A stretch of 32,209 nucleotides of DNA from a virus. Below are positions 1 through 32,209 of the stretch, piece after piece (position 1 is the first letter of the stretch; each line of letters starts with the position of its first letter). Location: IMG/VR virus record IMGVR_UViG_3300036885_000257, positions 1 through 32,209 of that record; one strand, given 5' to 3'. A program made the translations under genes and the position numbers. The notes under the pieces were generated by a model. The model had not been told where the DNA came from and searched no databases. It saw only the letters and a program-made list of their open reading frames with translations.

Positions 1-353
1 TCATACATTTTCTTGTCAGCATTATTCTGGTCTAATGTCCATTTCAAAGACAAAGTTCCAGCTTTTCTTGAATTCATGCAACCGACAACATGACTGTCTT
101 CCATCAAGTACTTGTATTCAGCAATGTCTTTGCCAAGTTTTCTAAGTGTTTCTGATGGGTTGGGCAAGTAACCAAGAACACGGTAGTAATTCCATGCTGT
201 TTCACGAATAGCAATTTCAGTTCCAAGCATTTGTTTCGTGTTCAAGTTTTCACTTAAAAGCTGGTCTGGCTCATAGAATGAAACTGAACCCCCAGACTGT
301 AAAGCCATGCTTGTTCTACGGGGCATCGGATAAAACTTGTTGTACCTACCCAT
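1..353 (-). CDS. Portal protein, Mu gp29-like (DUF935), N-terminal part
   Basis: The frame is open to the left edge, so only about 117 N-terminal residues are present. The stretch from residue 49 (RETAWNYYRVLGYLPNPSET) through LMEDSHVVGCMNSRKAGTLS to LKWTLD matches the start of DUF935 portal proteins, where one short helix region announces a variable residue run and then an H-x-x-x-x-x-x-x-RK segment followed by a tryptophan-containing strand. Portals form the dodecameric DNA entry channel at one capsid vertex and dock the terminase. The ATG is preceded by AAAGGAGT at good spacing. It lies 17 bases downstream of the large terminase on the same strand, the usual terminase-portal order. Family assignment is good; the rest of the protein is outside the window. 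Confidence 0.8.
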   Translation of the reverse strand, partial: MGRYNKFYPMPRRTSMALQSGGSVSFYEPDQLLSENLNTKQMLGTEIAIRETAWNYYRVLGYLPNPSETLRKLGKDIAEYKYLMEDSHVVGCMNSRKAGTLSLKWTLDQNNADKKMY

Positions 354-370
354 GATCAACTCCTTTATGT

Positions 371-1717
371 TTACCAAAAATCCTTTGTGACACGTTCTCT
401 TGCACGCCCTTTAGTAATCTGATAAAACGGTTCATCAAACGTTCTAAGTTCTTGTGGCATCTTGGCAACAGACTTTGAAATAACAGGACGAACGCCATTC
501 CAAGAAGCACTGCCCCCCATATATAACAAAGCCATTGACAGACTGTCAACCACATCATCATGTTCCCCCTGGGGAAATAAACTACACTGGTTAGTCAGTG
601 TCTTGTTCCATGGTGCTTTTCTTAAGATCACTTTGCCCTGTTCAATCAATGGTGTAATTGCTGTTGCTCTTGAAACTTTATCCCTGTCAACTTTAAAAGC
701 ATAAACTGGCATAGTCGACTGTTGAAACATCTGGATTAAAGACTGTCCAGACGCTTTATCTTCAATGACAACAACATCAGGCTTCCATTTGTTATATAGT
801 TCTTCTGTCTTAAGTAGTAACTTAGGAAAATCAAGTCGTTCCATGACCATATCTAAACAGTAGAAATGTGTGTTCGTCTTTTCCCATACAGTAAAAGCAC
901 TAAAGTCATTTGTTTCGCCCTCTTTAAAAGCGCTATCAATACTAATAATTTTCTGTTGAACAGTAAAAGGCTTGGGCAAAGTATCATCATCATAACAATA
1001 CTTCCACCATTCATCATTGAATATCTCAGACATACCAATATCTATAAAATCAGCATAGACTTCTTGTTGTCTAATTTGTGCAGGTGTATCAGCAGCCATT
1101 GCATCTATTTCTTCGACTGGTAATAGCGGGTTATCATAAGAACTTGCTTTTAATGAAATCCAATCAGGATCCCTATCAGGACTGCCTTCTAAGCCCTTTT
1201 TCCAGAACGTATAGAACAAGTGCTCTTTACCGTCTTTGCTTAACTTGCCTTTAGGGGTACCAACAAAAAACACTTTCGAAGCATAGTCAATGACCATGGG
1301 CCTAATTGAATTGAACCAAAGGTAAGGATCAGACTTGAAAATAATGCCTGCTTCATTAATTACTATTAAGTTGTAAGCAAAACCTTCGATGTTTTCTGGT
1401 TTTTCAGCACTTCGCATTATCAGTTCACCCTTGAACAGTTTCAACTGTTTCTTAGACTCTGACCAGTGCCAGTATTCATGTTTTACTTGCATTAACAAGG
1501 GCGTAAAATATTTCTGAAAATAAAGAACTAAGTTAATTTGCACGGTGTCTATCCATAAGACTTGTTGACCATTACATAGACACTCGATCACATACTGTAT
1601 AGCGCCAAATGTGCCACCGCATCTACGTCCTTTAGCAAAGACAATATATCTATGGGGATCTTCAAAGACTGTTTTTTGCATTGGGGTATAGGACAAATTT
1701 ATGTTAGCAGTGGGCAT
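371..1717 (-). CDS. Terminase large subunit (ATPase-nuclease)
   Basis: This is the packaging motor that translocates DNA into the prohead and cuts it. The ATPase half begins with a deviant Walker A at residues 29-36 (KGRRCGGT), then a Walker B-like strand LIVINEAG near residues 117-124 and a coupling motif VFFVGTPKG. The nuclease half shows the expected acidic clusters: IISIDSAFKEGETNDFSAFT near residue 258, VVVIEDKAS near 316, and GEHDDVVDSLSMAL near 384. At 448 residues it is on the short side for the family. The normal P-loop lysine position holds glycine, and the lysine is found earlier at residue 29, as in phage lambda gpA. It lies downstream of the small terminase gene, separated by 62 bases, and upstream of the portal. 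Confidence 0.93.
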   Translation of the reverse strand: MPTANINLSYTPMQKTVFEDPHRYIVFAKGRRCGGTFGAIQYVIECLCNGQQVLWIDTVQINLVLYFQKYFTPLLMQVKHEYWHWSESKKQLKLFKGELIMRSAEKPENIEGFAYNLIVINEAGIIFKSDPYLWFNSIRPMVIDYASKVFFVGTPKGKLSKDGKEHLFYTFWKKGLEGSPDRDPDWISLKASSYDNPLLPVEEIDAMAADTPAQIRQQEVYADFIDIGMSEIFNDEWWKYCYDDDTLPKPFTVQQKIISIDSAFKEGETNDFSAFTVWEKTNTHFYCLDMVMERLDFPKLLLKTEELYNKWKPDVVVIEDKASGQSLIQMFQQSTMPVYAFKVDRDKVSRATAITPLIEQGKVILRKAPWNKTLTNQCSLFPQGEHDDVVDSLSMALLYMGGSASWNGVRPVISKSVAKMPQELRTFDEPFYQITKGRARERVTKDFW

Positions 1718-1779
1718 TTAGAACCTTTTTAGGGTTAAAACGAATAAGGCACGTCATATAGAAACAAATTCACCTATGG

Positions 1780-2154
1780 TTATCCTATGGCAGGCGTCGC
1801 CTTTGATTCTATAACATTCTTGTTTATGTGTACGTCAACAGAACCAGTATGTGTTACTTTTTCACTTGATTGCCAACCACGTTCTTTACCCTGGTTGTCT
1901 AAGTAATAAATAATTGCTTTCAGATCACCTGTCTGAACCTTTTTCATCAAAGCGTTTTCGACTAAGTCAATATAGCCATCAAGTATTTCTTGCTGTCTTT
2001 CTTTGAACTTGGCATCATTTTTCAACCAGTTCAAGTAAGTTCGTCTGGCACATTGGGCTACGATGCACGCGTCTTCAACGTTATGAAAGTTCAAACTAAA
2101 GGCATGTAGCCACTGTTCTTTCTGTTTTAGAATTGCTTGGTTCAATTTTGGCAT
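1780..2154 (-). CDS. Terminase small subunit
   Basis: A 124-residue DNA-binding protein, the size expected for a small terminase. Residues 20-52 form a helix-turn-helix-like segment (VEDACIVAQCARRTYLNWLK), followed by a helical stretch LVENALMKKVQTGDLKAIIY and a tryptophan-containing end (NQGKERGW) that is characteristic of phage small terminase families. It would recognise the viral DNA and load the large subunit. It is the first gene of the leftward packaging block, directly upstream of the large terminase. A GAGG sequence lies seven bases before the ATG. The last 30 residues are polar and probably disordered. Assignment rests on the helix pattern plus position. Confidence 0.8.
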   Translation of the reverse strand: MPKLNQAILKQKEQWLHAFSLNFHNVEDACIVAQCARRTYLNWLKNDAKFKERQQEILDGYIDLVENALMKKVQTGDLKAIIYYLDNQGKERGWQSSEKVTHTGSVDVHINKNVIESKATPAIG

Positions 2155-2236
2155 AATTGGCCTCGATTTAGGGTGTTTATAGGGTAAATAGGCAAGAAAT
2201 TATAAACTTGATCTGAATCATATATATTCTTCTTAT
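2155..2236. promoter_or_regulatory. Divergent intergenic region between packaging and head operons
   Basis: The two transcription units start back to back here, so both promoters should lie within or close to these 82 bases. The region is very AT-rich, with TATAAA near 2201 and TATATATT near 2221 on the plus strand, and TATAAT near 2199-2204 when read on the minus strand. I see no convincing -35 partner at 16-18 bases for any of them, so no exact promoter is called; a phage-specific polymerase or activator could be involved. Confidence 0.35.
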
Positions 2237-2443
2237 ATGGCAAGAAACCCACACTTATACTCACAATTCGAACGTAATAAAAGCTTTGTTACTTATTCAG
2301 GCATGACAGCAACTGGTATTTGTGTTAGAACACCAGTCAAGAACATGGCATCAGAACCAGACGCATTAGAAAAACTACACGGACAGAGTGGTTCTGGCTT
2401 GGGACAAGACAAGACAGGACATGCTAAGAACACGAGGGACTGA
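2237..2443 (+). CDS. Small protein of unknown function, first gene of the head operon
   Basis: A 68-residue basic, polar protein with no family I recognise. The C-terminal third is rich in Gly, Ser, Lys and Asp and looks disordered; there is no signal peptide or membrane segment. The start is not strongly supported, because the bases before the ATG are an AT-rich run without a Shine-Dalgarno sequence, so it could be read from a near-leaderless transcript. The TGA stop shares a base with the ATG of the next gene (TGATG), which points to translational coupling and supports this being a real gene. Its position suggests a role in head assembly, but that is only context. Confidence 0.55.
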   Translation: MARNPHLYSQFERNKSFVTYSGMTATGICVRTPVKNMASEPDALEKLHGQSGSGLGQDKTGHAKNTRD

Positions 2444-2871
2444 TGCTACAACTTGAAATCGATGACCATCTTTTCGTTGCTGAACTTGAAGGCTTGAAGC
2501 ATAAGCTTGACTACATGCCCAGTAATGAAATAGCAAAACTGATCTTACAGGGCATACATCAGACATTTGACGATGCAGGGGCATCAGACGCTGTAATTGA
2601 AGACCATACAGTAGACTTTGAATGGGCAGAAAGACAAGAAGAAGGGGACGGACATCCCTTACTTATAGACTCAGGCGGACTTTACAATTCTTTCTTTTAC
2701 AACATTACTAAAGAAGACAATGACGTTATGATCGACTTTGAATCTGGTATGCCCTATGCTGGTTTTCTTAATAATGGTACTAAGTTCATGCCACCAAGAC
2801 CATTCTTTCTTGTACGTGAAACAACACTACAAGACATAGAAGAAATTTTAGCCAAGCACTTTGTATCATGA
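2443..2871 (+). CDS. Virion morphogenesis protein, Mu gpG / P2 gpS-like
   Basis: This 142-residue protein matches the phage virion morphogenesis family (Mu gpG, P2 gpS type), which acts at the head-tail interface or in tail completion. The C-terminal half carries the family pattern in order: HPLLIDSGGLYNSF at residues 87-100, a short beta pair, then MPYAGFLNNGTKFMPPRPFF, which corresponds to the YA-x-x-HQ-x-G and PARPF motifs. It starts on the stop codon of the preceding small gene and its own stop overlaps the next start by four bases (ATGA), so all three are translated as a coupled set. In Mu, G follows F; here it comes before the F-like gene. Confidence 0.8.
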   Translation: MLQLEIDDHLFVAELEGLKHKLDYMPSNEIAKLILQGIHQTFDDAGASDAVIEDHTVDFEWAERQEEGDGHPLLIDSGGLYNSFFYNITKEDNDVMIDFESGMPYAGFLNNGTKFMPPRPFFLVRETTLQDIEEILAKHFVS

Positions 2872-5753
2872 ACTATAAGCAATCAACTAAAGAATCAAGA
2901 AGTAAAGACTGGTTCAACTTTATTGAAGCAGCATCTAAGCGCCATGCCCCAGTTGACAAAGCATTGAAAGAACACTTCGACACAATAAAAGACCATGTAG
3001 TAAAAACTGGTTCATTAGCAGGTTTAGACAAGACACACATCAAAGCAGAACTGACAGCAAAACTAAACCCAGCACTTAGAACTGTAGCACATTCAGCAGG
3101 ACAAGAAAGACTTGACGACTTGTATTCTGAAGGACTACTAAAAGAAAAGCTTTTAATCTTGCCGTCAAAGGGCATAGAAGAACTAATAGGATCTCGACTT
3201 GCTCTGCTTTCTGACACTGTAGACACAACATGGGACAGGGTGCAAGCAGTATTAGATGCTAACCCAGAAAACTTAGCAGAAGAAATTGAAAGTTCACTGT
3301 TTGACCAAAGGGGTTTAATAAACACAACAGAAAGCACAGCACTAAACAATGCTGGGGACTTAGAAGGCGCAGAACAGTCAGACGTTTCTTTACTTAAGAT
3401 CTGGGTCAGTCAACAAGATGCTAATGTAAGGGACTCACATACACAAGCAGAAGACAAGTATCAAGACGGTATTCCGCTTGACCAAGACTTTGAAGTAGGA
3501 GACGACACAATGTCTGAACCTGGTGAAGGTTCATTACCAGAAGAAAACATAAATTGCAGATGTTCTATTTCTTACATTGAAGCAGCAAAAGACTTTGCTG
3601 AAAGCAAGTCTGACCCTATTCATGATGTTACATATAATGCAACAACTGACAGTCTTGGGCTTAGAAACTTAGCAATGCCCAGGCCCATAGTTCAAGACCC
3701 TAAGTCAAGTCTGACTGATATTGAAACTAAACGAAAACAAGTCCCAATGTCTGATGACAAGCATTCTTTAGACTCAGGTTCTGACCTAAAAGAACAGAAA
3801 GATCCCACAGGCATTACTTATGGTACATCAGTAGGGCCATATAAAGTAAAGGAACCAGTCGGTGGACTACAACGTGCTTTACCATCTGCATACAACGAAA
3901 GCAAAACAAACTTGGTTACACTAAACTTTGCAGAACATGCTGAATATCCAGTAAAATCAAGCGAATTGACAGCCGCTATGGGTGTTGGTATATCTGCTGA
4001 CAGAACACTTACTGACTTGCCCCCTAAAGACATTAAAGCAGATCTTGCTGGTGAAATGAAAATGAAACGTGACGAACCAATTTACACAGAAGGTCAAGAA
4101 GACGAAACAGGCATGTGGGTCACTGCTTTCAAGTCAGGCACACAAACAGATTCAGATGGTGTTGCACACAAATGGGAACCAGAAGACATAGACAACATAG
4201 CACAACAATACAACAAATCTGCAGATCCCAAGAACCCTGAACATCATATAGCCCCTGTAGTATTAGGGCATCCTAAAGACGATAGCCCTGCTTATGGCTG
4301 GATCGACAAAGCTAAATCTGCTGCTGGTAAATTATTCGTTCACCTCAGTCAACTACAACCTGAATTTGTTGACGCCCTTAAGAAAGGGCTATATAAGACA
4401 CGTTCAATTAGTCTATATCCAGACTTGAATATCAGACATCTTGGTTTTCTTGGTGGTGCAGTTCCTGCTGTCAAGGGACTTGGCCCATTCAAGTTTCAAG
4501 ATGAAAAGCCCTATAACACTTACGAATTCGGAGAAGACATGACTGACTTAAATGAACTAAAACAAGAAAATCATTTTTTCAAACGCTTATTCAATCTTTT
4601 CAAAATAGACGTAACTGAATTCAAAGAAGGAACAAGTAAACAACTACAGTCACAGGATGTCGATACGTTCAAGACAATCGGTGACAAATACCCGGAAGGA
4701 GCCAGTATGGCTGAGAAGAAAGATGTAATACCAGCTGACATGAATATAAGTCACCTGGATCACTTGAAATATGCTAAAGAATATGTCACAAAATTAGGTG
4801 ACCATCTTGAAGCAACAAAAGCAGAGAAAGGCGACAAGAAAACGAAGGATGACGGCAAAGAAACTATTGCACATGAATTTGCCAGACTTGCTAATTATCA
4901 CATGACAGCAGCACATGCAGGTCTTACTGCTGCACACTGTGGTCATATGGACCATGCTGAAGAAAACACAGACGACAAAACACTTGACCACAAAGAAAAG
5001 GAAGAAAAGACTAAAGCGCCTAATGAACACCTTCAGGGTGCTGCTGATGCATTAAAAGCTGCACAAGAAGCCATAGGAGCAAAAGACATGGCAAAAGTTC
5101 ATGAACATCTTTCTGGTGCACATGCAAACCTTACACTTGCAGCAACAAAGTCTGGTAATTTCGCTGAAGCTGATGTTGTTGGCACAGGCGGAACAAAAGA
5201 AATTCCTGTTGATGAAGTAAAAAAAGACAAAGATGAAAACACGAAGCTTTCTGAAGAAATAAGCTCTTTGAAAGACGAAATTTCAAAACTTAGAACAGAA
5301 AATGAAAAACTGAAAGGTGAACAAGAAACTAAACAAAAGGAAACTGCTATGGGCAATTTCAAAGAATTCTGTGAAAAGCTGGTATCTGAAGGCAGGATGA
5401 AACCTGTTGATGTAGACCAGAATGTTAAGACACTTGAAGCCCGACAGTTCATGTTCGATATGGAAACAAAGAACTTCGCTGAACACAAAGTTAAAGTTGA
5501 AGTTCACGACTATGTTGAAGACTTTAAGAATTACTTAAGTGCTATGCCAGTTGTTGTTGAACTTGATAAAGAACTTCTAAAGGGCACAGCTCCTGCAAAC
5601 CAGCCGGCCGCTGAATTTGTAGAAGTTGAAATTCAAAAGCTGATGAAGGCTGAACCCAAGTTGCAATACCATGAGGCTTTAAATAGAATTTTTCAAACAA
5701 ACCCTGATAAAGTGTCAAGTTATATGGAAGCGTCAATGACGCCTGTCAAGTAA
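2868..5753 (+). CDS. Fused head morphogenesis (Mu F-like), protease (Mu I-like) and scaffold protein
   Basis: One continuous 961-residue frame. Residues about 100-240 look like the Mu F / SPP1 gp7 minor head family: IWVSQQDANVRDSH at 178-191 and the closing NCRC at 229-232. Residues about 410-550 resemble the Mu gpI prohead protease: VVLGHP with His468, the PAYGWIDKA strand, and YKTRSIS with Ser513 and Ser515 as candidate nucleophiles. The rest is scaffold-like: a His-rich helix (about 668-698), Lys/Glu-rich linkers, a coiled coil (EEISSLKDEISKLRTENEKL, about 795-815) and a helical C-terminus. In Mu, F and I are separate genes. No stop or frameshift interrupts the frame. Self-cleavage between domains would separate them; the catalytic residues are my inference. 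Confidence 0.8.
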   Translation: MNYKQSTKESRSKDWFNFIEAASKRHAPVDKALKEHFDTIKDHVVKTGSLAGLDKTHIKAELTAKLNPALRTVAHSAGQERLDDLYSEGLLKEKLLILPSKGIEELIGSRLALLSDTVDTTWDRVQAVLDANPENLAEEIESSLFDQRGLINTTESTALNNAGDLEGAEQSDVSLLKIWVSQQDANVRDSHTQAEDKYQDGIPLDQDFEVGDDTMSEPGEGSLPEENINCRCSISYIEAAKDFAESKSDPIHDVTYNATTDSLGLRNLAMPRPIVQDPKSSLTDIETKRKQVPMSDDKHSLDSGSDLKEQKDPTGITYGTSVGPYKVKEPVGGLQRALPSAYNESKTNLVTLNFAEHAEYPVKSSELTAAMGVGISADRTLTDLPPKDIKADLAGEMKMKRDEPIYTEGQEDETGMWVTAFKSGTQTDSDGVAHKWEPEDIDNIAQQYNKSADPKNPEHHIAPVVLGHPKDDSPAYGWIDKAKSAAGKLFVHLSQLQPEFVDALKKGLYKTRSISLYPDLNIRHLGFLGGAVPAVKGLGPFKFQDEKPYNTYEFGEDMTDLNELKQENHFFKRLFNLFKIDVTEFKEGTSKQLQSQDVDTFKTIGDKYPEGASMAEKKDVIPADMNISHLDHLKYAKEYVTKLGDHLEATKAEKGDKKTKDDGKETIAHEFARLANYHMTAAHAGLTAAHCGHMDHAEENTDDKTLDHKEKEEKTKAPNEHLQGAADALKAAQEAIGAKDMAKVHEHLSGAHANLTLAATKSGNFAEADVVGTGGTKEIPVDEVKKDKDENTKLSEEISSLKDEISKLRTENEKLKGEQETKQKETAMGNFKEFCEKLVSEGRMKPVDVDQNVKTLEARQFMFDMETKNFAEHKVKVEVHDYVEDFKNYLSAMPVVVELDKELLKGTAPANQPAAEFVEVEIQKLMKAEPKLQYHEALNRIFQTNPDKVSSYMEASMTPVK
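4707..5753 (+). CDS. Possible internally started scaffold protein (Mu gpZ-like)
   Basis: An in-frame ATG at codon 614 of the fused protein is preceded by GGAAGGAG with a five-base spacer, better than the binding sites of many genes here. Starting there gives a 348-residue acidic, helical protein without the protease domain, containing the His-rich helix, the coiled coil and the C-terminal helices. Phage Mu is known to make scaffold Z from an internal start inside protease gene I in this way. The binding site also encodes Pro-Glu-Gly-Ala, so chance cannot be excluded. Confidence 0.55.
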   Translation: MAEKKDVIPADMNISHLDHLKYAKEYVTKLGDHLEATKAEKGDKKTKDDGKETIAHEFARLANYHMTAAHAGLTAAHCGHMDHAEENTDDKTLDHKEKEEKTKAPNEHLQGAADALKAAQEAIGAKDMAKVHEHLSGAHANLTLAATKSGNFAEADVVGTGGTKEIPVDEVKKDKDENTKLSEEISSLKDEISKLRTENEKLKGEQETKQKETAMGNFKEFCEKLVSEGRMKPVDVDQNVKTLEARQFMFDMETKNFAEHKVKVEVHDYVEDFKNYLSAMPVVVELDKELLKGTAPANQPAAEFVEVEIQKLMKAEPKLQYHEALNRIFQTNPDKVSSYMEASMTPVK

Positions 5754-5789
5754 CAAACAATTATCAGGACACAAACTAAGGAGTAAAAC

Positions 5790-6302
5790 ATGGCTTTTCA
5801 ATCACGTTATGAAGCTACCAGTTACTTGTCAACGAATGACTTGTCTGGTACAAATTATCCAGGACCTATTTTCATGAAACTGGATACCAGCACAAACGCA
5901 AATTTTCCACAGGTAGAACCATGCACAGCAAGCGTCAATCCTGAAGGTGTTCTTGAAAACGCTCCTGGTGCACAGATGCCAGCTGCTATTTCTTATACTG
6001 GTATCACTAAGATCGTTGTGAACGGTGTTTATACTGCTGGTCAGTTGCTGATGTCAAGCGGTTCTGGTGTTGCAACAGCAGCAAGTGGAACTGGGCAGTA
6101 TGCAAGGGGCGTTCAGTTGGAGAATTCAATAGCAGCAGGCGATATTGTTGCAATGCGTTTTGTTGACAATATGCTTGGTGTGTCTGGTATTTCTGGTTAT
6201 TCTGGTATTTCAGGTGTAAATGGAACTTCTGGATATTCAGGAACTTCTGGATATTCAGGAACTTCTGGATATTCAGGAACTTCTGGATATTCAGGAACAT
6301 AA
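5790..6302 (+). CDS. Capsid decoration protein (DUF2190-like) with a Gly-X-Ser tail
   Basis: Residues about 45-128 fit the DUF2190 head-decoration pattern: a short beta-rich domain with ITKIVVNGVYTAGQLLMSSG, then GQYARGVQLENSIAAGDIVA. Such proteins sit on the outside of the capsid, commonly as trimers, and stabilise it. From residue 132 to the stop the chain is only Gly-X-Ser/Asn triplets, ending in identical GTSGYS units. The tail is coded by an exact 18-base tandem repeat. The gene lies between the protease/scaffold and the major capsid gene, where Mu-like and other phages place decoration proteins, with AAGGAG before the ATG and a hairpin terminator after it. The surface location of the tail is inferred. 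Confidence 0.72.
   Translation: MAFQSRYEATSYLSTNDLSGTNYPGPIFMKLDTSTNANFPQVEPCTASVNPEGVLENAPGAQMPAAISYTGITKIVVNGVYTAGQLLMSSGSGVATAASGTGQYARGVQLENSIAAGDIVAMRFVDNMLGVSGISGYSGISGVNGTSGYSGTSGYSGTSGYSGTSGYSGT
6222..6293 (+). repeat. Exact 18-bp tandem repeat, four copies
   Basis: The unit GGAACTTCTGGATATTCA (encoding GTSGYS) occurs four times without a mismatch at 6222, 6240, 6258 and 6276, followed by a truncated GGAACA just before the stop. Identity at silent positions indicates recent expansion or homogenisation. Confidence 0.95.
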
Positions 6303-6305
6303 TAT

Positions 6306-6338
6306 AAAGACTATGTAGGCTCCAGCCAATAGTCTTTT
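6306..6338 (+). terminator. Rho-independent terminator after the decoration gene
   Basis: AAAGACTAT (6306-6314) pairs perfectly with ATAGTCTTT (6329-6337), the loop can form a small inner GGC/GCC stem, and the structure ends in TTTT. It lies four bases after the decoration gene stop and just before the capsid ribosome binding site. Confidence 0.7.
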
Positions 6339-6359
6339 CACAAACAACAAGGAGTTATT

Positions 6360-7388
6360 ATGTCTTTTCCTGCTATGACAAGTATTCTGGTTCGTGGAGC
6401 ACTCCAGAATGTAAGCATACTGTATCGCAATGCAAGTTACATTGCTGACAGTATTTTCCCGCTCATCAACGGTCTAAATTATCAGACCAAGATCACGAAA
6501 TACGATAAGCATCCCTGGTTCGCACTTGGCGAAGACCTTTATCGTGCAGAAAACACAACTGCAAAGCGTATTGACATGACAGTCCAGACACAGAATTTAG
6601 ATCCCAGAGAAATTGCTGCTGCTGGCGTTGTGTCAGATGAATTGTTCTTTGCTTCGAACCAACCTGGCAATCTGCCAGTTCAGCCGATTTCAGACACGAT
6701 TCTTATGATCTCTGACAAGATCGATCGTTTCAGAGAAAAGCTTGTTGCTGAAACCATCTATGGTGCAAGTGACAAGTATGGCGCAATCACTTGGGCTGAT
6801 GGTGCATCTGGTGGAACAGCCCCATCTGGTGGAACTGGAAAATGGGCTGCAGCAGACACGACAAACACAATCATCTTTGACATTGAAACAGCAAAGGCAG
6901 CAATCCTTAGCAAGACAGGTATCCTGCCCAATGTCTTAATGCTTGATTACACAACATTTCAGAAAATCAAAGCAAATGCAGTTGCTTTGGGTGGTGTGTT
7001 TGACAGGATCAAGTATACACAGACTGGCATCATGACTGAACAGCTCTTAGCATCTCTGCTTGGACTTGATGAAGTCATCATTGGTAAGGCTGTTTATACT
7101 GCAGACAAAGAAACGAAGGGCAACACGGTCACGACAATGAAGTACATTTGGGATCCGAATGCTTCTGGTCATGCTTTCTTGTACTATCGTCCTGCAGCTG
7201 CTGGTCTTAAACAGGTTTCGCCTGGTTATCAGTACCGTGTTGCTTACGATGGACAAACATGGAGAAGGATGATGACGTATCGTGAAGAGTGGTTGCATCA
7301 TAGTGTTTATGAAGTTGCAGAATGGGTTGACATTGCACCAGTGTCTACTGATGTTGGGTACCTCTGGAAACAGACGTATACAGCTTAA
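6360..7388 (+). CDS. Major capsid protein
   Basis: A 342-residue protein in the Mu gpT position, between decoration and gp36 genes. The sequence has the features of an HK97-fold capsid protein of the group that needs no large N-terminal prosequence: an N-terminal helix region (residues 1-35), an extended KYDKHPWFALGEDLYRAENT segment resembling an E-loop, a long acidic spine-helix region DTILMISDKIDRFREKLVAE, and a beta-rich A-domain with ILPNVLMLDYTTFQKIKAN and the late RVAYDGQTWRRMMTYREEW. It would form the capsid shell. The ATG is preceded by AAGGAG. Terminators stand on both sides of the gene. Family is judged from pattern and position rather than from a specific motif. Confidence 0.85.
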   Translation: MSFPAMTSILVRGALQNVSILYRNASYIADSIFPLINGLNYQTKITKYDKHPWFALGEDLYRAENTTAKRIDMTVQTQNLDPREIAAAGVVSDELFFASNQPGNLPVQPISDTILMISDKIDRFREKLVAETIYGASDKYGAITWADGASGGTAPSGGTGKWAAADTTNTIIFDIETAKAAILSKTGILPNVLMLDYTTFQKIKANAVALGGVFDRIKYTQTGIMTEQLLASLLGLDEVIIGKAVYTADKETKGNTVTTMKYIWDPNASGHAFLYYRPAAAGLKQVSPGYQYRVAYDGQTWRRMMTYREEWLHHSVYEVAEWVDIAPVSTDVGYLWKQTYTA

Positions 7389-7404
7389 TTAGCCATTGCG
7401 TAAG

Positions 7405-7441
7405 AAACAAGGGGGTTGATGGCCTCGGCCCCCTTGTTTTT
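7405..7441 (+). terminator. Strong rho-independent terminator after the major capsid gene
   Basis: AAACAAGGGGG (7405-7415) pairs with CCCCCTTGTTT (7429-7439) as a perfect 11-bp stem with a 13-base loop, followed by a T run. This is the most stable hairpin I found in the window. Confidence 0.85.
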
Positions 7442-7455
7442 AACAAAGGAAAACC

Positions 7456-7947
7456 ATGTCAAGTTATTGCGACAAATCAGATCTAAAGAATGCTATACCA
7501 GAAATATACCTTAAACAGCTAACTGATGACGCTGATACAGACGATATTGATGATGAAAAACTTGATGCTGCAATTCTAAAGGCAAGCGACTATATCGATG
7601 GTTATTTAAAGGGCAGATACCCTACGCCAATACCAGGGACTATTCCTGTTCTTATTGTTGACTTAGCAATCAGACTAAGTGTTTATTTCCTATTCAAACG
7701 TTCCTTATTGGTTACTTTACCAGATCCAATTAAGGAAGACTGGAAGGACACGAACAATGTTCTAATAGGCATTCAGAAGGGGAAAATAAACCCCTTTGAA
7801 GCAACAGATGAACCAGTGTTCTTTGCAACAAACAAGACACCAGCACAAAAGTTATTTACTGACACACCAGTTCTGCCATCAGGAACACCAAGTATGTTGG
7901 GTTCTGTAAGTCAAGGACAAAACAACTGGAATAATTACTTAGTATGA
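7456..7947 (+). CDS. Mu gp36-like head-tail connector (DUF1320)
   Basis: The N-terminal 75 residues follow the DUF1320 pattern: a YCDKSDLKNAIPEIYLKQLT start, an acidic segment, then LDAAILKASDYIDGYLKGRYPTP in two coupled motifs, and IVDLAIRLSVYFLF. Members occur directly after the capsid gene in Mu-like phages and are thought to act at the head-tail joint. The C-terminal 60 residues are less conserved and rich in Pro, Thr and Asn. The ATG follows AAAGGAAA, and the TGA stop overlaps the ATG of the next gene (ATGA), so translation is probably coupled. It is the first gene after a strong terminator. Confidence 0.8.
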   Translation: MSSYCDKSDLKNAIPEIYLKQLTDDADTDDIDDEKLDAAILKASDYIDGYLKGRYPTPIPGTIPVLIVDLAIRLSVYFLFKRSLLVTLPDPIKEDWKDTNNVLIGIQKGKINPFEATDEPVFFATNKTPAQKLFTDTPVLPSGTPSMLGSVSQGQNNWNNYLV

Positions 7948-8492
7948 TAATGGGAAAATTACAAGCAGCAATTTTAGATCGTCTAAAAGACCGTGGGCTT
8001 GATGTCCGTGAAATTGCATTCAAAGACTTGATAGACGGTACATTGAACTTGACAAGACCTGCAGCAAACATTACGTTCAACAACGCATCTGCTAAAAAAG
8101 TTACAATGTACACTTGGAAATACGTAACAACTATTAGTCTATTGCTTGTCATTCAATGGTTGAAAGCTGGTCCAGTTGGCGATGCACAAAGAAAGCAACA
8201 AATATACGACCTTATAGAAGGTATTTCTAATTACTTAAGTATGCAAGACTTTGGTTTAGAATTAGAAACACCTTTATACCCTTTAGGTTTTAACAACATA
8301 ACGACTATGAAACTGGCAAAAGCTGGTTATCAACTATACGAACTAAGGTTCTGGACAGCATGGAACGTTACAAAAGAAGATATGTACCCAAATTCTTTAG
8401 ACTTGAAAACTATTGTGACAGAATTCACATTAGAACCAGAAGATGCCAATGCTGAACCGCCACAGGGCGGCGATGTTATAGATCTTACATAA
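7944..8492 (+). CDS. Mu gp37-like protein (DUF1834)
   Basis: A 182-residue protein matching the Mu gp37/DUF1834 family by length, position and pattern: a variable N-terminus, the YTWKYVTTISLLLVIQW strand, RKQQIYDLIEGISNYLSMQD with the following FGLELETPLYPLGFNNI, and YQLYELRFWTAWNVTKED. The family is a head-tail joining or tail terminator-type component of contractile Mu-like tails; its exact role is not settled. Two starts are possible, ATG 7944 (overlapping the previous stop) and ATG 7950; the overlap favours the first. The C-terminal 25 residues are acidic and proline-rich. Confidence 0.72.
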   Translation: MIMGKLQAAILDRLKDRGLDVREIAFKDLIDGTLNLTRPAANITFNNASAKKVTMYTWKYVTTISLLLVIQWLKAGPVGDAQRKQQIYDLIEGISNYLSMQDFGLELETPLYPLGFNNITTMKLAKAGYQLYELRFWTAWNVTKEDMYPNSLDLKTIVTEFTLEPEDANAEPPQGGDVIDLT

Positions 8493-8522
8493 GTTTCGTT
8501 GAAATAACAAAAGGAGACGAAA

Positions 8523-10007
8523 ATGAGTTCACCAAACATTACGACAAGTCAAATACCTAACACAAGGGTCCCTGGTTTCTATGGACAAGAAAATACGAAT
8601 AATGCCCTGCCTGGACTAACACCATCGTCTGATTCATTGTGCCTTATAGCACAGATGCTTTCAACTGGTACTGTAGCTGCTAAAACGCCAACTAAAGTTT
8701 TCAGTGATGCTGATGCTGCACTGTTCTTTGGGACTGGTTCTATTGCACATTTATCCGCAAGGGCAGCTTTACAATCAAATCCCTACATTAATCTTTCAGT
8801 TGTAGGTGTTGCTGATTCAGGTTCAACAAAAGCTGCTGGTTCAATTACAGTCACAACTGCAGCAACATACACTGCAGGACAAATCAATCTTTGGATTGGT
8901 GATGTGATGGTTTCAACAGGTGTTGCTTTAACTGATACAGCAAACAACATTGCAAGTAATTTGAAACTGGCACTTGACCAAGTAGCAATTTATCTGCCAG
9001 TCACATACATTCTTTCATCTGCTGTTATTAATTTCACAGCAAGAAATGCTGGAACATTAGGAAACAAAACAGTTATTTCTGCAGTTACCACATCTGATGC
9101 AGTACTTACAGTAGTTACTATGGCTGCTGGTTCAACAGACCCCGATGTTGGTGCATACGGAACAGCTGGAACAGTTCTTGCATCTGTTGTTGCTGGAGGC
9201 TATACTATTTTCATTTCAACACTGAATGATGCAACAAACCTTGGTAAAATAAAGACCATGCTTGCATTTGCATCAAATCCTGTTGAACAGCGAGGTTGCA
9301 TCTGTGTCTTTGCAGGCAACAATAATTATTCTGGTGTGTCTGGTTATTCTGGACTTTCAGGGTTCGAACAGACAACTGCTGCATTGAATGAAGGTAGAAT
9401 GACTGGTGGTTTCATCAGTTATGCAACTGGCAATTTGTCAAGAACTGAATCATATAAAGGTGCTGCAGGTTATGCTGCTATGCTTGCTTCTACTGCAGAT
9501 CCTGTTGTCCCTTATGACGGTTTACCAATTGCAAATATTTCTGCCCCAAACGTTGCTGACAGGTTCACATGGGCACAGAAAGAAAGCATGTTGCAGAATG
9601 GTGTTGCACCTCTTGCAGTAATTCCTGGTGAACAGGTTGCTATTGTAAGGGCAATTTCAACATACACACTAAACAGTTCTGGTGTGCCTGATCCCACATT
9701 GCTTGATATCAATACGCTTAGAACACTTGACTATGTCAGAACACAGGTAAGAACAAGAATTACGAACGTGTTTCAAAGGTCAAAACTGAATGCAAGAACA
9801 GTAAAGCTTATTAGGGCTGAAGTTCTTGATGTTCTGTATGTCTTACAACAGGCTGAAATAGTTCAGAATGTTTCGACATATGAATCTGGTGTGCTTGTTG
9901 AACAGGACTTAAGCGACACAACACGTGTAGACATTGCCATTCCGACAAATATTGTTTCTGGGTTACACGTAATAGGGGCTGTGTTTAACTTAATATTGGG
10001 TATATAG
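8523..10007 (+). CDS. Contractile tail sheath protein, Mu gpL-like
   Basis: A 494-residue protein with the Mu gpL sheath pattern: NITTSQIPNTRVPGFYGQEN at the start, SLCLIAQMLSTGTVAAKTPT, then ALFFGTGSIAHLSARAALQ, and a C-terminal part with RIIT-type strands and VRTRITNVFQRSKLNARTVK, followed by a beta strand end (RVDIAIPTNIVSGLHVIGAV). It forms the contractile outer cylinder, which places this phage among myoviruses. Odd feature: residues 269-280 read YSGVSGYSGLSG, a short piece of the Gly-X-Ser repeat in the middle of the protein. The gene has a good AAGGAG site and is followed by the tube gene. It uses a TAG stop. Confidence 0.87.
   Translation: MSSPNITTSQIPNTRVPGFYGQENTNNALPGLTPSSDSLCLIAQMLSTGTVAAKTPTKVFSDADAALFFGTGSIAHLSARAALQSNPYINLSVVGVADSGSTKAAGSITVTTAATYTAGQINLWIGDVMVSTGVALTDTANNIASNLKLALDQVAIYLPVTYILSSAVINFTARNAGTLGNKTVISAVTTSDAVLTVVTMAAGSTDPDVGAYGTAGTVLASVVAGGYTIFISTLNDATNLGKIKTMLAFASNPVEQRGCICVFAGNNNYSGVSGYSGLSGFEQTTAALNEGRMTGGFISYATGNLSRTESYKGAAGYAAMLASTADPVVPYDGLPIANISAPNVADRFTWAQKESMLQNGVAPLAVIPGEQVAIVRAISTYTLNSSGVPDPTLLDINTLRTLDYVRTQVRTRITNVFQRSKLNARTVKLIRAEVLDVLYVLQQAEIVQNVSTYESGVLVEQDLSDTTRVDIAIPTNIVSGLHVIGAVFNLILGI
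9327..9362 (+). repeat. Short Gly-X-Ser insertion within the sheath gene
   Basis: These 12 codons encode YSGVSGYSGLSG, flanked by Asn-rich (FAGNNN) and FEQTT sequence. The peptide matches the repeats of the fibre and decoration genes. It sits between two predicted structured parts, so most likely on an exposed loop. Confidence 0.8.
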
Positions 10008-10073
10008 AAACTATAAGGTAGGACATTTAAGCATGCCCTACATAACACGTTTTAATTCGAGAAAGGACTAAGT

Positions 10074-10442
10074 ATGGCTTTATACATTACAAGGGCAATG
10101 TTATCAGTGAATGGAACAGACATCACTGATTTCAAGGCTGTCACAGAAAAATCAAGAAAGCTCAGGAAAGCAGTCCCACTGATGTACAAGACAGGTGCTG
10201 CTGAACTAACACAACGTTTTACAGTTGATGTTGAATATGTTGTTCCAAGAACGACACCAGAATTTGACTTTGACTCTGTCACTGCTGGAACACTGGTCAT
10301 TGACTATGATTCAGGTGAACAAGTTCGTTTTGGTGGTGTTCACACTGAAGATGTTGGTGATGCAAAAGCAGATGGTGAAAATGAACTGACAAGGGTCATT
10401 GCATTTGTCTGTGAAACAAGAAACGGTTCAACAGGGGCATAA
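10074..10442 (+). CDS. Tail tube protein, in Mu gpM position
   Basis: A 122-residue beta-rich protein directly after the sheath gene and before the tail chaperone, the position of the tube protein in Mu-like phages. The N-terminus (YITRAMLSVNGTDITDFKAV), the basic loop EKSRKLRKAVPLMYKTG and the alternating strands TQRFTVDVEYVVP and TLVIDYDSGEQVRFGGVH fit a small tube fold. Tube hexamers stack inside the sheath and carry the DNA. The ATG follows GAAAGGA. Only three bases separate it from the chaperone gene. The call depends mainly on position, size and predicted beta content. Confidence 0.7.
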   Translation: MALYITRAMLSVNGTDITDFKAVTEKSRKLRKAVPLMYKTGAAELTQRFTVDVEYVVPRTTPEFDFDSVTAGTLVIDYDSGEQVRFGGVHTEDVGDAKADGENELTRVIAFVCETRNGSTGA

Positions 10443-10445
10443 TGC

Positions 10446-10961
10446 ATGTCTGATCTACTTCAGAAATTAAAACTTGGCAAAGACAGTGTCAAGTTAGTAA
10501 ACTTTCCTGGGACGACTCAAAAGGTGGCCTTGCAAATTCTTAGTCAACATGAATTGCAACTGGCCACTTTTAATACTGATCGCTTGTTTCAGACAGAAAA
10601 AATTACTGTCAACATGGTTAATGCAGATGACTGGGACCAAGAAAAAGCGACACAGATCTTGTTCTTAGCACTTAGGGACCCTGCTGACATGGAACAACCA
10701 ATTGCTAAGAACATTACTGAATTTCGAAAGGCCTTAACTAAGGATGAGAAAGAAGTTCTCATTGATGAATACCTTACATTTGAAAAAGATGTAAGTCCCC
10801 GGTCGGAAACACTATCGGACGATGAGTTCGATCGAGTAGTTTCTGACGTAAAAAAAAATGCAGACTCGATCTATTCGAGCAATTTCAGTACGAACATGCT
10901 GAAAAAGCTTGTGCATACTTTGGCAAACCAGCCACTGCCCTTACCTCAGGACAATGGTTAG
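10446..10961 (+). CDS. Tail assembly chaperone, short form
   Basis: This 171-residue acidic protein lies between tube and tape measure genes, where dsDNA phages with long tails carry a chaperone that is made in two lengths by frameshifting. The N-terminal part (residues 1-120) is helical and includes TEFRKALTKDEKEVLIDEYL. The zero-frame product continues past an A9 run to a TAG, but its last 30 residues are low in pattern and overlap a better-coded -1 frame. In other phages the short form and the fusion coat the tape measure before the tail tube polymerises. Function is from position and frameshift, since these proteins diverge quickly. Confidence 0.72.
   Translation: MSDLLQKLKLGKDSVKLVNFPGTTQKVALQILSQHELQLATFNTDRLFQTEKITVNMVNADDWDQEKATQILFLALRDPADMEQPIAKNITEFRKALTKDEKEVLIDEYLTFEKDVSPRSETLSDDEFDRVVSDVKKNADSIYSSNFSTNMLKKLVHTLANQPLPLPQDNG
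10850..10879 (+). promoter_or_regulatory. Programmed -1 ribosomal frameshift signal
   Basis: The heptamer A AAA AAA occupies 10850-10856 in the correct phase of the chaperone gene (GTA AAA AAA AAT). Eight bases after it, CTCGA (10865-10869) and TCGAG (10875-10879) form a perfect five-bp stem with a five-base loop. A slippery heptamer followed by a hairpin at this spacing is the standard -1 arrangement. Confidence 0.8.
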
Positions 10962-11044
10962 TCTTATTAGGTCTCGAATCTGCAGTAAAAGATCAAAAAG
11001 AAAATCCAAACAGAGTTACAGTATTAAGGAAACAAGATGGCTGA
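10856..11044 (+). CDS. Tail assembly chaperone, frameshifted C-terminal extension
   Basis: Slipping back one base at the A run opens 62 codons without a stop, giving a fusion of 137 + 62 = 199 residues. The extension has a protein-like composition, with CRLDLFEQFQYEHAEKACAY, then FGKPATALTSGQWLVLLGLE and SAVKDQKENPNR, and it ends in a TGA that overlaps the start of the tape measure gene by eight bases. Without it, about 75 bases before the tape measure gene would be unused and unusual for this compact operon. This matches the G/GT arrangement of lambda and comparable pairs in many tailed phages. It has no start codon of its own with a ribosome site. Confidence 0.78.
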   Translation, partial: KCRLDLFEQFQYEHAEKACAYFGKPATALTSGQWLVLLGLESAVKDQKENPNRVTVLRKQDG

Positions 11045-12641
11045 AAATGAAATTGGCCTAAAAATAAAACTGATGTATGGTGAATTAGATGCTGGTTTAG
11101 CACATTCACAAGCCAGTTTTAAGAAATTCAACAATGCAGTTAAAAGTGAATTTCAGTCAACAAAGAACATGCTTACAGGTAAGTTTTCTTTATTGGGTGG
11201 TCTTGTTACAGGTGCTGCAATTTATAAGACAATTAAAGACGTTGCAGCCTTTGACGATAGTGTAAGAAGACTTGCAACTGATACAGACATGACAACAGCA
11301 CAAATGCTTGCATTCAAACAGAAAATTCTTGATGTCGGAATTGAAACTGGTGTAAGTACAAGTAGCATAACAGAACTTTCAAAGTCTGCATATGAAGGTT
11401 CACACAATATGCAATTTGTAAATAAAGAACTTGCTTTCATGGCTAAATATGCACAGGCAACAGGAGCACCAGTATCTGAAATAGGCAGAGCATTTGGTGA
11501 ATTAAGCAGAGAAATGACACCTGACAAATTTGAATCAGCTATGAAATTCATTTACGCCTTTGGTGAAACTAAAGGTGCAAGAATGGAAGCAAAAGAATTT
11601 TTACCACAAGCAGGTAGTCTATTAAAAGCAGCAAGTGTCTATGTCAAATCAGGCGAATTAAAAAATGTCAACACAATGATGGCTGAAGCACAATTTTCTG
11701 GTTCACCAAGATCAGTAATGCTGGCATATAGAACAATGCACAAATATACAAAAAAAGAACTTGCATCAATTGGTATTACTGGTGCAACATCATTAACTGA
11801 AGCTATGGGTATGGTTCTTAAAAAGGGTGGCACAAGGGCATTAGTAAAAATGTTTGGTAGAAATGCAGTTCAGTCACTTCAGCCCTTGATCGTGGATGCT
11901 GAAGGGTTCAATAAGTCATTAGAAAAAGCAAGTAAGAATCAAGAAATAAACACAGGCAATGCAAAAACATTTTCAGCAGCAATGGAAAGACTACATGCAA
12001 CATGGTTAAGTATTGCTGACACACAACTTTCTGGTCCAATACAAGATCTCTCTAACTGGATTACAAAAATTTCAACAAATGGTGAATTAAAGAACTGGAT
12101 TTCAGAAGCAAAGGTTAATCTTGCAGGTCTTAAAGCTGTTGTAGTAGACATTGGTATTGCATTTGCTGCTTGGAAAATATTTAAAATGGGTGAAGCTGTT
12201 TATAGTGCTTTTAGTAAAAAAGGCAAGGGTGGTGTTAGTGCAGGTGGTATCCAGCAAGTCTATGTAGTGAATATGCCAGGTAGCGGTTTTGGTGGCCCTG
12301 GGGGTTTACCTGGAAAAGCTGCTGGTGGCGCAGGTGCTCTTGGTACTGCAGGCAAAGCTTGGATTGCAAGTTTGGGTGTTAGCGGAATTTCAAGTATTCT
12401 TTTGCCTGTTACAGGAATGGTTGTTGCAGCAGTATACGCCCATGAACAGTCAATGAATAGACAACTATCAGAACAAGCAAGAACTGCTGACTTGAACAAA
12501 GGACTTACAGACCCTAATAGGTATAATTTTACATTTGACGTAACTGATGATGCAAAGAAACTATTGACAGTTAAGCATATAGCAAAAGTTTCAGGAAAAG
12601 GTCAGCAAGGAACACCTGTTGACTATGCACAAGTTCATTAA
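11037..12641 (+). CDS. Tail tape measure protein
   Basis: A 534-residue protein after the chaperone pair. It opens with IGLKIKLMYGELDAGLAHSQ and a helical stretch, then the segment with ITELSKSAYEGSHNM and AKYAQATGAPVSEIGRAFGE that is typical of tape measure N-domains, a long helical middle, and hydrophobic helices near residues 375-390 (LKAVVVDIGIAFAAW) and 440-470 (SILLPVTGMVVAAVYA). A Gly/Pro-rich linker lies between them. Tape measure length sets tail length; at roughly 0.15 nm per residue this one predicts a tail near 80 nm, which is short. The start overlaps the chaperone extension, consistent with coupled translation. Confidence 0.85.
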   Translation: MAENEIGLKIKLMYGELDAGLAHSQASFKKFNNAVKSEFQSTKNMLTGKFSLLGGLVTGAAIYKTIKDVAAFDDSVRRLATDTDMTTAQMLAFKQKILDVGIETGVSTSSITELSKSAYEGSHNMQFVNKELAFMAKYAQATGAPVSEIGRAFGELSREMTPDKFESAMKFIYAFGETKGARMEAKEFLPQAGSLLKAASVYVKSGELKNVNTMMAEAQFSGSPRSVMLAYRTMHKYTKKELASIGITGATSLTEAMGMVLKKGGTRALVKMFGRNAVQSLQPLIVDAEGFNKSLEKASKNQEINTGNAKTFSAAMERLHATWLSIADTQLSGPIQDLSNWITKISTNGELKNWISEAKVNLAGLKAVVVDIGIAFAAWKIFKMGEAVYSAFSKKGKGGVSAGGIQQVYVVNMPGSGFGGPGGLPGKAAGGAGALGTAGKAWIASLGVSGISSILLPVTGMVVAAVYAHEQSMNRQLSEQARTADLNKGLTDPNRYNFTFDVTDDAKKLLTVKHIAKVSGKGQQGTPVDYAQVH

Positions 12642-12650
12642 GGACATAAA

Positions 12651-13979
12651 ATGCAACTTTTTGAAGCAAGACTTGACAATTTCTTATTAAACATTTTAGA
12701 TATTTCTGACACTGTTGACGCAGCAATAGCCACACATGAATTCATGAACACAGATGGCGCACAACTTGATCCACAAGGGTTACATGCACACACTGTAAAA
12801 TTTAGGGCTTATTTCTTTGCACATGCTATTAATTTTGCAACAGAATATATAGACCCTACATATGCTAACCATTTTGACTTTATAGAATCAATGACAGACA
12901 ATTCAAGAACACACAAATTAATTCATCCTAAATATGGCGAAATAGACGGTTATTGCAGGTCTTTGACAATTACCCATGATGACACACAAGACTATTGTGC
13001 CATAGATGTTGATTTCATACAAGATGCAATTCAGACAATAGGTTTCATTTCTGATCAAGCAGCAATTGATATTGCAATGAACATGCAACAAATTGACTTG
13101 CTTAATGCACAAATTGATGCTATGAATTCTGATCTTGCATCTATGGGTATGGGTAGCATTCTTGGTAAAGCAATTAATGGTGCACAAAAATTAGTTGACC
13201 AGTTCAATAATATTACAGGACCTGTTAGAGACTTTCTAAAAACAACAGACAGTTTCTTGAACCAGTGTGACACATTACTAAACACAATCGAAGAACCCTT
13301 TAATACAATTACAAATGCTGTCAATTTCGTCAATGATGTGCCAAGCAGAATTCTTGGTTCTATAAATTCTTGTTGCAATAGAATAATTGGTTCACTTTCA
13401 GCTTTAAGCAATAGTCCAACAACGTTTATGAATAATGTAACTTTAGGTGTTGTGAACCTTTACCAGTCATTGCCGACAATTACAACTTATGACAGTTGGT
13501 TTAAAGTAAAATTTCTAACGATTTCAGCAGGTTCTGTTGCTTGGCAAACTGGTCTAACATTTCAGACAGATGAAAACAACAGGGCTGTGCAAAAAACACA
13601 AGAACGTAGGTCAAGTTTTGATGTAAAGGGACGCAGAATAAATGTTGCACCAATTACTATAGTTATGTCTTTGAATGACATTGAAAATGCTTTATTCAAT
13701 ACAAGATCACTAATTCAACAAGCAATAGTTGCTAATAGGGCAAACAATAATGATGTCAAGCAACTAAAAGTAATGGCAAAAGAACTTACTGAATATACGA
13801 ATTCAATTAAATTAAGCGCACTGACAGTCAAGACAGTTCAAATCAGTGACATGCCAATGCACGTCTTAGTAACATCGCTTGGTCTAAATTATAATGCAGC
13901 AGAAAGGGTTTTGCAACTGAACCCTCAGATCAAGTGCCCAAATTTTGTTTCAGGAAATGTGAAAGTATATGCCTCTTGA
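12651..13979 (+). CDS. Mu gpN-like tail/baseplate protein (DNA circularisation family)
   Basis: The N-terminal 130 residues fit the Mu gpN family: an initial TVDAAIATHEFMNTDGAQLD segment, LHAHTVKFRAYFF, and a turn that in the family reads LVHP, here KLIHPKYGEIDG, followed by DYCAIDVDFIQDA. The middle is helical and polar, and the C-terminal part is mixed. Gene N comes after the tape measure in Mu and its product is needed for tail completion at the hub. The product is 442 residues. The stop overlaps the start of the P-like gene by 11 bases. The family name refers to an old idea about DNA circularisation and should not be read as function. Confidence 0.8.
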   Translation: MQLFEARLDNFLLNILDISDTVDAAIATHEFMNTDGAQLDPQGLHAHTVKFRAYFFAHAINFATEYIDPTYANHFDFIESMTDNSRTHKLIHPKYGEIDGYCRSLTITHDDTQDYCAIDVDFIQDAIQTIGFISDQAAIDIAMNMQQIDLLNAQIDAMNSDLASMGMGSILGKAINGAQKLVDQFNNITGPVRDFLKTTDSFLNQCDTLLNTIEEPFNTITNAVNFVNDVPSRILGSINSCCNRIIGSLSALSNSPTTFMNNVTLGVVNLYQSLPTITTYDSWFKVKFLTISAGSVAWQTGLTFQTDENNRAVQKTQERRSSFDVKGRRINVAPITIVMSLNDIENALFNTRSLIQQAIVANRANNNDVKQLKVMAKELTEYTNSIKLSALTVKTVQISDMPMHVLVTSLGLNYNAAERVLQLNPQIKCPNFVSGNVKVYAS

Positions 13980-15372
13980 AAAAGTAGAATTGCTACTTGA
14001 CAACAACCCTATTCAGGTAAATAGTTATGAAATAAACTATGACATGTTTCAGGGCGCTGGTAGTTTTACTGCTGACATTCAACATGACATTACAATAGAC
14101 TTGTCAGTAAATAAAGTTCAATTCACATGGAAAATAAATGGCAAGCCCATGATGCTTGGATTTTTAGATAAAGTAACAAGGGAATATTCTAAAGGTGAAT
14201 TAAGTCAAAAGATCGTTGGCAGGGACATGATGCAAGTCTTGATTGACAACTATATTATGCAACCACAAACATACCCAGGAACACCTGAAAAAGCAAATTC
14301 TTTAACAAAATTGTTTCAAGACACTTCTGGGTTGCCACAAATGCCAATTAGGGAAATAGTAAATGGTGTCTATTTTTCAAGCAGAGAAATTGGGTCACAT
14401 GCAATCAGCAAGCCTACTGGAAGTGTACCATTAGGGGAACCATTTGCAACACCCTTACAACTTCCTGTCGTGAATTTTCCAATTTGGGCCGATAATGCTA
14501 AAGATGCAAAAGGTGATCCTGTTGCAAAATATCAAGTCAAGTCAATAAAGACAGGCCATGGTCAGTCTATGTTCCAGTTCTTTTCACAACTATTAAATGG
14601 TCTTGGTATGTATCTGTATAATGTACCAGGGACAAATGCAATTATCATTCATTGCATCCAGTCAAATTCAATGATTTCTTATGATGTCAACTGCAAGCTT
14701 TCTAATGAACCACCATATCCGATTACAAGTTTATTGCCAACACAAGCAATTGAATCAACAAGCGGCTATACTGTTGACAAAAACAGTTTCATAGGAAAAC
14801 TAAAAGCAACATCTGCTGACAACAATGTCATTTCAGCATCTTTTACACAAGACATAAGTGAATATTATTATTTCTTAAGATTCACTGGACAATGTAGTGA
14901 ATCTGATGAATTTGAGACAACAACAGCGAAAAGTACATTAATTTCAGAAAAAACAGTTCCTAATAATCCTGATTCTTATGATGGTGTCATGAAATTCAAG
15001 AATACAACACTTAATGTTTTAGATGAAACAATTTGGGAAAAAGAAAATGTAAGGTTGATTAATAACGAATTCATGACACAAAACAGAAAACTTTATGGGT
15101 TCAAATATACTGTTTCTGGTCATTGTCCAAAAGGCAGTACTATACCTTATTTCTTTAACCATGCAGCACTTGTAAATGACACAGTCAACCAGTTAAGCAA
15201 TACGAATTTACTTGTTTGTGCTGTCACTTATAAAGGTTCTAAGCAAGCAGGACAGACAACAGAATTAGAACTTTATAGTCCGAACTTTGTTTCACGTATG
15301 ATCTCAAATGCAACTATACCTTATCCTAAGAAATTTGAAAAATTCCCAGGTAAAGTGGTGTATCATGCTTGA
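13969..15372 (+). CDS. Baseplate hub protein, Mu gpP-like (late control gene D type)
   Basis: At 467 residues this matches Mu gpP, equivalent to T4 gp27 and P2 gpD, the trimeric hub that joins the tube to the spike. Supporting segments are the opening MPLEKVELLLDNNPI with a beta sandwich, SFTADIQHDITIDLS, VQFTWKINGKPMMLGFLDKV, and YSKGELSQKIVGRDMMQVLI, which is the family's second strand pair, then a C-terminal domain with NRKLYGFKYTVSGHCPKGS. The ATG lies inside the end of the N-like gene and the stop overlaps the spike gene by eight bases, so the three form a translationally coupled set. Confidence 0.82.
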   Translation: MPLEKVELLLDNNPIQVNSYEINYDMFQGAGSFTADIQHDITIDLSVNKVQFTWKINGKPMMLGFLDKVTREYSKGELSQKIVGRDMMQVLIDNYIMQPQTYPGTPEKANSLTKLFQDTSGLPQMPIREIVNGVYFSSREIGSHAISKPTGSVPLGEPFATPLQLPVVNFPIWADNAKDAKGDPVAKYQVKSIKTGHGQSMFQFFSQLLNGLGMYLYNVPGTNAIIIHCIQSNSMISYDVNCKLSNEPPYPITSLLPTQAIESTSGYTVDKNSFIGKLKATSADNNVISASFTQDISEYYYFLRFTGQCSESDEFETTTAKSTLISEKTVPNNPDSYDGVMKFKNTTLNVLDETIWEKENVRLINNEFMTQNRKLYGFKYTVSGHCPKGSTIPYFFNHAALVNDTVNQLSNTNLLVCAVTYKGSKQAGQTTELELYSPNFVSRMISNATIPYPKKFEKFPGKVVYHA

Positions 15373-15958
15373 AATTATTAGGGCATCATTAAAGAAACTT
15401 GTAAGTAATTCAACAACGTTTCTTTCACACCAGTCTGTAGGCAGGGTGGGTGAAGGACTTACTGGCAAACTGTTTCAGCACTATGGTTTCAGATCTATAC
15501 CGCCAAAAGACACTGATCTGGTAACATTACAAGATGGTAACAACAACTATAGCATTGCTGAAAATTTGCATAATTCTGCTTTTGGTGAATTATTTGAACG
15601 TGATGTTCTTGTTTACACAGCATCAGATGCTACTGGTCCAACAGTTTATTTGCACCCAGGGGATGACGGAAGTCTACTTACCATTTATATTGGGGACAAA
15701 CAAGCAATTACACTGGACACACAAGAAAACAAGTTGACTATAGAAACAGAAGGTTGCTTCATTACTTTAGACAATTCAGCAGGGACTGTAACAATAGATG
15801 ACGGTTCAGCATTAGCACAGAAACTTGTCACAAAGACGTATTCAGACACTTTAAATGCTTGGTTCACAGCAAATGCGACAGCTTTAGCAAGTGCTGGATG
15901 TACGGCTTGGGTTGCACCTTTGACTGGTGGAACAACAGAAACACTTGAGGCATCATGA
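15365..15958 (+). CDS. Baseplate spike protein, Mu gp45-like
   Basis: A 197-residue protein in the position of Mu gp45, the membrane-piercing spike (gpV type). The N-terminal part carries an OB-like domain: HYGFRSIPPKDTDLVTLQDG, then FGELFERDVLVYTASD. The middle is a beta-prism-like series of short strands (VYLHPGDDGSLLTIYIG, AITLDTQENKLTIETEG, CFITLDNSAGTVTIDDGS). The C-terminal part is helical and differs from a typical metal-tipped needle. I place the start at ATG 15365, where MLEIIRASLKK begins and the previous gene ends, rather than at the upstream ATG 15308, which would overlap the P gene by 65 bases with no ribosome site. Confidence 0.8.
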   Translation: MLEIIRASLKKLVSNSTTFLSHQSVGRVGEGLTGKLFQHYGFRSIPPKDTDLVTLQDGNNNYSIAENLHNSAFGELFERDVLVYTASDATGPTVYLHPGDDGSLLTIYIGDKQAITLDTQENKLTIETEGCFITLDNSAGTVTIDDGSALAQKLVTKTYSDTLNAWFTANATALASAGCTAWVAPLTGGTTETLEAS

Positions 15959-16335
15959 AATTTCAAATATCACAAGATCAAACAACAGGCTTAGGTAACT
16001 TGAACTTAACATCAAGTTCTGATTTGAAAACAAATATTTGGTTGTCATTGAATGTAAAAAAGGGTTCTTTATTTCAGGACCCTAACTTTGGCTTAGAACC
16101 AATTACAAAAATAACAGCAAGCAACATTCTGAAATTTCAACAAAACATTGTTTCGGCTTTGAAATGGTTAGTCTTAGCAGGTTCAGCAACTGCAACAAAC
16201 GTTTTAGTAGAACAAGATCTGACAGACATGACCAGACTTGATGTCAAAGTTTCAGTAACCCAGGCAAATGGCTATATAACTAATTACCAGCAATATTTTG
16301 CAGTTGGTGGCCCCAGTAAAACGATCACAGTCTAA
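15955..16335 (+). CDS. Baseplate wedge protein, Mu gp46-like (gp25/W type)
   Basis: A 126-residue protein matching the gp46/gpW-gp25 group. The first 45 residues include LKTNIWLSLNVKKGSLFQDP with NFGLE, the standard beginning of these small wedge proteins; the middle (LKFQQNIVSALKWLVLAGSA) is the conserved helix, and the end is a beta strand pair (MTRLDVKVSVTQANGYITNY). Wedge subunits anchor the sheath to the baseplate. The start overlaps the spike gene stop by four bases (ATGA) and the next gene follows after nine bases containing AAGGAG. Confidence 0.82.
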   Translation: MKFQISQDQTTGLGNLNLTSSSDLKTNIWLSLNVKKGSLFQDPNFGLEPITKITASNILKFQQNIVSALKWLVLAGSATATNVLVEQDLTDMTRLDVKVSVTQANGYITNYQQYFAVGGPSKTITV

Positions 16336-16344
16336 GGAGAATAT

Positions 16345-17472
16345 ATGGCAAGCTTTTTAACTGATTTCGACACACTAATGGAAAACATCTTGACGGATTA
16401 TAGCAACCTTGACCCAACACCAGACACAAGTGAAGGTACAATGGTCTATATAAAGGCTGCTTGTTTAGCTTCAATGTTATGGGGACTTTACAGGTACCAA
16501 GACTATACTGCTAAACAAGTGTTCCCAGATACTGCTGACACTGACAGTCTAAACCATTGGGGTTCTGTTTATGGTATTGCAAGACAAACAGACGAAACTG
16601 ACAGTGTTTATGCAGCAAGAATTCTAAATTACTTACAGACACCCCCAGAAGGCGGGACAGCAAATGACTATCAGACTTGGGCACTGTCTGTAACAAGCAC
16701 AATAAACGCACAAGAAGACTTTGTCCCAGCAGCAGTCAATACAGCAACAAATCAAATTACAACAACTGAGACTTGGGTGCAGGACTCTGCTATATTTCCG
16801 AACATAGTAACTTTTGTAACAGCAGGAACTTTACCATCTGGCTTAAGTTTGGCAACAAATTATTATGTGAATTATGTAGATGCTACACACATAACAGTAT
16901 CAGCAAGTTCTGGTGGCAGTGTTGTTCCTTTAGGGACACAGGGAACTGGAACACATACCATAGTTCCTGCAACAACACCGTTGTACCATGCTGAAACAGT
17001 TTCAGTAATAACACCAATGTCAACATTAACACCTACACAACCAGGGTATGTTTCTATTGTTGTCAATCCAGACACAGTCGGAAACACACTTGATGCTGGC
17101 GATAAAGCAGCATTTTTGGCTGGTGCAGGAATGACCACTTTACTAAATGCAATTCAGGCATATATTGAAACTGTAAGACCAGTCACAGCAGCAGGAACAA
17201 CAGTACAACCAACAAGTGAACTGTCAACAGGAATTGACATTACAGTAACCCCTTCAACATTATCATTAAATCAACTTAATACTATATCTGCTGACATTAC
17301 AGCTTTCATGGAAACATTAGTCCCTGGACAAATTCTATATCTTGCAAAACTGGGTGCCATTTGTGTTAATGACGGGGCAATTAATGCAACAGTCAACACA
17401 CCAGTAGACGACTTGGTCCCAAGTAATTATCAGACAATAGTCTTGGCAGGAAGCCCAAGTATTCATTTTTAA
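16345..17472 (+). CDS. Baseplate wedge protein, Mu gp47-like (baseplate J)
   Basis: This 375-residue protein fits baseplate J / gp47. The N-terminus has DTSEGTMVYIKAACLASMLW, DTADTDSLNHWGSVYGIARQ and ARILNYLQTPPEGGTANDYQ followed by TW, all in the family's order and including the PPEGGTANDY segment that is hard to mistake. The middle carries a Thr/Val-rich insertion (about 130-225) and the C-terminal part repeats a two-layer beta-alpha unit (PTSELSTGIDITVTPSTLSL). J forms the wedge ring contacting the sheath initiator and the fibres. In Mu the next gene is gp48, but here fibre genes follow. Confidence 0.87.
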   Translation: MASFLTDFDTLMENILTDYSNLDPTPDTSEGTMVYIKAACLASMLWGLYRYQDYTAKQVFPDTADTDSLNHWGSVYGIARQTDETDSVYAARILNYLQTPPEGGTANDYQTWALSVTSTINAQEDFVPAAVNTATNQITTTETWVQDSAIFPNIVTFVTAGTLPSGLSLATNYYVNYVDATHITVSASSGGSVVPLGTQGTGTHTIVPATTPLYHAETVSVITPMSTLTPTQPGYVSIVVNPDTVGNTLDAGDKAAFLAGAGMTTLLNAIQAYIETVRPVTAAGTTVQPTSELSTGIDITVTPSTLSLNQLNTISADITAFMETLVPGQILYLAKLGAICVNDGAINATVNTPVDDLVPSNYQTIVLAGSPSIHF

Positions 17473-17481
17473 GGAGAAACT

Positions 17482-18861
17482 ATGTACACGAACAACGGTT
17501 ATCAAATCCCAGATATTGGCGAAGATCCTTGGCATGAAATCAATACGACATTAGAAGACATGACTGATGTATTGCCACCTGCAGGGACCAAATACGTTAA
17601 CAACGAGCATATCCACAACCATCTCGACGGCATTACATCGGGACCCCAAATAGTTATTAATGGGACCCAAGTCAATGTGCCCAGCATACCTACGAATTCA
17701 ATCGTCACAACTGACGGTTCAGGTAATCTAACTGGAATTTCTGGCAGCAGTGTTTCAGGTATTTCAGGTAAATCTGGTTATTCAGGTGTTGCCGGTGCAA
17801 CTGGAACATCTGGTTATTCAGGTCATTCTGGTTATTCAGGCGTAGGTTCACAGGGAACCTCTGGCTATTCAGGCGTTGCTGGCGGAAATGGAACATCTGG
17901 TTATTCAGGAAAATCTGGTTATTCAGGTACAGGAAGTGCTGTTGTAGGATCTGGCTATGTGCCAGTAAGTAACGGTGCAACATATGTAGCAAGTGACATT
18001 ACTGATGTTGCAGGTGCAATTACAATTCAAAGTACAACAACAAATGGTGGTGACATTACTGTGTTAGCAGGACAAGACGGAACCATTATGCTTGCAAGTA
18101 CTTGGTATGCTGGTGGCAATGTAAGTCTATTAGCAGGAATATCGAACTTGTCTGTTGTATTAGACTCTGCTAATTCAGGTGGCAGTCAAAATACAATGAC
18201 ATTGTCAGCAGTTGGTAATAGTAATTCAATTAAAGTTCAAGCATCAGGCACTGATTCGTATGTAAGACTTGCAAGTGATACAGTGAACATCAGACTTGCT
18301 GACAGCATTGGCATCATAGCTGCAAATGACACTTACATAACATTAGACGGTACAAGTGACAAAGTGTCAGTACTTGCTGATAATTTTAGTGTAGAATCAA
18401 GCAATATTGACATAAAAAGTGGCACAATAAATAACATGACAATGAGTGCTACTGCAACAACACTTTCAAATGGTGCTGTATCAGCAAACTTGACAGCAAA
18501 TTCTATTACTTTGTTAGCAACTGGAAACACAAATGAAATTTTAATTTCAACTGCTGGTGGAACTGGATCACTTTTATTACTTAATGCAGGTTCGGGTGGT
18601 GGCAACAGAATGTCACTTCAAGCAGGTAATTACGAAGTCTATATTGACAGCACTGAAATTCAACTTAGTTCAGGTTCGTCTTATTATTATAAAATGAGTA
18701 ATTCAGGCATGGAAATACGGTCAAACACAATTAGTGCTACTGTAAATTCAATATACACCATTAACACAAGCAGATTTTCTCTTCCTGGGCTACCAACTTC
18801 GTCAAGTACTTTAGATGCTGGTATGCTTTGGAATGACACAGGAACAATAAAAATAAAATGA
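17482..18861 (+). CDS. Tail fibre protein with Gly-X-Ser stalk
   Basis: A 459-residue fibre in three parts. Residues 1-80 form the attachment end, with NNEHIHNHLDGITSG, a His-rich pattern common at the start of phage fibres. Residues about 84-155 are a Gly-X-Ser tract (SGISGKSGYSGVAGATGTSG and following). Residues 160-420 are a long run of short beta strands, Asn/Thr/Ser-rich, of the kind that builds trimeric beta-helices (VRLASDTVNIRLADS, LTANSITLLATGN). The end, FSLPGLPTSSSTLDAGMLWN followed by DTGTIKIK, is a widely found C-terminal fibre ending. The stop overlaps the glycosyltransferase start by four bases. Receptor specificity cannot be read. Confidence 0.8.
   Translation: MYTNNGYQIPDIGEDPWHEINTTLEDMTDVLPPAGTKYVNNEHIHNHLDGITSGPQIVINGTQVNVPSIPTNSIVTTDGSGNLTGISGSSVSGISGKSGYSGVAGATGTSGYSGHSGYSGVGSQGTSGYSGVAGGNGTSGYSGKSGYSGTGSAVVGSGYVPVSNGATYVASDITDVAGAITIQSTTTNGGDITVLAGQDGTIMLASTWYAGGNVSLLAGISNLSVVLDSANSGGSQNTMTLSAVGNSNSIKVQASGTDSYVRLASDTVNIRLADSIGIIAANDTYITLDGTSDKVSVLADNFSVESSNIDIKSGTINNMTMSATATTLSNGAVSANLTANSITLLATGNTNEILISTAGGTGSLLLLNAGSGGGNRMSLQAGNYEVYIDSTEIQLSSGSSYYYKMSNSGMEIRSNTISATVNSIYTINTSRFSLPGLPTSSSTLDAGMLWNDTGTIKIK
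17731..17940 (+). repeat. Gly-X-Ser repeat tract of the first fibre
   Basis: About 70 codons of Gly-X-Ser/Asn/Thr triplets including six GYSG motifs, with some Gly-Ala-Thr and Gly-Gly-Asn variants. Silent codon choices differ between units, so this tract is older or more constrained than the decoration-gene repeat. Confidence 0.85.
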
Positions 18862-19517
18862 ACACAGTAAAAATATGTTGTCCTGTATATGATCAGATGA
18901 CTTGGGATGAGTCTATGTCTAAGTCGTCAATCGAAGCATTGAAAATAGACAAGAATCGCACCTTTGATTTTTCAACATCTATTTGTCAGTCAACATATAT
19001 TGCTGAAAACAGAAACATGCTGATTAAAGAATCAGCTGAAAATCAAGCAATCAAGCAGAAACTAAATCCAAAATTTACTCACTGGCTGTTTATAGACCAT
19101 GACGTTGCTTTTAGTTCATGGGACATTGAAAAGCTTTTAGCAGCAGACAAGGGCATTATTTCTGGTTGTTATCGTCCTAAAGACAAACCAGAACGTTTTG
19201 TAGCAGGATGGTGCAATGACGAAGGCAAAATCATGGACTATGTGCCTGCTTTAGACGTTGGTATTCTTGAAGTTGATTGGACAGGTGCTGGTTTTCTATT
19301 ATGCAAACGTGAAGCACTTGAAGCAATGGAATACCCATGGTATTGGTGTTCTGTTCTTAAATGTGGCAACAGGGCCCTGACGGTGGGTGAAGATGTCTTT
19401 TTCTGTTTGAATGCAAGAAGAAACTTAATAACTGTCTATCTTGACACAAATACAATCTTAAATCATGAGGGCAACAGATATCATGCGAATGTACAGAATC
19501 GCTTTATCAAAGCCTGA
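18858..19517 (+). CDS. GT-A fold glycosyltransferase
   Basis: A 219-residue protein with the GT-A pattern. WLFIDHDVAFS holds the metal-binding DxD at Asp80-His81-Asp82, IISGCYRPKD follows, then DWTGAGFLLCKREALEAMEY as the acceptor region, and GEDVFFCLNARR with NHEG near the end. Such enzymes transfer a sugar from a nucleotide donor. It is translated with the preceding fibre (ATGA overlap) and stands before the giant fibre, so a virion protein is a likely target, although modification of host glycans is possible. There is no membrane segment, so it acts in the host cytoplasm. Donor and acceptor are unknown. Confidence 0.8.
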   Translation: MNTVKICCPVYDQMTWDESMSKSSIEALKIDKNRTFDFSTSICQSTYIAENRNMLIKESAENQAIKQKLNPKFTHWLFIDHDVAFSSWDIEKLLAADKGIISGCYRPKDKPERFVAGWCNDEGKIMDYVPALDVGILEVDWTGAGFLLCKREALEAMEYPWYWCSVLKCGNRALTVGEDVFFCLNARRNLITVYLDTNTILNHEGNRYHANVQNRFIKA

Positions 19518-19920
19518 ACAGGTAGCGACAATCAATCAGAGACTTGCTGATGGAAGAGCAATCAGAGTCAACACACGTCTTAGAAACATTGAACTTGAAA
19601 TTATTTACACATGCTTGAATGAATTTGCTAAACATGTTCAGAAATGTGCTTCATATCTACAAGTTATCAAGCACATGAATGCTGTTCAAAAGATCGCTGA
19701 TACAATTCAATTCATTAATTTTTCAAAAAGCGATTTTGAGAATCTAATTGCTGGCTTTGAAATGACAAAGGGCAACAGACCAGATAGTTGGACAACAGCA
19801 ATTAATTTCTTTGAACAGATGGAAGGTCCTGAAGAAATTGAAATAGAAGATACAGTGCAAAAGCTAAAAGACGAAATAGACAGAATGGACAAACAAAATG
19901 TCGCTTACAAACCCAATTAA
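19483..19920 (+). CDS. Helical protein of unknown function upstream of the giant fibre
   Basis: About 145 residues, not recognised. It is mostly helical (NIELEIIYTCLNEFAKHVQK, AVQKIADTIQFINFSK), ending in a strongly acidic and then mixed-charge tail (EGPEEIEIEDT). The frame is open from ATG 19465, but that codon has no ribosome site; ATG 19483 follows GAGGG at 11-12 bases and is preferred, and ATG 19489 is possible. The reading frame overlaps the glycosyltransferase by 35 bases at its start and the giant fibre by 23 bases at its end. A fibre-assembly chaperone would fit the size, the helices and the position, but nothing in the sequence proves it. Confidence 0.6.
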   Translation: MRMYRIALSKPEQVATINQRLADGRAIRVNTRLRNIELEIIYTCLNEFAKHVQKCASYLQVIKHMNAVQKIADTIQFINFSKSDFENLIAGFEMTKGNRPDSWTTAINFFEQMEGPEEIEIEDTVQKLKDEIDRMDKQNVAYKPN

Positions 19921-22900
19921 ATATACTTTTTTTGGTCAAATAGTCCCTAAGGACAAGTTGCCAATTATTGACATTCAAACTGATGGCATGGCTTTTGGTA
20001 CTGTTGAATTAGACTTGCCAATAACTACTGTTTCGACTTTAACTGTTTCTTGTTTTCATTTGACAAAACCGACATCAACAGAAGACAGATGGTCCAGATG
20101 CTTACCTGAATTACAAGCACTATATACACCAATTGCTTTTTCATATGAACAACTGGCAACTGACTATTGGCTAATTCATTGGCAATTCAATCCGCAAGTA
20201 ATCGGTGTCAACGAACAGCACAACGACCTTTATTGGTCTATTGAATTCTTTGTTAATGAAGCAAACAATGCAACAATTCCACAGTCAAGTCCTAAAATTA
20301 TCATTCATACAATAGACGACATTGGCTATACAAGTTCAAGTTCTGGTTATTCTGGGGTTTCAATAGCAAAAGGTGATAGCGGATATTCAGGTCAATCTGG
20401 GTATTCTGGACTAAATGGCATGGCGTCATTTTCAGGATATTCAGGAACAAGTGGGTATTCAGGTCAATCAGGGTATAGCGGAATTTCAGGAACATTAGGG
20501 CATTCTGGATATTCAGGCGATTCTGGAATTTCAGGTATTGATGGTCAATCAGGTCGATCTGGTTATTCTGGAATTTCAGGCATTGATGGTCAATCAGGTT
20601 ATTCGGGTATTGATGGACGTTCTGGTTATTCTGGAATTTCAGGGTATTCAGGTCAATCTGGATATTCTGGAATTTCTGGTTATTCAGGAGCAGGTCAATC
20701 AGGTTATTCAGGAGCAGGTCAATCAGGTTATTCAGGAAATGATGGACAATCTGGATATTCAGGTTTTTCTGGCAAATCAGGGTTCAGTGGTAAATCTGGA
20801 TATTCAGGTCAATCAGGTTATTCAGGTTTTTCAGGCACTAATGGACAAGCAACATGGAATGACACAGCTGACACTTGGTTACGTTCAACATTTCCTAATA
20901 CAAATTATGGAACACAAACAAGTTTTTTTATTGAAGACCCATATATAACAGGATTATTGAAATTTGCAACACCATCTGTTGATGTAACTAATGCTTATCT
21001 TAGTTTATATCGCCTGTCGACATATACAAGTCCAGTGACAATATCTATTTATCGTTGTTTGCAAAACTGGAATGAGTCTGGTGGAACAGGCGCCACATGG
21101 AATAAATATGATGGAACAAATACATGGAACACTGCTGGTGCTTTAGGTTCAGGTACAGATTATGATCCCACACTTTGTGGTTCAATTACTACGACAGCAA
21201 CACCACAATTTTCATGCTATTTGAATGCTTATGGTGTGTCAATTCTACACCAAATGTTCACAGGAGCAATTTCTAATTACGGTTTTGTCTTGTTTGTGTC
21301 AACTACAGGGGCACAAGTTGAACTTGCAACAAAAGAAAATGCTGATTCAAGCGAATGGCCCACACTATTAACAGGTATGCAAGGGTTTAGTGGATATTCA
21401 GGAACTTCAGGATATTCAGGAAAATCTGGATATTCAGGGTATTCAGGAATTTCAGGACAAGCAGGTGGTGCAGGACAATCTGGATATTCAGGAATGTCGG
21501 GTGAAGTTCCGGGTGGGTCAGGCTATTCGGGAATTTCTGGATATTCTGGTGGGTCAGGTTATTCAGGACAATCAGGATATTCTGGAATAAATGGAAATTC
21601 TGGATATTCTGGTAGCAATGGACTTAGTGGATATTCAGGAACAAATGGAATTTCTGGATATTCTGGTGTCGGACAATCAGGTTATTCTGGACTAAACGGT
21701 ATTGCAGCAGCATCAGGATATTCTGGAACTTCAGGTTATTCTGGTAAATCAGGTTATTCAGGAATTTCAGGACAAGCAGGTGGTGCAGGACAGTCTGGAT
21801 ATTCTGGTCAATCAGGAATTTCAGGTTTTTCAGGTCACGTTGATGGTGCAGGATATGCTTGGGCTACTTCTTTTGATAGTACAAGTATTACAGGAGTTTC
21901 AGGAGCATTTGTAAAAATGCCCATTTGGGTTGGAACAGTCTTAAATGGATTTACTTGTGATGGTACTACATTTACCTGCATAACCCCTGGGACATATCTG
22001 ATTAATGCTGATTTTCCTTGTTTTGCCGAAACACGAAATTCTCTAATTGCTGTTAAAGTTTTTCAAAATAATGCACAAGGGACAAATCTTAAAGTATCAG
22101 AAATCTATTCAATTGTTAATCAACAACAAGAAATTTCATTAACAGGTTTACTTGATTTAGCAGTAAATGACACAATAGATTTCAGAGTTCAAGCAAATTC
22201 TACTAATGATGTTACTTTCATGTATTCTATGATGACTTTTACTGGGATCGTAGGACAATCAGGTTATTCTGGTCAATCAGGAACTGGTGTTTCGGGTTAT
22301 TCTGGACAATCAGGTTATTCTGGATCAACAGGAACTACTGGTCAATCAGGTTATTCAGGACAATCGGGTTATTCAGGATCAATAGGTTCTGTTGGTCAAT
22401 CAGGATATTCTGGGGAATCTGGTTATTCTGGAATTTCTGGTATTGTTGGTTTTTCTGGATATTCAGGACAAAGTGGTTACTCAGGCAAATCAGGTTACAG
22501 TGGTATAAGTGGATATTCAGGAATTTCTGGTTTCTCAGGTTCTATTGCTGGTATGGGTTATATGTCAGCATATGTTGACGGAGGTGCACCAGTCACTGTT
22601 ACTATTGATGCCAGTCCACATGCATTGGGAAGTTTCTGGAGATCAGGATTGTTGAATGGTTTCACTAATAATGGAACTACAATTACTTGTACTCTTGCAG
22701 GTGTTTATAAAATAAATGCCACATTTAGTTATACATCAAGTGCAGCAAACACATATAGTTCAATTGCACTTATGCTGAATGGCACACAACAACCAGATAT
22801 GGTTGCAGGAGTGTCTACTGTTGCTGGAACTCCAGGACAATATAGAGTCAATGCTTCATTGACAGGTGTAGTATCATTAGCAGTAAATGATGCAATAACG

Positions 22901-25660
22901 TTTAGCATCTATAGCACTCCAACTCATACACTAACACTTTATGATTGTCAAATAGCAATTGCAGGTATTGTTGGATTTTCTGGATATTCAGGAATTTCTG
23001 GATATTCAGGTCAATCTGGATATAGTGGAAAATCTGGATACAGTGGAATAAGTGGTTATTCAGGTCAATCTGGGTATTCAGGAACAAGTGGGTATTCAGG
23101 TGCATTAGGAACTTCTGGATACAGTGGAATTAGTGGATATTCTGGTTTTTCAGGATATTCAGGAATAAATGGAACATCTGGGTATTCAGGTCAATCTGGA
23201 TATTCTGGGCAATCTGGTTATAGTGGTATTTCAGGAATTAATGGCCAGTCAGGTTATTCAGGTCAATCAGGCAACAGTGGAATTTCTGGCTATTCAGGAA
23301 CTTCAGGATATTCAGGAAAATCTGGATATTCAGGGTATTCAGGGTATTCAGGAATAGATGGTCAATCTGGATATTCAGGGCAATCAGGAAATAGCACATC
23401 AGGTTACAGTGGAATAAGTGGTTATTCAGGTCAATCAGGATATTCAGGAATAAATGGAACTTCAGGTTATTCTGGACAGTCTGGATATTCTGGAATTTCA
23501 GGTTATTCAGGTCAATCAGGTACAAGTGGATATTCAGGACAATCTGGATATTCAGGTCAATCAGGTTATAGCGGTGAATCTGGATATTCTGGAGAATCTG
23601 GAACTTCAGGTTATTCTGGACAGTCTGGATATTCTGGAATTTCAGGTTATTCAGGATATAGTGGTGAAAGTGGTTATTCTGGAGAATCAGGATATTCAGG
23701 CTATTCTGGAATAAGTGGATATTCAGGACAATCTGGTTATTCTGGTCAATCAGGTGAATCAGGAATTTCTGGGTATTCAGGAACTTCAGGATATTCAGGT
23801 GAATCAGGTTATTCAGGTGAATCAGGAATTTCTGGGTATTCAGGTTTTTCAGGTTATTCTGGAATTTCTGGGTATTCAGGAACATCAGGATACAGTGGAG
23901 AATCAGGTATTTCTGGTTATTCAGGAATTTCAGGTTATTCAGGTATTTCTGGTTATTCAGGTATTTCTGGTTATTCAGGAATTTCAGGTTATTCTGGTTA
24001 TTCAGGTGAATCAGGTATTTCTGGATATTCTGGAGAATCTGGTTATTCAGGTATTTCTGGATATTCTGGAGAATCTGGTTATTCAGGTATTTCTGGATAT
24101 TCTGGAGAATCTGGTTATTCAGGTATTTCTGGACAATCAGGATATTCAGGATACAGCGGAATTAGTGGTTATTCAGGTAATTCTGGATATTCTGGTGATT
24201 CTGGACAATCTGGATATTCAGGTCAATCTGGTTATAGTGGTGAAAGTGGTTATTCAGGAATTTCAGGCTATAGTGGAGAATCAGGTATTAGTGGATATTC
24301 AGGAATTTCAGGCTATTCAGGACAATCAGGTACAAGTGGATATTCAGGTCAATCTGGTTATTCAGGACTAAGTGGTTATTCTGGAGAATCTGGTTATTCT
24401 GGTCAATCAGGATATAGTGGAATTTCAGGATATTCTGGTATTAGTGGCACAAATGGAATTAATGGAGATTCAGGCTATAGTGGAACTTCTGGAATTTCTG
24501 GTTATTCAGGAAAATCAGGCTATAGTGGAACTGATGGAACAAATGGGAATTCTGGTTATTCTGGAATTTCAGGAATAAATGGAACTAATGGAGAATCTGG
24601 TTATTCAGGAAAATCAGGTTACAGTGGAATAAGTGGATATTCAGGAATTGATGGAACAAATGGAACGTCTGGATATTCTGGTATTTCAGGTTATTCAGGA
24701 ACAAATGGTCAATCAGGTTACTCTGGAATTTCTGGAACAAATGGTAATTCAGGTTATTCTGGAATTTCTGGAATAAACGGAACAAATGGATCTTCAGGAT
24801 ATTCAGGAATTTCTGGAACTAATGGAGCAAATGGAGAATCAGGATATTCAGGCGCATCAGGAATAGGAACATCAGGTTACTCTGGACAATCTGGTATTAA
24901 TGGAATTTCTGGGTATTCAGGTATTTCAGGAACAAATGGCACATCTGGATATTCTGGTATTTCAGGTTATTCTGGAACTAATGGATCTTCAGGTTATTCT
25001 GGAACTAATGGATCTTCAGGTTATTCTGGAATTTCAGGAACAAATGGAACGTCTGGATATTCAGGAACATCTGGATATTCTGGTAATTCAGGATATTCAG
25101 GAACATCTGGATATTCTGGTAATTCAGGATATTCAGGAACATCTGGATATTCAGGAACAAATGGAACGTCTGGATATTCAGGAACGTCTGGATATTCAGG
25201 AACATCTGGCAAATCAGGATATTCAGGAACAAATGGAACGTCTGGATATTCAGGAACTTCAGGATATTCAGGAACGTCTGGATATTCTGGTAAATCGGGA
25301 TATTCTGGTGTCGGTACAAGTGGTTACTCAGGAAGTTCAGCAACACGAGTAAACGGAACAGCAAGTTCAGCAACACCAACACCTGATGTTTCAACAACAG
25401 ATCTTTATTATCTATCAGCACTTGCAGAAACAGCAACGTTTGGTGCCCCTACTGGTAGTCCATCTGATGGACAAAAACTTGTAATACGAGTTTATGATAA
25501 TGGTGGTGCCAGAACCCTTGCATGGAATGCAATTTATAAAGCAATAGGAATAACTTTACCAATAATAACTGTTGTGGGGTCTTACACATATGTCGGTTGC
25601 ATTTATAATGATGCGACAGATACTTGGGCTTGTGTAGCAACAGCAACAGGAGCAGGTTAA
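19898..25660 (+). CDS. Giant tail fibre with Gly-X-Ser stalks, DNRLRE-like and C1q-like domains
   Basis: A 1,920-residue frame without interruption. Layout: 1-145 attachment domain, also found alone in the 26206 gene; 149-315 repeat tract 1; 316-492 DNRLRE/CBM96-like domain (ADTWLRSTFPNTNYGTQTSF, LLKFATP, SSEWPTLLTG); 493-645 tract 2; 646-785 jelly-roll domain resembling C1q/TNF (GTYLINADFPCF, ISLTGLLDLAVNDTIDFRVQ); 786-883 tract 3; 884-1025 a second, related jelly-roll (GVYKINATFSYT, LTGVVSLAVNDAITFSIY); 1026-1811 tract 4; 1812-1920 a C-terminal cap of common phage type (DGQKLVIRVYDNGGARTLAW). The tracts are Gly at every third position, mostly GYSGXS, and contain no proline. It is most likely a long trimeric fibre; a glycan-binding role comes from domain resemblance only. 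Confidence 0.85.
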   Translation: MSLTNPIKYTFFGQIVPKDKLPIIDIQTDGMAFGTVELDLPITTVSTLTVSCFHLTKPTSTEDRWSRCLPELQALYTPIAFSYEQLATDYWLIHWQFNPQVIGVNEQHNDLYWSIEFFVNEANNATIPQSSPKIIIHTIDDIGYTSSSSGYSGVSIAKGDSGYSGQSGYSGLNGMASFSGYSGTSGYSGQSGYSGISGTLGHSGYSGDSGISGIDGQSGRSGYSGISGIDGQSGYSGIDGRSGYSGISGYSGQSGYSGISGYSGAGQSGYSGAGQSGYSGNDGQSGYSGFSGKSGFSGKSGYSGQSGYSGFSGTNGQATWNDTADTWLRSTFPNTNYGTQTSFFIEDPYITGLLKFATPSVDVTNAYLSLYRLSTYTSPVTISIYRCLQNWNESGGTGATWNKYDGTNTWNTAGALGSGTDYDPTLCGSITTTATPQFSCYLNAYGVSILHQMFTGAISNYGFVLFVSTTGAQVELATKENADSSEWPTLLTGMQGFSGYSGTSGYSGKSGYSGYSGISGQAGGAGQSGYSGMSGEVPGGSGYSGISGYSGGSGYSGQSGYSGINGNSGYSGSNGLSGYSGTNGISGYSGVGQSGYSGLNGIAAASGYSGTSGYSGKSGYSGISGQAGGAGQSGYSGQSGISGFSGHVDGAGYAWATSFDSTSITGVSGAFVKMPIWVGTVLNGFTCDGTTFTCITPGTYLINADFPCFAETRNSLIAVKVFQNNAQGTNLKVSEIYSIVNQQQEISLTGLLDLAVNDTIDFRVQANSTNDVTFMYSMMTFTGIVGQSGYSGQSGTGVSGYSGQSGYSGSTGTTGQSGYSGQSGYSGSIGSVGQSGYSGESGYSGISGIVGFSGYSGQSGYSGKSGYSGISGYSGISGFSGSIAGMGYMSAYVDGGAPVTVTIDASPHALGSFWRSGLLNGFTNNGTTITCTLAGVYKINATFSYTSSAANTYSSIALMLNGTQQPDMVAGVSTVAGTPGQYRVNASLTGVVSLAVNDAITFSIYSTPTHTLTLYDCQIAIAGIVGFSGYSGISGYSGQSGYSGKSGYSGISGYSGQSGYSGTSGYSGALGTSGYSGISGYSGFSGYSGINGTSGYSGQSGYSGQSGYSGISGINGQSGYSGQSGNSGISGYSGTSGYSGKSGYSGYSGYSGIDGQSGYSGQSGNSTSGYSGISGYSGQSGYSGINGTSGYSGQSGYSGISGYSGQSGTSGYSGQSGYSGQSGYSGESGYSGESGTSGYSGQSGYSGISGYSGYSGESGYSGESGYSGYSGISGYSGQSGYSGQSGESGISGYSGTSGYSGESGYSGESGISGYSGFSGYSGISGYSGTSGYSGESGISGYSGISGYSGISGYSGISGYSGISGYSGYSGESGISGYSGESGYSGISGYSGESGYSGISGYSGESGYSGISGQSGYSGYSGISGYSGNSGYSGDSGQSGYSGQSGYSGESGYSGISGYSGESGISGYSGISGYSGQSGTSGYSGQSGYSGLSGYSGESGYSGQSGYSGISGYSGISGTNGINGDSGYSGTSGISGYSGKSGYSGTDGTNGNSGYSGISGINGTNGESGYSGKSGYSGISGYSGIDGTNGTSGYSGISGYSGTNGQSGYSGISGTNGNSGYSGISGINGTNGSSGYSGISGTNGANGESGYSGASGIGTSGYSGQSGINGISGYSGISGTNGTSGYSGISGYSGTNGSSGYSGTNGSSGYSGISGTNGTSGYSGTSGYSGNSGYSGTSGYSGNSGYSGTSGYSGTNGTSGYSGTSGYSGTSGKSGYSGTNGTSGYSGTSGYSGTSGYSGKSGYSGVGTSGYSGSSATRVNGTASSATPTPDVSTTDLYYLSALAETATFGAPTGSPSDGQKLVIRVYDNGGARTLAWNAIYKAIGITLPIITVVGSYTYVGCIYNDATDTWACVATATGAG
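20336..20842 (+). repeat. Giant fibre Gly-X-Ser tract 1
   Basis: About 167 codons between the attachment domain and the DNRLRE-like domain. GYSG alternates with GQSG, GISG, GIDG and GKSG. Two GAGQS units break the three-residue phase near 20690-20720, which would put kinks in a triple helix. Confidence 0.9.
21374..21834 (+). repeat. Giant fibre Gly-X-Ser tract 2
   Basis: About 153 codons. The block GISGQAGGAGQSGYSG occurs twice, near 21447 and 21759, so a longer unit has been duplicated within this tract. It also carries the only GEVPGG variant, near 21500. Confidence 0.9.
22252..22545 (+). repeat. Giant fibre Gly-X-Ser tract 3
   Basis: About 98 codons separating the two jelly-roll domains. 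GQSGYSG dominates, with interspersed GSTGTTG and GSIGSVG variants. This linker is flanked by related sequences (FTGIVGQ before, and IAGIVGF before tract 4), suggesting domain plus stalk were duplicated together. Confidence 0.9.
24014..24121 (+). repeat. Exact 36-bp tandem repeat, three copies
   Basis: A unit encoding GISGYSGESGYS is repeated at 24014, 24050 and 24086 with no mismatch, then runs into a partial fourth copy. Neighbouring units differ at silent sites, so this is a recent local expansion. Confidence 0.95.
25064..25153 (+). repeat. Exact 36-bp tandem repeat, two and a half copies
   Basis: A unit encoding GTSGYSGNSGYS is present at 25064 and 25100 without mismatch, followed by a half copy from 25136. 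It is another recent expansion near the 3' end of tract 4. Confidence 0.92.
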
Positions 25661-25661
25661 G

Positions 25662-26201
25662 ATGGCAACTAAGACTTTTGTAGCAGCATCATTTGTTTAT
25701 GCAAGTGATAATTATAAAGCAAGTGACGGTAGCACTACTCCTGCTGTGTTTGTTTCTGACTTAGCTGCTGCAGGCGGAGGTGCATCATATTGCACTGTCA
25801 TAGGAAATAATGTTTTTGTCCGAATGGGATTAGAACAACAATCTGGTAATCCTGGAACAATAACAAGTATTACTTTTTATGCTTCAGCAAAAAGAACTTC
25901 AACTTCATACTGGGCTTCTTGCTATATGCAAATTCTAACACATGCAAATGCATATAACAGTGCTTCTTTAGGTTCAGGGTCTAATTCTTTTGCAACATAC
26001 TCTAATGCATGGGCAACAAATCCATTTACAAGTGCTGCTTGGACTTGGGATGAATTCAATGCAGTGTCAATGTTCTTTTCGACAACAAGTGGTGGTTCAA
26101 CATATCAAGTTTATCAAGATTATCTTTATGCTATTGTTACTTACACACCAGCACCAGTAGCAACAGGAAATTTCTTTCCATTCTTACTTAACAACAGGTA
26201 A
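25662..26201 (+). CDS. Beta-rich structural protein, probable fibre accessory
   Basis: A 179-residue protein not recognised by family. It is rich in Ser, Thr, Ala, Tyr and Phe, low in charge, and has regular strand-like segments (VFVRMGLEQQSGNPGTITSI, TYQVYQDYLYAIVTY), as in phage tail or glycan-binding proteins. The pattern of an N-terminal strand, a TWDEFNAVS segment and a final Pro-rich linker with a hydrophobic end (GNFFPFLLNN) suggests a jelly-roll-like receptor or collar domain, but this is weak. It starts two bases after the giant fibre stop, with GGAG inside the end of that gene, and ends five bases before the next gene. Confidence 0.6.
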   Translation: MATKTFVAASFVYASDNYKASDGSTTPAVFVSDLAAAGGGASYCTVIGNNVFVRMGLEQQSGNPGTITSITFYASAKRTSTSYWASCYMQILTHANAYNSASLGSGSNSFATYSNAWATNPFTSAAWTWDEFNAVSMFFSTTSGGSTYQVYQDYLYAIVTYTPAPVATGNFFPFLLNNR

Positions 26202-26205
26202 ACAA

Positions 26206-26637
26206 ATGAGCTTAGTAAACCCAATTAATTACCAGATGTTCAATGGCCAAATGGTCCCAAATAGCAGACCACCAATGGTCGAAGTTCAGTCTGACGATGT
26301 TGCTTATGGAATGATCACTATAAACTTGCCCCCATTGACAAGTGTGACAAGTCTAACTGAACAAGTTTTTATAGTTGTTCCGCCAACAACAGATGAATAT
26401 TTGTGGATCAGACAGGGTTCAGACTTATGGACTGGTCATCCTACTTGTTTGCATGCAACATGGCTTGTTAATTCTGAAAATCAAGTAATTATAACTTGGG
26501 AATTTGACCCAAGTGTTCTGTCAGCAACAAATTTACAGTATTATTCTTTAGAATTCTTTGTCAACCAGACATTAAGTGCATCTGTTGCACAGTCAAGTCC
26601 AAAGGTCATAATTAAGGTAAAGGACTTTTTAGAATGA
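26206..26637 (+). CDS. Stand-alone copy of the giant fibre attachment domain
   Basis: A 143-residue protein clearly related to the first 145 residues of the giant fibre. Shared features in order: MSLxNPIxY at the start, F-x-GQxVP, a Q(T/S)D patch followed by hydrophobic strands, and at the end the matching YxSxEFFVN and QSSPK(I/V)II. Charge and loop lengths differ, so the two are diverged paralogues and not a recent copy. Because one copy carries a fibre and the other stands alone, the domain probably binds the baseplate or a fibre-adaptor site, or helps build the fibre base. The stop overlaps the gp48-like gene by four bases. Confidence 0.72.
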   Translation: MSLVNPINYQMFNGQMVPNSRPPMVEVQSDDVAYGMITINLPPLTSVTSLTEQVFIVVPPTTDEYLWIRQGSDLWTGHPTCLHATWLVNSENQVIITWEFDPSVLSATNLQYYSLEFFVNQTLSASVAQSSPKVIIKVKDFLE

Positions 26638-27227
26638 CAACATTATCATTATGGGGATCTGGATCTTGGGGCGGTGACGACGGTAATGCTTGGGGTGGTT
26701 CAACTTTACCATTACATTATTATGCCCTGAAAAAAATATTTCCGATCAAAGACCTTCAGGGTGCCCAAGACGATGATATGAGAATAGACGGCAAGTATTT
26801 AGACCAAGTGTATTACCAGGTTGACGAACTATTAGACAACCTGTTCCCAGACACAGCAACAGCAGACTACAGCGAACCGTTCTTTGAAAAAATGTTTAAT
26901 GTCAATAGTCAAGCAGAAGTCTTAGCTGCTGAACAAGCATTAGTCAACAAGAATGGCAAAATGAGCCCAGCATTCTTTGTTCAACTTGGTGTTTCTTTAG
27001 GATATACTGATGTGACAATTCACGAAGGCGTCAGCGACATGTTCATTTTAGCATCAAGCACATATCCGCCAGAAAGTCTATTGCCGCATGCAGTCTTTAC
27101 AATTGGACATATTTGGGTTTGGGAAATTAGTTCAAGTATGATCGCTGTAGACGATAGACCAGTCTGGGAATTAATTGTCACAAAAGCAAGTCCTGCTTGG
27201 GCTCAAATAATTTTTATTTATACGTAA
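26634..27227 (+). CDS. Baseplate protein, Mu gp48-like (DUF2313)
   Basis: A 197-residue protein whose centre fits the gp48/YmfQ (DUF2313) family: VDELLDNLFPDTATADYSEP, then EKMFNV, LAAEQALVNKNGKMSPAFFV, and LGVSLGYTDVTIHEG, which is the conserved late motif. The N-terminal 25 residues are Trp- and Gly-rich (LWGSGSWGGDDGNAWGG) and are not typical of the family. In Mu this gene directly follows gp47 and links the baseplate to tail fibres. Here 9.1 kb of fibre genes lie between them. AAGGAG follows it for the next gene. Confidence 0.72.
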   Translation: MTTLSLWGSGSWGGDDGNAWGGSTLPLHYYALKKIFPIKDLQGAQDDDMRIDGKYLDQVYYQVDELLDNLFPDTATADYSEPFFEKMFNVNSQAEVLAAEQALVNKNGKMSPAFFVQLGVSLGYTDVTIHEGVSDMFILASSTYPPESLLPHAVFTIGHIWVWEISSSMIAVDDRPVWELIVTKASPAWAQIIFIYT

Positions 27228-27237
27228 GGAGATTAAA

Positions 27238-28224
27238 ATGCCAAAAACAACATTTGTAGACGGTTCACCACTTACTGCTGATTTTTGCAATACAGTCTAT
27301 TCAACTGGTGGCGGCCATGTTCATGACGGTGCTGATGCTGATGGTCATTCAAGTAAAATTATTTTGACGTCACAGGTCACTGGTCTATTACCTTTTGCAA
27401 ATACTACACTAAGTCCATTGTTTCAAGATTCTGTGCAAGGGTTTAATTATGTCAAGTCACTTACTGCTTGCCCGTCACTTGGTGCAGGCAATTATGACTG
27501 TCTTTCAATAAGCCCTGGTGCTTGCTTGGATTCTTATAGGACCCATGTCATTAATTCAACAAGTATATTCTTGAAAGCAATGATAACACCTGCATTGACA
27601 GGTTTTGCATATTGGGGACAGGGCACAGGCTATGGTGGTATGGCACTTGGCAATTCACTTGGTGCAGCAAATTTTTATTATGTGTTTGCTATTTCAAAAG
27701 TAGACGGTACAGTTGATTATGGTTTTGATGGTTCATATATTGCAGCAGCACTAATGGCAGACACCAATGTTGTTGCTGCTGGTTTCGTCTATTATAGACG
27801 CATAGGTACGATAAGAATGTCAACTGGCGGTGGTGGCGGCTACATCAGAAGTCTATATCAGGCTGCTGGTGACCACTTGTTTGGTTCAGACATTGCTGAT
27901 TATGCTGGTACAGCAGATGTTGCTTGGACTGCTAAGACACTTGTTGTACCAATTAACATTATGGTCAAAGCACATTGCACAGTAACTGTGACAAATGCTT
28001 CGACAGCAACTTTGTGCTTAAGGGACGGTGTTATACCTGATGATGTTGTTGCTGGTCATTCTAACGATGGCAGGTCTTTTGTTTTACCTGCTTCTGGTTC
28101 TATAGTTTTTCAGACAGATCTTACAACAAACACGACAGGTCAGATCTATGAAAAATATCTTACAAGTGCACCGTCAAATATTATAATCAACCACACTGGT
28201 TATTATGACTATAGAATTGACTAA
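27238..28224 (+). CDS. Second tail fibre protein
   Basis: A 328-residue protein in the position of the Mu tail-fibre gene, after gp48. The N-terminus (TFVDGSPLTADFCNTVYSTG) and GGHVHDGADADGHSSKI are the usual attachment sequence of phage fibres, and the rest is beta-rich and Gly/Thr/Ala-rich, with GGGGGYIRSLYQAAGDHLFG and a C-terminal strand region (TVTVTNASTATLCLRDGVIP) like a receptor-binding head. Unlike the other fibres it has no Gly-X-Ser stalk. A clear AAGGAG precedes the start. Receptor unknown. Confidence 0.75.
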   Translation: MPKTTFVDGSPLTADFCNTVYSTGGGHVHDGADADGHSSKIILTSQVTGLLPFANTTLSPLFQDSVQGFNYVKSLTACPSLGAGNYDCLSISPGACLDSYRTHVINSTSIFLKAMITPALTGFAYWGQGTGYGGMALGNSLGAANFYYVFAISKVDGTVDYGFDGSYIAAALMADTNVVAAGFVYYRRIGTIRMSTGGGGGYIRSLYQAAGDHLFGSDIADYAGTADVAWTAKTLVVPINIMVKAHCTVTVTNASTATLCLRDGVIPDDVVAGHSNDGRSFVLPASGSIVFQTDLTTNTTGQIYEKYLTSAPSNIIINHTGYYDYRID

Positions 28225-28226
28225 GT

Positions 28227-28460
28227 ATGCCAGAACGTAGACGCTTATCGCCCCATGAAATTCTTAGGGATTGCATTTCTATAGCAAGTCTTATTAGCAT
28301 AATTACAAGTGCTATTCTGATTGGCAAATGGGTTGGTAAAAATGATGAAAAATGGGACGGGCAGAACTGTACGAATATTCAACAGAACATAACTAACACA
28401 CACGTAGAAAATGAACTTGACAAGTTACGTTGGCGTTTTGTAAATGGGGGCAAACAGTGA
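28227..28460 (+). CDS. Small single-pass membrane protein
   Basis: A 77-residue protein with a basic N-terminus (MPERRRLSPHEILRD), one hydrophobic segment at about residues 17-36 (ISIASLISIITSAILIGKWV) and a polar, Asn-rich C-terminus with a short helix. It would span the inner membrane once. The size and place at the end of the structural operon fit a lysis helper (holin or spanin-like) or another late membrane factor, but no family motif is seen and no endolysin lies beside it. The stop overlaps the next start (GTGA). Confidence 0.62.
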   Translation: MPERRRLSPHEILRDCISIASLISIITSAILIGKWVGKNDEKWDGQNCTNIQQNITNTHVENELDKLRWRFVNGGKQ

Positions 28461-28786
28461 AAACACTCCAAGACTATCTTTTAACTAACGGCACTCAGCA
28501 TGTCTTGGTGTCAACCACAGATGACCAAGGCAATACCAGCTTTTATATTCATCCGACAGCATCAGGTCAAACCCTTGATTTCACTGTACTCGGAAACATC
28601 CTATTGCCCATGCAAGTCCATGACAAAACTGGAATTGTTGTAAAAACTGCTGCTCAAATTATAGATGCTCTGAAAACCATTAAACCACCCGAGCAAGTAC
28701 TTGACAATCTGAAGGCTGTCAACGAAGTGCTCGAACGAACTATCAGTCAACTTGATCGAATAGAAGTTAAACTAAACCATGGCTAA
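28457..28786 (+). CDS. Small soluble protein, conserved phage type, unknown role
   Basis: I place the start at GTG 28457, which overlaps the preceding stop and has a GGGGG ribosome site; a longer frame from ATG 28430 would add nine residues that lie inside the previous gene. The 109-residue product contains TSFYIHPTASGQTLDFTVLG, a phrase I associate with small phage proteins of undetermined function, followed by two helices (DALKTIKPPEQVLDNLKAVN, EVLERTISQLDRIEVKL). The C-terminal helices have coiled-coil spacing. It is the last gene of the rightward block. Confidence 0.62.
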   Translation: MKTLQDYLLTNGTQHVLVSTTDDQGNTSFYIHPTASGQTLDFTVLGNILLPMQVHDKTGIVVKTAAQIIDALKTIKPPEQVLDNLKAVNEVLERTISQLDRIEVKLNHG

Positions 28787-29009
28787 GCACACTGAATAGG
28801 TAGGACTTAAATACCTTATAGGTGAATAATTACGATGTGACGAGCATAACACGAGATACACACGAATTGGCAACAGTAGGTATCGTTATGTATGGAAAAG
28901 AAAAAAACAAATGATTGAAATGAATAAGAAATGTACTAATGATAAAGAAAGAATAATCTGGGTAAAAAAAAATAGCAATTCTTTTCGGATAAAATATAAA
29001 AGAAAAGAA
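28787..29009. other. Intergenic stretch between converging blocks
   Basis: About 220 AT-rich bases. A 34-codon plus-strand frame starts at ATG 28911 (MIEMNKKCTNDKERIIWVKK and onward) without a ribosome site; I give it low weight. AATTCTTTT near 28977 and AAAAGAATT near 29003 can pair across a 17-base loop and might terminate either block weakly. No tRNA-like or other structured RNA is seen. Confidence 0.4.
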
Positions 29010-29612
29010 TTATGATTTACCACTTGGGCCATACTTTTCTCTTCTTGTTTCCCACATTAATTTAAAAGCTTCAGGTTTGTTATAAGTTCCGTTTTTTCTT
29101 CTTGCTTTCCAAATGTTTTTTGATTGTTCTAAAGTATGATGGTAAGTAACATGGTCTGTTCCGTTTTTTCTTCTTGCTTTCCAAATGTTTTTTGCTTGTT
29201 CAGATGTCAAACCAATATGATATTGCTTACCATTTTTTATATTTTCTCTGATTGTCTCCCAGCATTTTTTTACACGTTTAACATTGTCTTCATGACTCAT
29301 GTTTTGAATTTGAAATCTTTTCTTAACAGAACAATCAATCATGTTGTCTTTACATGTCCCTAAAAAAATATGGTCAAGATTCACACAAGGGCCATAGATG
29401 TTGTCACACTTATGACAAACATACATATGCCTACCTGTTTTTGAATGGGGGTCTATAGGTATAGGCCCATTTGCTTGTATCCAAACTTTTCTTGCATCAG
29501 CATTGCTCCCACTTTGATGGACAACTACAAAGCAACTTGTATTTGCAATCTCAGGATGATTTTTTGCTTGAACACTATCTGGACTAATCAGAGTTCCTTG
29601 CATTGTTTCCAT
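29010..29612 (-). CDS. HNH homing endonuclease
   Basis: A 200-residue protein. The HNH core is at residues 62-100: MYVCHKCDN with Cys66 and Cys69, Cys76, then NLDHIFLGTCKDNM with His81, and the closing KKRF. Enzymes of this group cut DNA at a specific site and spread into phage genomes by homing. The C-terminal half has two copies of a helical DNA-binding-like unit (SEQAKNIWKARRKNGT and LEQSKNIWKARRKNGT) and a third weak one (MWETRREKYG). Residues 12-31 match the start of the glycosyltransferase gene upstream. There is no strong ribosome site. Its insertion between phage genes fits a selfish element. Confidence 0.85.
   Translation of the reverse strand: METMQGTLISPDSVQAKNHPEIANTSCFVVVHQSGSNADARKVWIQANGPIPIDPHSKTGRHMYVCHKCDNIYGPCVNLDHIFLGTCKDNMIDCSVKKRFQIQNMSHEDNVKRVKKCWETIRENIKNGKQYHIGLTSEQAKNIWKARRKNGTDHVTYHHTLEQSKNIWKARRKNGTYNKPEAFKLMWETRREKYGPSGKS
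29086..29194 (-). repeat. Exact 37-bp direct repeat within the HNH gene
   Basis: The same 37 bases occur at 29086-29122 and 29158-29194, 72 bases apart. They encode the repeated IWKARRKNGT motif. Exact identity indicates recent duplication or conversion of the DNA-binding unit. Confidence 0.9.
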
Positions 29613-29672
29613 GTCTATTTATATTAAAAAAGTTTTGGGAAAATTACGATAAGGAGAAAAACGATAGCAGGG

Positions 29673-29786
29673 TTAGATTATGAGCAGCAACATAAGGATG
29701 ATCACAAACCCCAAGAACAAGTTGACAGTCCAAAACTGGTTGATCCGCCACTGCTTATTAAACCAACGACGTAGTCTTCTTGTCAC
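29673..29786 (-). CDS. 37-residue membrane protein
   Basis: Too short for routine ORF calling, but well supported. It starts at GTG 29786, overlapping the TGA of the glycosyltransferase gene (GTGA), with AAAGG six bases before. The product has an Arg-rich, Trp-rich N-terminus (MTRRLRRWFNKQWR) and one hydrophobic helix at residues 18-37 (FWTVNLFLGFVIILMLLLII), so it would sit in the inner membrane with its basic end in the cytoplasm. Such micropeptides can be holins, antiholins or small membrane effectors; which one is not visible. Confidence 0.62.
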   Translation of the reverse strand: MTRRLRRWFNKQWRINQFWTVNLFLGFVIILMLLLII

Positions 29787-31396
29787 AACAAACCTTTAAT
29801 TTTTTCAAAAACAACATCGGGTGATTCGAACACTATATCGTTTCTAATTCTACCTGGCCAGATCCCAAATTGGTCCTGTCTAAATAGCTTTTCGTCTTTA
29901 ACTATATTCAGGTTATATGGCAAACCAAATAACTTGGGATTTGATTCACCCCATAACACAACACCCTTTATTGATTCTGGCATACAGTTCACAAGATGTT
30001 GTAAGAAATTGTCAACGCTAATAAAAGTCCTACAATTGCTAATTCTTGTTTCTAATTCATTAAACGACTTGTCGAATAGAATCAGATCGACATCAAGTTG
30101 TTGTTCGCCATTCTTGCCAATTTGAACTAACTTATAACCCAATGGTTTTAAAAGCTTTATTAGTTCTGGCCACCAAGGGTAATTTTTAGCAGGTTGTGAC
30201 CAAGGGCTAATGATAATGTCTGAACCAGTACCCAGTTTTGCTTCTGTTTTTATTTCACCACCAGATATATTTAGAAACTTTTTATAAGCCCATGCAAGAC
30301 TTTTGTCCCATTTCTGTGTGTCCATGAAAAAGTAGATGTTGAACTTGTCGAGGTTGTCACCAAACATGTTATGGGCTTCTGCAATAGATCCAAGTCTAAT
30401 ATCTGGATAGTCTTTAAATATTTCTGGGTAACAGACAAAGAACATGTGTTTCTTGTTCTTGTGCTTTTCGAAATACTGTGGTAGCCAATACTTGAAAGCA
30501 TAATGGTCCCCGATCCCATTGTCTAAAACAACAATTTGGTAGTCATTAAACTTGACATCCCATTCTTTTAATTTGTCAGCAAATATTTTTTCATCATGGT
30601 TAAAGTCTTCGATCTTTGAATTAGTTCTAATGCCACCAACTGGGTTTCTAAAATGCCATGTTTTAGCAGCAGGATCAAGAATGACTTTATAGCCCTGCAT
30701 CTTGATGTCATATGTCAACAGGGTTTCTTCTCTGTGCCCAACAGTGCTTAAATCGAAACAGTATCGTGCTAAGTCTTTTCTATAAATAAATGAACAATGC
30801 AAGTGGTCTACTTCGTAAGCAGGTTTAGATGACAAGAACCACTGTGCATTAAGTCCTAAATAAATGTCTTCGATCTTATTTGACGCTAATGACGAAACAG
30901 CGAATTGACCTTGGGGTAATACTAAACCACCAACAGCACCAGTCTTGACATCAATGTTAGCAACAAGTTTTTCAAGACATGTTTCAACTGCAATAGTGTC
31001 ATCATCAAGACGCCAAATCCAATTGTTGACAGCTTGGGCACAGGATGAAATATGGTTTAGAACTTGACCACCTTTACGTCCAGGGTCCCATTTCCAACTG
31101 ATGCCCTGCAACATTAAATAATCAAGAATTGCTTTTAAAAGCGGTTCAAATGTTGGGTTTTTAAAAGTTTCATTATCGTCATAAATTAATAATTCAGTGG
31201 GCTTGTATGTCTGATTTGCAATAGACATCAGACAAGCAGGTAGGGTTGAAAATGTTCTACCCTTAGTCGAAACAACAGCTGAAATTTTTTCAGGCATTGC
31301 AACTAAACAACAAGTATTTGCAATTTCAGGGTGAATCTTTGCTTGAATACTATCTAGGTTGATAGTTGGTCCTGATGTAATTGTCCATTTTTTCAT
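29783..31396 (-). CDS. Two-domain glycosyltransferase (GT2-like plus GT9-like)
   Basis: A 537-residue enzyme. Residues about 35-265 are a GT-A family 2-type domain: ISAVVSTKGR at its start, LLIYDDNETF, IWRLDDDTI with the DxD at Asp131-Asp133, and GAVGGLVLP. Residues about 285-510 resemble GT9 (heptosyltransferase-like, GT-B): VVLDNGIGDHYAFKYWLP, IIISPWSQPA, YPWWPELIKLLKPLGYKLVQ, and FISVDNFLQHLVNC with Asp462 and His467, then GVVLWGESNP. Two transferases in one chain suggest a two-sugar addition. Residues 1-33 copy the HNH N-terminus and may be a leftover; the catalytic part could start at Met34. It overlaps its neighbours on both sides by four bases. Acceptor unknown; virion proteins or host surface glycans are both possible. 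Confidence 0.8.
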   Translation of the reverse strand: MKKWTITSGPTINLDSIQAKIHPEIANTCCLVAMPEKISAVVSTKGRTFSTLPACLMSIANQTYKPTELLIYDDNETFKNPTFEPLLKAILDYLMLQGISWKWDPGRKGGQVLNHISSCAQAVNNWIWRLDDDTIAVETCLEKLVANIDVKTGAVGGLVLPQGQFAVSSLASNKIEDIYLGLNAQWFLSSKPAYEVDHLHCSFIYRKDLARYCFDLSTVGHREETLLTYDIKMQGYKVILDPAAKTWHFRNPVGGIRTNSKIEDFNHDEKIFADKLKEWDVKFNDYQIVVLDNGIGDHYAFKYWLPQYFEKHKNKKHMFFVCYPEIFKDYPDIRLGSIAEAHNMFGDNLDKFNIYFFMDTQKWDKSLAWAYKKFLNISGGEIKTEAKLGTGSDIIISPWSQPAKNYPWWPELIKLLKPLGYKLVQIGKNGEQQLDVDLILFDKSFNELETRISNCRTFISVDNFLQHLVNCMPESIKGVVLWGESNPKLFGLPYNLNIVKDEKLFRQDQFGIWPGRIRNDIVFESPDVVFEKIKGLL

Positions 31397-31656
31397 GGTT
31401 TTAATATTTTTTTACCTATATCAAGAAAAACGAAGCGATGTGTTATCCAGTTATAGGCACCATTCAAAATACCAGAAATAAGAATTGTTGCTGTCAGGAC
31501 AATTTGGTTCTGTGCAGTAAGGTCTAATGGTAATCCAAACTTGGCAGCACATTTGACAGACACCCAAGTGATAAAGTAACCCATCACAATTTGAACTATA
31601 ACTTCGACACCTTTTATTGCAGAAATCTTTGTTGAAACTACTGGTACATCAGCCAT
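31393..31656 (-). CDS. Two-helix membrane protein, possible holin
   Basis: I start it at ATG 31656 because GGAGG lies seven bases before it; the longer frame from 31677 has no such site. The 87-residue product has hydrophobic segments at about residues 18-37 (EVIVQIVMGYFITWVSV) and 52-68 (IVLTATILISGILNGAY), and a basic C-terminal tail (FLDIGKKILKP). Size, two spans and charge pattern fit a class II holin, but the same shape is seen in small GtrA-like flippase-type proteins. The latter is worth noting because the next gene, overlapping by four bases, is a glycosyltransferase. I favour no single role. Confidence 0.65.
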   Translation of the reverse strand: MADVPVVSTKISAIKGVEVIVQIVMGYFITWVSVKCAAKFGLPLDLTAQNQIVLTATILISGILNGAYNWITHRFVFLDIGKKILKP

Positions 31657-31756
31657 TTGAAACCTCCTGTGGTTCAATTGAATGATTACTCATTTGTGTC
31701 ATTCTTCTAAACGGAAACAAAGGACATAAAGTTGTAATTGTCTTTTGTTCTATCAC
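31649..31756 (-). CDS. 35-residue peptide gene
   Basis: A GTG start at 31756 is preceded by AAAGGAG with a seven-base spacer, one of the best sites in the window, and the TGA stop overlaps the next start by eight bases. The product (MIEQKTITTLCPLFPFRRMT and onward) is soluble and not recognised. It may be a real micropeptide or a leader that couples translation into the two-helix membrane gene. Confidence 0.5.
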   Translation of the reverse strand: MIEQKTITTLCPLFPFRRMTQMSNHSIEPQEVSNG

Positions 31757-31863
31757 TATATGTCTCCTTTGTCTACGAGTCCATAAAAACCAATACGATC
31801 CTTAGGCACGTGTTGACTTAATTGGTTGACCAATGGTTTCCATGGTCGACAGGTAAAAGTATG
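31756..31863 (-). other. In-frame continuation after a TAG, repeating a motif of the upstream gene
   Basis: Directly after the TAG of the gene at 31864 the same frame stays open for 35 codons and ends in TAG, overlapping the next GTG by one base. It contains PKDRIGFYGLVDKGD, matching VKDPIGFKGLLELE in the upstream gene. No start codon with a ribosome site is seen, so this may be readthrough, a decayed copy, or a gene with an unusual start. Confidence 0.35.
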
Positions 31864-32106
31864 CTATGCATGGTTAGAGAACCTTTCTAATTCAAGTAAC
31901 CCTTTAAACCCAATTGGATCTTTAACTTTGAACTGTGACCAATAACGATCTATGCACTTAATAACACCATTACAAATTTCACAAGATGTCTGTTTGATGC
32001 CCATACACTGTTCGTTTTCAAGAATTGTGTTTATTTCATGGTTGTACAAACATTTTGCATGAATGACAGCACTTGACTCTTTTAATTTTTTAGATTTTTG
32101 TTGCAT
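31864..32106 (-). CDS. Small cysteine-containing protein of unknown function
   Basis: An 80-residue basic protein. Five cysteines and nearby histidines (HAKCLYNHE, QCMG, SCEICNGVIKC) suggest zinc binding. The C-terminal part has WSQFKVKDPIGFKGLLELE, a W-x-n-KDxIGFxGL motif repeated in the frame that follows the stop. A GAGG lies 13 bases before the ATG, a little far. It is probably a small regulatory or accessory protein; no family is recognised with certainty. Confidence 0.55.
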   Translation of the reverse strand: MQQKSKKLKESSAVIHAKCLYNHEINTILENEQCMGIKQTSCEICNGVIKCIDRYWSQFKVKDPIGFKGLLELERFSNHA

Positions 32107-32209
32107 AGCAGTAATATAACCTCAAGTTTGTCTTTTGAAACAAGAAAGGGACAAACTCCCGGGGCTTAATCGTTTGTTCATCCCTTTCTGCAAGAATCAC
32201 ACAGAAGAT
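32090..32209 (-). CDS. Possible C-terminal end of a leftward gene
   Basis: A frame open to the right edge for 39 codons, ending in TAA 17 bases inside the next gene. The residues (VILAERDEQTIKPREFVPFL, then FQKTNLRLYYCYATKI) look protein-like and the short overlap fits the packing of this block. It is too short to assign a family, and a chance open frame is possible. Confidence 0.35.
   Translation of the reverse strand: MFCVILAERDEQTIKPREFVPFLFQKTNLRLYYCYATKI

Follow-up and report, generated by a model that had tools for sequence, protein, structure and literature searches.

A viral gene joining a MuF minor head domain to a prohead protease and scaffold, and the probable relocation of that domain from the portal protein

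The routes by which minor proteins enter the phage head are known in few cases. In SPP1, the portal protein gp6 targets gp7, a protein of the MuF type, into the procapsid interior, so that gp7 rides on the portal into the head, and of virions without gp7 only about 25% are infectious (PMC6316719). Fusions of MuF domains with enzymes and with portals have also been discussed (PMC5512222). In the Mu record (NC_000929), F (gp30) is a gene of its own, separated from I by G, while Z (p20) begins at an internal in-frame start within I; RcapMu is annotated like Mu for I and Z. The initial annotation of the locus described here took F, I and Z to be separate genes in Mu, which stands for F and falls for I and Z. 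Common to Mu and this locus are a MuF minor head protein, a prohead protease and a scaffold nested in the protease gene. Because Z of Mu is already nested in the frame of I, two things are new with respect to Mu, namely that MuF is joined to I/Z and that the G-like neck gene comes first instead of standing between F and I as G does in Mu.

The window, that is, the whole stretch of 32,209 nucleotides of an uncultured phage that was analysed (IMG/VR record IMGVR_UViG_3300036885_000257), contains at 2868-5753 (+) a frame of 961 codons without a stop, the ATG of which overlaps the stop codon of the neck gene as ATGA. The features of its head gene region are these:

3-377 (-): Mu-type portal gene, first 125 codons, the rest beyond the contig end (PF06074 at positions 3-38, E 2e-4)
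371-1717 (-): terminase large subunit, oriented divergently to the fusion in the window and in relatives (PF17289, E 2e-19)
2443-2871 (+): neck/tail-completion (Mu G-like) gene (phrog_5/phrog_26, E 5e-5)
2868-5753 (+): whole fusion ORF, 961 amino acids, in the order MuF, linker, protease, scaffold
2868-3593 (+): MuF (Mu F/SPP1 gp7-like) minor head region, residues 1-242
3651-4094 (+): linker, residues about 262-409
4095-4535 (+): prohead protease domain, residues 410-556 (phrog_976, alignment and fold match)
4696-4709 (+): candidate internal start, AAGGAG at 4696-4701, a 5-nt gap and ATG at 4707, residue 614
4707-5753 (+): putative scaffold region (Z-like), residues 614-961, with a coiled coil at about 783-825
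5790-6302 (+): decoration/head-associated protein with GYSG repeats, downstream of the fusion (phrog_673, E 5e-10)
6360-7388 (+): major head protein (phrog_1005, E 4e-45)

GYSG repeats are found in the window not only at 5790-6302 but also at 17482-18861, and they recur in a 1920-residue protein at 19898-25660 (+), which consists mostly of GYSG/collagen-like repeats in many tandem arrays. Predicted glycosyltransferase-like proteins are encoded at 29783-31396 (-) and 18858-19517 (+), beside tail/fibre genes.

The long ORF is real, and its reading as F-, I- and Z-like regions in one frame, as the initial annotation proposed, is right. In profile searches, residues 151-242 matched phrog_2468 (MuF, head morphogenesis; E 2e-15) and residues 410-955 matched phrog_976 (head maturation protease; E 3e-52), so that the MuF and protease families expected of these segments were both recovered. 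When the protein was cut in pieces, each half of phrog_976 was matched, the C-terminal half of the profile spanning the scaffold part, and the C-terminal part of the scaffold is conserved with this family. Assignment of the latter region as a putative scaffold rests on its position, the coiled coil and the phrog_976 profile. PF04233 (Phage_Mu_F) scored 24.9 bits on the fusion, under the 29.6 cut-off. The portal-MuF protein of a relative, L146, itself lies above this cut-off, and its C-terminus is matched by residues 7-237 of the fusion with 35.5% identity (E about 1e-43 to 1e-45). Arg188, His191, Cys230, Arg231 and Cys232 of the MuF core motif are invariant in the MuF alignment. The structure model of the MuF region has a pLDDT of 86, and a PDB search with it gave nothing usable among solved structures.

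The protease is a prohead protease of the Mu I/T4 gp21-like type, with a herpesvirus/T4 gp21 fold as judged from its structure model. The model of residues 402-601 matched T4 gp21 best (Z 8.4) and herpesvirus assemblins next (Z 5-7), and unrelated rows in the same fold comparison had Z of 5.1 or less; Foldseek E-values were weak for this model, the best being 0.004. A putative catalytic Ser/His set is kept in the protease, His468, Ser513 and His524 being invariant in the 39 sequences of the alignment. Mu I differs in belonging to phrog_328/PF10123, whereas the protease of the fusion is of the phrog_976 type, and a Pfam search found no match to PF10123 (Mu-like_Pro) in the fusion ORF. The whole ORF as a query gave no match in a single-protein scan of viral contigs. 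An alignment of eight diverse proteases was dropped as a search query, being too divergent.

The scaffold is probably also made alone from codon 614, as in Mu. The AAGGAG-5nt-ATG signal at this codon also precedes the major capsid and decoration genes of the window, and the Shine-Dalgarno match of the full-length start is no longer than 3 nt. Among 15 relatives, with the window counted, 11 have a Shine-Dalgarno match of at least 6 nt at the homologous place, whereas the synonymous-shuffle fractions add up to an expectation of about 3; the common ancestry of the relatives weakens this count. In the window alone, 18% of synonymous shuffles equal the codon-614 signal, which is unremarkable by itself. 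The residues that encode the signal vary from one relative to another (EGASM, QEGATM, KGDNM, QKEISM, QGVNM, KGAENM and KEAKTM). Between MuF and protease, no usable internal start is present at residues 240-420, which bears out the earlier claim that MuF is covalently tied to the protease. A start at residue 215, preceded by AGGAG, was rejected as a coding coincidence inside the conserved V-G-x-x-x-M motif of MuF. With a strong and recurrent start at codon 614 and none between MuF and protease, two products would be expected, namely a rarer MuF-protease-scaffold protein and a commoner scaffold.

Scans of IMG/VR and GTDB genomes were used to collect relatives of the protease. About 180 of them have an intact start, some of these being duplicated and two being copies of the window. 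The number of residues before the protease domain has a median of 9 and exceeds 100 in only 13, and the nearest kin of the window are among the relatives with long N-termini. The closest partners of the window in the protease tree are L136 and L014 (97/82), followed by L137 (93/92), and a clade of 14 rows holds both the window and L146. In the relatives read in detail (L014, L136, L137, L138 and L146), terminase and portal genes lie on one strand and protease, decoration and capsid genes on the opposite strand. Conservation of the linker extends to L014 and L136 and, in part, to L015; in L014, its equivalent is divided over two genes with a collagen-like gene between them. DUF5661 precedes the protease in L136 (inside the linker), in L137 (with a histidine phosphatase) and in L020, and L139, L140 and L141 have a short conserved N-terminal piece at this place. 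The fusion occurs in one genome only among the genomes examined, and no other ORF among the fetched relatives (192 protease ORFs and 71 MuF ORFs) joins MuF to this protease.

Other domains were observed at the N-terminus in this family. A histidine phosphatase (PF00300) is fused before the protease-scaffold in L014:6226-8739 (+) and L137:4711-7545 (+), where it is possibly a head-packaged enzyme. The more distant L025, L072, L156 and L159 have a ChaB domain (PF06150) before the same protease family.

The MuF region has its closest relatives on portal proteins. A scan for MuF alone yielded 41 loci, mostly with MuF at the C-terminus of portal proteins of 700-800 residues. In L146, the last third of a Mu-type portal of 784 residues (PF06074 + PF04233) is MuF. 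The MuF tree, in which L146 is represented by the contig fragment L241, places the window as sister to the MuF domain of this contig (100/98), nested among portal-MuF fusions. The portal-MuF gene of L146 is followed by the neck gene closest to that of the window (38% identity, E 1.5e-20), and in L014, L139, L140, L142 and L146 the neck homologue is found past the portal gene and on the same strand as it. On the contigs searched from L014 (40.7 kb), L142, L018, L136 and L138, neither Pfam nor a custom profile for MuF gave a MuF match, and the closest relatives by protease, L136, L014 and L137, are without MuF on the contigs searched. The portals of L014, L139, L140, L142, L143, L145 and L020, whose C-termini were read, all lack MuF, so that a MuF-less portal is usual in the clade. 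These relationships suggest that MuF most likely moved from the portal to the protease-scaffold, which would then have taken over from the portal the delivery of MuF into the procapsid. Most simply, the neck gene and MuF would have left the portal side together for the protease side, where MuF became joined to the linker.

Two further MuF proteins have other architectures. The 1561-aa product of L119:4353-9035 (+) combines a MuF domain with a C-terminal ADP-ribosyltransferase (PF03496), an architecture of a MuF-borne effector, and L275:2221-5535 (+) encodes a portal-MuF protein with an intein that carries a LAGLIDADG endonuclease.

The fusion is thus likely to be a procapsid-building polyprotein in which MuF has been relocated from the C-terminus of the portal, where a clade-mate has it, to the N-terminal end of a protease-scaffold of the Mu I/Z type. 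Ribosomes that end the neck gene would re-initiate at the overlapping ATG to give few full-length MuF-protease-scaffold chains, and the strong internal ribosome site at codon 614 would give many copies of the scaffold alone, the homologue of Z. Free scaffold and full-length chains might then co-assemble, by which MuF and the protease would be taken into the procapsid. The protease would cut itself, the scaffold and probably the linker, and MuF would stay behind in the head interior or at the portal vertex; MuF proteins such as SPP1 gp7 help start infection there. Since SPP1 gp6 targets gp7 to the procapsid interior, a switch of carrier from portal to protease-scaffold would keep the destination.

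The same frame might instead encode an obligate polyprotein that would bring the minor head protein, the protease and the scaffold into the prohead at 1:1:1, with cleavage alone parting them. The single open frame and the lack of a good internal start from MuF to protease agree with this, but the AAGGAG-ATG signal recurs at the scaffold boundary, an internal scaffold start is annotated likewise in Mu I/Z and RcapMu, and scaffold is generally required in large excess over protease, which together make such a product improbable. A set ratio that includes the scaffold, as the initial annotation envisaged, conflicts with the recurrence of the codon-614 signal in diverged relatives; a fixed ratio would concern MuF and protease at most, and one to the scaffold is unlikely.

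Whether the joint between MuF and protease is genuine also has to be weighed, as it lies on a single contig, is absent from all fetched relatives and is accompanied by a neck gene that is likewise on an unusual strand; these points count in favour of a chimeric contig, in which the MuF gene of another phage was joined to a protease-scaffold gene in assembly or sequencing. However, the reading frame continues through the joint, the fusion gene overlaps the one before it by 4 bp, L014 and L136 share the conserved linker, and the best relatives of the MuF and neck genes are both in one clade member, L146. G+C (0.40), GC3 and codon use are even over MuF, linker, protease and scaffold, so that nothing in the composition suggests an assembly joint, and an artefact is very improbable. 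Somewhat less remote, though still unlikely, is that this MuF is an extra copy derived from a duplicated portal tail, which would bring a second MuF set or a host-takeover factor into the head, the portal keeping its own. The window portal is visible to codon 125 only, its C-terminus lying beyond the contig end, so that a second MuF on it, and hence a duplication, is possible, and other cargo-like domains occupy the same site in relatives; against this, portals without MuF are usual in the clade (seven members other than L146).

Relocation of MuF to the protease-scaffold, the preferred reading, raises a broader idea. The swapped N-terminal domains in relatives suggest a general cargo use of this site, and the N-terminus of the protease-scaffold precursor may be a general loading dock, on which unrelated domains would travel into the procapsid with the scaffold and be set free by the protease, head cargo being exchanged by swapping this segment; this is put forward tentatively, with somewhat less than an even chance of being right. 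The locus amounts to a natural experiment, in which the same domain seems to have changed its carrier from portal to protease-scaffold within one phage clade and relatives carry enzymes at the same N-terminal place. If the delivery step is real, the site would be a swappable and directly testable cargo site, some fused head proteins of environmental phages would be explained as cargo arrangements, and the fusion would be a naturally occurring case of a new route for loading proteins into a virus shell.

Among known systems, lambda C/Nu3 resembles the fusion in having a protease with a nested in-frame scaffold start but differs in having no MuF region and a protease of another type. The combination of MuF and protease, which the initial annotation regarded as unusual, is less so than supposed, since 'capsid maturation protease and MuF-like fusion' is annotated in hundreds of actinophage records, albeit with a protease that has no profile similarity to the present one. 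The fusions of Mycobacterium cluster B1, Streptomyces TurkishDelight and Microbacterium cluster EG are alike in having MuF on the N-terminal side and the protease C-terminally, and, as in the window, one gene of this kind lies between portal and major capsid. The fusion of cluster EG has been described, as have portal-MuF and protease-scaffold-capsid fusions (PMC7302621). An RNA-ligase/2H-phosphoesterase-like stretch lies between MuF and protease in two of the three actinophage fusions examined (L004:3015-6458 and L005:3180-5975). Comparison of their C-terminal part with the protease of the window gave no profile similarity (hhalign probability 0.3%, E 0.22), and no PHROG is shared with the window fusion outside the MuF part; the two proteases are thus apparently unrelated. 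The portal-MuF fusions (phrog_2662; Microbacterium clusters EA/EB; L146, L258-L298) are the source of the closest MuF domains, but in them MuF is the C-terminus of the portal, whereas in the window it forms the N-terminal part of the protease-scaffold. In SPP1, gp7 is a protein of its own whose targeting depends on binding to the portal; in the window, targeting would be covalent, via the protease-scaffold. No joining of MuF with this protease type was seen among the matches listed for 50,697 phages, and no fused protein of MuF, prohead protease and scaffold in the part of the literature covered. Fusions of this broad type are already on record from other phages, and what the present locus adds to them is MuF joined to a phrog_976-type protease-scaffold.
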